From Aerophototrophica crusticola (lineage in GTDB: Bacteria; Pseudomonadota; Alphaproteobacteria; Azospirillales; Azospirillaceae), in contig MOEB01000007.1 in NCBI GenBank assembly GCA_001939945.1, positions 1 through 64,000 of the forward strand: 64,000 nucleotides of DNA, written 5' to 3'. The notes under the pieces are model-generated. The model made no database searches and was not told the origin of the DNA. It saw nothing but the letters and a program-made list of their open reading frames with translations. Below are positions 1-64,000 of the stretch, piece by piece. The translations under genes and the position numbers were made by a program. How positions within the stretch are numbered: the stretch's first letter is position 1; each line of letters opens with the position of its first letter.

Positions 1-2
1 GC

Positions 3-278
3 TCGGGCGCCAGCACCAGCACGGACGACCCCGGCCAGGGCGGCTTGCCCGAGGCCAGCGGCCCCGTAGGCGGCACCACGGGCTTGGGAAGCGGCGGCCC
101 CACCGACATGCCGGGCAGCCCCGCCCCCGCCGTGGGCGACAGCCAGCGCGGCGAGGGTACCGGCCGCCAGACCGCCGCGGGCCGTGCCGTCGGTGACTAT
201 GAGAAGGCCCGCGCCGAGGGCCAGACCCCCACCGACACCAACGCCGGGCCGGTGGGCGGGAGCAACGCGGGGGGGTGA
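3..278 (+). CDS. C-terminal end of a Gly/Ser/Thr-rich hypothetical protein (partial)
   Basis: The reading frame is open from the left edge of the window to a TGA at 276-278, so only the C-terminal 91 or so residues are visible. The segment is low complexity (Gly, Ser, Thr, Pro, Ala) with repeated GPVGG and TDxxGP-like pieces, and no recognisable domain. A TTG at 45 could be an internal start, but the frame continues upstream, so I treat it as a truncated longer gene. Composition of this kind is typical of disordered tails of surface or hypothetical proteins. No function can be assigned. It runs in the same direction as rlmN, 83 bp upstream of it. Confidence 0.5.
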   Translation, partial: SGASTSTDDPGQGGLPEASGPVGGTTGLGSGGPTDMPGSPAPAVGDSQRGEGTGRQTAAGRAVGDYEKARAEGQTPTDTNAGPVGGSNAGG

Positions 279-361
279 CCCCCCGCCTTACCCGGGACGC
301 ACGGCACTTATCCACCGTCAGCCTTTGACTCCGCGCCCGTCCTGCCCCATCTAGGCCCGTC

Positions 362-1558
362 ATGGGCATCGAGAATCACAGCAAGGCCTTCGCCCCCACC
401 CGGGCGGACGGGCGCACGAACTTGGTCGGCCTCTCCCGCGAGGAGCTGGAGGCGACGCTGGTCGCTGCTGGCCTGGAGAAATTCCGGGCGCGGCAGGTCT
501 GGCACTGGATCTATTTCCGCGGGGTCACCGACTTCGCCGCCATGACCACGCTGGCCAAGCCGGCACGGGAAAAGCTGGCCGCCCACTTCGTGGTGGACCG
601 GCCCGTGGCCGTGAAGGACCTGCTGTCGGAGGACGGCACCCGCAAGTGGCTCTGCCGCTTCCATGACGGGCAGGAGGTGGAGGCCGTGCACATCCCGGAG
701 GAGGACCGGGGCACGCTCTGCGTCTCCTCCCAGGTGGGCTGCACCCTGACCTGCCGCTTCTGCCACACGGGCACCCAGCGGCTGGTGCGCAACCTGACGG
801 CGGACGAGATCGTCAGCCAGGTCATGTTGGCCCGCGACGCCATCGGCGAGTGGCCCAGCCCGCCGGACGGCCGCATGCTGTCCAACATCGTCATGATGGG
901 GATGGGGGAGCCGCTCTATAACTATGAGAACGTGGCCAAGGCGCTGAAGATCGTCATGGACGGGGAGGGCATCGCCATCTCCAAGCGCCGGATCACCCTG
1001 TCCACATCAGGCGTCGTGCCCATGATGAAGCGCTGCGGGGAGGAGCTGGGCGTGAACCTGGCCGTGTCCCTGCACGCCGTGAATGACGAGCTGCGCGACC
1101 GCATCGTCCCCATCAACCGGAAATACCCGATCCGGGAGCTGATGGATGCTGTCCGCACCTATCCCGGCCTGAACAACGCCCGCCGGGTGACCTGGGAATA
1201 TGTGATGCTGAAGGGCGTCAACGACAGCCTGGCCGACGCGCGGGAACTGGTGCGCCTGATCCACGGCATCCCCAGCAAGATCAACCTGATCCCCTTCAAC
1301 CCCTGGCCCGGCGCCCCGTTCGAGTGCAGCGACTGGGACCAGATCATGCGCTTCGCCGACTATGTGAACGAGGCCGGCTACGCCAGCCCGATCCGCACCC
1401 CCCGGGGTAGCGACATCCTGGCGGCCTGCGGCCAGCTGAAATCCGAAAGCCAGCGCCCCACCGCCGCCATGCGCGCCGCCCAGCTGGAGGTCCACAAGAC
1501 CCTGGCCGCAGAATACGCCGCCCAGATCGCGGAGAAGGAAGCGGCGCTGTCGTTGTGA
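362..1558 (+). CDS. rlmN: Dual-specificity RNA (adenine-C2) methyltransferase RlmN, radical SAM
   Basis: 398 aa, the usual length for RlmN. The family methylates C2 of A2503 in 23S rRNA and of A37 in a subset of tRNAs, using a [4Fe-4S] cluster and SAM in the cytoplasm. The radical SAM motif CxxxCxxC is visible as Cys127, Cys131 and Cys134. The conserved C-terminal mechanistic cysteine sits in an AACGQL motif (Cys356). A GMGEP segment, the SAM-binding loop of the family, lies near residue 180. The ATG at 362 gives the expected N-terminus. It is monocistronic: the next gene converges from the minus strand 3 bp after the stop. Confidence 0.95.
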
Positions 1559-1561
1559 GGG

Positions 1562-2131
1562 TCAGAGGACGGCGGCGAACGGGCGCAACAGCGCCACCGT
1601 CTTGGGCAGGGACTGGGCCAACAGCGTATCCAGGTACTCGGTCGCCGACTTGGGCGGGTTCCTCAACCGGGCACGGTGGCGGACGGCCGCCGTGACCACC
1701 TCGGCCTGTTGCAGGTCGAATTGGTCGCTGATGAAGTCATCGGGGTGGATGGCCTCGACATGGTGCCGGGCCAACTCCTCCGCCGGGAAATCCCCCAGGT
1801 TGAAGGTTATGATGGCGTCCGCCCGGGCATGGATCGCGGCAGCCAGCACATGGCGGTCATCGGGGTCCGGCAGGGTAAGGGCCGGGACCAGGTACTCGTA
1901 CCCCTCCACCAGACAGTCGGGCGCGTGGCTGTCCATCAACGCGCAGGTGCGCTCCAACTGCTCCCGCGTCAGGTCTGGCCGGTTCGCCAGTACGTTCCGC
2001 GTCCACTCGTCATGGATGGCCCGGCTCCACTTGGCGCGGAACAGGTCCCGCGTCGCCAACTCCATCAGGAAGTCGCGCAATGGTGCCGGATACAGGCAGC
2101 AGGCATCGTAGATGACGGTGAACCGCGCCAT
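1562..2131 (-). CDS. PIN-domain ribonuclease, toxin of a toxin-antitoxin pair
   Basis: 189 aa. It begins with the hydrophobic strand and first acidic residue of a PIN domain (VIYDACCLYP, Asp9). Later acidic positions follow in the PDPDDRHVLAAA segment and in the TFNLGDFP segment typical of VapC-like and larger PIN proteins. PIN toxins are Mg-dependent endoribonucleases. At 189 residues it is longer than a minimal VapC (about 130) and belongs to the larger PIN group with a C-terminal helical tail. It starts directly after the stop codon of the upstream HTH gene (no gap), the layout of an antitoxin-toxin operon. Target RNA unknown. Confidence 0.8.
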   Translation of the reverse strand: MARFTVIYDACCLYPAPLRDFLMELATRDLFRAKWSRAIHDEWTRNVLANRPDLTREQLERTCALMDSHAPDCLVEGYEYLVPALTLPDPDDRHVLAAAIHARADAIITFNLGDFPAEELARHHVEAIHPDDFISDQFDLQQAEVVTAAVRHRARLRNPPKSATEYLDTLLAQSLPKTVALLRPFAAVL

Positions 2132-2581
2132 TCAGTAGCCCAGGCCGAGTTCCTGCGCCTCGGCAGCCAGTTGGTCCAGCGCGCCGGACCGCCGGGCCAT
2201 TGTCCGGTCCTTGAATGCCTTGAGGTCGCGGAACTGCACCCGCCGGTGGGAGCCGACCTTGCGGAAGGGAACCTCCCCGCTCTCCAGCAGCTTTACCAAG
2301 TGCGGCCGGCTGACGTTCAGGTAGTCGGCCGCCTCTTGTGTCGTCAGCTCCGCATGTACCGGGATCAGGGTAACGGCGTTCCCCTGCGACATCTCCACCA
2401 GAAGATGGGCCAGCAGGTGCTGGGCCGCCCGCGGCAGGGGCAGCACCTGCCCGTCGCCGAGCTGGACCCGGAGTTCCCTGTCCAGCCCATGGGCCGCCAG
2501 CACACGGCTGGACTCAGTGGCCAGCCGCGTGTCGTCCTCCGTCGGGACCACGGTATCTGGCTTTTCCAGAAGGGTGTTCAT
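2132..2581 (-). CDS. Helix-turn-helix (excisionase-type) antitoxin partner of the PIN protein
   Basis: 149 aa. An excisionase/MerR-like HTH is visible at about residues 80-125: the LTTQEAADYLNVSRPHLVKL helix pair followed by the wing FRKVGSHRRVQ. The N-terminal half is acidic and the C-terminus is helical and Ala/Leu-rich. It is the first gene of the pair; its TGA is immediately followed by the ATG of the PIN gene, so the two should be translated together. By analogy with other HTH/PIN pairs it probably neutralises the PIN protein and represses its own promoter. That role is inferred from position and fold only. An alternative is a plain regulator. Confidence 0.75.
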   Translation of the reverse strand: MNTLLEKPDTVVPTEDDTRLATESSRVLAAHGLDRELRVQLGDGQVLPLPRAAQHLLAHLLVEMSQGNAVTLIPVHAELTTQEAADYLNVSRPHLVKLLESGEVPFRKVGSHRRVQFRDLKAFKDRTMARRSGALDQLAAEAQELGLGY

Positions 2582-2660
2582 CAGTCGGAGCCCTCGCCTA
2601 TTCCATGCAGAATGGATCCACGGGGCCGTAAACGCAATATCCGAAACGATGGACCCCGCC

Positions 2661-3305
2661 CTACAACGCCCCAGTCACCCGCAGGAAGTCCCTGATCTTC
2701 GCCGGTACCTTGTGGCCCGGCCGGTCCTCCACGCCGGAGGAGACGTCGACGGCCGTGGCGCCGGTGGCGCGCACCGCCTCCGCCACGTTGTCCAGGGTCA
2801 GGCCGCCGGACAGCATCCAAGGCTTCGTCCAGGTCCGGCCGGCCAGCAGGGTCCAGTCGAAGGACAGGCCATTGCCGCCGGGCAGGGCGGCCACGTTCTT
2901 CGGCGGCTTGGCATCGAACAGCAGCCGGTCCGCCACGTCCTGGTAGGCGGCGGCCCCGTCCAGGTCGGCGGCATCCGCCACCTTGACGGCCTTCATCACC
3001 TCAATGCCATAGGTCTCGCGGATTTCCCGCACCCGGGCCGGCATCTCCTCCCCGTGCAGCTGGATCATGTCCAGGGGCACGTTGGTGACGACGCGCTCCA
3101 GGAACTCGTCATCCGGCTCCACGAACAGGCCCACCACCCGCACCCCGGTGGGGGCGAGGCGGGCGAGCTGGGCGGCGGTGGGCGGGGGCACGTAGCGGGG
3201 GGAGCGTTCATAGAACACCAGCCCGATGTAGCGGGCCCCGCCCTGCACCGCCGCCTCCATGGCGTCGGGGTGGTTGATGCCGCAGATCTTGGCCTGGACG
3301 GTCAT
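2661..3305 (-). CDS. trpF: Phosphoribosylanthranilate isomerase TrpF
   Basis: 214 aa, normal for TrpF. It catalyses the Amadori rearrangement of N-(5'-phosphoribosyl)anthranilate to CdRP in tryptophan synthesis. The N-terminal KICGI with the catalytic Cys (Cys8), the GARYIGLVFYERSPRYV stretch, IQLHG, and the C-terminal LSGGL and DVSSGVE phosphate-binding motifs are all present, consistent with a complete TIM barrel. The frame is open further upstream, but the ATG at 3305 gives the conserved N-terminus and overlaps the pyrF stop by ATGA. This arrangement suggests translational coupling to pyrF. trpB and trpA, often next to trpF in alphaproteobacteria, are not in this neighbourhood. Confidence 0.95.
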   Translation of the reverse strand: MTVQAKICGINHPDAMEAAVQGGARYIGLVFYERSPRYVPPPTAAQLARLAPTGVRVVGLFVEPDDEFLERVVTNVPLDMIQLHGEEMPARVREIRETYGIEVMKAVKVADAADLDGAAAYQDVADRLLFDAKPPKNVAALPGGNGLSFDWTLLAGRTWTKPWMLSGGLTLDNVAEAVRATGATAVDVSSGVEDRPGHKVPAKIRDFLRVTGAL

Positions 3306-4024
3306 GGCGTCAGTTCCTCCGCGATGCGCCGGGCGGCGGCGCCGGGGTCGGCGTCCGCGGTGATGGGACGGCCGATGACAAGATGGTCCGCCCCGGCCGC
3401 AACGGCCTGGGCGGGGGTCATGATCCGCTTCTGGTCGTTGGCGGCAGCCCAGGCGGGCCGGATGCCCGGCACCATCAGGATGAAGTCGGGGCCCAGGGCC
3501 GCACGCAGCGCCGCCACCTCCGCCGGGGAGCAGACGATGCCATCCACCCCGGCGTCCCGCGCCATGCGGGCCAGCCGTTCCACCTGCGCGGCCACGGGGC
3601 CCTGCTGGCCGGTGGCTTCCATGTCCTCCTCGCCCAGGCTGGTCAGCACCGTCACGGCCAGGATGCGCATGCGGGGCAGGCCCAGGCGCTCCGCCTCCTC
3701 CCGCGCCGCGTCGGCCGCCGCCCGCAGCATGGCGGGCCCGCCGGCGGCATGGACGGTCAGGAAGGACGGGGCCAGCGGGGCGGCGGACCGCACCGCCCCG
3801 GCCACCGTGTTGGGGATGTCGTGCAGCTTCAGGTCCAGGAACAGGGGCAGGTCCAGCCCGTCCACCACGGCGCGGATGCCCGCCGGCCCCTGGGCCACGA
3901 AGAATTCCAGCCCCAGCTTCACCCCACCCACCATCCCGGCGACCTTGCCCGCCATGGCGCGGGCGCCGGCCACGTCCGTCATGTCCAAGGCGACGAAGAT
4001 GCGGTCGGTGGGGGGGGCGGTCAT
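3302..4024 (-). CDS. pyrF: Orotidine 5'-phosphate decarboxylase PyrF
   Basis: 240 aa from the ATG at 4024. An in-frame start 36 bp upstream exists, but the shorter form has the standard N-terminus (RIFVALD). The enzyme converts OMP to UMP, the last step of UMP synthesis. The catalytic DLKLHDIPNT motif is at residues 64-73, with the Asp-Lys-His-Asp array (Asp64, Lys66, Asp69). The phosphate-binding VPGIRP and GADHLVIGRPI segments close the barrel. It overlaps trpF by 4 nt. Linking pyrimidine and tryptophan genes is common in alphaproteobacteria. Confidence 0.95.
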   Translation of the reverse strand: MTAPPTDRIFVALDMTDVAGARAMAGKVAGMVGGVKLGLEFFVAQGPAGIRAVVDGLDLPLFLDLKLHDIPNTVAGAVRSAAPLAPSFLTVHAAGGPAMLRAAADAAREEAERLGLPRMRILAVTVLTSLGEEDMEATGQQGPVAAQVERLARMARDAGVDGIVCSPAEVAALRAALGPDFILMVPGIRPAWAAANDQKRIMTPAQAVAAGADHLVIGRPITADADPGAAARRIAEELTP

Positions 4025-4176
4025 GACGGCGGATCCTGTGCGGCAAGGGCTTTCCCCCATGTAGCGCGGATCACGCCCGGTTCAAAAGCCCCGATGCCGC
4101 AGGGGGCGGCTGTTGTCCGGGCGCGGGGGGGCCGGTCGCCAGCCCTGGACGCTCGGCTCCCTCCCGCTCGCCGTCC

Positions 4177-4207
4177 TTGACGATTACGTAAAGGGAATCC
4201 CTATACT
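4177..4207 (+). promoter_or_regulatory. Putative sigma70-type promoter of the DUF2889 gene
   Basis: TTGACG (4177-4182) and TATACT (4202-4207) are separated by 19 bp and lie 33 bp upstream of the ATG at 4240. The spacer contains the 8-bp palindrome TTACGTAA and the palindrome GGGAATCCC, so an operator may overlap it. The spacing is long for sigma70, so this is a reasoned guess. The 4025-4176 stretch between pyrF and this site shows nothing else. Confidence 0.5.
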
Positions 4208-4239
4208 CCTACCCGCACCCGTGCCCTGAGGACCGTGCC

Positions 4240-4845
4240 ATGCCCCTGCCCCCGCCCGACTGCGACCGCCAGCACCTGCATACCCGCAAGGTGACCTGCA
4301 CCGGCTACCGGCGTTCCGACGGGATGTGGGACATCGAGGGCCACATCACGGATGAGAAGACCTATCCCTTCGACAGCACCAGCCGCGGCCATGTGGCGCC
4401 GGGAGACTTCGTGCATGAGATGTGGGTCCGGCTGACGGTGGACAATGACTTCACCGTGCGGGCCGTGGCGGCGGTGACGGACGCCTCGCCCTTCCCGCTC
4501 TGCCCCAACATCACCCCCAACTTCCAGCGGCTGGTGGGATTACGGATCGCGTCCGGCTGGACGGCGGCGGTGAAGGAGCGGCTGGGCGGGGTGGAGGGCT
4601 GCACGCACCTGGTGGAACTGCTCGGGCCGGTGGCCACCACCGCCTTCCAGACCATCGCCCCCATCCTGAACAAAGAGGCGGAGGAGCGCCGCAAGGCCGC
4701 CGCGGACCGGGGCGACCCGGTGAGGCCCCGCCGGCGGCCGCCGCTGATCGACACCTGCCACGCCTTCTCCAGCGACGGCCCGGTGGTGAAACAGGCTTGG
4801 CCGGAGTTCTATACCGGCCCCAGGGAAACCGGCGCCCGGGACTGA
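4240..4845 (+). CDS. DUF2889 domain protein
   Basis: 201 aa, matching the length and layout of the DUF2889 family: an N-terminal HTRKVTCTGYRRSDGMWDIEGHITD segment (split here across about residues 14-38), a central LTVDNDFTVRAVAAVTDASPF-type segment, and a C-terminal GCTHLVELLGPVATTAFQT stretch. The family is widespread in proteobacteria and is often seen near phenylacetate or aromatic degradation genes, but its biochemical role is not established. The protein lacks a signal peptide and membrane segments. It is transcribed divergently from pyrF-trpF behind a plausible promoter and is followed 22 bp later by a convergent RHH gene. Confidence 0.85.
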   Translation: MPLPPPDCDRQHLHTRKVTCTGYRRSDGMWDIEGHITDEKTYPFDSTSRGHVAPGDFVHEMWVRLTVDNDFTVRAVAAVTDASPFPLCPNITPNFQRLVGLRIASGWTAAVKERLGGVEGCTHLVELLGPVATTAFQTIAPILNKEAEERRKAAADRGDPVRPRRRPPLIDTCHAFSSDGPVVKQAWPEFYTGPRETGARD

Positions 4846-4867
4846 CCCGCGGCACCCCGGCCGCGGG

Positions 4868-5242
4868 TCAGTGCGGCCGGGTCGGGGCCCCGCTGTCGTT
4901 GGCCACGTCGGGGAAGACGGCGGAGATCTGGCCGAGCAGGTCGCTGTTGCCGTGCTTGGCGCGCAGATGCCCGTCCTCCGTGGCGGCCGACCTGAAATAG
5001 GCCAGCAGGAACACCCGGATGGCGGCGGTCAGGGATTCCGGCCGGCATGACCGTTCCGCCACCAGCGAGCAGAGCTGGTGCACCGACAGGTTTTCCCGTT
5101 TGGTCACCTCGATCAGGGCATCCCAGATCTGGGGTTCCATCCGCATGCTGGTGCGTTTGCCCAGCACGGTGACATTGCGGATCACGAGGTCGTTCTTGTT
5201 GGGCTTGACGTGCTTCGTCAGTCGTTCGGAACGGGGTGGCAC
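4868..5242 (-). CDS. Ribbon-helix-helix DNA-binding protein
   Basis: 124 aa from the GTG at 5242. A TTG at 5290 would add 16 residues, but the GTG has a GGGAG ribosome-binding site about 7 nt upstream, and the N-terminal extension is unconserved in character. The RHH core is the VTVLGKRTSMRMEPQIWDAL strand-helix followed by ENLSVHQLCSLV, as in the RHH_4 family of alphaproteobacterial regulators. The C-terminal part (LTAAIRVFLLAYFR) is the second conserved helix. A 7-bp inverted repeat lies just upstream and is a likely autoregulatory operator. Target genes unknown. It is convergent with the DUF2889 gene. Confidence 0.75.
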   Translation of the reverse strand: MPPRSERLTKHVKPNKNDLVIRNVTVLGKRTSMRMEPQIWDALIEVTKRENLSVHQLCSLVAERSCRPESLTAAIRVFLLAYFRSAATEDGHLRAKHGNSDLLGQISAVFPDVANDSGAPTRPH

Positions 5243-5299
5243 CTGTGGACTCCCGGTACGCTGTCTGGTCGGCCATCGCGCCGCGGCCAACCGCGGCGT

Positions 5300-5317
5300 C
5301 GCATATAGAAATATGCG
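5300..5317. promoter_or_regulatory. Inverted repeat, probable operator of the RHH gene
   Basis: CGCATAT and ATATGCG are a perfect 7-bp inverted repeat separated by AGAA, in an AT-rich patch 58-75 bp upstream of the GTG start of the RHH gene. RHH proteins bind short inverted or tandem repeats in their own promoters, so this is a plausible autorepression site. Binding itself is inferred. Confidence 0.5.
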
Positions 5318-5379
5318 AGGTTATATGACCAATCAACACCGAATAGCGCTACCGGGCATAAATCCTTCTGCAGGCCCCC

Positions 5380-5661
5380 TCAACCCTGCGCCGAATCCTC
5401 CGTCGGGGTCAGGGTCTTGAGCGCGAGGGCGTGCACCCGTTCGGCGAGTTCGTCCCGTAACGTGTCATAGACGAGGCGCTGGCGGGCGACTCGGTTCAGC
5501 CCCTCGAAGGCGGCGGACACCACCTCCACGTCGAAATGCGTCTCCCCCTCCGGGCGGGCGCCGGCATGGCCCGCATGGCGGTGGGACACGTCCTTGACCC
5601 GCAGGCGCGTTGGGGCCAGGGCCTGGGTCAGCTTGGTCTGGATTCGGGTGGCGTATTCCAT
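5380..5661 (-). CDS. bolA: BolA family protein
   Basis: 93 aa from the ATG at 5661. The frame runs 18 codons further upstream, but MEYATRIQTKLTQAL is the normal BolA start. The family fold is seen in LRVKDVSHRHAGHAG, the conserved His region, and in the helix RVARQRLVYDTLRDEL with the VHALALKTLTP C-terminus. BolA proteins bind [2Fe-2S] clusters together with monothiol glutaredoxins and affect stress and morphology responses. In alphaproteobacteria bolA commonly lies beside the J-domain/cobS/cobT genes, as it does here (with a DMT transporter intervening). Confidence 0.88.
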   Translation of the reverse strand: MEYATRIQTKLTQALAPTRLRVKDVSHRHAGHAGARPEGETHFDVEVVSAAFEGLNRVARQRLVYDTLRDELAERVHALALKTLTPTEDSAQG

Positions 5662-5770
5662 GGTCCGACCTTGGGGTTGGAAGGCGGGCGGGGGGCAGGG
5701 CTGCGCGCCCGTCACTTCACGGCGACGGGGACGTGGCTTACCTGACCCCTGTCACTGATAGGGATTTCCC

Positions 5771-6733
5771 ATGCCGGATGCCAGCCCAACCGACCTGCGG
5801 GACCTGCGTGCCGCCGCCCCGCGGACGGCCGACCGGGCCGCCAGCCGCCCCGTCGGGCGGGTTACGGCGCTGGTCCTGCTCGGCCTGGTGATGCTGCTAT
5901 GGGGCGGCAACTGGCCGGTCATGAAGGTGGCGGTCCAGGCCATGCCGCCGGTCAGCTTCGCCGCGTCGCGCCTGGTGCTGGGCAGCCTGACCCTGTTCGC
6001 CGTTGCGGCCGCGGCGGGGCAGCTGCGCCTGCCGTCGCGCCACGACCTGCCCATCGTGTTGTGGGTGGGGCTGCTGCAGATGGCGGTGTTCCTGCTCTGC
6101 GTCAGCCTGGCGTTGCAGCATGTCCCCGCCGGGCGCAGCGCCATCCTGGCCTATACCACACCCCTGTGGGTGGTGCCCCTGGCCCTGGTCTGGTTGGGGG
6201 AGACGTTGAACCGCATGAAGGTGGCCGGGCTGCTGCTGGGCCTGGCCGGCGTGGGGGTGCTGTTCAATCCGCTGGCCTTGGACTGGGGCGACCGGGAGAT
6301 GCTGCTGGGCAACGGCCTGCTGATGCTGGCCGCCCTGGCCTGGGCGGTGAACATGGTGCAGGTGCGCCGCCACCGTTGGGAGGGCACGCCCCTGTCCCTG
6401 GGGCCCTGGCAGTTGCTGGTCGGGGCGGTGCTGCTGGTGCCGCTGGCCCTGGTGATGGAGGAACCCGGGCAGGTGGCCTGGACGGGGGAGCTGTGGGCCT
6501 GCCTGGTCTATAACGGCCCCATCGCCACGGCCCTGGGCTTCTGGGCCATCGTCAGCGCCAACCGGGCGCTGCCGGCCATCACCCTGTCCCTGTCCACCCT
6601 GGGCACGCCCCTGGTGGGGCTGGTGGCCAGCGCCTGGTGGTTGGGGGAGCCGCTGGGCTTGGCCAACCTGGCGGGCCTGGCCCTGATCGGCGCCGGGTTG
6701 GTGCTGGTGGCCCTGGCCGACCGGAAGCGCTGA
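5771..6733 (+). CDS. DMT (EamA) family transporter
   Basis: 320 aa with about ten hydrophobic helices arranged as two EamA repeats (about residues 38-165 and 180-317). The first repeat carries MLLWGGNWPVMKVA and the loop VPAGRSAILAYTTPLWV, the family signatures. The second has YNGPIATALGFWA. These inner-membrane proteins export amino acids or other metabolites; the substrate cannot be read from sequence. The N-terminal 35 residues are hydrophilic and Arg/Ala-rich. It is divergent from bolA. Confidence 0.88.
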   Translation: MPDASPTDLRDLRAAAPRTADRAASRPVGRVTALVLLGLVMLLWGGNWPVMKVAVQAMPPVSFAASRLVLGSLTLFAVAAAAGQLRLPSRHDLPIVLWVGLLQMAVFLLCVSLALQHVPAGRSAILAYTTPLWVVPLALVWLGETLNRMKVAGLLLGLAGVGVLFNPLALDWGDREMLLGNGLLMLAALAWAVNMVQVRRHRWEGTPLSLGPWQLLVGAVLLVPLALVMEEPGQVAWTGELWACLVYNGPIATALGFWAIVSANRALPAITLSLSTLGTPLVGLVASAWWLGEPLGLANLAGLALIGAGLVLVALADRKR

Positions 6734-6890
6734 GGCGGGCATCAGGGCCAGCGCCAGCCCGCCCGGCGCTTGAGGGAGCAGGTAAACCAAAGTTCCCGTC
6801 GGACAAGGGCGGATCGGGCCGGTCAGCCTTTCGTGGGGCGCGCCCGCGCGGCGCCTTGCCAGGGGGTCGCGGCCCACCCATACTCGGGCA

Positions 6891-7469
6891 ATGCAGCGCA
6901 ACAAACCCGGCCTTTCCTTCGACTTCCGTGAGCCGCCCCGGGCGGCGGTGAAGGCGTGCGAGCACCCCGGCTGCCGGGAGGCCGGCGACTACCGCGCGCC
7001 CAAGGCCCGCGACCGGCTGAACGACTATTACTGGTTCTGCCTGGACCATGTGCGGGAGTACAACAAGTCCTGGGATTTCTACGCCGGGATGAACCAGGCG
7101 GAGATCGAGAACCAGGTTCGCCACGACACCACCTGGCAGCGCCCCACCTGGCCCATGGGCAACTGGCGCACCCGTGAGCGGGCGATGCGCGACAAGGTGT
7201 TCACCGGCGGCTTCGCCTTCGGCGCGGAGTGGGGGGAGGAGCGCAAGGCCGAGGCGCCCCGCCCCAAGCCCCGCACCCCGGAGGAGGAGGCGTTGCACGT
7301 GCTGGGCCTGGACCCGGGCTCGGACTTCGCCACGGTGAAGCGCCGCTACCGCGAATTGGCGAAAAAACACCATCCGGACGCCAACGGCGGCAGCAAGCAG
7401 GCCGAAGAACGGTTGAAGACGATCAACCAGGCCTATAACACCCTGAAGGCCAGCCTCGGCGCCGGTTGA
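6891..7469 (+). CDS. J-domain (DnaJ-like) protein
   Basis: 192 aa. The C-terminal 60 residues are a J domain with the HPD motif (KKHHPDA, about residue 160), which stimulates Hsp70 ATPase. The N-terminal part has the conserved CEHPGC and [13 protein letters not shown] pieces that mark the alphaproteobacterial family encoded next to cobS. The true partner and client are unknown; the constant linkage to cobaltochelatase genes suggests a chaperone role there, but that is inference. Its stop codon is 53 bp before the cobS start. The 157 bp upstream contain no other gene. Confidence 0.85.
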
Positions 7470-7522
7470 ACCCGGGCCGGACCTGCCGGACACGACCCGT
7501 CGGAAACGACAAAAAGACAGAG

Positions 7523-8530
7523 ATGATGGCACCCGAAATGGCACCCCTCTCCGCCTCCGCGACCCACGAGCTTCCCGACGTCAAGGTTTCCGTCCGCGAG
7601 GTCTTCGGCATCGACAGCGACATGCAGGTCGCCGCCTTCTCCAACCGCACCGAGCACGTGCCGGAGATCGACGACGCCTACCGGTTCGACCGGGAGACGA
7701 CCATGGCCATCCTGGCCGGGTTCTCCTACAACCGCCGCGTCATGATCCAGGGCTATCACGGCACCGGCAAGTCCACCCATATCGAGCAGGTGGCGGCCCG
7801 GCTGAACTGGCCCTGCATCCGCGTCAACCTGGACAGCCACATCAGCCGCATCGACCTGATCGGCAAGGACGCCATCGTGCTGCGCGACGGCAAGCAGGTG
7901 ACGGAGTACCGGGAAGGCATCCTGCCCTGGGCGCTGCAACACCCCTGCGCCATCGTGTTCGACGAGTATGACGCCGGCCGCCCGGACGTGATGTTCGTGA
8001 TCCAGCGCGTGCTGGAGGTGGAGGGCAAGCTGACCCTGCTGGACCAGAACAAGGTGATCCGGCCCCACCCGGCCTTCCGCCTGTTCGCCACCGCCAACAC
8101 GGTGGGCCTGGGCGACACCACGGGCCTGTACCACGGCACCCAGCAGATCAACCAGGGCCAGATGGACCGCTGGAACATCGTGGCCACCCTGAACTACCTG
8201 CCCCACGACCAGGAGACCAAGATCATCCTGGCCAAGGTGAAGTCCTATGACACGGAGGAGAAGCGCGGCCTGGTCAGCGCCATGGTCCGCCTGGCCGACC
8301 TGACCCGCAGCGGCTTCATCGCCGGCGACATCAGCACGGTGATGAGCCCCCGCACCGTCATCACCTGGGCCCAGAACGCCGAGATCTTCGGCGGCGACGT
8401 GGCCTTCGCCTTCCGCGTCACCTTCCTGAACAAGTGCGACGAGGTGGAGCGGCCGACAGTGGCCGAGTACTACCAGCGCTGCTTCGGCAAGGAACTGCCG
8501 GTGACGGGCGGGGGCGTGACGCTGGTGTGA
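7523..8530 (+). CDS. cobS: Cobaltochelatase subunit CobS (AAA+ ATPase)
   Basis: 335 aa from the ATG at 7523; an adjacent ATG at 7526 is equally possible. CobS and CobT form the ATPase chaperone that, with CobN, inserts Co2+ into hydrogenobyrinic acid a,c-diamide in aerobic B12 synthesis. Walker A is GYHGTGKST at about residues 77-85; Walker B is IVFDEYD at about 145; sensor residues lie in [11 protein letters not shown]. The C-terminal helical part is complete and ends in GGGVTLV. It is in an operon-like run with the J-domain gene upstream, but cobT is separated from it by a repeat element and an unrelated ORF. Confidence 0.95.
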
Positions 8531-8553
8531 GGGGGTGACGTCCCCTGGTGAAA

Positions 8554-8708
8554 TGAAAAATTGGACATTCACGGACACGCACAAACACACGCACAAACAT
8601 ACACGACTAAACTAAATCGAACCAAACTAGGTTAAATTGGCTGCGCCGCAGGCATTTTCTTTTTGTGTATGTTCGTGTGTGGATTGTGCGTGTTCGTGAA
8701 TGTTTCTG
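8554..8708. repeat. Dispersed imperfect palindromic element, copy 1 (TGTGCGTG family)
   Basis: An AT-rich element between cobS and the GxxExxY gene. Its left part contains ACATTCACGGACACGCACAA (8565-8584) and its right part the near-exact inverse at about 8685-8704. Between the arms lie ACACACGCACAAACATACAC and TGTGTATGTTCGTGTG-type sequence. A second element with the same right half and arm sequence is at 26446-26609. There is no ORF inside. Its size and inverted structure suggest a MITE- or BIME-like repeat. Confidence 0.7.
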
Positions 8709-8794
8709 GCCCCACCGTCAACTTGAAGGCGCCTTCACCAGCAGCCTCTCCGTCAACTTGAACGCCCCCTCCACCATCGGCCCTTACGACGGAT

Positions 8795-9178
8795 ATGGAC
8801 TACGCCGACCTGGACCCGGAAACGAAAGCCCTGTGCGAGGCAACGATCGGTGCCCCGTTCGAGGTCTCCCGCTGCGTGGGCCATGGTTTCTTAGAGAATG
8901 TGTACAGAAAATCGCTGCTGGGGGAACTGGAAGACCGCGGCGTCCCCGTAGAGGAGGAGGTTCCCTTCTCGATCCGGTTCAAGACGCGGACCGTGGGTAC
9001 CTACTTCGCGGACATCGTCGTTGGTCGGCGGGTGATCGTCGAGCTGAAGGTGGCCGAGGCCTTCGCCGACGCCCATGTGGGCCAGGTGCTGAACTATTTG
9101 AGGGTGAGCGGCCTGCGTGTCGGCCTGCTGTTCAATTTCGGCCTGCCGAAGGTTGCCTTCCGGCGGGTTATCCTGTGA
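8795..9178 (+). CDS. GxxExxY family protein (PD-(D/E)XK-like)
   Basis: 127 aa. The naming motif is visible as [13 protein letters not shown] (Gly...Glu...Tyr), followed by [22 protein letters not shown]. There the D...ExK array (Asp in YFADIVV, ELK) resembles a PD-(D/E)XK nuclease-fold active site. Full length for the family is 120-130 aa, so it looks complete. The role of GxxExxY proteins is unknown; they are patchily distributed and often sit among mobile or accessory genes. Here the gene separates cobS from cobT, which are usually adjacent, and it follows a palindromic repeat, suggesting later insertion. Confidence 0.8.
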
Positions 9179-9230
9179 CCTAGTGCCCGCCTCACTTCGC
9201 CGTACTCCATCGCCAACCCGAGTGGCCAAG

Positions 9231-11162
9231 ATGACCCAGGAATCCCCCCTCGAGAGCTTCAAGCGCGCCACGTCGGCCACGGTGCGGGCGATCGCGGAGA
9301 AGAAGGACTTGGCCGTCGGCTTCTCCGCGGAGCCGGCGGGGGTCACGGGGACCCGGGTGCGCGTCCCCCTGCCGCCGCGGGACCTGAACCCCAGGGACGT
9401 GGCGCTGGTGCGTGGGGCGGCGGACGCGGCGGCCCTGCGACTGAAGCACCATGACGCCGGGGTCTATGCCCACCGCATGCCGACGGGGGACACCGCCCGC
9501 CAAGCCTATGAGGCGTTGGAGCAGGCGCGGGTGGAGGCCATCGGCGCCACCCAGATGTCCGGCGTGGCCGCCAATTTGGGCGCCAACCTGGAGGAGAAGT
9601 ACCGCCGCCAGGGCTTCGACCGCATCACCGATCGGGAGCAGGTGCCCCTGGCCGACGCGCTGCGCCTGCTGGCGCGGGAGGCCATGACCGGGGAGGCCCC
9701 GCCCCCGTCCGCCACCCAGGCCGTGGACCTCTGGCGCGGCTGGGTGGAGGAAAAGCTGGTCGGCAAGCTGGGCGACCTGACCAAGGTCATGGGCGACCAG
9801 GACGCCTACGCCCGCACCGTGCGCCGCCTGCTGTCCGACCTGGACATGGAGGTGGGCGCCGACCAGGAGGAAGCGGAGGAGGGCCAGGAGGAGAACCAGG
9901 CCGACGCCCCCTCCCCCCAGGAGGACAACGCCCCCATGGACGCGCAGGGGGGCGAGCAGTCGGCGGGTGAGCCGCAGGAGGCCGCCGCGTCCGAACAGAA
10001 GGAGATGAAGCAGCAGGAATCCGGCCAGGCGGAGGCGGAGGACAGCCTCAGCCAGATGGGCGAGGGCGAGGGGACGGAGGAGCCGGGCGACCCCGGCACG
10101 CCCCAGCGCAGCGACCGCTGGCGCAACGAGCCGGACACCGCGGGCTACAAGGCCTTCACCACCGCCTTCGACGAGGTGGTGGACGCCGCCGACCTGTGCG
10201 ACCCGGATGAGCTGTCGCGCCTGCGCCTGATGCTGGACCAGCAGTTGCAGCACCTGCACGGAGTCATCGCCAAGCTGGCCAACCGGCTGCAGCGCCGCCT
10301 ACTGGCCAAGCAGACCCGGTCTTGGGAGTTCGACCTGGAAGAGGGCATGCTGGACGCGGCCCGCCTGGCCCGCATCGTCATCAACCCCATGACGCCGCTG
10401 AGCTTCAAGCGGGAGAACGAGACGGACTTCCGAGACACGGTCGTGACCCTGCTGATCGACAATTCCGGCTCCATGCGCGGGCGGCCCATCAGCATCGCCG
10501 CCATCTCCGCCGACATCCTGTCCCGCACGCTGGAGCGCTGCGGCGTGAAGGTGGAGATCTTAGGATTCACCACCCGGGCCTGGAAGGGCGGGCAGAGCCG
10601 GGAACGCTGGATCGCGGCAGGCAAGCCCACCCAGCCGGGGCGGCTGAACGACCTCCGCCACATCATCTACAAGTCCGCCGACGCCCCCTGGCGCCGGGCC
10701 CGCCGGAACCTGGGCCTGATGCTGCGCGAGGGCATCCTGAAGGAGAACATCGACGGGGAGGCCCTGCTGTGGGCCCACAACCGCCTGATGGCCCGGCCGG
10801 AACAGCGCCGCATCCTGATGGTGATCAGCGATGGCGCCCCCGTCGACGACAGCACCCTGTCGGTGAACAGCGGCAGCTACTTGGAAAAGCACCTGCGCCA
10901 GGTGATCGAGTGGATCGAGAACCGCAGCCCGGTGGAGCTGGTGGCCATCGGCATCGGCCACGACGTCACCCGCTATTACCGCCGCGCCGTCACCATCATC
11001 GACGCGGAGCAGTTGGGCGGCACCATGATGGAGAAGCTGGCCGAGCTGTTCGACGAGGACGGCTCCCGCCGCCCCGGCGGCGCCAACGACAGCTTCGCCC
11101 CGGCCGCTGGTGGCCCGCGCAAGGTGGGCTTCAGCGCGGTCACGGCCGGGCGGCGGATGTAA
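9231..11162 (+). CDS. cobT: Cobaltochelatase subunit CobT
   Basis: 643 aa from the ATG at 9231. The frame extends 38 codons upstream, but that part overlaps the end of the GxxExxY gene and is not CobT-like. The family layout is complete: an N-terminal helical region, a strongly acidic Glu/Gln-rich linker (about residues 205-310), then a von Willebrand A domain with the MIDAS motif DNSGSM at about residue 410. The protein partners CobS in ATP-dependent cobalt insertion. A rich GXXRRPGG tail follows the VWA domain. Confidence 0.95.
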
Positions 11163-11189
11163 GATCTACCGCTACGACCCTTTTTGCCT

Positions 11190-11285
11190 GCTTCCCCTGC
11201 GCAAGCAGGGGCCCACAGTTCTTCAATCTTGGGGCCGTTGGATGGCGGGTCAAAAACCGTGGGCCCCTGCTTTCGCAGGGGAGGC
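11190..11285. repeat. Palindromic intergenic repeat, copy A (CCCCTGC family)
   Basis: The left arm (11190-11219) begins CTTCCCCTGC and continues GCAGGGGCCCAC; the right arm (11255-11285) is nearly its inverse, ending GCAGGGGAGG. A related element lies at 18093-18188 and has the same arm order with CCCCCGCCTTCGCGGGGG. Such REP-like palindromes are common between genes in high-GC alphaproteobacteria. It lies between the convergent ends of cobT and murU and could also serve as a transcription-terminating hairpin. Confidence 0.7.
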
Positions 11286-11317
11286 GATGGTTCCTGTGGG
11301 AGGCAGATGGCTGCTTC

Positions 11318-11350
11318 GTCATCACCCCGGCATTTCTGCGGGGTGATGAC
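11318..11350. terminator. Perfect 12-bp stem hairpin between convergent cobT and murU
   Basis: GTCATCACCCCG (11318-11329) and CGGGGTGATGAC (11339-11350) pair perfectly around a 9-nt loop. There is no T-run on either side, so it is not a textbook intrinsic terminator. Its place between two converging genes makes a bidirectional terminator or a REP-type repeat the likely explanations. Confidence 0.45.
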
Positions 11351-11408
11351 AGACACAGCCCGACGCGTCAGGGAGGTACGGCACCTCGCCCTTGCAGCGC
11401 AGCCCCTC

Positions 11409-12143
11409 TCACGGCTCCACATACTGGCTGGCGGGCTGGCGCAGTTCCTGGTCCACCAGGGCGATCGCCTCGGGCGTGCCCACATGGTACCAGGGTCCCT
11501 CGTGCCGCAGGCCATACAGGCGGCCCTCGGCCTCCGCCTTCTTCCAGAGGTCCAGGTTGGAGAAGGGGCCCTCCGGCGAACCCTCGTACAGCTCCGGCTT
11601 CATGATGGACACGCCGCCGAAGACGAAGGGCGCCACCTCGTCCGCTTGGCGCAGGCGGGCGCTGCCGGCGGGTTCCAGGAAATAGTCGCCCCGCCCCTCA
11701 TACCCCACAGCCCAGACGGTGGGGGCCAGCAGCAGCAGCGCGTCCATCCGCGCCGGGTCCCAGGCGTTCATCATCCGGCGGAGGGCGGGCACGGGGCCGT
11801 CCAGCCACAGGATGTCCGCGTTCACCACGAAGAACGGGTCCGTGCCAAGCAGAGGCAGCGCCTTGCGCACCCCGCCGCCGGTCTCCAGCGCCGTCTCTTC
11901 ATAGGAGAAAACCGTGGCAGGTCCGCGGGTCCGGGCCTCCAGGTGGGCCCGGATCTTGTCCGCCAGCCAGTGGCCATTGACCACCGCCTGCCGCACCCCG
12001 GCCTGCTCCAACCGGTCCAGCGCATGGTCCAGCAGGGTCTGCCCACCCACCCGGACCAGGGGCTTTGGGGTTTCCAGGGTGATGGGCCGCATGCGCAGGC
12101 CCAGGCCCGCGGCCAGCACCATGGCCGTGCGGATCGAAATCAT
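11409..12143 (-). CDS. murU: N-acetylmuramate 1-phosphate uridylyltransferase MurU
   Basis: 244 aa from the ATG at 12143; the frame is open further upstream, but this start gives the family N-terminus. The nucleotidyltransferase signature AMVLAAGLGLRMRPITLETPKPLV is present (residues 7-30), with ETGGGVRKALPLL and a VNADILW metal-binding motif. MurU makes UDP-MurNAc from MurNAc-1-phosphate, bypassing de novo synthesis. The gene directly upstream is its known partner amgK, 4 bp away, which makes the assignment firmer than homology alone. The pathway is associated with intrinsic fosfomycin resistance in organisms that have it. Confidence 0.88.
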   Translation of the reverse strand: MISIRTAMVLAAGLGLRMRPITLETPKPLVRVGGQTLLDHALDRLEQAGVRQAVVNGHWLADKIRAHLEARTRGPATVFSYEETALETGGGVRKALPLLGTDPFFVVNADILWLDGPVPALRRMMNAWDPARMDALLLLAPTVWAVGYEGRGDYFLEPAGSARLRQADEVAPFVFGGVSIMKPELYEGSPEGPFSNLDLWKKAEAEGRLYGLRHEGPWYHVGTPEAIALVDQELRQPASQYVEP

Positions 12144-12147
12144 CTTG

Positions 12148-13167
12148 TTACTCCGAACCAAGGATGCGGCTGACGGCGCCGTCGGCCGGCAAATGGGACC
12201 TGACCCAGCCGGCCACCGGGGCCAGAGCGGGATGGGAAAGGGCGGCCGCGAACTGGCCCCAGACCCGCGGCAGGAAGGCGAGCTGCCGGGCACTGCGCCC
12301 CCCGGCCGCCAGCTGGGCCACCCGGCCCAGGATGCGGGCATGGCGCACCGCGCCCATCACGGCATAGCTGGCGGCGAAGTCTTGGCGGTCGAGGTTCGGC
12401 ATGGCGGCCAGGTATCTCTCCACCATGGCGGCCTGGATGGCCGGGGGCACGTCGCGGCGGGCATCCTCCAGCAAGGACAGCAGGTCATAGCTGACCGGGC
12501 CGATGCCGGCATCCTGCACGTCCAGCAGGCCGCAGCCCCGCACCCCGGCCCGGGGCAACTGCATCAGGTTGCCGGGGTGGTAGTCCCGCAGCAGCAGGCC
12601 CTGCGGCACGGAAAGGGCCGGCGGCAGCACCGCGTCCCAGGCGGCGGCCAAGGCCTCCCGCTTCCCCTCCGCCAGCGCAGCGCCGGCGGCGGCCGGCAGG
12701 TAGGCGTCGGCGAACAGCATCACTTGGCTGCGGAACAGGGCGGAGTCATAGCGCGGCAGGTCCGGCGCGCTGCCCACCTCGAACCGTGCATGCAGGTGCG
12801 CCAGCACGTCCGTGGCCACGGCATAGAGCGGCCAGGGGTCGACCCCACCTTCCAGCAGGGATGCAAAGGTGGCGTCGCCGTAATCCTCCAGCAGCAGCAG
12901 CCCGGCGGGCGCATCCTCTGCAAAGATCTCCGGTGCCGACAGGCCGGCACCGCGCAGCAGGCTGCACACCCGGACGAAGGGCGGCACCTGGGCTGCCGCC
13001 GGGCCCGGCGCGTCCATCAGGATGGCGGTGGCGCCGGCCCGCGTCAGCCGCTCATACCGGCGGGAGGACCAGTCGGCCCCCATGGCCTGCCGCCCCGCCC
13101 CGCCCCAGCCTGACGCGGCCAGGAAACGGGTGATCTCCTGGTCCCGGACGGGATCCAAACCGGTCAT
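12148..13167 (-). CDS. amgK: N-acetylmuramate/N-acetylglucosamine anomeric kinase AmgK
   Basis: 339 aa from the ATG at 13167, which overlaps the tsaE stop by 4 nt. It has the aminoglycoside phosphotransferase fold: an N-terminal lobe with RYERL and ILMDAP strands, the catalytic loop LLLRDYHPGNLM (about residues 202-213) and the DVQDAGIGP metal-binding segment. AmgK phosphorylates MurNAc and GlcNAc at C1 during peptidoglycan recycling and hands the product to MurU, encoded next. Other APH-fold kinases are possible from sequence alone; the gene order tsaE-amgK-murU supports this call. Confidence 0.88.
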   Translation of the reverse strand: MTGLDPVRDQEITRFLAASGWGGAGRQAMGADWSSRRYERLTRAGATAILMDAPGPAAAQVPPFVRVCSLLRGAGLSAPEIFAEDAPAGLLLLEDYGDATFASLLEGGVDPWPLYAVATDVLAHLHARFEVGSAPDLPRYDSALFRSQVMLFADAYLPAAAGAALAEGKREALAAAWDAVLPPALSVPQGLLLRDYHPGNLMQLPRAGVRGCGLLDVQDAGIGPVSYDLLSLLEDARRDVPPAIQAAMVERYLAAMPNLDRQDFAASYAVMGAVRHARILGRVAQLAAGGRSARQLAFLPRVWGQFAAALSHPALAPVAGWVRSHLPADGAVSRILGSE

Positions 13168-13637
13168 TCCTGCAATCCCCTCACGCGCTCGACCCAACTC
13201 CCGAACCCCGCCAGCTCCGCCACCCGGCTGGTGGGTCCGGTGGTCCGCAGGGTGATGTCCAGCCGGTCCGCGGGCAGCAGGGATCCCAGCCGGTCCGGCC
13301 ATTCCACCAGGGCGCAGGCCTCCGCCCGCACCTCCTCCCAGCCCAACTCCATCACCTCCTCCGGTGCCGTCAGGCGGTACAGGTCGAAGTGCCACAGCTC
13401 GAGACTCGGCAGGGCATAGGTCTGCACCAGGGTGAAGGTGGGGCTGGGCACCTCCTCCTCCGGGTCGCCGGACAGGAACCGCACCAGGGCGCGGGCGAAG
13501 GCGGTCTTGCCAGCGCCCAAATCGCCCCGCAGCGCCACCATGTCGCGGGGCCGCAGCAGCGGGGCCAGCCGGGCCGCCAGGGCCGCGGTGGCGGCCTCGT
13601 CTTCCAGGGGGATGGTCAGGGTGGTGCTGGGCGTCAT
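13164..13637 (-). CDS. tsaE: tRNA threonylcarbamoyladenosine biosynthesis ATPase TsaE
   Basis: 157 aa, the normal size. Walker A is GDLGAGKT (residues 38-45), followed by VPSPTFTLVQTY and the LWHFDLYRL strand, both characteristic of TsaE. With TsaB and TsaD it completes the t6A37 modification of ANN-decoding tRNAs. It is the first gene of the tsaE-amgK-murU run and overlaps amgK by ATGA. The upstream 156 bp separate it from a divergent reductase gene and contain their promoters, which I cannot place with confidence. Confidence 0.93.
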   Translation of the reverse strand: MTPSTTLTIPLEDEAATAALAARLAPLLRPRDMVALRGDLGAGKTAFARALVRFLSGDPEEEVPSPTFTLVQTYALPSLELWHFDLYRLTAPEEVMELGWEEVRAEACALVEWPDRLGSLLPADRLDITLRTTGPTSRVAELAGFGSWVERVRGLQE

Positions 13638-13793
13638 GGGGCGTCAGGGATCAAAGGCCGCGCATTCTCGACATCCCGCCATGCGCCCGCAAGGCCCAAA
13701 GCGGGGGCAATGTCGGTTGATCCCCGGATCGATTCGGGGCAGGAAACGGGCCATATGTTGTCCGGGAACGCCACACAGGACCGAGCAGAGCCC

Positions 13794-14810
13794 ATGTCCG
13801 ATACCGTCCACGCCACCGATGTCGTCATCATCGGCGCCGGCCCCGTGGGGCTGTTCGCCGTGTTCGAGTGCGGCATGCTGAAGATGCGCGCCCATGTGGT
13901 GGACGCGTTGGACATGCTGGGCGGGCAATGCACCGCCCTGTACCCGGAGAAGCCCATCTACGACATCCCCGCCCACCCGGCCATCGACGGGGCGGACCTG
14001 ATCGACCGGCTGGCGCAGCAGGCCGCCCCCTTTGGCCCCATCTACCATCTGGGCCAGCAGGTGACCTCCCTCACCCGGCAGGGGGACGGCTGGCGGGTGG
14101 GCACGGACAAGGGCACCGTCATCGACTGCAAGGCGGTGATCATCGCCGCCGGCGTCGGCGCCTTCGGCCCCAACAAGCCGCCCCTGGAGGGGCTGGAGCG
14201 GTATGAGGGCACGGGCATCTTCTACCTGGTGAAGCGGCGGCAGGACTTTGCCGGCAAGCGGGTGGTCATCGCCGGTGGCGGCGACAGCGCCGTGGACTGG
14301 GCCATCAGCCTGTCCGAGGTGGCGGCCCAGGTCATGGTGGTCCACCGCCGTGCCAAGTTCCGCGCGGCACCGGAGAGCGTGTCCCGCCTGGAAGCCCTGG
14401 TGAAGGAGGGCCGAGTGGAGATGGTGGTGCCCTACCAGCTTTCCGGCCTGGAGGGGGAGGGCGGCACCCTGACCGGCGTGCGGGTGGCGGACCTGGACGG
14501 GCAGGAGAAGGTGTTGGGGGCCGACGCCCTGCTGTGCTTCTTCGGCTTGGCCATGAACCTTGGCCCCATCGCCGACTGGGGCCTGACCCTGGAGAAGCAC
14601 CACATCGCCGTGGAGCAGCGGACCCTGGCCACCAGCGCGCCGGGCATCCATGCCATCGGCGACATCGCGACATACCCCGGCAAGCTGAAGCTGATCCTCT
14701 GCGGCTTCAGCGAGGCCGCCATGGCCGCCCACGCCATCCACCCCCTGGTCCACCCGGGCGAGGCGCTGCACTTCGAGTACTCCACCAGCAAGGGCGTGCC
14801 GGGAGCCTGA
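13794..14810 (+). CDS. Ferredoxin--NADP+ reductase, thioredoxin-reductase-like type
   Basis: 338 aa from the ATG at 13794; the frame is open further upstream, but the FAD-binding N-terminus starts here. It has two dinucleotide-binding sites: GAGPVGLFA (about residues 14-22, FAD) and GGGDSAVDWA (about 162-171, NADPH). The C-terminal GDIATYPGKLKLILCGFSEAA is the FAD-contacting motif. The redox CxxC of true thioredoxin reductase is absent, which identifies the TrxR-like FNR type found in alphaproteobacteria and Firmicutes. Physiological ferredoxin partner unknown. Confidence 0.88.
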   Translation: MSDTVHATDVVIIGAGPVGLFAVFECGMLKMRAHVVDALDMLGGQCTALYPEKPIYDIPAHPAIDGADLIDRLAQQAAPFGPIYHLGQQVTSLTRQGDGWRVGTDKGTVIDCKAVIIAAGVGAFGPNKPPLEGLERYEGTGIFYLVKRRQDFAGKRVVIAGGGDSAVDWAISLSEVAAQVMVVHRRAKFRAAPESVSRLEALVKEGRVEMVVPYQLSGLEGEGGTLTGVRVADLDGQEKVLGADALLCFFGLAMNLGPIADWGLTLEKHHIAVEQRTLATSAPGIHAIGDIATYPGKLKLILCGFSEAAMAAHAIHPLVHPGEALHFEYSTSKGVPGA

Positions 14811-14817
14811 CACGCCC

Positions 14818-15018
14818 TCACGCCACCGTCCGCCTCGCTTCCCGGCCGGGGAGGGCGGCGAGGACGGCGCGGCGTTGGTCGGGGGTCATGCCGCCCCAGC
14901 GGGTGATCTCCTCCAGCGTGCGCAGGCAGCCCAGGCAGTAGGTGCGGCGGGCGTCCAGTTGGCAGACGCGCACGCAGGGGCTCTTCACATAGTCGTCCGG
15001 GTCGGGGGTGGTGCTCAT
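14818..15018 (-). CDS. DUF1289 domain protein
   Basis: 66 aa. Four cysteines in the family spacing (SPCVRVCQLD and YCLGCLRT) suggest a metal or Fe-S binding knuckle; the conserved WGGMTPDQRRAVLA follows, as in DUF1289. The start at 15018 overlaps the stop of the upstream oxidoreductase gene by ATGA. Function is not known. Alphaproteobacterial genomes typically carry it beside oxidoreductases. Confidence 0.85.
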   Translation of the reverse strand: MSTTPDPDDYVKSPCVRVCQLDARRTYCLGCLRTLEEITRWGGMTPDQRRAVLAALPGREARRTVA

Positions 15019-16016
15019 CGGGCGGCCTCCGCCAGGGCTTGGCCGAGGCGGTGGCCGCTGACCCAGGCGGCCTCCCCCCGCGCCTCCAGGCACCAGTCGC
15101 CGCAGGCGCCCAGGTCCAGGTCCCAGTCCAGCAGGTAGCCGCTGCCCAGCGGGGCCGTGGGCAGGGCGTAGCGCCAGCGGTGGGCGGCGGCGTAGGTGGG
15201 TTTCGCCTCCAGCCCGGTCAGGGCGCGGAAGGCGGACAGGAGGGCAGGCAGCACCTGCTCCGGCGTCTCCTCCAGGTGCCTTGCCGACCATGCGGGGGCG
15301 GCGTGCAGGACCCAGGTGTCCAGGTCGCCGCGGCCGGGCTTGGCCCCATCGCGGGCCAGCCAGGAGAGGGGGCGGTCGTCCCCGCCGGCCCCGGCCACGA
15401 AGGCGCCGGCCCAGGCGGGGTGGGGGCCGGGGGGCAGGGCGAGCATGGCGGTCCAGCAGGGGGCCATGGTGGCGGCCGCGGCCTGCGCTGCCAGGGCGGG
15501 CGCCGCCCCTTCCAGGAAGGGCATCGCCTGGGGGGAGGGGACGGCGACCACCAGCCGGTCGTAGGTGCCCAGGTCCGTGCCGTCCTCCGCCACCAGATGC
15601 CAGCCGGCGGCGGTGCGGGCGGCGGTGGAGACGCGGAGGGACCAGGTGACGTCCAGCCCGTCGGCCAGGGCCTTCACCAGGCCGTTCATGCCGGGCAGGC
15701 CGACGAATCGCTCGCCGGGGCTGTCCTCCACCCGGCCATCGGGGTGGAGGCGGACGAGGCGGCCGGGCCAGGGGGCGGCGTGGCCGTCGCGGATCAGGGT
15801 GTTCATCACGGCCCGGAAGGCCGGGTCGCGGGCGGTCAGGTACTGGCCGCCATGGTCGAACCGCCAGTCCCCGACCCGGCGGGTGGAGAGGCGGCCGCCG
15901 GGGCCGCGGCCCTTGTCGAAGACCCGCGCCGGCAGCCCCGCCGAGAGGAGCGCCCGGGCGCAGGCGAGGCCGGAGAGGCCGGCGCCGATGATGGCGGTGG
16001 TGGGCGCGCTTGGCAT
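15015..16016 (-). CDS. Renalase-like FAD-dependent oxidoreductase
   Basis: 333 aa. The N-terminal Rossmann motif IIGAGLSGLACARAL, then VFDKGRGPGGRLSTRR and FDHGGQYLTARD, are the signatures of the renalase/amine-oxidase-like group. A C-terminal SGHRLGQALAEA segment contacts FAD. Bacterial renalase reoxidises off-isomer dihydro-NAD(P)H, a metabolite-repair activity; whether this protein does so is inferred from similarity. It forms a two-gene unit with the DUF1289 gene. Confidence 0.8.
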   Translation of the reverse strand: MPSAPTTAIIGAGLSGLACARALLSAGLPARVFDKGRGPGGRLSTRRVGDWRFDHGGQYLTARDPAFRAVMNTLIRDGHAAPWPGRLVRLHPDGRVEDSPGERFVGLPGMNGLVKALADGLDVTWSLRVSTAARTAAGWHLVAEDGTDLGTYDRLVVAVPSPQAMPFLEGAAPALAAQAAAATMAPCWTAMLALPPGPHPAWAGAFVAGAGGDDRPLSWLARDGAKPGRGDLDTWVLHAAPAWSARHLEETPEQVLPALLSAFRALTGLEAKPTYAAAHRWRYALPTAPLGSGYLLDWDLDLGACGDWCLEARGEAAWVSGHRLGQALAEAAR

Positions 16017-16162
16017 GGGGGTCCCGGCGTTTCAAGTTCTTGCCCAGGAAACTAGGCGCCCGCGCCGGAAAATCCAGCGCCTGTCGTTACCCCGTCCGAT
16101 CGCGCGAAAAGGGGTTAATCTGTTAAGCTTGTCTTAGGATTCCGGCCCTTAGCCTTCGCCCC

Positions 16163-17677
16163 ATGAACAGCGACTGGACAGAGACCACGGCGGGTGCCTC
16201 GGCCCCGGGGCGGGAGCGGCCCCGGGCGCGCTTGGCGTTGCGGGGGATGCTGGGCCGCCCGGCCGGAGTGCTGGGCTTCGGCGCCGGCTGCTCCGTGCTG
16301 CTGGGCCTGATCATCGGCCACCACCATCTGGGCATGGACCACGGCACCTTGTGGGAGACGGGGGCCGTCACCCTGCTGGGCCTGGGCTTCAGCCTGCTGG
16401 CCGCCGGCCATACCGTGACCCTGCACCGCCGCCTGCGCGACACCGAGGCCGACGCCACCGCCATGACGGGGGAGGTGCAGCGCCTGACCCGGCGGCTGGC
16501 GGAAAAGGAGCTGGCCCTGGCCACCCTGCGCGAGGGGGAGCGCCGGTACCGCGACATCTATGAGAATTCGGTGGAGGGCATCTTCACCACCACCCCCGAC
16601 GGCCGCTTCGTCAGCGCCAACCCGGCCCTGGTCCGGCTGCTGGGCTTCCGCGACGAGGGGGACCTGGTGTCCACCCTGCGCGACACGGCCCGCCAGCTTT
16701 ACGTGGACCCGCACCGGCGGGAGGCCTTCGTCCGCGCCGTGCTGGAGGGCGGTTCCGTCACCGGGTTCGCCGCCGAGGTGCGCCGCAAGGACGGCAGCAC
16801 CCTGTGGATGGAGCTGACCGCCCGGGCCGTGCGGGACGTGGCCGGGCGGCTGGTGGCCTTCCAGGGCACCGCCCAGGACGTGACCGAGCGGCACCGTGCC
16901 GCCGAGGCCCTGCGCCATGCCAAGGAGCAGGCCGACATGGCCAACCGCGCCAAGTCGGAGTTCCTGGCCAACATGAGCCATGAGCTGCGCACGCCCCTGA
17001 ACGCCATCATCGGCTTCAGCGAGATCATCGGCAACCAGACCCTGGGCCCCATCGACGACCCGTCCTATGCCGAGTATGCCCGCGACATCCATGACAGCGG
17101 CAAGCTGCTGCTGGACCTAATCAACGACATACTGGACCTGTCCAAGATCGGGTCCGGCAAGAAGGAGCTGCATGAGCGCAGCGTGGACGTGCCCCGGGTG
17201 ATCTGGTCCTGCCTGCGGCTGGTGCGGGAGCGCGCCCTGGCCGGCGGCATCACGCTGGAGACCGACCTGCCGGAAAGCCTGCCGCCCGTGCGGGCGGACG
17301 AGGTGGCGCTGAAGCAGGTGCTGTCCAACCTGCTGACCAACGCCGTGAAGTTCACGCCCGCCGGCGGCCGCGTCACCGCCGGGGCCCGGGTGGCGCCGGA
17401 CGGGCGGCTGATGCTGACCGTGCGGGACACCGGCATCGGCATGGACCCGGACGACATCCCCCGGGCCATGGAGCCCTTCCGCCAGTTGGACAGCCACCTG
17501 ACCCGCGCCGCGGGCGGTGCCGGCCTTGGCCTGCCCCTGGTCCAGGCCCTGGTGGAGCTGCATGAGGGCGCCTTCACCCTGGACAGCCGCAAGGGCGAGG
17601 GCACCACCGCCACCGTCTGGCTGCCCGCCGACCGGCTGCAACGCCTGGCCGCCACCAGCATGGTCCCGGCCCGCTGA
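16163..17677 (+). CDS. Membrane-anchored PAS sensor histidine kinase
   Basis: 504 aa. Two hydrophobic segments near residues 33-50 and 70-87 anchor the N-terminus. A coiled coil at about 90-125 leads to a PAS domain ([13 protein letters not shown] to [11 protein letters not shown], about 127-250). The HisKA motif [11 protein letters not shown] carries the phospho-acceptor His273. The HATPase domain has [17 protein letters not shown] and [10 protein letters not shown]. There is no receiver domain or response regulator next to it, so its output partner lies elsewhere. Ligand unknown. Confidence 0.88.
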
Positions 17678-17708
17678 GCCCCCGGGGGACGGCGACCCGC
17701 GTCACGCC

Positions 17709-17855
17709 AAAGGTGACCAAAGGAGACCTTAAGGTGACCAAAGGTGACGCTTAAGGTGACACGCGTCTCCTATCCGGCCCTTGATATCGTTGGGATTTCC
17801 GCCTTAAGGAGACAAACGCGACCGGGTTCGGACCACGTCACCTTAGTCTCCTTAA
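17709..17855. repeat. Cluster of AAGG(T/A)GAC repeats downstream of the histidine kinase
   Basis: Within about 150 bp the 8-mer AAGGTGAC occurs directly at 17710, 17731, 17741 and 17753, with AAGGAGAC variants at about 17720 and 17806. The inverse forms GTCACCTT and GTCTCCTT lie at 17837-17853. Several are preceded by TT to give TTAAGG. The arrangement resembles an iteron cluster or multi-site operator rather than a simple terminator. Nothing in the surrounding 533-bp gap encodes protein. Confidence 0.6.
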
Positions 17856-17949
17856 GCACCCCATAACCCCACGACCCCACTTGTCCCAAGACCCGCCCCC
17901 GGGCAGCCCAGGGGCAGGGTGAGTATGGCATGAGATAGGAAAGTTGTCA

Positions 17950-18045
17950 TTAGCGTTCCCTCTCCCTGGGGAGAGGGTGCCGCCGAAGGCGGCGGGTGAG
18001 AGCCTGCCCCCGCGGAGGCGGGGGGAGGTGGGCGTAGGGACCGAG
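17950..18045. repeat. Intergenic palindromic repeat block (CCCTCTCC type)
   Basis: CCCTCTCC...GGGAGAGGG (17958-17978), CCGCC...GGCGG (17981-17995) and CCCCCGC...GCGGGGGG (18006-18027) are stacked short inverted repeats. A related CTCACCC/CCCTCTCC motif occurs at the 3' end of recF (25111-25150). This is the kind of widely dispersed intergenic repeat seen in high-GC proteobacteria. Confidence 0.55.
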
Positions 18046-18092
18046 CGCCAATCCCTCAACGACCATCACTTTGCCAGCCATCAAGCTCCACC

Positions 18093-18188
18093 GCTTCCCC
18101 CGCGAAGGCGGGGGCCCACGGTTTTTGACCCGGGGTCTGCCGGGACAGGCGGAAAGGAACTGTGGACCCCCGCCTTCGCGGGGGAAGC
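18093..18188. repeat. Palindromic intergenic repeat, copy B (CCCCTGC family)
   Basis: The arms CTTCCCCCGCGAAGG... (from 18093) and ...CCTTCGCGGGGGAAG (to 18188) are perfect inverse copies over about 21 bp, followed inward by GGCCCAC and GTGGAC. It is the same element as 11190-11285, with a different centre. Confidence 0.7.
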
Positions 18189-18210
18189 AGGAAGGGGGGA
18201 CCCGGGTTGG

Positions 18211-18549
18211 CTAGCTGGCCACCGGGGATGCCACCGCGGCAGGCGCCCCCGCCACCGGGGCCGTGAAGGCCAGGGTGTTCAGGCTGTCCAGGACGGCCTC
18301 GGCCAGCATGAAGGTGGTGACCCGGCCGGGGTCGTCGGGGGCGAGGTCATGCCTGAGCCGCCGCAGCACCACCCCCAGCTTTGCAGCCGCGTCGGCCACG
18401 GTACAGGTGGGCTCATGCGCCAACAGCACGGTCAGCCGGCCCTTGCGGTCCAGCATCTCCCCCAACTCGTCCTCCGGCAGGCCGGAGCGCGGCGTCCGGT
18501 CAATCTCCTCCAACAACCCCACGATCCGCTTCACGGCCGGCGACAACAT
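18211..18549 (-). CDS. Hypothetical protein with helical core and Ala/Pro tail
   Basis: 112 aa, not recognised. The first 75 residues are predicted helical by eye (VKRIVGLLEEIDRT, DELGEMLDRKGRLTVLL, DAAAKLGVVLRRLRHDL). The last 20 are Ala/Val/Pro-rich and look disordered. Third-position GC is high and host-like, which supports coding. It is divergent from the XRE gene across a 113-bp region with a perfect palindrome, so the two may share regulation. No function can be proposed. Confidence 0.5.
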   Translation of the reverse strand: MLSPAVKRIVGLLEEIDRTPRSGLPEDELGEMLDRKGRLTVLLAHEPTCTVADAAAKLGVVLRRLRHDLAPDDPGRVTTFMLAEAVLDSLNTLAFTAPVAGAPAAVASPVAS

Positions 18550-18644
18550 GCAAATCCCCCTCGGCCCGACGCGGGCCTTTGCCTGGTGGGTTGGATGGGA
18601 TACGGTACGAGGTTACACGCTGCGTATAGGCTTGCGGCGTGAAT

Positions 18645-18654
18645 GCTACGTAGC
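18645..18654. promoter_or_regulatory. Perfect palindrome, possible operator of the XRE gene
   Basis: GCTACGTAGC lies 9 bp upstream of the XRE start, with a GCGTAACGCT half-related palindrome overlapping its right side (18653-18662). It sits in the divergent region between the 112-aa gene and the XRE gene. Autoregulation by the XRE protein is a reasonable but untested reading. Confidence 0.4.
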
Positions 18655-18662
18655 GTAACGCT

Positions 18663-18944
18663 GTGAGGCGCCCCGTGTCAACACCCAAAACACCATCCGA
18701 AGACCGCCTTGCCATCACCGGCCGCCAATGCAAAGCCGCCCGCGCCCTCCTGGGCTGGGACCAGGAGGAGCTGGCACGGCGGAGCGGGGTGGCGCGTCCA
18801 ACGATCACGAACTTTGAGAATGGGAAGCGGGTGCCGATTTCAGCGACTTTGAACCAGATAGTACGCTCTTTTATGTCAAATGGTATTGAGTTTGTCTCTT
18901 CTACTGACGAGCAATCAAAAGGTGTAATTTTGAGGATAGCTTGA
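18663..18944 (+). CDS. XRE-family helix-turn-helix regulator
   Basis: 93 aa from GTG; a GTG four codons later (18675) has a better-spaced GAGG upstream. The HTH is ITGRQCKAARALLGWDQEELARRSGVARPTITNFENG, a canonical XRE fold. The GIEFVSS...GVILRIA end is the common tail of this small XRE group. The 5' half is GC-rich like the host, while codons after about 18810 become AT-rich, so the composition switch into the neighbouring cassette occurs inside this gene. It converges on the 737-aa gene with 4 bp between stops and may regulate that cassette. Confidence 0.8.
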   Translation: MRRPVSTPKTPSEDRLAITGRQCKAARALLGWDQEELARRSGVARPTITNFENGKRVPISATLNQIVRSFMSNGIEFVSSTDEQSKGVILRIA

Positions 18945-18948
18945 GTCT

Positions 18949-21162
18949 TCAGATCCCTACTTTAATCCTTAGAAACTTCTGAAAGCACCCTGCAAGTGGC
19001 GGTAGTGTCCCATGGAAATGCAGCACTTCGCGAATGTCATTCTTGGCCAACTTCAATCGACTTGCACAAATAGCCAGTAAAAACTCCGATGCTGCTTCAC
19101 CGAGTTCATTATCCGCGTTCTCCAGTATGCGGATGACGAAAGATCGAAGCAAGAAGCTCAATTCACTGTTCTGGGTATAATCTAATTCCTCCGGAAAAGC
19201 TCCCCGCAGGAAAGCAGCTTGTATAATGCCATCGTTATATCTTCCAAAGCATTCCGGAGCCAAAAGAGTTTGATGAAATGCACCAGAGGTTAATTTGGCT
19301 TTATCGCCCGTTCTAATGCCATCCAACACACAAGCGACAGTCACGTATACGTCTTCTTGGGAAGTGTCTGATACAGCATTGTTCTTATCCCAGAATGCGA
19401 ATGTCTCGCGAAGTCGCAGTGGGTCACCAGTGGGGCCTTTCAGGAAAAGGGTGTTAAGCTTCACTAAACCGCCAGATCGCAGTTCATCAAGCCGCTCATC
19501 AACCGCTTTACGCTCATCAGCGGACAAGAATTTTTCGCTACTTTCGTCATCTATCCTTGTAATCTGGTGTAGACATTCCTTTTCCGTAGTCCACGCATTA
19601 GTGCCAGACCGGGAAGGAAACGTAAGTTTTTCAATGCTTTCCACAGTATGCTTTGGGAGTTTGTTGTTATATTCCAGATCACTGACGAGAGTTCTATAGC
19701 GAGGCTCATGTGTGTGTTTGGCAAAATATGATAAATAGACTCTGGGCTGGTTCTTAATCTTATCCCTCAACTCAAGGCTTGCACTCTGCAAAGACACCCC
19801 TGTGTCAATGACGGAGGAGATAACCAAAACTGAAGATTTTTCCCGGATCGCGCAAACACCTAAATCTCTATGGTAAATTAAGGGTATATCGCGGCCCAGC
19901 CATTCAGCGATAGCTTTTTGTGCGATTTCTGCCAAGGTTTTCGAATCTTCTGTGTCTACATAAATGATTGCGGCCGCGTTCACTGGCGTGTATCTCAATA
20001 GTCTTTCCAAAAATAGGGAGTGCAGCTCAGCATCCTGCGCCAATATTCTTACATCGATGAACAAGTCACCTGCAAGATGACGTGAGTCGGGTGGGAATTT
20101 GACGCGAAAAAAACCCTTGCCGGCATAGCGGCTCATCAAATTTCGTAGAGCTACTGGTGAGTCCTCAGCCTTCACGACATAGCTGGAAATGTTATTGCTG
20201 TCGGTGAGGAATTGCTCTCCAGCAAAATGCACGGCGCGGGATCCCTCCTTGCAATACGGACATGTTTCTGCGTCATAATCTGTAGTTCCAGAAAACATTC
20301 CATTTGGGTTGAGATTTTGATCATCAAAAAAATCAAAAATCGTGTTGCACCCCGAAGCCTTAGGTGCGAAGGAGATTAAATTCATCACGTACTTTCGTTC
20401 AATGCCCATGCTTATGATCTTTTTGTACATGTTTCCGCTAGTAGTCGCAGAGATAAGTATCAGATAGTTATCAGTGCCAGGTGTTTTAATTCTTTCCAAA
20501 TTTCCATAAGAAGAGAAGCTTTCAATTGTAGGGAAATATCCGCGATCACCCGTCATGGACAGCTTAAGGGCCAATGCTGCTTTCACCACAATACCTATTG
20601 TCGATGAGTCAATGAAAATATGATCAGGTTTTTTCTCAAGAGCTGGCAGAAGAGCTAATGAAAGGAGGGTTAATTCTGTGCCCATCTGCATCAAGTTAGC
20701 AACACGAATGAAGGCTTTAGAATGCCGGCCGGACGGATGTACAAAATGATAAGTTCCCTTGGGTTGAATTAAGCCTTCTCGAACTTGAAAGATTTTTTTG
20801 GCTCCCGAATAAATCAAATTGCCAAAATCCGTTTGCTTAATAGTTAATTTCATGGCTGTTAAATTAATAACTCGCCCCATTGAGCCATTGCTATGAAAGG
20901 ACAGGAGCACAACAGGCATTTTGGTCGGGTCAGATCGCCATTTGGCCACTTTCTTAAGCATCTCATTAACAATGGCTCTAATCGAGTCCACTGCGTCGTC
21001 ACGCACTAGAAAAATTAGGGCTTGCGGACGTAGGTTGGTGGTAACGTCTGTATCCATAGAAAAAAAGAAGCTGCTTTCATTCAATGATAAGGAGGGTATA
21101 AAGTAGACTGCAACGCTCTTGTTCTGACCTTCGCTGAGGAGTTTGGCTCTGAAATTGAACAT
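18949..21162 (-). CDS. 737-aa protein with tandem degenerate phosphoribosyltransferase-like motifs and a CxxC knuckle
   Basis: Not a family I can name. It has two phosphoribosyltransferase-like halves by motif. In the first, FIDSSTIGIVVKAALAL (about residues 184-200) resembles a pyrophosphate loop, and LILISATTSGNMYKKI (about 230-245) a PRPP loop in which the usual acidic pair is replaced by Ser-Ala. In the second, VLVISSVIDTGVSLQSA (about 447-463) again has the TG-(S/T)-L pattern with Ser-Ser for Asp-Asp. A CPYCKEG half-knuckle is at about residue 300. The C-terminal 200 residues are helical. The gene is markedly AT-richer than the core. It lies 29 bp downstream of the GHKL ATPase gene, so the two form an operon trailing gyrB. 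The family assignment is inference from motif shape; biological role unknown, conflict/defence plausible. Confidence 0.7.
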   Translation of the reverse strand: MFNFRAKLLSEGQNKSVAVYFIPSLSLNESSFFFSMDTDVTTNLRPQALIFLVRDDAVDSIRAIVNEMLKKVAKWRSDPTKMPVVLLSFHSNGSMGRVINLTAMKLTIKQTDFGNLIYSGAKKIFQVREGLIQPKGTYHFVHPSGRHSKAFIRVANLMQMGTELTLLSLALLPALEKKPDHIFIDSSTIGIVVKAALALKLSMTGDRGYFPTIESFSSYGNLERIKTPGTDNYLILISATTSGNMYKKIISMGIERKYVMNLISFAPKASGCNTIFDFFDDQNLNPNGMFSGTTDYDAETCPYCKEGSRAVHFAGEQFLTDSNNISSYVVKAEDSPVALRNLMSRYAGKGFFRVKFPPDSRHLAGDLFIDVRILAQDAELHSLFLERLLRYTPVNAAAIIYVDTEDSKTLAEIAQKAIAEWLGRDIPLIYHRDLGVCAIREKSSVLVISSVIDTGVSLQSASLELRDKIKNQPRVYLSYFAKHTHEPRYRTLVSDLEYNNKLPKHTVESIEKLTFPSRSGTNAWTTEKECLHQITRIDDESSEKFLSADERKAVDERLDELRSGGLVKLNTLFLKGPTGDPLRLRETFAFWDKNNAVSDTSQEDVYVTVACVLDGIRTGDKAKLTSGAFHQTLLAPECFGRYNDGIIQAAFLRGAFPEELDYTQNSELSFLLRSFVIRILENADNELGEAASEFLLAICASRLKLAKNDIREVLHFHGTLPPLAGCFQKFLRIKVGI

Positions 21163-21191
21163 TGGACTGCTTCCCGTGGTTTACAATTTTG

Positions 21192-25021
<3,830 letters not shown>

Positions 25022-25110
25022 TTAGCCGATTTCGCCCGCCAAGGGGGGAGAAACCTGGACCCTTATATGGGGGTTATCGCAACGCAATTCAGCAAGAAGT
25101 TGGGGGGCTC

Positions 25111-25150
25111 CCCCTCACCCCGACCCTCTCCCCGGGGGGGAGAGGGGGAG
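25111..25150. repeat. Dispersed intergenic repeat overlapping the recF stop codon
   Basis: CCCCTCACCCCGACCCTCTC followed by CCCGGGGGGGAGAGGG is the common CTCACCC/CCCTCTCC hairpin repeat. The recF stop codon lies within it, so the last residues of RecF (LPLSPPGRGSG) are encoded by the repeat rather than by conserved recF sequence. Confidence 0.65.
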
Positions 25151-26305
25151 GGCGGCAAGGTCCAGCGTGGTGAGGTGGCTGTCCTCCACGCGGATGTGGG
25201 TGGCGGCGGCGCCCAGCTCGGCGAAGACGGCGGCGTCGGTGCCGGTCAGCCAGGCTTGGCTGCCGGTGGCCAGGATCTCCTGGAACAGGGCGGTGCGGCG
25301 GTCCGCGTCCAGGTGGGCGGCGACCTCATCCAGCAGCAGCAGGGGTGCTGTGCCCGTCTCCGCCTTCATCAGGCGGGCGTTGGCGAGGATGATGGAGACG
25401 AGGAGGGCCTTCTGCTCGCCGGTCGAGCCCAGCTCCGCCGGCATGGACTTGGCGAGGTAGGTGACGGACAGGTCGCTGCGGTGGGGGCCGACGGCGGCGC
25501 CGCCGCTTTCGGCGTCGCGGCGGCGGGAGTCGCGCAGGGCGGCGCGCAGGGTGTCTTCGGCCTCCAGGGCGGGGCGGTCGGCGACGGTGGCGTCCACCTC
25601 CCCCTCCATGCGCAGGCCGGGGGCGGGGAAGGGGCCGACGCCTTGCGCCGAGGCGGCGGCGAGGCGGCTGACCATGTCGGCCCTTGCGGCGGCGATGGCG
25701 ACGCCCAGGGTGGCCATCTGGTCCTCCAGCGCGCCCAGCCAGGCGGGGTCGTGGGGGCCGTCGCGCAAGATTCGGGCCCGCTCCCGCAGGGCATTCTCAT
25801 ACTTGGTCAAGCGGCCGGCATGGGCGGGGTCGAAGCCGAAGACCAGCCGGTCCAGGAAGCGGCGGCGGGCGCTCGCGGCGTCCGTGAACAGGCGGTCCAT
25901 CTGGGGGGTGAGCCAGGCCATGGCCACATGCTCCGCCAGCGCCACCTGGCCCTTGGCGGGGCGGCCGTCGATGTGCACCAGGCGCCGCTCGCTGCCGGCC
26001 TCCGCGCCCGGGTCGCGGCCGGTGCCCAGCTCCACCGGGCCGGTGGGGGTGAGGACCGTGGCGGCGACGGCCCAGCCGGGGCCCGCCCACTCCGCCCCGC
26101 CGCCGATGCGCTCCACCTCGCTCAGCTTCGCCCGGCGCAGGCCGCGGCCGGGGGAGAGGAAGCTCACCGCCTCCAGCAGGTTGGTCTTGCCGGCCCCGTT
26201 GGGGCCCGTCAGCACCACGGGCCGCGCGTCACAGTCCAGCCGCGCGGCGGCGTAAGAGCGGAACCGGGTCACGGTCAGCCGGGTGACGGCCAGGGAAGGG
26301 GTCAT
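25115..26305 (-). CDS. recF: DNA replication and repair protein RecF
   Basis: 396 aa from the ATG at 26305; the frame is open 59 codons further upstream, but this is the conserved start. Walker A is GPNGAGKTN (about residues 34-42), the ABC signature is STGEQKALLVS (about 312-322), and the D-loop LLLLDEVAAHLD follows. RecF loads RecA at gaps with RecOR. It sits upstream of gyrB as in the ancestral dnaA-dnaN-recF-gyrB order, but dnaA and dnaN are not next to it; a dispersed repeat and phhA lie there instead. Confidence 0.95.
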   Translation of the reverse strand: MTPSLAVTRLTVTRFRSYAAARLDCDARPVVLTGPNGAGKTNLLEAVSFLSPGRGLRRAKLSEVERIGGGAEWAGPGWAVAATVLTPTGPVELGTGRDPGAEAGSERRLVHIDGRPAKGQVALAEHVAMAWLTPQMDRLFTDAASARRRFLDRLVFGFDPAHAGRLTKYENALRERARILRDGPHDPAWLGALEDQMATLGVAIAAARADMVSRLAAASAQGVGPFPAPGLRMEGEVDATVADRPALEAEDTLRAALRDSRRRDAESGGAAVGPHRSDLSVTYLAKSMPAELGSTGEQKALLVSIILANARLMKAETGTAPLLLLDEVAAHLDADRRTALFQEILATGSQAWLTGTDAAVFAELGAAATHIRVEDSHLTTLDLAALPLSPPGRGSG

Positions 26306-26445
26306 GGCCGGCCGCGCCCGGGGGACGGATGGGACAAAGGCGGGCGTGCGGGCACGGGGCGACACTCGTTCCGGGACGGGACGGTATCTAGGGCGAGGTG
26401 GCGTGCCGATGCAAGGGGGGCGGCCGTTCCCGTGCTTGCTGGCCG

Positions 26446-26609
26446 CTGGTCCAAAGAACACGCACGAACACGCACCATCCACTCACGGACACGCACAAAG
26501 CCGAAAAGGAACTGCGGCTTCGCCGCGGTTTGGTGCTGCCGCAGGCTTTGTTCTCTTGTGAATGTTCGTGCGTGCTTTTGTGCGTGTCCGTGAATGTTTC
26601 CTGGACCAG
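26446..26609. repeat. Dispersed imperfect palindromic element, copy 2 (TGTGCGTG family)
   Basis: The element is bounded by the inverted ends CTGGTCCA (26446-26453) and TGGACCAG (26602-26609). Inside are TCACGGACACGCACAAA (26483-26499) and its perfect inverse TTTGTGCGTGTCCGTGA (26578-26594), plus GAACACGCACGAACA and ATGTTCGTGCGTGC. The right half is collinear with that of 8554-8708. It fills most of the 324-bp gap between recF and phhA; I see no gene in that gap. Confidence 0.7.
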
Positions 26610-26629
26610 CGCCGCCGGATAAGCGCCCC

Positions 26630-27541
26630 CTACTCCGCCGCGGTCTTCGTGCCCAGCACCCGCTGCTGCGTGCCCTTCGTGTAGACCTTGTCCGTGGGCA
26701 GCACGTCGGCGGGGGCGTATTCCGGCGGGCCGGCCAGCCGCTCATACAACGGGCCGAAATCCACGCCGGTGGCGGTGAAGAGCTGGTCGTAGTCGTCGAT
26801 GACGAAGTAGGTCTGCTGGTAATCGTCGATACGGTAGCGGGTGCGCATCACCCGTTCCAGGTCGAAGCCGATGCGGTTGGGCGAGGGGCTCTCGATGGCA
26901 TAGGGCGTCTCCCCCGCCGAGGACAGGATGCCGGCGCCATAGACCTTGGTCTGCCCGTCCTCCCGGATCAGGCCGAATTCCACCGTGTACCAGTAGAGGC
27001 GGGCCAGGTTCTCGATCCGGCCCAGGCCCAGGGCCCGCTGGCCGCCCTTGCCATAGGCCTGCATGTAGTCCGCGAAGACCGGGTGCAGCAGCAGGGGCAC
27101 GTGGCCGAAGAAGTCGTGGAAGACGTCCGGCTCCTCCAGATAGTCCATCTCCTCCGGCTTGCGGATCCAGTTGGTGACGGGGAAGCGGCGGTTGGCCAGG
27201 TGGTCGAAGAAGGCGCCCTCCGGGATCAGGCCCGGCACGGCCACGATCCGCCAGCCCGTGGCCTTTTCCAGCATGTCGGACGCGCGGCGGAAGTCCGGCA
27301 CGCCGTCGCCCGCGTCCAGCCGGGACAGGCAGTCCATGAAGGTCCTGGCGGCATAGCGCGGCAGCAGCTTGCTCTGCCGGTCATAGAGGGTGCGCCAGAG
27401 GGCGTGGTCCGTGTCGGTGTACCGGTCCCAGCCCTGGTCGATTGTGAAGTCGGCGGCCATGGACGAGTAATCGCCGCGCAGCTCCTTCGCCGTCTTGCCG
27501 GAGCTCGCCGTGGCGGCCTTGAAGCCATCCCCCGTGGTCAT
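26630..27541 (-). CDS. phhA: Phenylalanine 4-monooxygenase
   Basis: 303 aa. It hydroxylates phenylalanine to tyrosine using a pterin cofactor and non-heme iron. The iron ligands are visible: His142 and His147 in FHDFFGHVPL, and Glu188 in YWYTVEFGL, with the spacing of the aromatic amino acid hydroxylase family. There is no N-terminal ACT domain, as expected for bacterial enzymes. Its product feeds tyrosine catabolism, and hppD lies 1.7 kb away. Pterin carbinolamine dehydratase (phhB) is not in the window. Confidence 0.95.
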   Translation of the reverse strand: MTTGDGFKAATASSGKTAKELRGDYSSMAADFTIDQGWDRYTDTDHALWRTLYDRQSKLLPRYAARTFMDCLSRLDAGDGVPDFRRASDMLEKATGWRIVAVPGLIPEGAFFDHLANRRFPVTNWIRKPEEMDYLEEPDVFHDFFGHVPLLLHPVFADYMQAYGKGGQRALGLGRIENLARLYWYTVEFGLIREDGQTKVYGAGILSSAGETPYAIESPSPNRIGFDLERVMRTRYRIDDYQQTYFVIDDYDQLFTATGVDFGPLYERLAGPPEYAPADVLPTDKVYTKGTQQRVLGTKTAAE

Positions 27542-27705
27542 GATGTGGAGTCCCCGCTGGTTCAGCCTGTTGGCGCAATTTTACCGCCGCGGGGTGGGCA
27601 TTTCCTTGCGGATGTGTCGGGGTGGACGGGTACAGGGGCGATTTCCTGCCGTTTGGCGGTTCGGCGGCGCAATGTTTTGCTGAAGGAGTTTGTGCGGTGC
27701 GGGGG

Positions 27706-28572
27706 CTACGCCGCCAGCACGTCCTCCAGGATCGCCTGGCTGTGGTTGAAGACCAGGGAGAAGTGGCCCTCGCCCGCGATGAAGTTGGCCTTGGCGCCCG
27801 GGATGTGCTGGGCGTACCAGCGGCCGGAGGCGGGGGGGACGGTGACGTCGGCCAGGCCGTGCCAGACGGTGACCCGGCCGTTGATGCTGGCCACGTCGAA
27901 ACCCCAGGGGGTGGCATAGGTGCGGGCGTCGTCCAGGGGGCCGTGGATGCCGGTCCGCAGCGCCTCGCGCCAGCCGTTCACCAGCCGGTCGCCGAACCGG
28001 TTGCGCAACAGGTCCGGCGTGGCATAGGGCATGCCCAGCCGGTTGCGCAGCATCTGGGCCAGGGCCACGGGGTCGCGGGTGTTGACCAGCCGCCGGGCCA
28101 TGTGGGCGGTCAGGCGCATGGCCAGGGGCCGGCGGCCCAGGTTGAACAGCAGGCTGGAGGGGCTGCCCACTTCCCACCCCTGCCCTGCCGGGCCCAGGGG
28201 GCAGACCAGGGCGGTGGCGGAGAGGCGGTCGGGGATGGCGTGGGCACAGGCGGCGGCATAGGGCCCGCCGCCGGACATGCCCACCAGCGCCACCCGGTCC
28301 AGGCCCAGCGCATCCAGCAGGTGCGCCACGTCCGGCGGCCAGTCCAGCAGGCGGCGGCCGGGCTTGGCGTCCGACAGGCCGTAGCCCGGCCGGTCGGGGG
28401 AGATCAGCCGCACAGCCGGCAGGTCCGGCAACAGCTCCGGCTCCAGCCGGGAGCTGGGATAGCCATGGAAGTACAGCACGGGCGGCCCGCCGGGGTCGCC
28501 ATACTCGGCATAGCCCAGGGCGCGCCCGTCGGGCAGGCGGATGGTGGCGTCGCGGCGGGTGGGAGGTGTCAT
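27706..28572 (-). CDS. Alpha/beta hydrolase
   Basis: 288 aa from the ATG at 28572 (an upstream in-frame start would add 27 unconserved residues). It has the alpha/beta hydrolase landmarks: the oxyanion HGYPSSR segment, the nucleophile elbow GMSGGG, an Asp in the VWHGLADVTVP strand, and the catalytic His in GEGHFSLVF. Substrate unknown. It lies between phhA and the Lrp-type regulator on the same strand, so it may belong to an aromatic-degradation transcript, though nothing in the protein itself points to that. Confidence 0.85.
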   Translation of the reverse strand: MTPPTRRDATIRLPDGRALGYAEYGDPGGPPVLYFHGYPSSRLEPELLPDLPAVRLISPDRPGYGLSDAKPGRRLLDWPPDVAHLLDALGLDRVALVGMSGGGPYAAACAHAIPDRLSATALVCPLGPAGQGWEVGSPSSLLFNLGRRPLAMRLTAHMARRLVNTRDPVALAQMLRNRLGMPYATPDLLRNRFGDRLVNGWREALRTGIHGPLDDARTYATPWGFDVASINGRVTVWHGLADVTVPPASGRWYAQHIPGAKANFIAGEGHFSLVFNHSQAILEDVLAA

Positions 28573-28649
28573 GATCGGGTCATATTGGACCCCTGCCGGG
28601 AGGACGCAAGCCGCCCGGGGCCCCCTACCCCGACTGCGGCCCCACGCCC

Positions 28650-29126
28650 TCACCGCCCCTTCGGCAGAGGCAAACAGGTGCTGTGCTTGACCACGTCCAG
28701 GACGAAGCTGGAGCGCACGTCCTTCACGCCGGGGATCTGCAGCAGCTTGCCCATGCTGACCTCGGCGTAGGCGTCCAGGTCGGGCACCACCACCTGGAGC
28801 AAATAGTCCATGGTGCCGGTCATGACGAAGCAGGACACCACCTCCGGGATCGCCTCCACCGCGCGGCGGAAGCGGAGGTCGCCTTCGGCGTTCTGGTCGA
28901 TCTTCACCTCCACGAAGGCGACGACGCCGAAGCCCAGCTTGCGGCGGTCCAGGATGGCGGCGTAGCCCTGGATATAGCCGTCTTCCTCCAGGTCGCGCAC
29001 ACGGCGCAGGCAGGGGCTGGGGGACAGGCCCACCTGTTCCGCCAGGTCCACGTTGGACAGGCGGCCGTTGCGCTGCAACGCGTCCAGGATGCGCATATCT
29101 GCCCCATCCAGCGTGGATTTCCCCAT
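28650..29126 (-). CDS. Lrp/AsnC family transcriptional regulator
   Basis: 158 aa. The N-terminal HTH is [43 protein letters not shown]. The C-terminal RAM/ACT-like domain has [21 protein letters not shown]. Lrp-type proteins bind amino acids and act as octamers or hexadecamers. It is divergent from hppD across 136 bp, so control of hppD, with an aromatic amino acid as effector, is the natural inference. That region contains GCGC-GATCCT-GCGC, a small inverted repeat near 29165-29178 that could be part of its site. Confidence 0.88.
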
Positions 29127-29262
29127 GGTCTGCCCCCTGCCCCCGGTTCTTTGGGTGAATTATTGCGCGATCCTGCGCTTATCGGCTGCGAATCGCAAGG
29201 ACATGCCCCGCCTTCCCGCCGTATCCTGCGGCAAATTGGCATGCAATCCTGGGAGGGACGCT

Positions 29263-30369
<1,107 letters not shown>

Positions 30370-30396
30370 TCCCTGCTGACGGACGGCGAACATGGA

Positions 30397-30430
30397 AAGG
30401 GCGGGCCCCCCGGGGGACCCGCCCTTTTTT
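30397..30430 (+). terminator. Intrinsic terminator after hppD
   Basis: AAAGGGCGGG (30397-30406) pairs with CCCGCCCTTT (30418-30427) around a GC-rich core, and a run of six T ends at 30430. It lies 27 bp after the hppD stop. Confidence 0.85.
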
Positions 30431-30460
30431 CCTGCTTCCTGCCGGTGCCGGGGGACGCCG

Positions 30461-30871
30461 TCAGGGGATGTTCACCACCGTTTCCCCGCCCCTGGGGATC
30501 GAGGAGACGACCTTGAAGGCCACGGGACTGCCCTGGACGCCCTTTCCCGACAGCTCATAGGCGCGGCCCCCCATCAGGGCTGCATAGCAGGACAGGCGCA
30601 CCATGCCCGTCCCGGTAGGGCCGGCCGGGGACGTCACGCATTCATGCCCGCCGATGGTCAGGGTGATCCCGGGACGGGCCAGGGTGGAGGGGATTTCCCC
30701 TTCGATCAGGTAGATGCCTTCCCGCTCCGCCACATAGGTGCAGGCAGGGTTGCCAGCCCTTGTGGTGCAGATGTGGGACGCCCCGGCGGAGGCCGCGGCA
30801 ACCGGTGCCGGGGCCGTCTGGGTCAAGGTCACTGCCAGGAGGGTGAGAAGCAGTTGCATGGGACGGATCAT
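30461..30871 (-). CDS. Small secreted protein with signal peptide and four cysteines
   Basis: 136 aa, not recognised. Residues 1-26 form a signal peptide (MIRPMQLLLTLLAVTL, then APAPVAAASA with an AxA cleavage site). The mature part is about 110 residues with Cys in HICTT, ACTY, HECVT and LSCYA, enough for two disulfides, and it reads as a beta-rich domain. It should be periplasmic. It converges on hppD across the terminator. No role can be assigned. Confidence 0.65.
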   Translation of the reverse strand: MIRPMQLLLTLLAVTLTQTAPAPVAAASAGASHICTTRAGNPACTYVAEREGIYLIEGEIPSTLARPGITLTIGGHECVTSPAGPTGTGMVRLSCYAALMGGRAYELSGKGVQGSPVAFKVVSSIPRGGETVVNIP

Positions 30872-31123
30872 TGAGTACCCTCCAATACCGGGTCATACAG
30901 TTGCCGATCGAAGTACCTCATATTTACGGAGTTTGGCTGAGACGCAAGGTGGATTCTTGGGTTGGTCCGAGTTCTGTACCTAAGGTATAGGAAGATCGGC
31001 GGAGGTTGATCCTTAAAATTGTCGCCGATTTTGTTTGAATTCTTGCCATTGCTGCATGCCAGTTGCAGACGTCCTGATCCCCAGGAATAGGGCTGCTACC
31101 CCGCAGGTGCCGCCGCCGCCGCC

Positions 31124-31156
31124 GGGGCGTGTTTACGGTCAGCGTAAACACGCCCC
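31124..31156. terminator. Perfect 14-bp stem hairpin in the 30.9-31.2 kb gap
   Basis: GGGGCGTGTTTACG and CGTAAACACGCCCC pair perfectly around a GTCAG loop. No T-run follows, so it may be a regulatory palindrome or a replication-associated hairpin instead of a terminator. The surrounding 356-bp gap (30872-31227) is otherwise relatively AT-rich and holds no other element I can support. Confidence 0.5.
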
Positions 31157-31227
31157 AACACCGTCCTGGAACCAGGCGGGCCCCCATGCTTTAAGCGGGG
31201 GAGGTAATCACGGGATGGCAGCGAAAC

Positions 31228-31428
31228 ATGGCCGAGGAAGACATCGTGGGCCGCCTGCGCCGACGGGCAGCGAAGGCGAAGGACCGGTACCCGGAGCAAG
31301 CGGACGACCCCAACACCCTGGTGGGCGGCCTGATCCTGGATTACGAGGCCGCGGCCAACGAGATCGAGCGGCTGCGGGGGTCCCTGCATACCCTGTCCCG
31401 GGACGCGCTGCGGGCCATGCTGGGCTGA
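31228..31428 (+). CDS. Small acidic/basic helical hypothetical protein
   Basis: 66 aa, not recognised. It is predicted helical throughout (EDIVGRLRRRAAKAKDRY, GGLILDYEAAANEIERLRGSL), with a basic N-terminal third. Such short proteins with an AANEIERLR segment occur in phage and plasmid regions of proteobacteria. It ends 24 bp before the first iteron of the putative origin, which would make it an origin-linked gene. The start has no strong ribosome-binding site, so coding status is uncertain. Confidence 0.4.
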   Translation: MAEEDIVGRLRRRAAKAKDRYPEQADDPNTLVGGLILDYEAAANEIERLRGSLHTLSRDALRAMLG

Positions 31429-31452
31429 CCCTGTCAGGGTTCAGCGTGGTTC

Positions 31453-31560
31453 ATGTCGCCGCCATTCCGGGGCCGCGGGCGGGAATGGCGGCGACAGCGG
31501 CGGGAATCCCGATGACACCGACCGGAATCCCGGCGGCACCACCCGGAACGGCGGCGACAC
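31453..31560. repeat. Iteron array, left: one inverted copy plus four 21-bp tandem copies
   Basis: ATGTCGCCGCCATTCCGG (31453-31470) is followed by its inverse starting GGGAATGGCGGCGACA (31481-31496). Three more copies of the inverse unit follow in tandem: the GGAAT/GGAAC marks fall at 31482, 31503, 31524 and 31545, exactly 21 bp apart. Copies two and three are diverged in the middle (GGAATCCCGATGAC, GGAATCCCGGCGGC); the fourth reads GGAACGGCGGCGACA. The 21-bp period, two helical turns, is a hallmark of iterons bound by plasmid Rep proteins. Confidence 0.75.
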
Positions 31561-31561
31561 C

Positions 31562-31630
31562 GACTCGCACAGAGCCGTTCTGAATCAACTACTTGCGACT
31601 CATAGACTCTTGAGAGTCTGACTCAGAGTC
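31562..31630. promoter_or_regulatory. GANTC (CcrM-site) cluster in an AT-richer patch
   Basis: Seven GANTC sites lie in 69 bp (31562, 31582, 31597, 31605, 31614, 31620, 31626). Two more lie within the adjoining iterons (31504, 31525). GANTC is the recognition site of the alphaproteobacterial cell-cycle methyltransferase CcrM. At this base composition about one site per 350 bp is expected. The patch is the most AT-rich piece of the origin region and could double as an unwinding element. Confidence 0.65.
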
Positions 31631-31648
31631 AGGGAAAGACCGGGGGCC

Positions 31649-31657
31649 TGTGGACAA
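31649..31657 (-). promoter_or_regulatory. DnaA-box-like 9-mer
   Basis: TGTGGACAA, i.e. TTGTCCACA on the minus strand, differs by one base from the consensus TTATCCACA. It is adjacent to the GANTC cluster and iterons. A single near-match is weak evidence on its own. Confidence 0.4.
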
Positions 31658-31669
31658 GTCCGCCGGGCC

Positions 31670-32281
31670 TCATCCCACCAACAGCGGCACCAGCGAGGCC
31701 ACCAGCAACGCCGCCATGGCCAGGTTGAAGGCGCGCAGGCCGGCCGGCGTGCGCACCAGCGCCCCCACCCCCACGCCCACCAGGGTCCAGAGGGCCGTGG
31801 AAGCCAGGGCCGCGGCCAGGAAGATGGCCGCGATCAGCGCCGCCTGGAGCGCCAGGTCCGGCCCGGCGACCGTGTAGGTGGCCACGGCACCCAGCGCCAC
31901 CACCCAGGCCTTGGGGTTCACCCACTGGAACAGGGCGGCCTGGGTGAAGGACAGCGGACGTGACCCCGCCTCCCCCTCCGGCGGCGTCGGCTTGGCGGTG
32001 GCGATACGCCAGGCAAGCCAGAGCAGGTAGGCGGCGCCGACCCAGCGCAGGGCGCCATGGGCCCAGGGCAGGGCGCGGAACAGCTCCCCCGCGCCGAAGG
32101 CCACGGCCACCATCATGGCCGGGAAACCCACGGAAATGCCCAGCATGTGCGGGATGGTGCGGCGGAAGCCGAACGTGGCCCCGGACGCCGCCACCATGGC
32201 GTTGTTGGGGCCGGGGGTGGCGGACATGGACAGGGCGAAGCCGGCGACGGACACCAGCCAGGCAAGCTCTCCCACCTGCAT
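31670..32281 (-). CDS. LysE family exporter
   Basis: 203 aa from the ATG at 32281; an upstream in-frame start would add 32 residues of unlike composition. There are six hydrophobic segments, with the family motif SMSATPGPNNAMVAASGATFGFRR near the N-terminus and QWVNPKAWVVALGA at about residue 122. These inner-membrane proteins export amino acids such as homoserine, threonine or lysine; the substrate is not readable. The gene is flanked on both sides by iteron arrays, an odd place for a metabolic exporter; it may be a later insertion into the origin region. Confidence 0.85.
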   Translation of the reverse strand: MQVGELAWLVSVAGFALSMSATPGPNNAMVAASGATFGFRRTIPHMLGISVGFPAMMVAVAFGAGELFRALPWAHGALRWVGAAYLLWLAWRIATAKPTPPEGEAGSRPLSFTQAALFQWVNPKAWVVALGAVATYTVAGPDLALQAALIAAIFLAAALASTALWTLVGVGVGALVRTPAGLRAFNLAMAALLVASLVPLLVG

Positions 32282-32453
32282 CCCCACCCCCTGTGGCCGC
32301 CCCGGGACCAGCCGGGGGCCGGGCGGCAAGCCCCCAAGGTTCTTCAGGGTACCGGGATGGTTCGGCGCGGCAACCATCCGGGCTGCCCGCCAGGGGCATG
32401 GCTGGCATGGCCGGGGCGATTTCCCTTGCCTGCCATATTGGGGCCACCGGGTG

Positions 32454-32660
32454 GTGTCGCTGCGATTCCGGGCGAGTCGAGCGGAGTCGGCGGGGGTTCG
32501 GGGCAGCAGGATTCCGCTTCATGTCGCCGCCATTCCGGGGAGTCCGGCCTGACTCCAACGGGTTGGGCGGGTGGGGTCCGGCCCGCGGGCGGTGGTGGGC
32601 GTGATGTCGCCGCCCCTCCCGGTCATGTCGCCGCGATTCCCCTGGAGTCCGAGCGATTCC
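32454..32660. repeat. Iteron array, middle, with phased GANTC sites
   Basis: Copies: GTGTCGCTGCGATTCCGG (32454), ATGTCGCCGCCATTCCGG (32521), ATGTCGCCGCCCCTCCC (32604), ATGTCGCCGCGATTCC (32625), and a diverged copy ending GCGATTCC (32646). The last three are 21 bp apart, and a diverged ATTCC mark at 32511 is 21 bp before the one at 32532. GANTC sites at 32464/32474/32484 and 32635/32645/32655 are spaced exactly 10 bp, and 32540/32551 are 11 bp apart. There is no convincing ORF in 32282-32791. Confidence 0.7.
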
Positions 32661-32729
32661 AGGGGGCTGGAGCATATGTTGGGCTCTTGTCGCGCCTCCA
32701 CCCCCAATATTTGGGAGGGCGAATCATTG

Positions 32730-32833
32730 CTGTCGCCGCCGTTCCGCCCCTACCCTGCCGTCCGGATCACGGTTGCGGGAATGGCGGCGACATGACGGGC
32801 GAGGCGGGCATGGACGGGAATGGCGGCGACATG
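32730..32833. repeat. Iterons overlapping the start of the initiator gene
   Basis: CTGTCGCCGCCGTTCCGC (32730-32747) is followed by two inverse copies GGGAATGGCGGCGACATG at 32777-32794 and 32816-32833, 39 bp apart. The two inverse copies contain, or overlap, candidate start codons of the Rep-like gene, the arrangement expected for an initiator that represses its own expression. Confidence 0.7.
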
Positions 32834-33805
32834 GAAGCGCTGGAGCCCCAGCTTTCCGAGGCGGAGCTGAAGCGGCTGGAGCGGTTCAAGAACCGGCGCG
32901 GCCGGCGCAAGCCGTCGGTCATGCCCACCGACCTGGCCCGCACCTCCGCCTTTGCCCCGCGGCGGCGCAACCTGAACACGGACGCCAATTTCAGCCGGGT
33001 CTATTCCCTGACCTACCACAGCGTGGTGGAGGTGAAGGGGCGGGAGCTGGGCAGCCAGCACCGGGACGTGATCTATGCCCTGTTCCGCATGCGGGCGGTG
33101 GAGCGGCGGGTGCCCAACCCCAACCACAACCCCAACATCCGCACCATCGGCGTGGCAGAGAAGCCGTACCTGACCCTGTTCCAGGTGGAGACCACCTGGC
33201 GCGACCTGTTGCGGATCATGAACCGCACGGAGCATGTGAACAACCTGGGCACCGTCCTGGAGAGTTTGGAGCAGATCCGCTCCGTCTCCATCCGCGTCTA
33301 CCAGGGCGGGCCGGACGCCTTTGAGAAGGCGCTGGCCACCGGCCGCATCCCCAAGGGGCGTGGCTTTTCCGACAGCCTGCTGGGCAAGATCAGCTGGGAC
33401 GGGCCCAAGCTGGATGACCGGGTCATCGTCGAGTATGGCGAGTGGGTGCGCCGCGTGTTCGAGCTGCGCCACCTGGTCAGCCTGAACGCCGACGTCTATT
33501 TCGCCCTGAAGTCCGATTACGCCAAGACCTTCTGGCCCTATATCGACAGCCAACCCGGCCATACCTGGATCGACGAGGAGATGCTGGGCGAGCTGTCCGG
33601 CCGCAAGATCAAGGAGGAGGCGCCCACCAAGCGCCGCGCCTTCAAGCAGGACTGCCGCCAGGCCTTCGACGACATGGTGCGGGCCGGCGGGCTGAAGCGC
33701 TGGTGGGTGGAGGAGCAGCGGCGGGGCCGCTTCGTGTCGCTGCGGTTCCATTACGAGCACGCCCTGCCGCGGCAAGGGGAACTGGCCCTGGCCGCGGCGG
33801 AATGA
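32792..33805 (+). CDS. Plasmid-type replication initiator-like protein
   Basis: 337 aa from the ATG at 32792; ATGs at 32810 and 32831 are alternatives, and the first 14 residues are encoded by iteron sequence. The call is inferred, not a firm family match. The N-terminus is very basic (KRLERFKNRRGRRKPS). A first winged-helix-like unit spans about residues 65-150 (ELGSQHRDVIYALFRMR, TTWRDLLRIM), and a second about 225-310 (HLVSLNADVYFALKSDYA, WIDEEMLGELSGRKI). This two-winged-helix plan and the surrounding iterons resemble iteron-binding Rep/TrfA-like proteins. It has no ATPase motif, so it is not DnaA-like. It should bind the TGTCGCCGCC repeats and open the origin with host DnaA. Confidence 0.6.
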   Translation: MTGEAGMDGNGGDMEALEPQLSEAELKRLERFKNRRGRRKPSVMPTDLARTSAFAPRRRNLNTDANFSRVYSLTYHSVVEVKGRELGSQHRDVIYALFRMRAVERRVPNPNHNPNIRTIGVAEKPYLTLFQVETTWRDLLRIMNRTEHVNNLGTVLESLEQIRSVSIRVYQGGPDAFEKALATGRIPKGRGFSDSLLGKISWDGPKLDDRVIVEYGEWVRRVFELRHLVSLNADVYFALKSDYAKTFWPYIDSQPGHTWIDEEMLGELSGRKIKEEAPTKRRAFKQDCRQAFDDMVRAGGLKRWWVEEQRRGRFVSLRFHYEHALPRQGELALAAAE

Positions 33806-33811
33806 GGGCGC

Positions 33812-33847
33812 CATGTCGCCGCCCTTCCGGGAATCGCGGCGACATGG
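33812..33847. repeat. Inverted iteron pair directly after the initiator gene
   Basis: CCATGTCGCCGC (33812-33823) and GCGGCGACATGG (33836-33847) are perfect inverse copies, with the CTTCCGG/GGGAATC halves of two iterons between them. The pair begins 6 bp after the initiator stop codon. A GANTC site is inside (33831) and another at 33866. Confidence 0.7.
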
Positions 33848-33961
33848 CCGGGGCAGCGTATCTGGGATTCGGCGCCATGACGGTCGGAGGTCACAGCGAT
33901 GCAACCGTAAGGCTGATTGCTGATATTCCGGGCTGCGCGCTATGGTTAGCGCCCGTGCCAC

Positions 33962-34672
33962 ATGGACAGGCTGATGGACCCGACCGCCACCGCCCAGGGA
34001 TGCCCCCCAGACCAGGATCGGGTCGCCGCCCTGGAACGCGCCCTGGCGGAAAGCGAAGGCCGGCTGGCCGCCATGGTGGAGCAGCAGCGGCTGCTGTTCC
34101 GGGAGATCAACCACCGGGTCAAGAATTCCTTGCAGATGGTGGCCTCGCTGCTGTCGCTGCACCGGGAGAAGGTGCCGGACCCGGGCCAGCGCCGGGTGTT
34201 CGACGACATGGTGGCCCGGGTCCACATGATCGCCCATGTCCACCGCATGCTGTACCAGGGCAGCGCCATCGAGGAGGTGGACGTGGCCGAGCTGCTGCGC
34301 GAGATGGCCCAGCCCCTGGCCAGCCTGTCCGGCGGCAGCCTGGCCATCCGGGCGGACCGGCTGCTGATGCCGGCGGACCTTGCCATCCCCGTGGGGCTGT
34401 CCGTGAACGAGCTGGTGACCAACGCCCAGCGCCACGCCTATCCCGACGGCAGCGGCCCGGTGGCGGTGGACCTGCGGGTGGCCGGCGGGGAGGCGGTGCT
34501 GACCGTGGCCGACCAGGGCAACGGGGGCCTGACGGAGGCCAAGGCCCGGGACGGCGCCCTGGGCCTGTTGCTGGTCCGGGCCCTGGCGGCCCAGGTGGGC
34601 GGCCGCCTGTCCTTCGACAGCGGGACCAGGGGCACGACGGTGACCCTGGCGTGGGAGGTTCAGGGGGCTTGA
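33962..34672 (+). CDS. HisKA_2-type soluble histidine kinase
   Basis: 236 aa without membrane segments. After a short coiled coil (about residues 18-46) comes the HisKA_2 box FREINHRVKNSLQMVASLLSLH, with the phospho-acceptor His51. HATPase motifs are SVNELVTNAQRHAYP (N-box) and ADQGNGG, followed by GALGLLLVRAL. This HWE-related kinase class is common in alphaproteobacteria and often feeds general stress or chemotaxis-like pathways. No sensor domain and no response regulator are adjacent, so the signal and partner are unknown. Its 3' end overlaps that of the convergent mtnK gene. Confidence 0.85.
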   Translation: MDRLMDPTATAQGCPPDQDRVAALERALAESEGRLAAMVEQQRLLFREINHRVKNSLQMVASLLSLHREKVPDPGQRRVFDDMVARVHMIAHVHRMLYQGSAIEEVDVAELLREMAQPLASLSGGSLAIRADRLLMPADLAIPVGLSVNELVTNAQRHAYPDGSGPVAVDLRVAGGEAVLTVADQGNGGLTEAKARDGALGLLLVRALAAQVGGRLSFDSGTRGTTVTLAWEVQGA

Positions 34673-35943
34673 ACCGTTTCCCGGATGCGCTTCGCCCCGG
34701 CCGTCACGTCCGCCACCGTGCGGAACCGGGCGGTCTCCACCATCAGGGCGCGGGCCAGGGTCAGGCAGCGGGCCTCGCACAGGGCGCGGCGGTCGGGGTC
34801 CGCGATCAGCTCCAGGTCGATGTTGTGGGCAATGCCTAAGATGCGGCGGGTGATCTTGGCACCCGCGAAGCCCAGCGCGTCCGCGAACAGCCGGTCCATG
34901 TATGCCTGCCGCTCCGCCTCCAGTGCCCGGATGCCAGCGTCGTCGGCGAACAGCGCGGCGGGATAGGCGTCCCCCGTCGCCCCGCCGCGCCAGCGGGCCA
35001 GGAACCGTGCCCGGAACCGGGTCCAGACCTGCTCTGCCGTGTCCAGCACCCAGGCCTGCATGTCCGCGCGGGGGTCGGTGCCGGTGGCGTGGCCGTCCTG
35101 GGCGAAGTAGTTGAGCCAGAGGTTGCCCAGGATGGCGCCCAGGTCGAAGCCCATGGGGCCGAAGAAGGCGAATTCCGGGTCGATGACCCGCGTGTCATCG
35201 GGCGTCACCATGATGCTGCCGGTGTGCAGGTCGCCATGGACCAGGGCTTCGGGGCTGGCCAGGAACTTGGACTTCAGTCGCGCGGCCGCCATTTTCCAGT
35301 CCGCGTCGGACCGCGCCCGCTCCGCCCACCCATCCAGCTGCGGGCTGGTCCAGCGGTTGTTGGGGTGGGTCATGTAGGGCTGGGTGAAGATCACCTGCTC
35401 CGTCAGGCCGCACAGCTCCGAATTGGCGCAGAAGTCGGCCACCAGCGACTTCTTTTCCGCCGCCGGCAGGGCCAGGTCGCTGGTGCCGTACAGCGTCTCC
35501 GCCATGAAGGTGCCGATGTGCTCGGCCAAGTGCGGGTAGCGGTGGCCCTGCACCAGGCCGCGGCGCAGGATGATGTGGGGCGACAGCTTCTCCATCACGA
35601 TGGCGAACAGCCGCTCATCATAATGGACCAGGTGCGGGATGCGGCCGGGGGCCAGGGGGCCGTGGACGCGCATGGCCTTCTGCTCGAACCAGGCCCGCTT
35701 CAGGCCCAGGGGCCAGCCCTCCCCCACCAGCCGCAGGTAGGGCAGCGCCTGCTTGACGCAGACGGACCCGGCCGGCCCGTCCACCAGGAAAACCTGGTTC
35801 AGGTTGCCGTCGCCGACCTCCCGCACCGACCAGCCGCCCGGGTCCCCGCCCAGCCGGTCGGCCACGCCGGGGATGGCGGCGAGGAAGCCGGGCAGTGCTG
35901 CCTCCGTCAGGATCTCATAGCCGGCGGGCACGTCGAGCGGCAT
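34660..35943 (-). CDS. mtnK: S-methyl-5-thioribose kinase
   Basis: 427 aa, normal for MtnK. It phosphorylates 5-methylthioribose for salvage of 5'-methylthioadenosine. Signatures: VREVGDGNLNQVFLV (nucleotide loop), CVKQALPYLR (Lys64), the catalytic loop VHGDLHTGSIMV (Asp238) and the metal-binding VIDPEFAFFGPMGFDLGA. The upstream aldolase gene (77 bp away, same strand) fits a methylthioribose route ending in a class II aldolase. The isomerase mtnA is not seen in the window. Confidence 0.93.
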   Translation of the reverse strand: MPLDVPAGYEILTEAALPGFLAAIPGVADRLGGDPGGWSVREVGDGNLNQVFLVDGPAGSVCVKQALPYLRLVGEGWPLGLKRAWFEQKAMRVHGPLAPGRIPHLVHYDERLFAIVMEKLSPHIILRRGLVQGHRYPHLAEHIGTFMAETLYGTSDLALPAAEKKSLVADFCANSELCGLTEQVIFTQPYMTHPNNRWTSPQLDGWAERARSDADWKMAAARLKSKFLASPEALVHGDLHTGSIMVTPDDTRVIDPEFAFFGPMGFDLGAILGNLWLNYFAQDGHATGTDPRADMQAWVLDTAEQVWTRFRARFLARWRGGATGDAYPAALFADDAGIRALEAERQAYMDRLFADALGFAGAKITRRILGIAHNIDLELIADPDRRALCEARCLTLARALMVETARFRTVADVTAGAKRIRETVQAP

Positions 35944-36020
35944 GGGGGTTCCTCTCCCGGATGTTCGTTTTGCCGGGGAGTGTAACGGGCAGGCGGGGCC
36001 TTCCGGAAGGGCCGTGCGGG

Positions 36021-36716
36021 TTACCCCAGCGCCGGCGGGAACTCCAGCACCGCGTCGTCTTCCGCCGTGCGCTCCGCCGCCGGCTTGCCATAGGCGGCGA
36101 AGCGGGCCAGCGCCTCATCCATCTGGGCCGGGGTCAGCAGGACCGGGTCGCCCAGGGCGCGGGCCAGGCTGTACTGCCGGGCCAGGGACTCCACCTCCAC
36201 CGCCAGGTCCAGCGCCTTGGCCACGGTGGCGCCCCAGGCGATCTGGCCGTGGTTGGCCAGCAGGCAGGCCCGGCGGGGACCCAGCGCCGCCAGCATGGCG
36301 TCGGACAGGGCCTGGGTGCCGAAGGTGGCATAGTCCGCCACCTCCACCGTGTGGCCGCCGGCCACGGCCACCATGTAATGGAAGGGCGGGATCGGTTGCC
36401 GCAGGCAGGCCAGGGCCGTGGCATGGGCGCTGTGCACATGCACCACCCCGCCGGCCGCGGGATAGGCGGCATAGATGTCCCGGTGCATGCGCCATTCGCT
36501 GGACGGGCGCAGGGGGCCGCGATAGCCCGCCGCCGTCACCTCCACCAGCATGTCCGGCGTCAGCTCCTCATACGGCACGCCCGACGGCGTCACCAGGAAG
36601 CCGTCCGCCGTGCGGACGCTGGCATTGCCCGACTTGCCCTGGTTGATGCCGAGCGGGTTCAGCGCCTGGGCGACGCGGAGGAGGTCGGCGGCGAGCCGCG
36701 CGCGAGTGCCGATCAA
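36021..36716 (-). CDS. Class II aldolase/adducin family protein, candidate methylthioribulose-1-phosphate aldolase
   Basis: 231 aa. The start is a TTG at 36716, which overlaps the stop of the upstream SH3-domain gene (TTGA) and has a strong GGAGGTG 8 nt upstream; no ATG gives the full N-terminus. Zinc-ligand and family motifs are GNASVRTADGFLVTPSGVPYE, SSEWRMHRDIY, VVHVHSAHATALAC and CLLANHGQ. Known members are fuculose-phosphate aldolase, MtnB dehydratase and the Ald2 aldolase of the DHAP shunt. Adjacency to mtnK favours the last two, and the short length resembles aldolases. The exact reaction is inference. Confidence 0.75.
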   Translation of the reverse strand: MIGTRARLAADLLRVAQALNPLGINQGKSGNASVRTADGFLVTPSGVPYEELTPDMLVEVTAAGYRGPLRPSSEWRMHRDIYAAYPAAGGVVHVHSAHATALACLRQPIPPFHYMVAVAGGHTVEVADYATFGTQALSDAMLAALGPRRACLLANHGQIAWGATVAKALDLAVEVESLARQYSLARALGDPVLLTPAQMDEALARFAAYGKPAAERTAEDDAVLEFPPALG

Positions 36717-37273
36717 TCCTTCACCTCCTCTGCCGGGTAGGCGCCCCAGAACTCCCCCTTCTTCATCCAGCCATCGTAGCCCTGGATCTCCACCTCGCAC
36801 CAGTCGCCCTTGCAGGATTTCAGCTTGCCCATGACCCCCGGCTCCGCCTGGGCGATGGCGGGGGCGGTGCCGCTGGCGGCTTGGCGGAGGGTGCGGACCT
36901 CCCCGGTCACCACCAGGCCGCGGCGGCCGGAGACCATGGATTGGTGCACCCAGCCCTGGGTGCCCTCCACGTCGCGGATGCGGCGCCAGGTGTCGAACTC
37001 CGCCGTGATCTCCACCGGCATGCCGGGGCGGGTGAACACCCATTCGATGGGGTAACTCTTGCCCGGGCCGGTGCGCACGTTCACCTGGCCGGAGCGCAAG
37101 GTGACGAAGCGGGGCACCGGCAGGCCGCTGCGCACGATGGCGTCCGGCTTGGGGTCGGCCTCGTTCGGTTCCTCCGTGGCCTGCACGGGCATTGGCGCCA
37201 GAAGCAGCGATGCCGCCAAGGCAAGGGCGCAAGCCGCGCCGCCGAACCATCCCGTCCAGACCCTGGAAGCCAT
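36713..37273 (-). CDS. Secreted SH3-domain protein
   Basis: 186 aa with an N-terminal signal peptide (WTGWFGGAACALALAASLLLAPM..., cleavage near VQA-TEE). Two bacterial SH3-like repeats follow: RFVTLRSGQVNVRTGPGKSYPIEWVF to TQGWVHQSMVS, and VMGKLKSCKGDWCEVEIQGYDGWMKKGEFWGAYP. SH3b domains of this kind bind cell-wall components, so a periplasmic wall-associated role is likely. It is the first gene of a run with the aldolase and mtnK, overlapping the aldolase by 4 nt, but its function seems unrelated to them. Confidence 0.85.
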   Translation of the reverse strand: MASRVWTGWFGGAACALALAASLLLAPMPVQATEEPNEADPKPDAIVRSGLPVPRFVTLRSGQVNVRTGPGKSYPIEWVFTRPGMPVEITAEFDTWRRIRDVEGTQGWVHQSMVSGRRGLVVTGEVRTLRQAASGTAPAIAQAEPGVMGKLKSCKGDWCEVEIQGYDGWMKKGEFWGAYPAEEVKD

Positions 37274-37432
37274 CGAGCCTTTAACCTTTCCGAAAAAGTT
37301 CCCCTTTTGTGCAAAGCGGCAGGCGGCGGGTCAAGGGATGTGCGGTGCCGGACACCCCTTGTCGCGGTCGGCTGGACAGCGAAGCCCGCCGCTTGCTACC
37401 CCTATGCCGAAGAACAGCGGAGGAGGCGGGCC

Positions 37433-38422
37433 ATGGCCGAGCGCAAGAAGCCCCTGATCGTGGTGACCCGCAAGCTGCCGGATGTCATCGAGACCCGGAT
37501 GATGGAGCTGTTCACCACCCGCCTGAACCCGGACGACGTGCCGCTGGGCCGCGACGGGCTGATCCAGGCCGTGCAGGCGGCGGACGTGCTGGTGCCCACC
37601 GTCACCGACCGGATCGACCAGGCGGTGATCAACGCCGCCGGGCCGCAGTTGAAGCTGATCGCCAATTTCGGCAACGGCGTGGACCATATCGACCTGAAGG
37701 CGGCCAAGGAAAAGGGCATCGTCGTCACCAACACGCCCGGCGTGCTGACCGAGGACACGGCCGACATGTGCATGGCCCTGATCCTGGCCGTGGCGCGGCG
37801 GATCACGGAGGGGGAGCGGCTGGTGCGGTCCGGCCGCTGGACCGGCTGGTCGCCGACGCTGATGCTGGGGTCGCGGCTGTCCGGCAAGCGGCTGGGCATC
37901 ATCGGCATGGGCCGCATCGGCCAGGCCCTGGCGCGGCGGGCCAAGGGCTTCGGCCTGTCCATCCATTACCACAACCGCAAACAGGTCCACCCGGAGATCG
38001 AGGCGGAGCTGGAGGCGACGTACTGGGACAGCCTGGACCAGATGCTGGCCCGCATGGACATCATCAGCATCAACTGCCCCCGGACCCCCGCCACCTATCA
38101 CCTGCTGAACGCCCGCCGGCTGCAACTGCTGAAGCCAAGCGCCGTGATCGTCAACACCAGCCGCGGCGAGGTGATCGACGAGGCCACCATGGCCAGGATG
38201 CTCCAGCGCAAGGAGATCGCCGGCGCCGGCCTGGACGTGTTCGAGCAGGAACCGGCCGTGGACCCCAAGCTGCTGAAGCTGGACAACGTGGTCCTGCTGC
38301 CGCACATGGGCAGCGCCACCCTGGAAAGCCGCATCGACATGGGCGAGAAGGTCATCGTCAACGTGAAGACCTTCGTGGACGGCCACACCCCGCCGGACCG
38401 GGTGATCGAGATGATGTTCTGA
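37433..38422 (+). CDS. D-2-hydroxyacid dehydrogenase (glyoxylate/hydroxypyruvate reductase type)
   Basis: 329 aa from the ATG at 37433, which has a GGAGGAGG ribosome-binding site; the long upstream frame is not homologous. The NAD(P)-binding motif is GIIGMGRIGQALARRAKGFG (about residues 155-174). Catalytic residues: Arg in NTSRGEVIDE, Glu in FEQEP, His in LLPHMGSAT. The family reduces glyoxylate or hydroxypyruvate, or oxidises D-glycerate. Precise substrate is not readable. Confidence 0.9.
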   Translation: MAERKKPLIVVTRKLPDVIETRMMELFTTRLNPDDVPLGRDGLIQAVQAADVLVPTVTDRIDQAVINAAGPQLKLIANFGNGVDHIDLKAAKEKGIVVTNTPGVLTEDTADMCMALILAVARRITEGERLVRSGRWTGWSPTLMLGSRLSGKRLGIIGMGRIGQALARRAKGFGLSIHYHNRKQVHPEIEAELEATYWDSLDQMLARMDIISINCPRTPATYHLLNARRLQLLKPSAVIVNTSRGEVIDEATMARMLQRKEIAGAGLDVFEQEPAVDPKLLKLDNVVLLPHMGSATLESRIDMGEKVIVNVKTFVDGHTPPDRVIEMMF

Positions 38423-38484
38423 GGGGGGCGCAACTCCCCTGGAGGCCACCGGTTGGTTCTCGACACCCAGCGAGGAGGACCACC

Positions 38485-38736
38485 ATGGCCGAACAGCCCC
38501 GTGACCAGATCCAGGGCAGCAGCATCCGCCACCAGGTGGGCAACAAGCCCGTCAACCTGAACAAGGCCGGCCGGGAGGAGCTGATGAGCGTCCGCGGCAT
38601 CGGCCCCGGCCGGGCGGATGAGATCATCGCCCACCGGAACCAGCACGGCCCCTTCGGCAGCGTCAGCGACCTGCAACAGCTGAACCTGGTGGACCCTGGC
38701 GAGATGGCGGAGCTTCGGGACCGGTTGACGGTCTGA
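38485..38736 (+). CDS. ComEA-like helix-hairpin-helix protein
   Basis: 83 aa from the ATG at 38485, preceded by GAGGAGG. A tandem HhH motif is visible: VNLNKAGREELMSVRGIGPGRADEIIAHR then GPFGSVSDLQQLNLVDPGEMAELRD. HhH units contact DNA backbone non-specifically. There is no signal peptide or membrane anchor, so it is unlike competence ComEA and probably cytoplasmic. It follows the dehydrogenase gene by 62 bp and ends before a strong hairpin. Confidence 0.85.
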   Translation: MAEQPRDQIQGSSIRHQVGNKPVNLNKAGREELMSVRGIGPGRADEIIAHRNQHGPFGSVSDLQQLNLVDPGEMAELRDRLTV

Positions 38737-38776
38737 GGCCTGACAGGTTGACGGTCGCGCCGGCCCGCAAAAGGAA

Positions 38777-38804
38777 AGGGCCGCCCCGTCGCCAGGGCGG
38801 CCCT
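38777..38804. terminator. Bidirectional hairpin between converging genes
   Basis: AGGGCCGCCC and GGGCGGCCCT form a perfect 10-bp stem with an 8-nt loop, between the HhH gene and scoB. An A-rich tract precedes it (helpful for the minus strand). No clean T-run follows on the plus strand. Confidence 0.65.
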
Positions 38805-38830
38805 CATCTCATCCGGACTTTCGCGCCCCG

Positions 38831-39490
38831 TCACACGGCGACGGTGAAGGGTGCCTCGGTCTTGGTGGTGATCTCGTCCACCGTCACGCCGGGGGCCAGC
38901 TCCACCAGGGTCAGGCCGCCCTCGCCATGCTTGTCGATGGTGAAGACGCCCAGGTCGGTCACCACCATGTCCACCACCCGCGTGCCGGTCAGCGGCAAGT
39001 TGCAGGCGTTCAGCAGCTTGGGCTCAAGCGCGCCGGTCTTCTTGTCGACGGCGCAGTGCTCCATCACCACCACGACCTTCTTCACCCCGGCCACCAGGTC
39101 CATGGCGCCGCCCATGCCCTTGACCATCTTGCCCGGGATCATCCAGTTGGCCAGGTCGCCATTGGCCGCCACCTGCATGGCGCCCAGCACCGACAGGTCG
39201 ATGTGGCCGCCGCGGATCATGGCGAAGCTGTCGGCGCTGCTGAAATAGCTGCTGTAGGCCAGTTCGGTGATGGTCTGCTTGCCGGCGTTGATCAGGTCCG
39301 GGTCCTCCTCCCCCTCGAAGGGGAAGGGACCCATGCCCAGCATGCCGTTCTCCGACTGCAGGGTCACATGCATGCCGTCGGGGATGTAGTTGGCCACCAG
39401 CGTGGGGATGCCGATGCCCAGATTCACATAGAAGCCGTCGCGCAGTTCCTTGGCGGCGCGGGCGGCCATCTCGTCACGGGTCCAAGCCAT
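38831..39490 (-). CDS. scoB: 3-oxoacid CoA-transferase subunit B
   Basis: 219 aa. The catalytic glutamate is in [11 protein letters not shown] (Glu47), the standard B-subunit motif; [15 protein letters not shown] precedes it, and [15 protein letters not shown] lies mid-protein. With subunit A it transfers CoA between succinyl-CoA and acetoacetate (or a related 3-oxoacid). Acetoacetate is an end product of tyrosine catabolism, which fits hppD and phhA in the same window. It is 14 bp downstream of scoA. Confidence 0.92.
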
Positions 39491-39504
39491 TTATCCGCCC
39501 TCCC

Positions 39505-40209
39505 TCAGTTCCGCTTCCGGGTGGTGCGCTGCTCGATGCGCTTCTCGTAGTCCTTCCCCTGGACCAGCCGCTGCACGAAGATGCCGGGGGTGTGGACATG
39601 GTCGGGGTCGATCTGGCCGACCTGGACCAGCTGCTCCACCTCCGCCACCGTGACCTTGCCGGCCATGGCCATCATCGGGTTGAAGTTCCGGGCGGTCTTC
39701 CGATAGACGAGGTTGCCTTCCGTGTCGCCCTTCCAGGCCTTGACGATGGCCAGGTCGGCGCGCAGGCCCCGCTCCATCACATAGGTCTCGCCGTCGAACT
39801 CCCGCACCTCCTTGCCCTCCGCCACCAGCGTGCCGACGCCGGTCTTGGTGAAGAAGGCGGGGATGCCGGCGCCGCCGGCGCGGATGCGTTCCGCCAGGGT
39901 GCCCTGGGGGTTGAACTCCAGCTCCAGCTCGCCGGACAGGTACTGCTGGGCGAACAGCTTGTTCTCCCCCACATAGGAGGAGACCATCTTGCGGATCTGC
40001 TTGGTTTCCAGCAGGACGCCCAAGCCGAAGCCGTCCACGCCCGCGTTGTTGGAGACCACGGTCAGGCCCTTCACGCCCGACAGCTTGATGGCCGCGATCA
40101 GGTTTTCCGGGATGCCGCACAGGCCGAAGCCGCCGGCCATGATGGTCATGTCGTCGCGCAGCAGCCCCGCCAGCGCCTCGACAGCGTCCGCATAGACCTT
40201 GTTGCTCAT
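39505..40209 (-). CDS. scoA: 3-oxoacid CoA-transferase subunit A
   Basis: 234 aa. The CoA-binding motif [15 protein letters not shown] is at about residues 24-38, with [12 protein letters not shown] and [16 protein letters not shown] following, all typical of the A subunit. It is first in the scoAB operon; its start is 217 bp from the divergent AhpD-like gene. Substrate range (acetoacetate or 3-oxoadipate) cannot be settled from sequence; general architecture favours the succinyl-CoA:3-ketoacid type. Confidence 0.92.
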
Positions 40210-40362
40210 GGGCGTGCCTGTCGGCCTCCTCCTGGTTGTGCGGTGCGTCCGGGTTTAAGGGGCGCCCGCGGCCCTGTCAATCAGCCGCACGGGGCAGAAT
40301 GGTGAAAATCGAATCAGGTTTCAAGTCTGGTGCTCCCCCGTGTCGTGACGACGCACCGGGCT

Positions 40363-40392
40363 TGATATCTGCATACGTTTGAAGATATGCAG
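40363..40392 (+). promoter_or_regulatory. Putative promoter with overlapping inverted repeat upstream of the AhpD-like gene
   Basis: TTGATA (40363-40368) and TATGCA (40386-40391) are 17 bp apart. CTGCATA (40369-40375) and TATGCAG (40386-40392) form a perfect 7-bp inverted repeat with a 10-bp spacer that covers the -10 region. A repressor bound here would block the promoter; which one is unknown. Confidence 0.45.
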
Positions 40393-40426
40393 GATCAACG
40401 ACCACCCGATTTGAAGGGAGCATGCC

Positions 40427-40780
40427 ATGCACAAGGACTGGCCCGCCATGACGACGGAGCTGAACGGCGCGATCCGCGACCTGCGCGGGGGTGCCGCCGA
40501 CGTGATGAAGGCCTTCAGCGGCATCGCCCAGGCCGCGCTGAAGCCCGGGGCCCTGGACACCAAGACGAAGGAGCTTGTCGCCCTGGCCATCGCCGTCGCC
40601 ACCCGCTGCGACGGCTGCGTCGCCTTCCACGCCAAGGCCGCCGTGGAGCAGGGCGCCAGCCGGGAAGAGGTGATGGAGACCATGGGCATGGCCATCTACA
40701 TGGGCGCCGGCCCCTCCGTCATGTACGCCGCCCAGGCGGTGGAGGCGTATGACCAGTTCCGGGAGAAGAAGGCCGGATAA
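40427..40780 (+). CDS. Carboxymuconolactone decarboxylase / AhpD-like peroxidase
   Basis: 117 aa. The AhpD-type active site is ATRCDGCVAFHAKAA, with redox pair Cys61 and Cys64 and a proton-relay His68. Members reduce peroxiredoxins or alkyl hydroperoxides, and the related decarboxylases lack the CxxC, so an antioxidant role is the better guess. It is preceded by a promoter-like site with a palindrome. It is monocistronic. Confidence 0.88.
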   Translation: MHKDWPAMTTELNGAIRDLRGGAADVMKAFSGIAQAALKPGALDTKTKELVALAIAVATRCDGCVAFHAKAAVEQGASREEVMETMGMAIYMGAGPSVMYAAQAVEAYDQFREKKAG

Positions 40781-40911
40781 AGTCCCCGCATCCCCGGTAT
40801 GACGCGGCCGGCCATGGACCGGGCACCTCTTCCACGTTAGGTCTCCCCCGCCCCTGACGGTCCCGCCCCTATCCCGGGGCGGGATCCCCCGTCGGGGCGG
40901 CTGGACCTGAC

Positions 40912-41559
40912 ATGACCGACCTCCTCCTCTCCACCCTTATCGCCTTCCTGGTCACCATCGACCCCATCGGGCTGGGACCCATGTTCGCCGGGCTGACGGC
41001 GGGGATGGACGCGCGCTATCGCCGCCGCACCGCCGTGAAGGGCGTGCTGATCGGGGCGGGGCTGCTGTTCGGCTTTGCCTTCGTGGGCGAGCTGCTGCTG
41101 AACAGCCTCGGCATCGGCACCGGCGCCTTCCGCATCGCCGGCGGCATCCTGTTGCTGATGGTGGCCATCGACATGGTGTTCGCCCGGGAGAGCGGCCTGC
41201 GCACCGCCACCCCGGACGAGAAGGAGGAGGCCCTGCACAAGGCCGACATCTCCGTCTTTCCGCTTGCCATCCCGTTGATCGCCGGGCCGGGCGCCATGAC
41301 CAGCACCGTGCTGTTGATGGGGCGCGCCGACGGGGACCCGCTGGCCCAGGCGGCGGTGCTGGGCGTGCTGGCCGCCGTGCTGGCGGGGACGCTGCTGGTG
41401 CTGCTGTTCGCGGGGGAGGTCAGCCGCCTGCTGGGCGTCACCGGCATCAACGTGATCAACCGGGTGCTGGGCATCCTGCTGGCCGCCCTGGCCTGCCAGT
41501 TCGTCATCGACGGCATCATCGAGAGCGGCGTGCTGGCCCAGCGGGCGGGCGGGTCGTAA
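40912..41559 (+). CDS. MarC family integral membrane protein
   Basis: 215 aa with six hydrophobic segments. Family motifs: FLVTIDPIGLGPMFAGLT at the N-terminus, FRIAGGILLLMVAIDM mid-protein, and PLAIPLIAGPGAMT (about residues 122-135). The MarC family was once linked to multiple antibiotic resistance, but that link was later withdrawn for E. coli MarC; its transport function is unknown. Confidence 0.9.
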   Translation: MTDLLLSTLIAFLVTIDPIGLGPMFAGLTAGMDARYRRRTAVKGVLIGAGLLFGFAFVGELLLNSLGIGTGAFRIAGGILLLMVAIDMVFARESGLRTATPDEKEEALHKADISVFPLAIPLIAGPGAMTSTVLLMGRADGDPLAQAAVLGVLAAVLAGTLLVLLFAGEVSRLLGVTGINVINRVLGILLAALACQFVIDGIIESGVLAQRAGGS

Positions 41560-41605
41560 GATTTCCAGTTCCTCAGGCGCTGGCGCCGCATCCGCGGCTT
41601 GGCTT

Positions 41606-41625
41606 GCGCGACCACGTGGTCGCGC
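41606..41625. repeat. Perfect 20-bp palindrome between marC-type and DUF971 genes
   Basis: GCGCGACCACGTGGTCGCGC is fully self-complementary. It lies between convergent genes and could terminate both, or be a REP-type repeat. No second copy was noticed in the window. Confidence 0.5.
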
Positions 41626-41657
41626 GGCGGCAGTCGCCGCCGGGCCGGTTCCCGGCC

Positions 41658-42068
41658 TCAGCGCCGCCCGCGCGGCTCCCGGCTGAGGCCCTTGGCGTCC
41701 AGTGCCGAGAGGTAGGCGGCCCACTTCTCGTCCTGTTTGGCACCCAGCTCGTACAGGTAGGTCCAGCTGTAGATGCCGGTGTCGTGGCCGTCGTCGAAGA
41801 TCAGGCGAACGGCGTAGTTGCCCACCGGCTCCACGCCCGTGACGGCCACGGTGGCCTTGCCGGCCACGGTCTGCTTCTGCCCGGGGCCGTGGCCCTGCAC
41901 CTCGGCCGAGGGGCTTTCCACCCGCAGGTACTCCGCGGGAAGGCGGAAGGTCGCGCCGTCGTCGAAGCGTAGTTCCAGCACCCGCTCCGCCCGCTTCAGC
42001 TTGATCTCCTCCGGCCAGTGGCGGGTGCCGTGGGGGTCGGTGGCGAAGCGTTCCTCGGCCATGCCCAT
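41658..42068 (-). CDS. DUF971 domain protein (gamma-butyrobetaine hydroxylase-like N-terminal domain)
   Basis: 136 aa. The DUF971 fold is seen in HWPEEIKLKRAERVLELRFDDGATFRLPAEYLRVESPSAEV and the later VGNYAVRLIFDDGHDTGIYSWTYLYEL. In eukaryotic hydroxylases this module forms an N-terminal zinc-like domain, but stand-alone bacterial versions have been linked to Fe-S or Mrp-type functions without firm proof. It is the last gene of a run with Trm112, 3 bp after it. Confidence 0.88.
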   Translation of the reverse strand: MGMAEERFATDPHGTRHWPEEIKLKRAERVLELRFDDGATFRLPAEYLRVESPSAEVQGHGPGQKQTVAGKATVAVTGVEPVGNYAVRLIFDDGHDTGIYSWTYLYELGAKQDEKWAAYLSALDAKGLSREPRGRR

Positions 42069-42071
42069 GCC

Positions 42072-42266
42072 TCAGGCGGCCGGGGCGTCGAGGGGGCGGG
42101 CCTCGTCCACCAGCATGATGGGGATGCCGTCGCGGATGGGATAGGCCAAGCCGGCGCGGTCGCTGACCAGCTCCTGCCGCTCGGAATCATACCGCAGGGG
42201 GCCCTTGGTCAGGGGGCAGACCAGGATCTCCAGCAGCTTGGGGTCCACCTTGGCGGGCTCGGGCAT
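42072..42266 (-). CDS. Trm112 family protein
   Basis: 64 aa, the standard length for the small bacterial Trm112-like (YcaR) proteins. The motif [17 protein letters not shown] is followed by the [23 protein letters not shown] end. Eukaryotic and archaeal Trm112 activates methyltransferases; the bacterial form keeps only one of the usual zinc cysteine pairs' positions here (CP), so it may not bind zinc. It is followed closely by the DUF971 gene. Confidence 0.9.
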
Positions 42267-42347
42267 GGGGTGCCTCCTCTTCTCGCGTGCGATACGGGTG
42301 TAGCAGCGGGGTGGCCGGGTTGACCAGCCTTCCCAAGGGCAAAACCC

Positions 42348-43007
42348 CTAATGCCGCGCCGTCTCCCCGCCCGGCACGTCGTGCACCGCCATCTCGATCA
42401 GGGTCTGCAGCAGGTCGGCCCGGTCCTTCAGGCACGGCGCCTCCAGCAGGGCCTGCTTCTCCGGCGGGTCGAAGGGGCAGATCATGGCGAGCGAGGTGAT
42501 CAGCCGTTCGTCCTCCGCCCCCGTCACCGCGTCCCAGTTCACGGTGATGCCCTGCTGGCGGAAATACTGGCGCAGTACCGGCACCAGCCGGTCGCGGTCC
42601 ACCCCGCCCACCTCCTCCGCCAGGTCGGCCGCGAAGGGGGTCCAGTCCGGCACCACGCGCCGGTAGCCCCGGGTGGTGGGCAGCTCCTCCCCCAGGGCGA
42701 ACCGGCAGACGCCGGTCAGGGTGATGAGGAAGCGGCCGTCATCCGTCTCCGCGAAGGAGGTGATGCGGCCGGCACAGCCCAGGCCATAGAGGCGCGGCGG
42801 TCGTTCCGGCGCCTCCGTGGCCTGGGGCTGGATCATGCCGATCATCCGGTCCGAGGCCAGCGCGTCCTGGACCATGGCCAGGTAGCGCGGCTCGAAGATG
42901 TTCAGGGGCAGCTTGCCCCGGGGCAGCAGCAGCACCCCCATGAGGGGGAACACCGGGATGCTGCCCGGCAGTTGCTCGAAGGTGGGGTCGAACGGGTTTG
43001 CGGTCAT
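42348..43007 (-). CDS. LON-substrate-binding (N-terminal LON) domain protein
   Basis: 219 aa. It corresponds to the N-terminal substrate-binding region of Lon protease without ATPase or protease domains: LPGSIPVFPLMGVLLLPRGKLPLNIFEPRYLAMVQDAL at residues 14-51, then GCAGRITSF and GVCRFAL. The stand-alone form is common next to the thioredoxin/TPR gene in alphaproteobacteria and is thought to act in protein quality control. It overlaps the upstream cnoX stop by ATGA. Confidence 0.92.
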   Translation of the reverse strand: MTANPFDPTFEQLPGSIPVFPLMGVLLLPRGKLPLNIFEPRYLAMVQDALASDRMIGMIQPQATEAPERPPRLYGLGCAGRITSFAETDDGRFLITLTGVCRFALGEELPTTRGYRRVVPDWTPFAADLAEEVGGVDRDRLVPVLRQYFRQQGITVNWDAVTGAEDERLITSLAMICPFDPPEKQALLEAPCLKDRADLLQTLIEMAVHDVPGGETARH

Positions 43008-43945
43008 GAAAATAAGATAGAGGACAATTTCCGTCGGGCCATGACCGTCAGCTTGTCCGTGGGCCCGAAAGCCTCAAAAAGTTTGACGAGCTGCTTGCGG
43101 GCGGCCTGCTCGTTCCACTCCCGGTCGCGCTTCACGATCTCCAACAGCGCCTCCACCGCCGGTTCCCGCTGCCCGTTGGCATAGAGGGCCATGGCCAGGT
43201 CGTAACGGGCCTGGTGGTCGTCGGGGTCCCGGGCCACCTTGGCCTGCAGCTCGCCCACCGGGCCGGCCTCGGCGGCCTGCTTCTTAAGGTCGAGCTGGGT
43301 GCGGATGGCCGCCAGCTCCGGCGCCTTGGCCAGGGCCGGCGGGGCCTCGGCCAGCATCTGCTCGGCCTCCTGCGTCTGGTCCACGGCCAGCAGGCAGCGG
43401 ATCAGGCCGGCATAGGCCGCGGCGTTCTCCGGCTCCTCCTGCATCACGGCGCTGTACAGGGCGGCGGCCTGCTGCGGGTCGCCGCCCTCCAGCAACTGCT
43501 TCGCCTCCTCCAGCACCTGGGCCAGGTCGGGGCCGCCGGCAGCGCCGCCGGCCATCTGCACCAGCCGGTCCACGAACTGCTTCACCTGGCTTTCGGGCAG
43601 GGCGCCCTGGAAGCCGTCCACGGGCCGGCCCTGGAAGAAGGCGTAGACCGTGGGGATGGACTGCACGCGGAGCTGCCCGGCCACGGCCGGGTTCTTGTCC
43701 GTGTCGATCTTCACCATGCGCACGGCGCCCTTGGCCGCGCGGACCGCCTTTTCCAGGAGGGGGCCCAGCGTCTTGCAGGGGCCGCACCAGGTGGCCCAGA
43801 AATCGACGATGACGGGCACGTTGCGCGACGCCTCGATCACGTCGGCCATGAAGCTGGCGTCCGTGCCGTCCTTCACCGGGTCGGCTCCGGCGGGGGCGTT
43901 GGCGGGGGCCGGCTTGGCGCCGGGGCCCATGGGGAAACCTTGCAT
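43004..43945 (-). CDS. cnoX: Thioredoxin-TPR co-chaperone CnoX (YbbN-like)
   Basis: 313 aa from the ATG at 43945; the frame upstream is GC-rich non-homologous sequence. The N-terminal thioredoxin domain has WATWCGPCK (Cys54, Cys57). The C-terminal half (about residues 165-310) is TPR-like helices (LLEGGDPQQAAALYSAVMQEEPENAAAYAGLIRCLL). CnoX proteins hold unfolding and oxidation-prone substrates and pass them to GroEL or DnaK. Unlike E. coli CnoX, which has SxxC, this one keeps both active-site cysteines, so it may also act as a redox enzyme, as in Caulobacter. It is first in a four-gene run toward DUF971. Confidence 0.88.
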   Translation of the reverse strand: MQGFPMGPGAKPAPANAPAGADPVKDGTDASFMADVIEASRNVPVIVDFWATWCGPCKTLGPLLEKAVRAAKGAVRMVKIDTDKNPAVAGQLRVQSIPTVYAFFQGRPVDGFQGALPESQVKQFVDRLVQMAGGAAGGPDLAQVLEEAKQLLEGGDPQQAAALYSAVMQEEPENAAAYAGLIRCLLAVDQTQEAEQMLAEAPPALAKAPELAAIRTQLDLKKQAAEAGPVGELQAKVARDPDDHQARYDLAMALYANGQREPAVEALLEIVKRDREWNEQAARKQLVKLFEAFGPTDKLTVMARRKLSSILFS

Positions 43946-44110
43946 GGCTGTCGTCCGTCCCGTGGTCTTCTTCGCGTGTGGCCCCGGCCCGGGGCGGGTC
44001 CCGGGGCTGTCCGGGGTTATATAGGCCACCCGTCCCCGTTGCGCCAACAGGGCAGCCGGGCGAGGCGCGCAGGGGCCCCCAAGTTTTTTCATGAAGGCCC
44101 AACAAAAGGC

Positions 44111-44138
44111 TTGCGCGGCCAAATTTGCTGGCTATATT
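44111..44138 (+). promoter_or_regulatory. Putative promoter of the tRNA-Gly gene
   Basis: TTGCGC (44111-44116) and TATATT (44133-44138) are 16 bp apart, 74 bp upstream of the tRNA. There is no ORF of its own in the 266-bp gap between cnoX and the tRNA. A G/C-rich discriminator follows the -10 element, as in stringently controlled tRNA promoters. Confidence 0.5.
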
Positions 44139-44211
44139 CCGCGCTCACCGCCGGGCACCACCCGGTGGCGCCCTGAAACGGGCCGCCGGAAACGGCGAAT
44201 TGACTGGCGAT

Positions 44212-44286
44212 GCGGGCGTAGCTCAGGGGTAGAGCACAACCTTGCCAAGGTTGGGGTCGAGGGTTCGAATCCCTTCGCCCGCTCCA
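44212..44286 (+). tRNA. tRNA-Gly (anticodon GCC)
   Basis: 75 nt with encoded CCA. The acceptor arms GCGGGCG and CGCCCGC pair fully; the D-arm is GCTCAGGGGTAGAGC; the anticodon loop is CTTGCCAAG, giving GCC; and the T-arm is GAGGGTTCGAATCCCTTC. An accessory region begins directly after its terminator, so the 3' end may be an integration site. Confidence 0.97.
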
Positions 44287-44303
44287 GTCAAATCAAGGGT
44301 TTA

Positions 44304-44337
44304 GCAAAAGGGCCGGGTGCTTACCCGGCCCTTTTGC
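44304..44337 (+). terminator. Terminator after tRNA-Gly
   Basis: GCAAAAGGGCCGGGT and ACCCGGCCCTTTTGC form a perfect 15-bp stem with a GCTT loop. The TTTT is in the 3' arm. It begins 18 bp after the tRNA. Confidence 0.85.
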
Positions 44338-44395
44338 TTTGTCCGGGTAAGCACTGGGTAAGCAGCGGGCCGGAACAAAGGTTTACGCGCCGTAT

Positions 44396-44478
44396 CCCGA
44401 GGGATCGGGGGCGTTGCCCGAGGGATCGGGGGCGACATCCCGAGGAGTCGGGGGCTGCTGCCCGAGGTCCTGGGGGAG
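44396..44478. repeat. Four tandem 21-22-bp hairpin-forming repeats
   Basis: CCCGAGG marks fall at 44396, 44417, 44439 and 44461. The first two units are CCCGAGGGATCGGGGGCG, the third CCCGAGGAGTCGGGGGC, the fourth diverged. Each unit is a small inverted repeat (CCCGA...TCGGG). They lie between the tRNA terminator and the first pseudogene of the accessory region. Confidence 0.7.
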
Positions 44479-44504
44479 GGCGCCCACCCCGCCGGGCGGC
44501 CGCC

Positions 44505-46685
44505 ATGACCAGCGCCGACGCCCTGCCTCCGCCCGGGCGCATGGTCCGGGTTGCCCGGGCTGCCCGCCAGCATGACGGGGCCGAGATGGTGGAGCCGCGG
44601 GAGCTGGCGGCGGCGCGCTTCGTGGCCGGCCAGTCCCCGTCCCTCGCCGCCCGCCGCCTGTTGCTGCTGATGGTGGTGGCCGCGGCGGAGGCCGGCTTCG
44701 CCGCCCAGCGGCACCGCTTGGCCAAGGGCGACTGTCCCTGTCGCGGCTGAAGACCAAGGGGGAGCGGAAGGAGTATGAACGGCGGGCCGACAGCCACCGC
44801 GCCACCTTGGCGCGCTGGCTGCGGGACAACCTGGAAGCCGCATTGTCGGCACGGCTGAATGGGCGCGATGTGGCACTGTCCGCCCTGGCCGCCGACGCCA
44901 GGCTGAAGCCGTCGGAGCGGCGGGACCCCATGTCCCTGCTGGACTTGGCCATGGGCCACCTGCTGGCCACCGCCTTGGAGGACAAGTACCCCCACTACCC
45001 GCGCTTCGCCGTGCGGGTGGGGGAAGAGGAGCGGCAGCCCTTCTGCGACGACGCGCTGCGCCTGCTGGCGGGCATGGACCGCTCCCGCCAGGGCCTTGCC
45101 GTGCTGGAGGTCTTGCGCCTGCGGGAGGGGGAAGGCATCCGCACCCGCAGCTCCCCTTATGCCAAGGCCATCCTGGAGCAGCGGGGCGAGGGCCAGGTGG
45201 TGAACCGGGCCGATTTGGTTCGCGGCACCGACCCGGTGCTGTGGGAGCCGTTCCGGCTGGAGCCGGAGTACCTGTCCGTGTCCGTCGTCGCCCTGGTCCA
45301 CCAGGGCGACGCGGCGCTGCGCATTGATGGGGTGGAGTATGACGCCACCCGGCTGCGCCAGCTGGCCGGGCTATGCAGCGCCCGGGTGGCCGGGTTCAGC
45401 GTGCTGCAACGCCCCAAGGGCATCCCGGAGGGCAAGCTGGCCACCGACCGCGGCTGGGAGGAGCTGGTCCCCGACCTGCGCGCCCAGGCGGAGCTGGCCA
45501 TCACAAACGCCCTGAACGCCAAGCGGGAGCTGCAAGGCGGGCTGCAGCTCTGGGGCCTGCCGCCGCTGACGGCGGGGGAGCAGGCGGCCTGGGCCACCAG
45601 GTGGAGCGGTGGAAGGAGTTCCTGGAGGCCCTGCGCGCCTATGACTGCCCGGCCAAGCTGCGCAGCCTGCGCTGGGACCTGGAGACCATCGCCAGCCATG
45701 CCCCCGGCCGGCACGCCGTGGCGCAGGTGGTCGCCCTCCGCGAGGCGGTGGAGCAATTATCCTCCCCCACCAACTACCTGATGCAGGCGGAGGGGGTGCT
45801 GCGTCCCGACGACCCGTTCCAGGCCAGCCTGGCCGCGGTGCGGGAGGAGGTGCGGGCCCTGTTCGCCGACCCCGCCCGCCGCACCGACCCCGCCGCCCAC
45901 GCGGGGCTGCACAAGTCGCTGGAGGCGGTGAAGCGCGACTATGTGGAGCATTACCGCCGCCTGCACGCCGCCGCCCGGCTGACCAGCGCGCAGGCGACGG
46001 AGCGGGACGCCCGGCTGAAGGGGGGCTGCGGCTCGACCTGGAGCGCCTGTCCGCCATCCCCATCCTGCCCACGGCCCGGCTGGCGGACTGCCACATGCTG
46101 GCGGCGCAGGAGCTGGAGCACACCGCCACCTGCCCCCATTGCCAGTTCCGCCCGGCCCAGGACGCCCTGTTCGGCCGCGACATGGCCCGGGCCCTGTCCA
46201 CCCTGGAGAACCGGCTGCACGGCTTGGGCGACACCTGGACCCAGTCCCTGCGGGCGGAGCTGGCGCGGCCCCAGGCGCAGGAGGGCCTGGCCCTGTTGTC
46301 GGCGGCGGAGCGCCGGATGGTGGAGGACTTCCTGGAGGACGGCGCCCTGCCGGAGCCGGTCGAGGACGACTTCGTCGCAGCCCTGCGCGCCGCCCTGCAA
46401 TCCTTGCGGCCGGTGACGCTGGAGGAAGCCTCCCTGCTGGCCGCCCTGCCTGGCGACGGCGCCCCCACCACCGTCAAGGACCTGCGCGACCGCTTCAACA
46501 CCGACCTGCGCACCCTGCTGGGCAGTCACACGGAGGCGGAGGTGCGCGTGACCTTCCAGGACGGGGCGAAGGGGTATGGGGACGGGGCGCCTACTCCCCC
46601 GCCTTGCCCCCCTTCCCCTCGCCGCGCAGCTTCACGGCGGTGTCCAGCATCTTGTCAAACATCTTCTCGAACGGGGCGGGGTTGA
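44505..46685 (+). pseudogene. DUF6079 family (PglY-like) gene remnant, truncated and frameshifted
   Basis: The C-terminal ~700 residues of a DUF6079 protein are spread over four successive reading frames. Frame 3 (to about 44730) has ELAAARFVAGQSPSLAARRL. Frame 2 (about 44733-45596) has LEDKYPHYPRFAVRV and GEGQVVNRADLV. Frame 1 (about 45597-46020) has KLRSLRWDLETIASH and HKSLEAVKRDYVEHYRRLH. Frame 3 again (from about 46024) has TCPHCQFRP and EVRVTFQDG. Shifts lie near 44725-44735, 45590-45600, and at a run of six G (46020-46025). The N-terminal AAA+ half with Walker A is missing. DUF6079/PglY ATPases belong to BREX-type and related anti-phage systems. Homopolymer sequencing error could account for one shift, hardly for the missing half. 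Confidence 0.75.
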
Positions 46686-47802
46686 GCTTCTCCCGTTCGA
46701 TCTCAATGGTGGACTCGCCTTTCTTCAAGCGTTGGTTTCGATCCACCTTCAGCAGTTCTTTGCCAGCGTCCACAAAGGCTTTGCCCTTTGGGTCGGCCGT
46801 GCTGGCAAGAAGAGCAACAAGACGCATATCGAGGTTTGTGATCTCGTTTTGAAAGTACTTTATCTCTGATAGGCTAGCTCTATATAGATTTAAGAAGAAG
46901 AATGCTATAATCTCGACCAAAAGTGCTACGCTTGATCTCGGTATAAAATAAATCCAGAATTTTGATCCAGACATTTCTGATTGATTGAAGTCTGATAAAC
47001 TGAATATTAGGATGCCGATTCCTAATGTGCTTATTGCAATTCCAATCAATAAGTTCACGTTCCCACGGCGTGTCAAGCTTTCTACTTCCGCTGCAAGGCG
47101 GTCTTTTGCTCTTTGCAATTCAAAATATAGGCTACGTAGAATAATACTGTGTAGCCCGGGAACATCGGACAACAGTGACTGAATAGGTTGGAGGACATCA
47201 GCAGACAAACCTTGATCATCCGTATTTTTACTTGATAATGCTGAATATTTGCCCAGATTATGCTCAATATTGTAATGATGTTCTCGTGAAGAAACATCTT
47301 TATTTTCGAATCGATCAGAAGAATCAGTTGTATTCATAAGAGAGCTATCTAATTTCTTTTCTGATCCATAACTTTTGTGGTCGTTAAGATAGAAAGCCAA
47401 CCTTCTGAATAAAAATATAAGGATAAGGAAAATATACCCGCTGCCTCCAGCAATCATCGCAAGCTCAACTATATTTTCGTATTGACTTCTATATGAATTA
47501 TCAATATACTCTACAAGAAAAAATCTGTGTATCGCCGCAATAATGAAAACCATTGCCGGAGCCCATGAGTATCCAAGAATGCTTCCCTCGGTTTCCGGGG
47601 CCAGGAAGTCTGTGTAGGTTTTATTTATATCTGATTTGATTGTTTTCATAAGCTTTCCTGATCTGCGCGACTTTTCATCGCGAAGTTTACGATCAGCAGC
47701 CATTTTACCTAATATGTCGAAATTTTCGTTTTGACCGAGACCAGCGTTATCGACGTGCGGCTTCTGCTGAACATCAAGCTGAGTGCTATCCAAGCCTGTC
47801 AT
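46591..47802 (-). CDS. AT-rich membrane protein with four transmembrane segments, unknown function
   Basis: 403 aa, not recognised. Hydrophobic helices lie at about residues 80-97 (APAMVFIIAAIHRFF), 115-137 (YIFLILIFLF), 255-275 (NLLIGIAISTLGIGILIF) and 290-312 (SSVALLVEIIAFFFLNLY). The regions between are Ser/Asp-rich and then coiled-coil-like (LQRAKDRLAAEVESL). The body of the gene is clearly AT-rich while the last 200 bp (46591-46800) are GC-rich, so the 3' end may be a fusion or read-through into host-like DNA. It overlaps the pseudogene upstream by about 95 bp, tail to tail. A membrane effector of a defence system is a possibility but cannot be shown. Confidence 0.6.
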   Translation of the reverse strand: MTGLDSTQLDVQQKPHVDNAGLGQNENFDILGKMAADRKLRDEKSRRSGKLMKTIKSDINKTYTDFLAPETEGSILGYSWAPAMVFIIAAIHRFFLVEYIDNSYRSQYENIVELAMIAGGSGYIFLILIFLFRRLAFYLNDHKSYGSEKKLDSSLMNTTDSSDRFENKDVSSREHHYNIEHNLGKYSALSSKNTDDQGLSADVLQPIQSLLSDVPGLHSIILRSLYFELQRAKDRLAAEVESLTRRGNVNLLIGIAISTLGIGILIFSLSDFNQSEMSGSKFWIYFIPRSSVALLVEIIAFFFLNLYRASLSEIKYFQNEITNLDMRLVALLASTADPKGKAFVDAGKELLKVDRNQRLKKGESTIEIEREKLNPAPFEKMFDKMLDTAVKLRGEGKGGKAGE

Positions 47803-47973
47803 TTTTTCCTCCGCACTAATGCCATAGTAACATCGCGCGCCATCATTCCGCCACCCCCCACGCCCCCCACCCCATCCCCCCGGCCCTATCGGCTATGGTC
47901 GCTGCCTTCCGGGAGTTGAGGGGTTGGGGTTGGTTGGGGGGGTGCCCGGGCGGCGGCGGGGGCCGGGGGGCCG

Positions 47974-48268
47974 GTGGAGTGTCTGGGGCGGCGGTTTCCG
48001 GATGAAGGGGCGCGGCGGGACTGGTACCTGGCGCGGCTGGCTGAGAAGCTGCGGGAGCCGGGGTTCCGCGACCAGCCGGGCTTTCCCCAGGCGGATGACG
48101 CGACCATCCTGCGCCTGTCGGACCCGCCCTGGTTCACCGCCTGCCCCAACCCGTTCCTGGGGGAGTTCGTGGCCCATGTGGGCCGGCCGCATGACCCGGA
48201 TGACGTGTACGATGCGCTGTCCTATGCCGACGACGTAGCGGAGGGCAAGACCGGCCTTAGCTATTCAG
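47974..48268 (+). pseudogene. N-terminal fragment of a DNA methylase gene (BREX-type companion of DUF6079)
   Basis: About 98 codons from GTG match the start of large adenine-specific DNA methylases: VECLGRRFPDEGARRDWYLARLAEKL, then ILRLSDPPWFTACPNPFL, where the DPPW/Y tetrad is the methyltransferase motif IV-like element of this family, and DDVAEGKTG. After GKTG the frame passes into AT-rich unrelated sequence and ends at 48300. Intact relatives are close to 900 aa and occur with DUF6079 genes, consistent with the pseudogene upstream. So this is a broken part of the same system. Confidence 0.7.
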
Positions 48269-48291
48269 GTGAGGAACTCGTGTTCATTATG

Positions 48292-48591
48292 CTACATTAA
48301 AATTTTAGGGTCAGGCTTCTCAGCTTGGTTGTTGGGCAAAAGGATGCTCAATTCATGCAATCCATAATATTCTTTGCGATTTGAAAAATCCTCTTTGACC
48401 GATTTGCTAAGCTCAAATTTGTATTCTGGGGTAACTGTCACGTAGCCCAGGTCAAAGAGCCGGTGAATATCTCGCTGCATAAGGAGCCCATTTGGTATCG
48501 AGTGTTCTCCACCTTCGGCGTAAGGGCGAATGTGGCCAGCCTTCAATGCTGAAAAGACCTTTTCTCCGGTTATTGCACATTTTCTATTGTT
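48292..48591 (-). pseudogene. HNH endonuclease, N-terminally truncated fragment
   Basis: About 99 codons are open, with no start upstream of 48591. The segment CAITGEKVFSALKAGHIRPYAEGG and NGLLMQRDIHRLFDLGYVTVTP is the C-terminal HNH module (GHIRPY...N...HRLFD) of a family of about 250-350 aa; the N-terminal two thirds are absent. It is AT-rich and on the opposite strand to the methylase pieces on both sides, so it entered that gene and then decayed, or it was left behind by recombination. Confidence 0.7.
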
Positions 48592-48598
48592 TCAGGCT

Positions 48599-49338
48599 GT
48601 CGTCATAACGCAATCGATGCGATTGGATTCTGAAAGAATTCACCAGGAGCTGGAGCGGGAACCCCGCAGCATCGAGGACCTGTACAACCCCTACAAGGAC
48701 GCCGCCCAGACCTGGCCCGCGAAGGAGCAGGACATCGAGCTGAAGGACCTGCTGCGCTACAACTTCCTGCAATACCAAGGCGACCGGCCGGTGCCGGAGA
48801 AGCTGCTGCGCCTGTTGCGCCAGTCCCGCCACGCCTTCCTGAACATGCAGCCGGACGACCCGATGACCAAGCGGCTGGCCAGCGGCGTCTGGTACGTGCC
48901 CGAACCCGCCGACCAGGCGGAGATGGAGCGCCAGCGGGAAGAGCATATGTGGGGCGAGTTCCAGCAATACCGCGGCGGCGGCAAGAAGCGCTTCGCCAAG
49001 GCCCGACCGAAGGCGGTGCGCATCGGCTTCGGCCGGCTGTTGGACCAGGGCAAGGAGGAAGAGCTGCTGGCCCTGCTGCAACGGGAGTGGGAGCCGTTCC
49101 TGTACCGCCAGCTCTCCCCCACGCAAGGCGGCTGGGCGGAAGGGCTGGTGCCGTTCGACGCGCCGGAGGTCCGGCCGCTGCTGGACAACCTTTTCGCCGA
49201 CGGGCTGCTGCGCCCCTCCACCGCCGTGCCCCTGCGCCGGGTGGCGGGGACTTGGCTGGCCGCGGGGGTGGTGGACGGCACCGCGTCCCGCGACCACGCG
49301 GTGGCAGCCCGGGGTTGTTCCCGTTCCTGGAGGCGTAG
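48599..49338 (+). pseudogene. Probable C-terminal fragment of the DNA methylase gene
   Basis: The frame is open from before 48600 and becomes GC-rich at about 48635. LYNPYKDAAQTWPAKEQDIELKDLLRYNFLQYQG and WGEFQQYRGGGKKRFAKARPKAVRIGFGRLLDQGKEEELLALLQREWEPF resemble the C-terminal region of the same large methylases. Toward 49300 a neighbouring frame gives GLFPFLEA and a TAG, so there is probably one more frameshift near the end. The catalytic centre is missing. Assignment to the methylase is by resemblance plus position beyond the HNH insert; it could be a separate remnant. Confidence 0.5.
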
Positions 49339-49411
49339 CCGGAGGAGTGTTGGCCCTTACGAGATGGAAAAGGGTGCGGCGGCCCAGGCTTGGGGCCGCC
49401 GCTGCCTCGGG

Positions 49412-52400
49412 TCATGGCTTTGCGGTTTGCTTTTTGAACACGTCCCAGGTGAGGCGCGGGACCTGTGCTGCCAACTCTGAATAGAATTGGTGCCGGGCCC
49501 AGTGCCCGTGGTTACCGATCACATACAAGCGCTGCTTTGCCCGGGTGACCGCGACGTTCAGGATGTTCGGCCGGCGCCCGGCATAGGTTGTGATGGCCCC
49601 AGGCCGGCTGGGATTGCCACCGAGCAGCAGGACCACCGCATCCGCTTCCTTTCCTTGGAAGGTGTGGACGGTGCCGCAAATCTGGCGTGCGACCTGCCAG
49701 TTGAAAGCGCCGGCGATCAGCTTGCGCATTTCATCCGCGACACGCCGGAAGGGCGATATCACATACACGTTCGCCTTTCCGTCATCCCGGATCAGCCCGC
49801 CTTCCTGCTTGGCGATGGCGCGCAGCAATTCCAAGGCCCGTGCGCCTTCGTCGGGAAGCCAGTGCCCGTCATTGCTGGCCCCGACCACGTCGATCCAGCA
49901 GCTCGCCCCTAGCCATGGCTTGGTATCCTTGCCCATGGTCCCGTAGACCATCAGGCCCTTGTAGGCGATGGTGTTGGCGATGTCGAACATCGGGCGGAAG
50001 CACCGGCGATGGACCCGCAAGGGGGAGCCGACCCAGATCCGGCCCCCGTCCTCGTTACCGTCCTCGTTACCGTCGTCGGGTGTCTCGTCCTGCTTGATCC
50101 AGGTCCCCAGGGGATTGGCCCGGTCCGCCAAGACCTGCACGGAGTGGAGGGACGGGTCCCAGGCCTCGGTCACCCCCAGGGTCCGCCCCAGCGCCGAGAT
50201 GGCGCGCTTCGGTACCGTCATCACAGGCTCCACCTGGAGAGGATCGCCGACGATCACCGCGCGGCGGGCACGCCACAGGGCCCCGGCGGCGAGCTGCGGC
50301 GTTGCCTGCCCTGCCTCATCGACAAGGACCCACCCGATGCTCTCCCGCCCCAGCCCGGGGAAAAGTCGGCCGAACGACGCGAAGGTCGTGGACACGACGG
50401 GAACCGAGAGGAAGAAGGTATTCCAGAGGGTCGCCCCGCCATCATGCAGCCGACTGTGGTGCATGCTTCCCTGCAGCAGCTCCACGAAGACGCGCATGTT
50501 GGCCGCAAACCGCTTCTGTGCCCCGGCCAGGAAGGCGCGATGCAGGTCGAGGGCGGCAAGGAACAGCTCTGCCCTGGCCTCCCGTGCCGTTTCATCATCC
50601 CAAGGCGCCCAGAGCTGGAGCTCGTCCACTGGCGCATGGAATTTGCGCCATCTACCTAGGGCTTCCAGCGTGGTCCCGTTTCGGGTGATCTCGCCCAAGC
50701 TGGCCGCCATGATCGCTTGATTGCCCACGATCGCCCGTTCCAGGGCGCCAAGCTTCACCTGGGCACCCGCGCAGGCCTGTTCCGCTGCTGTCATTGCCGC
50801 ATGGGCGCGGCCGAACTCAGCCTCTGCGGTCGCCATCTGCTGCCTGACCCCTTCGGCCGCGGCGTCTTGGGCCACGCCAAGGTCACGCAGCCGGCCTAGG
50901 GCGGCGTTCAACTCCGTCGATGCCTTCACCCATCGCTTATGCCAGCTTTCCGCTTGCTCAAGCTGGGCAACGATCCCCCTCAGCCGGTTCTCCGCGGCGT
51001 CCAGGGCCGTCCTGGCCTGCTCGACCTTTGCCGCCTTCTCGGACTTCTCCCTCTCCCATTCTCTCAATGCCTTGCCCAAACTCAGGAGGTTCCGCAGGCC
51101 GCCAGGCCGCAAAGCCAGATGGTTCTCATAGTCCCTTCTGGCGTCGTCATATGCCCGCTGGGCCTGCCTCACGCCAAGTTCGGCATCATTCTTTTCCCGC
51201 TTCTTCTTTTCCACGTCCAGGGTGGGCCGGGACTTGTCAAGTTTCTGGAGCTTCTGCTGCAGGGTGTCCCGTTCGACCAGTGCCTTATGGGCGTTCGAGA
51301 GCGATTGGAAGGCGGCCTGTCGCAGGTCGCGCTGCTGCCTTGCCGCGGCCAACGTTTCCGAGAGACGGGTCACCTCCCGTCGGGCATCCGGTAGGCCCGC
51401 CTCGGCCTTATCGGACTCGACCTTGGCCTGGTCATGCCGCAACAGCGCCTGGGCAAGCTTTTGCACTCGGGCGAGGGCCTCTTTCGCCCGATCCAAGGCT
51501 GCCGAGAAGGCTTTACGCGCGTCATCCCAGCTTGGGCTACGCTCAGCCTCCTGCGCCAGCGCCGTCTGGATTGACACGGCGCCCGTGGCGTTAACCCTTC
51601 CCCTTTCCGGTTGCTGCGCGAACCAGAAGCGGCCAATGAAATCACTTCGGTTGGCCTTGTTCCCCAGCACGGCGCTGATCAAGCCCCAGGTCGCGCCGGG
51701 CGAGCGGCTGTTCCTCTCGGTGCAGGCAAGGGTGTCCGCGACGTCAGCGAAGTGCCTGTAGGACCCGTAGCCCTTCCCGAGGGCGGAGATGCCCGGCAGT
51801 TCCCGCGTGACGTTCTCGACTGCCGCGTTGTTGGCCGACGCCACGACGATCCCGAAGTCCATCAGACGTTCGTCAATCGCGTAATAAGGGTATTGCTGGC
51901 CCTCGATCCGGATCGATTTCGTGAAGGCTTTTTCCGGCGATCCGAACTCTGCCAGCACCAGCGCGCGTTGGACCACGATCTGGGCAACCACATCCCGGAG
52001 CAACGTCGTCTTGCCTGTCCCGGGCGGGCCGTTGATCGAGAAAATCCCCTCGTCGGCCAGGCGCTCGAAGATCGTGTTCACCCCGGCTTGCTGGGCAAAG
52101 GCCAAGGGGTGCTCGGACGCCCAGCGTCCCAAGGGGAACTTTTCGGGAGCGACCATGGCGAAGGCCGCGTTGCGGTCATTCGCCACGTCCTTCTTCGCCT
52201 CTCGCGTCCCGAACAGGTACGATTGGAACGCTACGCCGACGTCCCCCGCCCTCACCGCGTCCTGCACAAGTTTCAGGTCCGGCGCGATGAAGCTGTTCAG
52301 GATTTCGTCGTCGGAACGATCGCCATTGGCTTCGATTGAAACGGAAACTGTTTTGGCGCGCACCGGAACGGCGATCTGGGGGGAATACTCGGCCAGCCTC

Positions 52401-53002
52401 TCGACAAGTTCCCGTATCGCGGCGATGTCGTCGTGGGTTAAGGGGGTCTTGCAAACGGTATCCGCGTCCAGGCCGCAACCCTTTGCATAAGCCGGGGACA
52501 GCACTGCCCGTTCAACGACCAGTGCCCGCACGCGCGATACGGCTTGGGTACAGAAATCCTCAAACTCATCCGGATCGAGCGGCATCTGAGGTTGGTGCCT
52601 GATTTTCCCTGCCGCCCAGACAAGGCTGCTGATAGATATGTCTGACGCGATGCGACCTTCCGCATCGACGGTGAATGACAGCATGGCTGCTGGCTTGGAC
52701 GGCTGGAACTCCTCTTGTTCTTCGAGCAGACCCAAAGATTTACGCAAGTTTTCGACAACCCAAGACATATCCATCAAGCCGACGTACAGTATGGACTGCC
52801 AGACTTTCTTTTCGATATACGGTTGAGTTCGTATTTTTATTTGATCTTGCCATGGATACTCGCCATTCGCTTCTATAGTCCATACGCGATTTTTTGCATC
52901 CTCATCGGGAGCGGTTGCGGGTTGAAGATACTCGATTGACAACCAATACTTGATGATCTGCAACGCTGTTTGCACTCTGATCTCCGTTTGACGCTCGAAC
53001 AC
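49412..53002 (-). CDS. Large SF1 helicase/ATPase with coiled-coil insertion, candidate defence protein
   Basis: 1196 aa and apparently intact. Walker A is GPPGTGKTTL (Lys331); motif II is WVLVDEAGQATP (about residue 893); motif III GDPLQVEP; motif V/VI HTFQGKEADAV and NVAVTRAKQRLYVIG at the C-terminus. The order is that of UPF1/DNA2-like SF1 helicases. Between motifs I and II lies a long alpha-helical coiled coil (about residues 480-760). The N-terminal 320 residues are a domain I do not recognise. It could move on DNA or RNA. Next gene upstream encodes a PD-(D/E)XK-like protein, suggesting a two-gene system. No frameshifts, in contrast to the neighbouring remnants. Confidence 0.75.
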   Translation of the reverse strand: MFERQTEIRVQTALQIIKYWLSIEYLQPATAPDEDAKNRVWTIEANGEYPWQDQIKIRTQPYIEKKVWQSILYVGLMDMSWVVENLRKSLGLLEEQEEFQPSKPAAMLSFTVDAEGRIASDISISSLVWAAGKIRHQPQMPLDPDEFEDFCTQAVSRVRALVVERAVLSPAYAKGCGLDADTVCKTPLTHDDIAAIRELVERLAEYSPQIAVPVRAKTVSVSIEANGDRSDDEILNSFIAPDLKLVQDAVRAGDVGVAFQSYLFGTREAKKDVANDRNAAFAMVAPEKFPLGRWASEHPLAFAQQAGVNTIFERLADEGIFSINGPPGTGKTTLLRDVVAQIVVQRALVLAEFGSPEKAFTKSIRIEGQQYPYYAIDERLMDFGIVVASANNAAVENVTRELPGISALGKGYGSYRHFADVADTLACTERNSRSPGATWGLISAVLGNKANRSDFIGRFWFAQQPERGRVNATGAVSIQTALAQEAERSPSWDDARKAFSAALDRAKEALARVQKLAQALLRHDQAKVESDKAEAGLPDARREVTRLSETLAAARQQRDLRQAAFQSLSNAHKALVERDTLQQKLQKLDKSRPTLDVEKKKREKNDAELGVRQAQRAYDDARRDYENHLALRPGGLRNLLSLGKALREWEREKSEKAAKVEQARTALDAAENRLRGIVAQLEQAESWHKRWVKASTELNAALGRLRDLGVAQDAAAEGVRQQMATAEAEFGRAHAAMTAAEQACAGAQVKLGALERAIVGNQAIMAASLGEITRNGTTLEALGRWRKFHAPVDELQLWAPWDDETAREARAELFLAALDLHRAFLAGAQKRFAANMRVFVELLQGSMHHSRLHDGGATLWNTFFLSVPVVSTTFASFGRLFPGLGRESIGWVLVDEAGQATPQLAAGALWRARRAVIVGDPLQVEPVMTVPKRAISALGRTLGVTEAWDPSLHSVQVLADRANPLGTWIKQDETPDDGNEDGNEDGGRIWVGSPLRVHRRCFRPMFDIANTIAYKGLMVYGTMGKDTKPWLGASCWIDVVGASNDGHWLPDEGARALELLRAIAKQEGGLIRDDGKANVYVISPFRRVADEMRKLIAGAFNWQVARQICGTVHTFQGKEADAVVLLLGGNPSRPGAITTYAGRRPNILNVAVTRAKQRLYVIGNHGHWARHQFYSELAAQVPRLTWDVFKKQTAKP

Positions 53003-53353
53003 GGTCCAGATACACGCGGGAACAATGTCCGTTATATGCCGATGTAGGATTTTTTATCCCGCGACTTGCCGATATGGAAAGACTCTTTGACTATTTGTCA
53101 TATTATCAGCCTTGAAAATTTTGCCAGTTGCAGCCTTGCAAATGCTTCCATAGATAGCTGCAGGAACGCTGACCCACGCCTTCCCTTCGCGTTCCTCCAG
53201 CCTGAGGTCGCGAACCTGCACGCGCAAACGAAGGGGGTGGTGCGGGTGGAGCGGCGGGCTGCCTCAGCCTGCTCGCTCAATGCTTGATGGGGCTGGACTT
53301 GGAAGCCGCGAAGCGCGCCTTCGCCTAGTTCGAGGCCAGCCAGCGCGGGCAGA
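53003..53353. other. Gap between helicase and nuclease-like genes with a possible restriction-gene relic
   Basis: 351 bp without an intact gene. On the plus strand at about 53277-53340 one frame reads LLAQCLMGLDLEAAKRAFA, a stop, then FEASQRGQIS, faintly like the C-terminal region of type I restriction HsdR proteins. The left 100 bp (53003-53110) are AT-rich and should carry the helicase promoter. The resemblance is short and may be chance. Confidence 0.2.
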
Positions 53354-54037
53354 TCAGCCCGGCCACCACGCCGGGCGATCAAAGGGGCGACCGATGATCG
53401 TCCGCCGCCGCGACGCCTGCCCGAGATTCCGCATTACCGTCAGCAAACCCGGCCAATGGGCCATACCTTTCCCATCCCGTCGCGGCAGACCGCGTTCCAT
53501 CGCGGCATCGGGGAACCACCAAGCGATGCCATCACTGCCGTCGCGCTCGACGGTTTCCGCGATTTTCCGTACCACGGCCAGGGTTTCCCCCGTCTCCGAC
53601 CCGACGGGGATGACGGGGGAGAAGAAGGTCATCGCCACCCTGAACCCATACCGGGGATTTCCGGCGGCAGCCTTGTCCCCATGGGACAGCCAAGTCGAGA
53701 AGGTTTCGGATCGCGTGCCTGGCTTTGGCCAGAACTGCTTTACTTCGATGGAAGCGGATTGCTGCTTGTCACGCTCGGCAATCCAGATATCACACCGGCC
53801 AAGATAATCGACGTCTTCTTTCTTCTTCCAATTCACAAACTCTTCGATGGCCAACAGCTTCTTTTGCCAAGCCGCTGCGGCCAGGAACGAGAGGGTGGCC
53901 CGCTCATTATAAAAATGGGGAAGGTCCTCCCAACCTCCCGCCTCAGCATAGTAAGTCAGGTTTTCATGGAATTGATGGAGAGCGCCCTCCAGAAATTTCA
54001 GTTCATCACTGACGCTGACACCTTGGCCAATTCGCAT
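53354..54037 (-). CDS. Hypothetical protein with PD-(D/E)XK-like motif
   Basis: 227 aa, not a family I can name. The stretch YLGRCDIWIAERDKQQSASIEVKQFWP (about residues 78-105) carries Asp followed 17 residues later by Glu-x-Lys, the spacing of a PD-(D/E)XK nuclease core. It is preceded by a conserved-looking helix with Glu (LAIEEFVNWK). The C-terminal half contains VAMTFFSPVIP and WWFPDA. It is upstream of the helicase gene on the same strand, 351 bp away. A helicase-associated nuclease is a reasonable guess; activity is unproven. GC content is moderately lower than in the core. Confidence 0.55.
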   Translation of the reverse strand: MRIGQGVSVSDELKFLEGALHQFHENLTYYAEAGGWEDLPHFYNERATLSFLAAAAWQKKLLAIEEFVNWKKKEDVDYLGRCDIWIAERDKQQSASIEVKQFWPKPGTRSETFSTWLSHGDKAAAGNPRYGFRVAMTFFSPVIPVGSETGETLAVVRKIAETVERDGSDGIAWWFPDAAMERGLPRRDGKGMAHWPGLLTVMRNLGQASRRRTIIGRPFDRPAWWPG

Positions 54038-54125
54038 ACCGCCCCCTCATAAATCGAGTAAGGGAAAATATATTTTTATCAACCGGTGGGCGTCAATCAT
54101 GATACCGCCCTCTAGCGGCGAATGC

Positions 54126-54542
54126 TCACAGAAACCGCCCCCGCTGACCCGGCTCCGGCACCAAACACACCTCGTGCCTGCCGAAGATCCGGTAGCGGTG
54201 CCGGGCCACCCAGTCGTAGGCCCGGTCGGTCAGCCCCCGCGGCAGCAGGGACAGCACCCGCAGCCAGCGCCAGGGGGCTTTCAGGTGGCGGGCGAGGCGG
54301 AAGGCGGCGGCCGAGCGCTGGTAGACCGTCCCGTCGTCGATGAACAGAAAGGTGTCGGGCATGGCGTCCATGCCCAGGCTCGCCAGCAAAGCCTGGCCGG
54401 CGGGGGACTGGACGGCGCAGAAGCGCATCCGCTGGTCGGCCTCGTGCCGCAGCAAGAACCGCACGGTGCCGCTGCACAACACGCAGGCGCCGTCGAACAG
54501 GTACAGGGGCCCGTCGGGCAAGGGGGCAGGGGGCGGGGTCAT
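54126..54542 (-). CDS. DCC (DUF393) family thiol-disulfide oxidoreductase-like protein
   Basis: 138 aa from the ATG at 54542; the open frame upstream is antisense-like sequence over the regulator gene. The family signature DGACVLCSGTVRFLL gives Asp17 with Cys20 and Cys23. MDAMPDTFLFIDDGTVY and RGLTDRAYDWVARHRYRIFG complete it. The DCC motif is thioredoxin-like but its reaction is unknown. It overlaps the stop of the sigma54 regulator gene by 4 nt. Confidence 0.9.
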   Translation of the reverse strand: MTPPPAPLPDGPLYLFDGACVLCSGTVRFLLRHEADQRMRFCAVQSPAGQALLASLGMDAMPDTFLFIDDGTVYQRSAAAFRLARHLKAPWRWLRVLSLLPRGLTDRAYDWVARHRYRIFGRHEVCLVPEPGQRGRFL

Positions 54543-55924
54543 CGCAGGCCCATCCGGTCCAGCTTCTTCAACAGGCCCATGCGGGACAGGCCCAGCAGGC
54601 GGGCGGTGTGGGTGTGGTTGTGGCCCGTCTCCGCCAGGGCCTTGGTGATCAGGCGGCGCTCCAGGGCCTCCACCTCCTCGTCCAGGGTGCGGCGGCCGGC
54701 GGGCGGGGCCCCCGGCGCCAAGTCCAGCACGGGGTCCGGCAGGGTGCCGCCGCCGGCCGCGAAGTCCAGGTCGTCGGCGCCCAGGGTGACGGTGCCGTCG
54801 GGGCCGGGGGCCGCCAGGGCGGCAGCGCATTCCACCACGGCGCGCAGTTCCCGCACATTGCCCTTCCACGGCCGCTCCGCCAGCCAGGCCAGGGCGGACG
54901 GGGTGAAGCGCGCCGGGCCGGGCAGGGCGCGGCGCAGGAACAGGGTGGCCAGCACGGGCACGTCCTCCGCCCGTTCCGCCAAGGGCGGGGTGCGCAGGAC
55001 CATGCCGCGCAGGCGGTAGTACAGGTCCTCGCGGAAGGTCCCCTCCGCCACCATGGCCTCCAGGTCCCGGTGGGTGGCGGCGACGATGCGGGCGTCGGCG
55101 GTCCGCGGCTCCCGCCCGCCCACCGGCTGGTAGCTGCCGTCCTGCAGGAAGCGCAGCAGCTTGACCTGCATGGCCGCCGGCATCTCCCCCACCTCGTCCA
55201 GGAACAGGGTGCCGCGGTGGGCGGTCTCCACCAGGCCCGGCCGGTCGGCATGGGCGCCGGTGAAGCTGCCCTTCACATGGCCGAACAGCTCGCTCTCCAG
55301 CAGCTCCGCCGGGATGGCGCCGCAATGGACGGCGACGAAGGGGCGGTCGCGCCGGGGCCCGGCAGCGTGCAGGGCGCGGGCCACCAGCTCCTTCCCCGTG
55401 CCGCTGGGGCCGAGGACCAGCACGGGCAGCCCGGTGGGGGCGAGGCGCCGGACCAGGTCGCGCAGCCGGCGCAGGGCCGGGCTGGTGCCCACCATGCCAA
55501 GGTCGTCCGCGGCCCCCGCCTTGGCGCGCAAGGCCGCCAGCTCCGCCGCCAGCCGGGCCCGTTCCAAGGCGCGGGCGACGACGACGCGCAGCATGTCCGG
55601 GTCGAGCGGCTTGGCCAGGAAGTCCCAGGCCCCGGCCTCCACCGCCCGCAACGCCAGCTCGTGGTCCGCATGGCCGGTGACCACCACCACGGGGGCTGGG
55701 GCGAAGGTGGGCACCAGGGCCAACCCGGCCGCCGGGTCATGGTGGGGCGGCATGGACAGGTCCAGCAACACCAGGTCCGCCGGGTCCGCGGCGAAGGCGG
55801 CGCGGGCCGCGTCCCCGTCGCCGGCCAGGGTGACGCGGTGGCCCAGCCCCTTCAGCCAGGCGCTGCCCAGCCGCTGGAAGGCGGGCTCGTCATCCGCCAG
55901 CAGGATGTGTCCGGTCAGGGTCAT
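54539..55924 (-). CDS. Sigma54-dependent response regulator (NtrC family)
   Basis: 461 aa. Receiver domain with phospho-acceptor Asp55 (LVLLDLSMPP) and Lys105. AAA+ domain with Walker A GPSGTGKE (172-179) and Walker B FLDEVGEMP. The C-terminal Fis-type HTH is NHTHTARLLGLSRMGLLKKL. The sigma54-contact loop reads GSFTGA (219-224) where the consensus is GAFTGA, a conservative change likely to be functional. It pairs with the kinase gene upstream, overlapping it by ATGA. The layout resembles PEP-CTERM-associated PrsK/PrsR pairs, but no exosortase genes are here. Targets unknown. Confidence 0.9.
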   Translation of the reverse strand: MTLTGHILLADDEPAFQRLGSAWLKGLGHRVTLAGDGDAARAAFAADPADLVLLDLSMPPHHDPAAGLALVPTFAPAPVVVVTGHADHELALRAVEAGAWDFLAKPLDPDMLRVVVARALERARLAAELAALRAKAGAADDLGMVGTSPALRRLRDLVRRLAPTGLPVLVLGPSGTGKELVARALHAAGPRRDRPFVAVHCGAIPAELLESELFGHVKGSFTGAHADRPGLVETAHRGTLFLDEVGEMPAAMQVKLLRFLQDGSYQPVGGREPRTADARIVAATHRDLEAMVAEGTFREDLYYRLRGMVLRTPPLAERAEDVPVLATLFLRRALPGPARFTPSALAWLAERPWKGNVRELRAVVECAAALAAPGPDGTVTLGADDLDFAAGGGTLPDPVLDLAPGAPPAGRRTLDEEVEALERRLITKALAETGHNHTHTARLLGLSRMGLLKKLDRMGLR

Positions 55925-57768
55925 GGGGTGGCGGCCTCCGCCGGCAGGGCCAGGGTGATGCAGGTGGACCAGCCGGGCCGGTCGGTGAGGCTGGCGGTGC
56001 CACCATGGGCCTCCGCGATGCGGGCCACGATGGCGAGGCCGAGGCCCGTGCCGCCGGGGCGGCGGCTGACGAAGGGGCGGAACAGGCTGTCCCGGATTTC
56101 CGCCGGGATGCCGGGGCCGTCGTCGCAGACATGCAGGGAAAGGCCGCCGGCGGGGTCGCGCTCCGCGTACACGGCCACGCGGCTGCCATGGGCGGCGGCG
56201 TTGGCCAGCAGGTTGGCGAGGGCCTGGGCCAGGCGCCTGGGGTCCACCCGGGCCAGGGTGCCGGGCGGGATGGCGATGTCCGGCCGTGGCCCCGCCAGCC
56301 CCTGGGCCGCCTGGTCCGCCAGGTCGCGCAGGTCCACGGTGCGGGGGGAAAGGGTGCCGCCGCGGGCGTAGTCCAGGATGTCCGCTACCAGATGCTCCAT
56401 GCGGGCCACCTGGGCCGCCACCTCCGCCCGCACGTCAGGCGCTGCCCCGGCGGCGGCCATGGCGATGATGTTCAGGGGGTTGCGCAAATCGTGGGCCACG
56501 GTGGCGGCGAGCTGGCCCAGCTCCGCCAACCGTTCCTGCCGCTGCCGTTCCCGTTCCTGCGCGGCCAGGGCCAGGGCTTGGTCCAGCCGCCCGGCCGCAG
56601 CGGACAGGCAGGCGCCGAACAGCCCCGCTACGTGCAAGGGCCCCGGCGGGGCATCCTGCCAGCCTTGCAGGCTTACGGACCAGCCCCCCTCCGCCTGGGA
56701 CAGGGACAGGGTGGGGATGGGGGAGGACGCATCACCTTTCACCACCGCCACCGCCGTGCCCAGGCGGGCGGAGAGCAGGGTCCTTGCCGTCTCCAGCAAC
56801 CCCGGCCAGTCCCGCGCCCGTCCCAGGGCGGCGGCCCAGGCGGCTTGGTCCGCCGCCGTGACCGCCCCGCCGGGGAAGACCAGCCGGGTGGCGAGGCGCT
56901 GGAGGGGGGAGAGGATGGCGAGGGCCAGCAGCAGCGTCAGCGCCAGCAGGGCCCAGCGCTCCCAGAAGCCGGGGCTCGCCAACCCGGTGCCCAGGGCCAG
57001 GGGCAGGGCCGCCACCAAGGCGCTGCCCGCGGCGAGCACAAGGCTGAGCAGCCCCCACGCCACCAGCCGCCGCGCCCACAAATTCACGTCCATGAACTGG
57101 TAGCGCAGGATGCCGTACACCATGACCAGCGAATAGGCCGGCAGCAGCAGCACCGGCCAGGGGTCGGCCGGCACGCCCAGCGCCGGGAACAGGAACCCGG
57201 TGAGGGAGGCGAGGCCCACCGCGCTGGACAGCAGCACCGCCCCGGCTTGGCGCCGCCGCAACCCTTCCGCCTGCCACCAGCCCTGGGCCAGGCGCAGGTG
57301 CCCCAGCACGGACAAGGCGGCACTGGTCCCCATCACGGCCCAGCCGGCGAGGCTGGGCACGAACATGCCGGGGAAGCCGCGCCAGGGCTCCACCGACCCG
57401 GTGTCCAGCACCACCCCGCCCAGGGCCGCCACCGCGCCGGCGGCATAGGCGGCCCGGGCCACGGGCGTCAGGGCGCCGCAGCGCACGAAGGCGAAGACCA
57501 GGTGGACGAAGGCGGCGGAGGGCAGGGGCGACAGGGCCACCAGCAGGCTGGCCCAGGGATCCGCCGCCGGGCCCAACAGGGCCGGCAGGGCCATGCCGAC
57601 GCTCCACCCCGCCACGCCCAGCAGGAACAGGGCCAGCACCCCCCAGACCGGCACGTGCCGCGCCCGCCAGGCCAGCAGCCCGGCCAGGGCGAGGCTGGCC
57701 AACGCCGCCGCCGCCAGGGCGGCCAGGTAGGCCTGCGCGAAGCCGGGACCCGTCGCGACTGTCAACAT
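55921..57768 (-). CDS. Membrane histidine kinase with multi-helix N-terminal sensor
   Basis: 615 aa. The first 300 residues hold about nine hydrophobic segments with a 7TM-like histidine-kinase N-terminal arrangement and the YGILRYQFMDVN linker. A GAF-like region follows (about 310-400). The HisKA box is VAHDLRNPLNII with phospho-acceptor His426. HATPase motifs: NLLANAAAHG, DDGPGIP, GTGLGLAIV. It is co-transcribed with the sigma54 response regulator (4-nt overlap) and should phosphorylate it. The PrsK-like topology is inferred by eye. Signal unknown. Confidence 0.88.
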   Translation of the reverse strand: MLTVATGPGFAQAYLAALAAAALASLALAGLLAWRARHVPVWGVLALFLLGVAGWSVGMALPALLGPAADPWASLLVALSPLPSAAFVHLVFAFVRCGALTPVARAAYAAGAVAALGGVVLDTGSVEPWRGFPGMFVPSLAGWAVMGTSAALSVLGHLRLAQGWWQAEGLRRRQAGAVLLSSAVGLASLTGFLFPALGVPADPWPVLLLPAYSLVMVYGILRYQFMDVNLWARRLVAWGLLSLVLAAGSALVAALPLALGTGLASPGFWERWALLALTLLLALAILSPLQRLATRLVFPGGAVTAADQAAWAAALGRARDWPGLLETARTLLSARLGTAVAVVKGDASSPIPTLSLSQAEGGWSVSLQGWQDAPPGPLHVAGLFGACLSAAAGRLDQALALAAQERERQRQERLAELGQLAATVAHDLRNPLNIIAMAAAGAAPDVRAEVAAQVARMEHLVADILDYARGGTLSPRTVDLRDLADQAAQGLAGPRPDIAIPPGTLARVDPRRLAQALANLLANAAAHGSRVAVYAERDPAGGLSLHVCDDGPGIPAEIRDSLFRPFVSRRPGGTGLGLAIVARIAEAHGGTASLTDRPGWSTCITLALPAEAATP

Positions 57769-57943
57769 CGTTGATACCGACCCCCGTTCCCCTGTCCACG
57801 ATGGTAGCAGCGATCCCCGTCATTGTCCGCGCGGAAGGGCTGAACTGCCGGGGCTGCCCCCCGTCACAGCATCTGGCATGCCATTCGCAGTCCCACTTGG
57901 CAGCGGCCGCCGACGGGGTGGCCGGACACGGATGGAGGGGACG

Positions 57944-58303
57944 ATGGGTAGCTTGGGTGGTTTGTTCCTGGCCTGGGGGATCACGCTGGTGCTGGCGGGG
58001 TTCGTGGCGGCGATCCTGTGGCATCCCATGCGGGTGCTGCTGGGGGAGCTGTGCGCGACGGAGCAGCGGTCGCGCTTCTGGACCGTCTATGCCACCATCA
58101 TGATGGTGTTGCTGCCCATGCTGGCGGTCACCCTGCTGGGCACTGACGAGAACCTGACGCGGCTGGTGCAAGGGGTCGTCTTCTATGCCCTGGGCGGCAT
58201 CGGGCTGGCCCTGGTGGCGGTGGGCTGGACCGTGTGGAGCAACCGCCCGGCCGAGGCGCCGCCCCGCGGCCAAAGCCTGGCCGGGGTGGCGGGGGCGGAG
58301 TGA
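57944..58303 (+). CDS. Small membrane protein, three transmembrane segments
   Basis: 119 aa from the ATG at 57944, preceded by GGAGGGG 3 nt away; an ATG four codons earlier is possible. Three hydrophobic stretches: GGLFLAWGITLVLAGFVAAIL, TIMMVLLPMLAVTLL (with WTVYA before it) and GVVFYALGGIGLALVAVGW. Not recognised. It starts the cluster with the SDR gene (5 bp gap) and may belong to the same membrane-related operon. Function unknown. Confidence 0.75.
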   Translation: MGSLGGLFLAWGITLVLAGFVAAILWHPMRVLLGELCATEQRSRFWTVYATIMMVLLPMLAVTLLGTDENLTRLVQGVVFYALGGIGLALVAVGWTVWSNRPAEAPPRGQSLAGVAGAE

Positions 58304-58308
58304 CGGAC

Positions 58309-59613
58309 ATGGGCCTCAAGGTGCTGGTGGTGGGGGCGGGCGGCTTCATCGGCCGGCACCTGGTGGGGCGGCTGGCGGGGGAGGGGGTGTGCGTCATCCC
58401 CGCCGGCCGGTCGCCGGCCCGGCTGGGGCGGCTGTTCCCGGGGATGCGGTACCAAGCCTGCGACCTGGCGCGGGACGGGGTGGCGGACTGGCTGCCCCGG
58501 CTGGCAGGGGTCGACGCGGTGGTGAACCTGGCCGGGCTGATCCGCGACGGTCAGGGCGGCTTCGGCCAAGTGCATGAGCAGGGCGCCATCGCCCTGTTCC
58601 AGGCCTGCCGGCAAGCAGGCGTGCGGCGGGTCATCCAAATTTCCGCCCTGGGTGCCGACGAGGGCGGCACCACACGCTATCACCGGACCAAGAAGGCGGC
58701 GGACGATTTCCTGGCGAGCTTGGACCCCACCGGCGAAACAATGGACTGGGCGGTGCTGCGCCCGTCGCTGGTCATCGGGCCAGGCAACGCCACCGGCGAC
58801 CTGCTGGCAGCCCTGGGCGCCCTGCCCTGGCCGCTGCGCCTGGGGCCGGGGACTTGGGCTGTGCAGCCGATCCATGTGGACGACCTTGTCGAGGCGGTGC
58901 TGGCCCTGCTGCGGCGGGAGGGGCCGTTCGCCCGTCGGGTGGACTGCGTCGGGCCCGAGCCCATGACCACGGACGCGGTGACGGCCACCTTCCGCCAATG
59001 GCTGGGGATGGCCCCTGCCCCCTTCATCCCCATCCCGCGCTGGGCGTTGGCCGCCACGGCTTGGCTGGGCGACAAGGTGGGTATTGGTCCGGCGACGGGG
59101 GAAAGCCTGAGCATGCTGGAGGCAGGCAACACCGCCCCGGTAGACGGCTTCCGCGCCGCCTTTGGCTTCACCCCGCGCCCGCTGGCCCAGGCTTTGGCGC
59201 GGCACCCGGCGGGGGTGGCCGAGCGGTGGCGGGCGCGGCTGTTCTTTCTGCCGGCGCCGTTGAGGCTGCTGCTGGCGGCATTGTGGCTATGGACGGGCAT
59301 CGTGTCGCTGGGGCTGTACCCGGTCGCGGGCAGCCTGGAGCTGTTGGCCGGGGTGGGGCTGACCGGCGGCGTGGCGCTGGGGGCACTGTACGGGGCGGCG
59401 CTGCTGGACTTGAGCATCGGCCTGGCCCTGGCCGTGCGCTGGCGGCCGGCGCTGGTGGGGACGCTGAGCCTGGTGCTGATGCTGGGCTACACCGGCATCC
59501 TGACCGTGGGGCAACCCGACTGGTGGCTGCACCCCTTCGGGCCTTTGTCCAAGAACCTGGCCGTTGCCGGGGCGACCCTGGCCATGATGGCGCTGGAGGC
59601 CGACCATGGATGA
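58309..59613 (+). CDS. SDR-type NAD(P)-binding protein fused to a DoxX-like membrane domain
   Basis: 434 aa from the ATG at 58309. The N-terminal atypical SDR domain has the GAGGFIGRHLVGRLA dinucleotide fold and the NDUFA9/complex-I-assembly-like VVNLAGLIR and RPSLVIGPGN motifs. From about residue 300 four hydrophobic segments form a DoxX-like tail (LLLAALWLWTGIVSLGLYP...). Fusions of this kind are common in proteobacteria beside DUF2269 and DUF4166 genes, as here. The substrate is unknown; a role in lipid or quinone-related membrane metabolism is only a guess. It overlaps the DUF2269 gene by 8 nt. Confidence 0.88.
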   Translation: MGLKVLVVGAGGFIGRHLVGRLAGEGVCVIPAGRSPARLGRLFPGMRYQACDLARDGVADWLPRLAGVDAVVNLAGLIRDGQGGFGQVHEQGAIALFQACRQAGVRRVIQISALGADEGGTTRYHRTKKAADDFLASLDPTGETMDWAVLRPSLVIGPGNATGDLLAALGALPWPLRLGPGTWAVQPIHVDDLVEAVLALLRREGPFARRVDCVGPEPMTTDAVTATFRQWLGMAPAPFIPIPRWALAATAWLGDKVGIGPATGESLSMLEAGNTAPVDGFRAAFGFTPRPLAQALARHPAGVAERWRARLFFLPAPLRLLLAALWLWTGIVSLGLYPVAGSLELLAGVGLTGGVALGALYGAALLDLSIGLALAVRWRPALVGTLSLVLMLGYTGILTVGQPDWWLHPFGPLSKNLAVAGATLAMMALEADHG

Positions 59614-60082
59614 GTATTTGCTGGTCAAGACCGTGCACATCCTGAGCAGCACCCTGCTGTTCGGCACGGGGTTGGGCACCGCCTTCCACGGCTTCATGGC
59701 AAACCGGTCCGGCAACTTGCAGGCCACCGCCGTGGTGAACCGGCAGGTGGTCTGGGCCGACTGGCTGTTCACCACCCCCGCCGTCATCGCCCAGCCGGTG
59801 ACCGGCGTCTGGCTGGCGCTGCAGGCCGGGTACCCCATGACCACGGGTTGGCTGCTGCTGGCGATCCTGCTGTACGGGCTGGTGGGCGCCTGCTGGCTGC
59901 CGGTGGTCTGGTTGCAACTCCGCATGCGGCGGATGGCGGAGGCGGCGCTGTGCCAGGGCACGCCCCTGCCGCCCCTCTACCGCACCTATGCGCGCTGGTG
60001 GTTCGCCCTGGGCTGGCCGGCCTTCGTGGGTGTCATCATCATCTTCTGGCTGATGGTCGCCAAGCCGGACATCCCCCTGTGA
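59606..60082 (+). CDS. DUF2269 integral membrane protein
   Basis: 158 aa with four hydrophobic segments. Conserved family pieces: LVKTVHILSSTLLFGTGLGTAFHGF at the N-terminus (His11 in VHIL), then WADWLFTTPAVIAQPVTGVWLAL, and the C-terminal RWWFALGWPAFVGVIIIFWLMV. The conserved His suggests heme or metal contact, as in related membrane proteins, but nothing is proven. It sits between the SDR fusion and the DUF4166 gene, with 8-nt and 4-nt overlaps, so the three are translationally linked. Confidence 0.9.
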   Translation: MDEYLLVKTVHILSSTLLFGTGLGTAFHGFMANRSGNLQATAVVNRQVVWADWLFTTPAVIAQPVTGVWLALQAGYPMTTGWLLLAILLYGLVGACWLPVVWLQLRMRRMAEAALCQGTPLPPLYRTYARWWFALGWPAFVGVIIIFWLMVAKPDIPL

Positions 60083-60621
60083 GCACCGCCCTCGCCACCG
60101 CCCTGGGCCCCGACGCCGCCCGCCTGCCCCCCACCCTGCGCCGGGCCCACGCCACGCCCGGCAGGCACCGGTTCACCGGCCTCGCCCAGGTGGAGCGGCG
60201 CAAGGGCCCCCTGCCCTGGCTGCTCTGCGCCCTGTTGCGCCTGCCGGAGCCAGGGCGCGACGTGCCGGTGACCCTGGTGTTCGACAACGGCGCAGGCAGC
60301 GACCACTGGGACCGCCGCTTCGCCCGCCGCCGCTACCATAGTCGGTTCAAGGCGGGCGACGGCCGGGACGCGGGCCTGCTGGTGGAGCACATGGGGCCCT
60401 TGCGCTTCCGCTTCCGCCCGCGGCTGGACGGGGACGGGATGCTGCACCTGACGCTGGAGAGCATGTCCGTCCTGGGCCTGCCCCTGCCCCGGCCGTTGGT
60501 CCCCCACTGCCCCGCCCGCGAATGGCAGGACCACGAGGGCCGCTTCCGCTTCGACATCCCCGTCACACTGCCGGGGCTGGGGTTCGTGATCCGCTATGGG
60601 GGCGTGCTGGAGCCGGTTTGA
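60079..60621 (+). CDS. DUF4166 domain protein
   Basis: 180 aa from the GTG at 60079, which overlaps the DUF2269 stop as GTGA. Motifs of DUF4166: LPPTLRRAH near the N-terminus, VTLVFDNGAGSDHWDRRFARRRYHSRF mid-protein, and the C-terminal HEGRFRFDIPVTLPGLGFVIRYGGVLEP. Family members occur alone or fused to SDR proteins; function unknown. It is the last gene of the SDR/DUF2269/DUF4166 cluster, and its end overlaps the convergent hypothetical gene. Confidence 0.88.
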   Translation: MSTALATALGPDAARLPPTLRRAHATPGRHRFTGLAQVERRKGPLPWLLCALLRLPEPGRDVPVTLVFDNGAGSDHWDRRFARRRYHSRFKAGDGRDAGLLVEHMGPLRFRFRPRLDGDGMLHLTLESMSVLGLPLPRPLVPHCPAREWQDHEGRFRFDIPVTLPGLGFVIRYGGVLEPV

Positions 60622-61316
60622 GGCTTTCGAATTCGAAAGTGGCGGGATGGTGTCGGATTACGCGGCCTTGTGGCCGCTAATCCGACATACGAAGTCATCG
60701 CGGTCGGGTGCAGGACGGGCCGGTAGCCCTGGCGCAGGGCCGCGACGGTGGGTTCGGGGGTCAGGACCGTCACCGCGCCCGTGAACCCCTGCGCCGGGCC
60801 ATAGCCGTCGGGGGACCAGGGGCAGGGGCCGGTTGGGCCCAGGAGCCAGGCGGTGTCGGGCTGGCCGTCCCGGACCACCATGGTGCCGGGCGGCAGGGTG
60901 GACAGGTCGGCGCGCCAGGTCCGGCGTTGGCGGGTGGCGGGGTCGATGCGGGCGGCGTGGAGCAGGCGGTCAAGGTCGGCCGCCCGGGGTGGGGCGGGCA
61001 GGGCAAGGGCGGTGGTGATGGCGTCGCGGAAGGCGCGGTAGTCGGCCCGGCGGCACTCGGCGCAGGGGCGGTGGCCGGCGGCGAGGGCCGTGGCCTCGTC
61101 CAGGAAGAACAGCTCGGTGTAGTGGCCGGGGCGCATGAGGGGGCGCCGGCGGTCCTTGAACGACGTCAGGCAGGTGATCCACAGGCGCGAGCGCCAGCCC
61201 TGGCTGGCCAGGGTTTGCCGGTCGTCATGCAGGCGGCCCCGGTTGCCCATGAACAGGCCCCGGGCCGGGTGGGCGATGATGTGGCCGAAGGGGGTGACGC
61301 GGTTCTGGAGCGGCAT
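60594..61316 (-). CDS. Conserved hypothetical protein with CAECRR motif
   Basis: 240 aa from the ATG at 61316 (MPLQNRVTPFGHIIA, the family start; an in-frame ATG 36 bp upstream exists). Conserved blocks are GLFMGNRGRLHDDRQTL, TELFFLDEATALAAGHRPCAECRRADYRAFR (the Cys pair might bind metal) and later PPGTMVV and GPCPWSPDGYG. The last ~35 residues (from TSYVGLAATRP) are encoded by an intergenic GTCGGATTA hairpin repeat, so the native stop has been lost or the gene extended; this tail also overlaps the end of the DUF4166 gene. Function unknown. Confidence 0.75.
   Translation of the reverse strand: MPLQNRVTPFGHIIAHPARGLFMGNRGRLHDDRQTLASQGWRSRLWITCLTSFKDRRRPLMRPGHYTELFFLDEATALAAGHRPCAECRRADYRAFRDAITTALALPAPPRAADLDRLLHAARIDPATRQRRTWRADLSTLPPGTMVVRDGQPDTAWLLGPTGPCPWSPDGYGPAQGFTGAVTVLTPEPTVAALRQGYRPVLHPTAMTSYVGLAATRPRNPTPSRHFRIRKPQTGSSTPP
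60624..60639. promoter_or_regulatory. Perfect 16-bp palindrome just after the DUF4166 gene
   Basis: CTTTCGAATTCGAAAG is fully self-complementary. It is 13 bp before the GTCGGATTA hairpin and inside the extended 3' part of the hypothetical gene on the other strand. Confidence 0.4.
60652..60686. repeat. GTCGGATTA hairpin repeat, copy 1
   Basis: GTCGGATTA (60652-60660) and TAATCCGAC (60678-60686) pair, with the inner GCGGCC/GGCCGC extending the stem around a TTGT loop. Further copies are at 62425-62512. This is a widely dispersed bacterial intergenic repeat. Confidence 0.75.
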
Positions 61317-61389
61317 GGGGGCAGGGTGCCGCCACGGCCTGTCCCCCGCCACCCGGAAGTTGCGCCCGCCCCCCTTCCACGGCCGCTTC

Positions 61390-62337
61390 TCAGCCCCCGT
61401 TCTTGCGCCGCTCGATAGCGTCCCACAGGGTCACCTCCACCTGCACCCCGTCCAGGCGGTTGATCTCCTGGATGCCGGTGGGGCTGGTGACGTTGATCTC
61501 CGTCAGGTAGTCGCCGATCACGTCGATGCCGACGAAGACCAGGCCCTGGTCCCGCAACGTCGGGCCGATGGCGGCGCAGATGTCACGCTCCCGCGCCGTC
61601 AGGCTGGTCTTCCGGGCGCTGCCGCCGGCATGGAAGTTGGCCCGGGCCTCCCCCTTCTGCGGGATGCGGGCGACGGCGCCGGCGGGTTCGCCGTCCACCA
61701 GCAGGATGCGCTTGTCGCCCTCCCGCACCTCCGGCAGGTATTTCTGGACGATCACCGGTTCCCGGTAGAGCTGGGTGAAGGTCTCCAGCAGGGCGCCCAG
61801 GTTCTCATCGTCCGGCTTCAGGTGGAAGACGCCGGCGCCGCCGTTGCCGAACAGCGGCTTGACGATGATGTCCTTCCACTCCTCGCGGGCCCGCAGCACC
61901 TCATCCTTGCTGGAGGTGATCACCGTGGGCGGCATCAGGTCGGGGAAGTGGGTGACGAACAGCTTTTCCGGCGCGTTGCGCACCGAGGCCGGGTCGTTGA
62001 CCACCAGCACCTGGGGCTGGACATGCTCCAGCAGGTGGGTGGCGGTGATGTAGGCCATGTCGAAGGGCGGGTCCTGGCGCATCAGCACCACGTCGAAGCC
62101 GGTCAGCTCCACCACCTCCGCGTCGCCCAGGGTGAAGTGGTTGCCCCGCTCCCGCCGCACCTCCATCCGCCGCACGGACGCGAACAGGCGGTTGCCGCGC
62201 AGGGCCAGGTCACGCGGGTGGTAGTGCCAGACGGCATGGCCCCGCCGCTGGGCCTCCAGCGCCATCATGAAGCTGCTGTCGGTGTCGATGTTGATGGACT
62301 GGATCGGGTCCATCTGGATGGCGACCTTCAGGCCCAT
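61390..62337 (-). CDS. gshB: Glutathione synthetase
   Basis: 315 aa, normal for GshB. It ligates glycine to gamma-glutamylcysteine, using ATP. N-terminal [31 protein letters not shown], then [22 protein letters not shown]-grasp segments [16 protein letters not shown] and [30 protein letters not shown], and the metal-binding [12 protein letters not shown] at the C-terminus. Its 5' gap contains two hairpin repeats, so its promoter is probably close to 62338-62420. Confidence 0.96.
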
Positions 62338-62424
62338 GGGTCACGTCCCTTGTCGGCTGGGTGCGGGAGCAGCAACGGACGCCGGGGGCGGGGTCGCTGT
62401 CAAGGGGATGCGCGGCACTGGTGG

Positions 62425-62512
62425 GTCGGATTAGCGGCCGGGCGGCCGCGTAATCCGACGGCACCGGGCCCGGGGGGCTGTCGGATTACGCCGCTGGCGC
62501 GGCTAATCCGAC
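62425..62512. repeat. GTCGGATTA hairpin repeats, copies 2 and 3 in tandem
   Basis: GTCGGATTA/TAATCCGAC pairs at 62425-62459 and 62480-62512 flank CACCGGGCCCGGGG. The left hairpin has a GCGGCC/GGCCGC inner stem, the right one GCCGC/GCGGC. They occupy the 188-bp gap between the SirB1-type gene and gshB; nothing else is visible there. Confidence 0.75.
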
Positions 62513-62525
62513 CTACGCAGCCCTC

Positions 62526-63416
62526 TCAGTTCAGCCGCGTCTTCAACTGCTGCACCAGGCTGGCGGTCTGGTGGAGGAGCTGGGGGGAGGCGCCCAGCTT
62601 GGAGCCCTGGACCATGAAGGTCTCGAAGGCCTGGATGGCGGCGGTCAGCTTGCCCAGGTGGGCGTTCAGCAGGCCGGCCTCCCGCCACAGGCCCGGGTTC
62701 TCCGGGTCGAACAGCAGCATGTTCTCGATCACCTCCACCGCCTGGTCGGCCCGGTCGGACCGCAGGTGGCGGAGTTTCAGGTTGTTCTGCAGGCGCAGCA
62801 GGATTTCCCGGTTGGTCACCGGGGTATAATGCTCCGGCGTCAGCTCCGCCTCCGCGCCGGCGGTCTGCTTCAGCAGGTCGCGCAGTTCCCGCGGTTCCCG
62901 CCGGGCGGCGCCATCGAAGGGGTCGAGGATGGCGCGTTCCCCGTCCAGATCCATGCGCACCAGGAAATGGCCGGGGAAGGACAGGCCCAATATGCCCCAG
63001 CCCTGGGCCCGGGCGGCATGGATCAGCAGGATGCCCAGGGCGACCGGCAGGCCCAGCCGGCGGTCGATCACCCGGATCAGGTTGGCGTTCTGCAAATCCT
63101 CATAGGTATCGCTGTCGCCGCGGTAGCCGTGCTTGGCATAGAGCACGTCGCGCAGGGCGGCGATCCGGGTGGACAGGGGCAACGGCCCCTTGCCCGCGGC
63201 CTGGGTGGCGTCGGCCACGTCCAGGGCGAGCTGGGCCAAGTGCCGGCGGTAGGGTTCGGGCTCCGCCCCCGGCTGGTCCAGGACCGCCAGGGCGAGGGCC
63301 GCCTCGGCAAGGTCGATGCGGTCGTCGGGCAGGGTCCCGACGGTACGCAACAGCTCCAAAGCCTTCTGACGCGTCTTCACGGGGCGGTTCCGGACGGCGG
63401 ATCGGGGGTGGGTCAC
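62526..63416 (-). CDS. SirB1-type transglutaminase-like/TPR protein
   Basis: 296 aa from the ATG at 63416; a GTG 12 codons later (VKTRQ) could also serve. The N-terminal transglutaminase-like core is the SirB1 type: YEDLQNANLIRVIDRRLGLPVALGILLIHAARAQGW followed by LGLSFPGHFLVRM and ILDPFDG (Cys is replaced, so it may not be catalytic). The C-terminal 100 residues are TPR-like helices (LRLQNNLKLRHLRSDRADQAVEVIENMLLFDPENPGLWREAGLLNAHLGK). Function unknown; widely conserved in proteobacteria. Confidence 0.88.
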   Translation of the reverse strand: MTHPRSAVRNRPVKTRQKALELLRTVGTLPDDRIDLAEAALALAVLDQPGAEPEPYRRHLAQLALDVADATQAAGKGPLPLSTRIAALRDVLYAKHGYRGDSDTYEDLQNANLIRVIDRRLGLPVALGILLIHAARAQGWGILGLSFPGHFLVRMDLDGERAILDPFDGAARREPRELRDLLKQTAGAEAELTPEHYTPVTNREILLRLQNNLKLRHLRSDRADQAVEVIENMLLFDPENPGLWREAGLLNAHLGKLTAAIQAFETFMVQGSKLGASPQLLHQTASLVQQLKTRLN

Positions 63417-63509
63417 AGGCGCGCGCCTCCCATAGCGCAGCCCGGGGGCGGGTGTCGAGGGGGTGGGCGCGGACCATTGGGTGAGGGGCCAAGCTTCAAC
63501 CCAAACGGG

Positions 63510-64000
63510 TCACAGGAGATCGCGCCCCAGCCATATCCGGTTGTTGGCGCGGACGGCCCAGGACGGGGCGCGCCCGGCCAGCCGGGCCTGCGCCTCCTGC
63601 CAGGGGCCGACCTGCCGGACGGCACGGGGCAGGCGGGAGTAGAGGCGGGCGAGCCGGCCCGTCAGGCGGGCCACCCGGCCTTCGCTGGCGGCGTCCCAGG
63701 TCAGGCCGAAGCCGTCACGCAGCACCGGGGGCAACAGGCTTGCCGTCAAGTCCAGGGCCCAGGCCGGCTGGCGCAACCAGGGCTTCACGTCATGGAACAG
63801 GGCACGGGCAACGGTGCGGGCGGCATCGGTCACCGCCAGTTCCCCCCCGGGCGTGCCGGTGAGGTCCAGGGTACGGGCGAAGGCGGCCTGGAACCCGGCC
63901 CAGTCGACGGGAAGGTCGTCGCCGGACAGGCCGAACAGCCCGGCCAGGCGGCGTGTGTCCTGCCAGTAACGTTCCCGCTCCGCCGCGTCCAGCGGGGGCA
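63510..64000 (-). CDS. Oxygenase MpaB-like (DUF2236) protein, C-terminal part
   Basis: The frame is open to the right edge of the window, so about 163 C-terminal residues are visible. They start PLDAAERERYWQDTRRLAGLFG, followed by the helix pair WAGFQAAFARTLDL and LAVTDAARTVARALF, the layout of DUF2236/MpaB-type oxygenases. Iron ligands of the family lie in the missing N-terminal region. An internal GTG at 63833 is not a credible start because the homology continues upstream. Substrate unknown. Confidence 0.7.
   Translation of the reverse strand, partial: PPLDAAERERYWQDTRRLAGLFGLSGDDLPVDWAGFQAAFARTLDLTGTPGGELAVTDAARTVARALFHDVKPWLRQPAWALDLTASLLPPVLRDGFGLTWDAASEGRVARLTGRLARLYSRLPRAVRQVGPWQEAQARLAGRAPSWAVRANNRIWLGRDLL

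Follow-up and report, generated by a model that had tools for sequence, protein, structure and literature searches.

The closest described systems are iteron-controlled origins of replication. At ori2, the RctB-dependent origin of Vibrio cholerae chromosome 2, an iteron array, a DnaA box and an AT-rich unwinding element are described as lying beside the initiator gene, and the iterons of the ori2-inc region as titrating the initiator; the same source also deals with repABC of the alphaproteobacteria, another replication system of chromids in this class (PMC6090056). In the V. cholerae strains NSCV1 and NSCV2, described as fusions of whole chromosomes, a single chromosome bears both an oriC-type origin and a plasmid-type one; a distance of 1.83 Mb separates the two in NSCV1, and the plasmid-type origin of NSCV2 is silent (PMC6284228). 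Naturally dual-origin bacterial chromosomes in the literature consulted are all fusions of whole replicons of this kind. The locus described here differs from the NSCV strains in being a module of only ~2.4 kb about 65 kb from oriC. It lies in the first 64,000 nucleotides of contig MOEB01000007.1 of Aerophototrophica crusticola, the whole of which is referred to below as the window. A sequence-only reading had proposed that an iteron origin and its plasmid-type initiator lie among core genes, and this proposal is supported by the predicted fold of the initiator, by its parA-linked plasmid relatives and by a shared origin layout. With good confidence, we interpret the locus as a structurally complete plasmid replication module (initiator gene and oriV) of an unnamed family, which the main chromosome has taken up close to oriC and which lacks partition genes.

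The repeats that had been reported around and overlapping the gene share the 15-mer core TGTCGCCGCCATTCC and form a genuine cluster (Table 1). When up to three mismatches are allowed, the window contains 20 matches against 4.5 expected, a count reached in none of 100 shuffles, and 15 of the 20 fall within 31454-33844. The 21-bp phasing claimed for the units at 31482, 31503, 31524 and 31545 is exact and corresponds to the spacing of about two helical turns typical of iteron replicons; the units have 0, 4, 3 and 1 mismatches (the 31503 unit, with four, is outside the list of matches with up to three), and the array reaches a score of 28, whereas the highest of 40 base shuffles is 18. Inverted pairs are present at both ends, as claimed, at 31454/31482 and 33814/33830. 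Exact copies of the core number five in the whole assembly (6.06 Mb in 328 contigs), all five inside the module, and a dispersed-repeat reading is rejected for these exact copies. At up to two mismatches the assembly has 52 places, 12 in the module and 40 scattered elsewhere, compared with 24 places over the whole genome for the reversed pattern that served as the control. One exact iteron 17-mer also occurs in viral contigs; a search of the viral collections for protein relatives of Rep found none.

Table 1. Features of the replication module, in window coordinates.
Feature	Position	Strand	Basis or remark
Iteron, exact, inverted to the neighbouring array	31454..31468	+	TGTCGCCGCCATTCC match scan
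Core array, four iterons at 21 bp	31482..31559	-	Repeat scan and shuffle score
Proposed DNA unwinding element, AGTCT-type repeats and GANTC sites	31560..31648	-	GANTC enrichment; similarity to relatives
DnaA box TTGTCCACA	31649..31657	-	96 bp from array
LysE-type exporter gene (lysE), between origin core and rep-side iterons	31670..32377	-	PF01810
Five single iterons (32455, 32522, 32605, 32626, 32731) upstream of rep	32455..32745	+	Match scan
Two exact iterons (32778-32792, 32817-32831), rep leader	32778..32831	-	Match scan; start-codon position from sequence
rep, proposed replication initiator, 324 aa (337 aa from ATG 32792)	32831..33805	+	Relatives, fold
Inverted iteron pair directly after rep stop codon	33814..33844	.	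Match scan

A DnaA box and an AT-rich element beside the iterons, also characteristic of iteron replicons, are both present, as the sequence-only reading had noted: TTGTCCACA adjoins an AT-richer patch at 31576-31625, which at 56% A+T is the sole 50-bp step of at least 45% in 31401-32850. Beside the array, GANTC occurs seven times in 130 bp (shuffle mean 0.48, maximum 4, in 2000 shuffles), and the stretch aligns with the same stretch of 40 relatives at a mean score of 21.0, compared with 14.6 +/- 0.4 for shuffles (maximum 15.5 of 200). Control by CcrM through GANTC is a lead only, since enrichment of GANTC (75 against 10.3 expected) is matched by that of the control motif AGNCT (85 against 13.2 expected), and the primary repeat may be AGTCT. 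A scan of 31400-33950 for promoters and terminators found none. Thus the elements of the proposed iteron-origin layout are present, but their arrangement is unusual: with respect to rep, both the array and the DnaA box lie in inverted orientation, the array faces away from the gene, and lysE intervenes. This orientation and the separation from rep by lysE may have impaired the function of the origin.

The gene had been read as starting at 32792, while the alignments of its relatives begin near ATG 32831, the more likely start, which would leave two iterons in the rep leader as a putative operator for the proposed self-repression of Rep. Profile searches of Pfam and NCBIfam with the window protein returned no family at E up to 1; searches with 15 family members returned from Pfam only four unrelated families at E up to 1 (best 0.021) and from NCBIfam a best E of 0.096 under unrelated names; and sequence searches of the PDB with phmmer and with a profile gave no match to any initiator, RctB chains included. 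The structure comparison that had been suggested for this protein was more informative. With the AlphaFold model (pLDDT 77, pTM 0.72) as the query, all 23 PDB fold matches at E<=0.001 are iteron-type initiators, including RctB, the RepE54 series, Rep with iteron DNA, and Pi; the best is RctB (5tbf, E 5.9e-8), with 10-12% identity over the fold alignment, and the TM-scores are moderate, at most 0.49 over the query. The initiator-like character of the gene is upheld in that Rep is, by prediction, a protein with two winged-helix domains of the iteron-initiator type.

The module resembles ori2 in predicted fold, iteron array, DnaA box and AT-rich element, but no sequence homology to RctB was found, the similarity being one of predicted fold only. 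RctB has about 650 residues, and Rep, with 324, is shorter; the iterons here are phased at 21 bp and mostly have a TTCC end, and the sites beside them are GANTC, not GATC. With RepE of F and Pi of R6K the module shares direct iterons, probable self-repression sites in the rep leader and, by prediction, the two-winged-helix fold, but Rep has no sequence match to either and the module is chromosomal. It does not conform to repABC, as there is no ParA-like gene within about 5.8 kb of rep and the initiator has no Pfam match.

Relatives of Rep occur on plasmids and contigs, mostly of other alphaproteobacteria. The homology is full length, with 47-57% identity between window Rep and 14 members and 47-55% for the relatives on 19 plasmid records. 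A contig scan with a single-protein query gave no relative, and with an alignment query 51 loci; the family search and the gene-order search gave an identical set of 82 genomes, and the family tree has 63 rows. Linkage of rep to parA is frequent but not universal in the family: a ParA-like gene lies within 5 kb of rep in 38 of 64 relative loci and is absent in 26, and the window locus also lacks this linkage. An array of 21/22-bp repeats 100-450 bp upstream and facing rep, the only kind used in the layout counts, is present in 40 of the 64 relatives, and this array search found none in the expected place in 24. In the wider set of 59 loci whose array exceeds shuffles, the array faces rep in 53, with the proviso that some top-scoring arrays are not rep iterons (those ~1.2 kb upstream in L012, L018, L024, L040 and L042) and a few could be spurious. 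Of 41 loci, the window counted, 23 have a DnaA box no more than 260 bp from the array, at 79-114 bp in 22 of the 23, and 18 gave no box in that range; many relatives also carry an AGTCT-rich stretch before the array. The window shows the same origin elements as its relatives, but in inverted orientation with respect to rep. We assign this family, unnamed in Pfam and NCBIfam, to the plasmid initiators of alphaproteobacteria. The assignment suggests a likely role as replication initiators for plasmid proteins annotated as hypothetical, including the relative on p2META1 of Methylorubrum extorquens AM1, and the readable origin layout could be used for typing such replicons and building vectors. 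The relative on the M. extorquens AM1 megaplasmid is missing from the gene table used.

The sequence-only reading had left open whether the replicon is a chromid or a chromosome, and the best fit is a chromosome that carries an origin derived from a plasmid. The search for par genes and a second origin found, on the same 154.6-kb contig, hemE, a Kinase-PPPase gene, maf, parA, parB, rsmG, mnmG and mnmE, four parS-like sites, and, ~65 kb from the module, a hemE-flanked DnaA-box region of the kind that we take to be the usual alphaproteobacterial oriC. In view of these features, and because the genes flanking the module, together with hemE and dnaA, all fall on a single 3.4-Mb contig of the congener G067, the chromid reading is rejected. 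The hemE-flanked region is the probable native oriC, a placement that rests on genes and DnaA boxes since skew and KOPS polarity give no support there. The inflection of GC skew looked for at 33 kb did not appear; the skew is weak (21 of 31 5-kb bins positive) and has no switch at the hemE region either, so this test is uninformative. The polarity of the KOPS motif, GGGNAGGG, changes sign repeatedly. A change of the kind found at origins lies near 118 kb and a less pronounced one near 80 kb, and there is none at 33 or 98.7 kb.

In the proposed mechanism, Rep would bind the 21-bp iterons and, with DnaA on the TTGTCCACA box, would open the adjacent AGTCT-rich stretch, and loading of the replicative helicase would follow. 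The iterons that overlap the rep leader and those behind the stop codon would allow Rep to repress itself and, by pairing iteron arrays, to restrain firing. The module most likely retains the ability to start replication and normally yields to oriC. Such a locus would provide a natural system for studying by what means a bacterial chromosome copes with, or shuts down, an additional origin near oriC.

The alternative that survives best, to which we give somewhat less than an even chance, is that the module is dead or dormant, the remnant of an integrated plasmid which has lost all but its replication module and whose origin was disabled by the lysE rearrangement. The array pointing away from rep, the lack of a partition gene nearby and the absence of rep from all ten congeners searched favour this explanation, as does the fact that lysE and a histidine kinase gene of the same stretch have, among the matches listed, no match beside the flanking genes in congeners. 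On the other hand, rep is open and full length, its 37 invariant family columns are kept in 49 of 49 aligned rows (window Rep among them), its third-position GC of 0.926 is inside the range of nine other contig genes (0.858-0.945), and five exact iterons, DnaA box and unwinding stretch have all been retained.

It is less probable that replication starts at both oriC and the module, for which NSCV1 is described as a natural precedent (PMC6284228). The origin elements are present, and an extra start ~65 kb from the hemE-type oriC should disturb replication little, but there is no GC-skew switch at the module, and the silent NSCV2 origin described in the same report is a contrary case. Equally tentative is the broader proposal that a main chromosome naturally has, ~65 kb from oriC, a second iteron origin that is competent for initiation and whose initiator belongs to an uncharacterised family of RctB/RepE fold. 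Through their AGTCT/GANTC repeats, the origins of this family may be linked with the CcrM cell-cycle clock, and chromosomal capture would have occurred at least twice, in the window and in Hyphomicrobium zavarzinii, where a Rep relative likewise lies among core genes.

A role in plasmid exclusion, in which chromosomal Rep and iterons would cause incompatibility by titrating, or pairing with, the iterons on related incoming plasmids, is improbable: the 12 iteron-like sites (up to two mismatches) within 2.4 kb around rep exceed one four-unit array, and ori2-inc offers a described case of titration (PMC6090056), but no plasmid sharing the iterons was found, the best 20 of 35 plasmid records matching rep or lysE coding sequence only. 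An assembly artefact, or a free plasmid or chromid misjoined to chromosomal DNA, is very improbable despite the fragmented assembly and the position of the module at a break in congener synteny (its flanks are ~790 kb apart in G067), as it would need two wrong joins in a contig where chromosomal sequence flanks the module on either side and comprises parAB and the hemE-type oriC. Gene order in the genus is also broken at other nearby points around the module, and for this reason the idea that the break marks a chromosome fission was dropped.

No Pfam or NCBIfam profile describes the product of rep, the gene proposed as an iteron-type initiator, and it is the predicted fold that points, as the sequence-only reading had proposed, to an initiator of the iteron type, RctB being among the matches. 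Rep has zero matches in Pfam and NCBIfam at E values up to 1, a single insignificant profile match in PHROGs (E 0.33) and no match in a sequence search of the PDB; a PDB search with a 15-row profile returned an integrase fragment as its sole match (E 1.9), and the 15 members of the family alignment, scanned singly, gave insignificant matches only (best 0.021 in Pfam and 0.096 in NCBIfam). An AlphaFold model based on an alignment of 49 sequences (mean pLDDT 77, pTM 0.72) produced 251 Foldseek matches in the PDB at E up to 10, and all 23 of those with E of at most 0.001 are iteron-type initiators, entries with abbreviated titles being taken as the RepE54 co-crystal series. The best match is to domains 2-3 of RctB (E 5.9e-8), and further matches are to RepE54 of F, to Pi of R6K and to Rep with DNA of iterons or of the unwinding element; the Foldseek TM-scores in the PDB are moderate, peaking at 0.49 over the query and at 0.68 over the target. 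The viral structure library gave three matches at E of at most 0.001, the top one annotated as a plasmid replication initiator. The open frame claimed for the gene (337 aa from ATG 32792) holds, but its start is more likely at about ATG 32831, where the relatives' alignment begins; a start there would give 324 aa and place two exact iterons in the rep leader.

The 15-mer TGTCGCCGCCATTCC, with up to three mismatches, matches 20 places in the window, where 4.5 would be expected; 15 of these fall within 31454-33844, the module formed by the iterons and rep. In the whole assembly (6,061,112 bases in 328 contigs) all five exact copies are inside the module; with up to two mismatches there are 52 places, 12 in the module and 40 elsewhere, while the reversed control pattern occurs at 24. 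Both the phasing and the inverted pairs described in the sequence-only reading are present, the phased units being spaced exactly 21 bp, and the unit at 31503 has four mismatches and is absent from the three-mismatch scan. A palindromic element roughly 45 bp long, with core GTGTTTAC...GTAAACAC, is a REP-like repeat with many dispersed copies (84-97%) across the assembly.

Features of the window and its contig, with their positions
Feature	Position	Remark
Lower-GC stretch	18949-22406	5-kb bin 0.565
Palindromic element	31109-31153	
Inverted iteron pairs	31454/31482 and 33814/33830	
Phased iteron units	31482, 31503, 31524, 31545	
lysE gene	between core and rep-side iterons	PF01810
rep open frame	32792-33805	
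Lower-GC stretch	46591-53002	5-kb bins 0.616-0.635
parB, parA, rsmG, mnmG, mnmE	81.5-87.7 kb	
parS-like sites	four at 83.8-94.2 kb, fifth at 139 kb	1-2 mismatches
Kinase-PPPase gene and hemE	97.5-99.9 kb	divergent; flank three DnaA-box-like sites
DnaA-box-like sites	98615, 98658, 98692	one mismatch each; between Kinase-PPPase gene and hemE
AT-rich island (L094)	C296, 117.1-118.3 kb	perfect DnaA box 117494, one-mismatch box 117515

A de novo motif search found that many relatives have repeats of their own close to rep; these often have an end resembling TTCC and a GC-rich portion that varies. A broadly common order was read in six relatives (loci L017, L026, L027, L033, L043 and L055), namely a DnaA box, an AT-rich stretch of AGTCT-like repeats, at least four iterons at 21 bp, single iterons and rep, the exceptions being an upstream DnaA box on the other strand in L017 and a more distant box in L055. 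A four-unit array at 21/22 bp beats all 40 base shuffles in 59 of 65 loci, the window included, although part of these arrays are other repeats, such as those near parA; a stricter set, with arrays 100-450 bp upstream of rep and facing it, holds 40 of the 64 relatives, or 41 loci with the window. Of these 41, 23 have a DnaA box no more than 260 bp from the array, on the opposite strand in three cases; the distance is 79-114 bp in 22 of the 23 and 96 bp in the window.

The 120-bp stretch beside the window's array has a mean local score of 21.0 against the same stretch of 40 relatives, compared with 14.6 +/- 0.4 (maximum 15.5) for 200 dinucleotide shuffles; its reverse complement scores 17.8, which is put down to a partly palindromic repeat. 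Across 40 distinct loci the CcrM site GANTC occurs 75 times beside the arrays, where 10.3 would be expected on the basis of the loci and base shuffles predict 19.4 (highest of 300, 33). The control motif AGNCT shows equal enrichment (85, with 13.2 expected), and the AGTCT repeat may therefore be what produces the GANTC signal. The window itself has 7 GANTC in 130 bp against 0.48 in shuffles (maximum 4 in 2000).

The window's core, comprising the DnaA box, the proposed unwinding stretch and the four iterons, is on the minus strand and points away from rep; the array faces rep in 53 of the 59 loci with an above-shuffle array. A past inversion between iterons would be a simple account of the flipped core. 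No ParA-like gene is found within about 5.8 kb of the window's rep.

Relatives of rep were found by tblastn on 19 plasmid records at 47-55% identity (nine from Roseomonas, five from Methylorubrum, three from Methylobacterium and one each from Skermanella and Aureimonas), 18 annotated as hypothetical proteins and one with no feature beneath the match. A profile scan of genome contigs added 51 loci, mostly alphaproteobacterial, with one in a MAG titled Cycloclasticus. Among 13 plasmid loci inspected, an annotated ParA gene adjoins rep in six and an AAA ATPase in one (Skermanella rosea pSR-4); a ParA-like gene lies within 5 kb of rep in 38 of 64 loci and is absent from that range in 26. The rep family is uncommon: among 82 genomes from the taxonomic family to which the window belongs it is present in 3, and among 385 sampled from the class, with up to five candidates scored in each, likewise in 3, the window's own counted in both; none of 10 congeners has it. 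A quick 63-row tree puts the window's Rep on a long branch within a group (SH-aLRT 94) made up largely of Acetobacteraceae and Roseomonas rows, although its precise placement is unsure.

Five Roseomonas/Pseudoroseomonas loci (L015, L016, L025, L030, L031) have rep relatives with no ParA-like gene within 5 kb. The records with L015 and L016 were submitted as linear plasmids (441 and 320 kb), and their largely alike neighbours (ligD, MATE, oxidoreductase) suggest a stable large replicon. In the AM1 megaplasmid (L017, 4905-6316), genes judged by eye to be scpA-like and scpB-like lie upstream of the rep relative; L062 likewise has matches to both, and L058 and L060 have matches to scpA only. A separate family of ACCGCATGCCG-like units, about 1.2 kb upstream of rep in the parA region of L012, L018, L024, L040 and L042, is possibly a centromere.

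The Kinase-PPPase/hemE gene pair marks oriC in alphaproteobacteria; on the 154,576-bp contig the probable native oriC is therefore some 65 kb away from the module. The dnaA gene of this genome is on another contig (C2); in one congener (G067) a single 3.4-Mb contig carries dnaA together with the hemE region and the flank genes. Congener synteny is broken at the module, yet also at further points nearby, and the third-position GC of rep is 0.926, that of nine other contig genes being 0.858-0.945. Along the contig GC skew is weak and does not switch at the hemE region either; the polarity of KOPS likewise changes elsewhere, near 118 kb. The AT-rich island L094 adjoins this origin-like KOPS change, and could either compete with the hemE region for the role of native origin or represent a foreign insert. 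Of the two lower-GC stretches, the second, possibly an island, encodes a protein of 1196 aa that has AAA_11/AAA_12 helicase domains.

The nearest precedent for a plasmid-type origin in a chromosome is provided by two V. cholerae strains, NSCV1 and NSCV2: one has an active origin of this type, and in the other it is silent (PMC6284228). A literature search, with most subscription-journal papers outside its coverage, found no title or abstract opening describing the rep family among the results listed; no initiator is named for p2META1 in the parts covered of the M. extorquens genome paper (PMC2680597), and a text search of a paper on chromids (PMC12456017) did not find the word "iteron".

A candidate second chromosomal case, which looks like an independent capture, is a rep relative on an 862-kb contig of Hyphomicrobium zavarzinii (L061). 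Its array is strong (score 31 against a shuffle maximum of 17) with a DnaA box 106 bp off, and the gene adjoins a tRNA-Gln gene and genes for Ppx/GppA, an FtsJ-like methyltransferase and IMP dehydrogenase; dnaA was found at one place in that genome, contig C3 (G462:C3).
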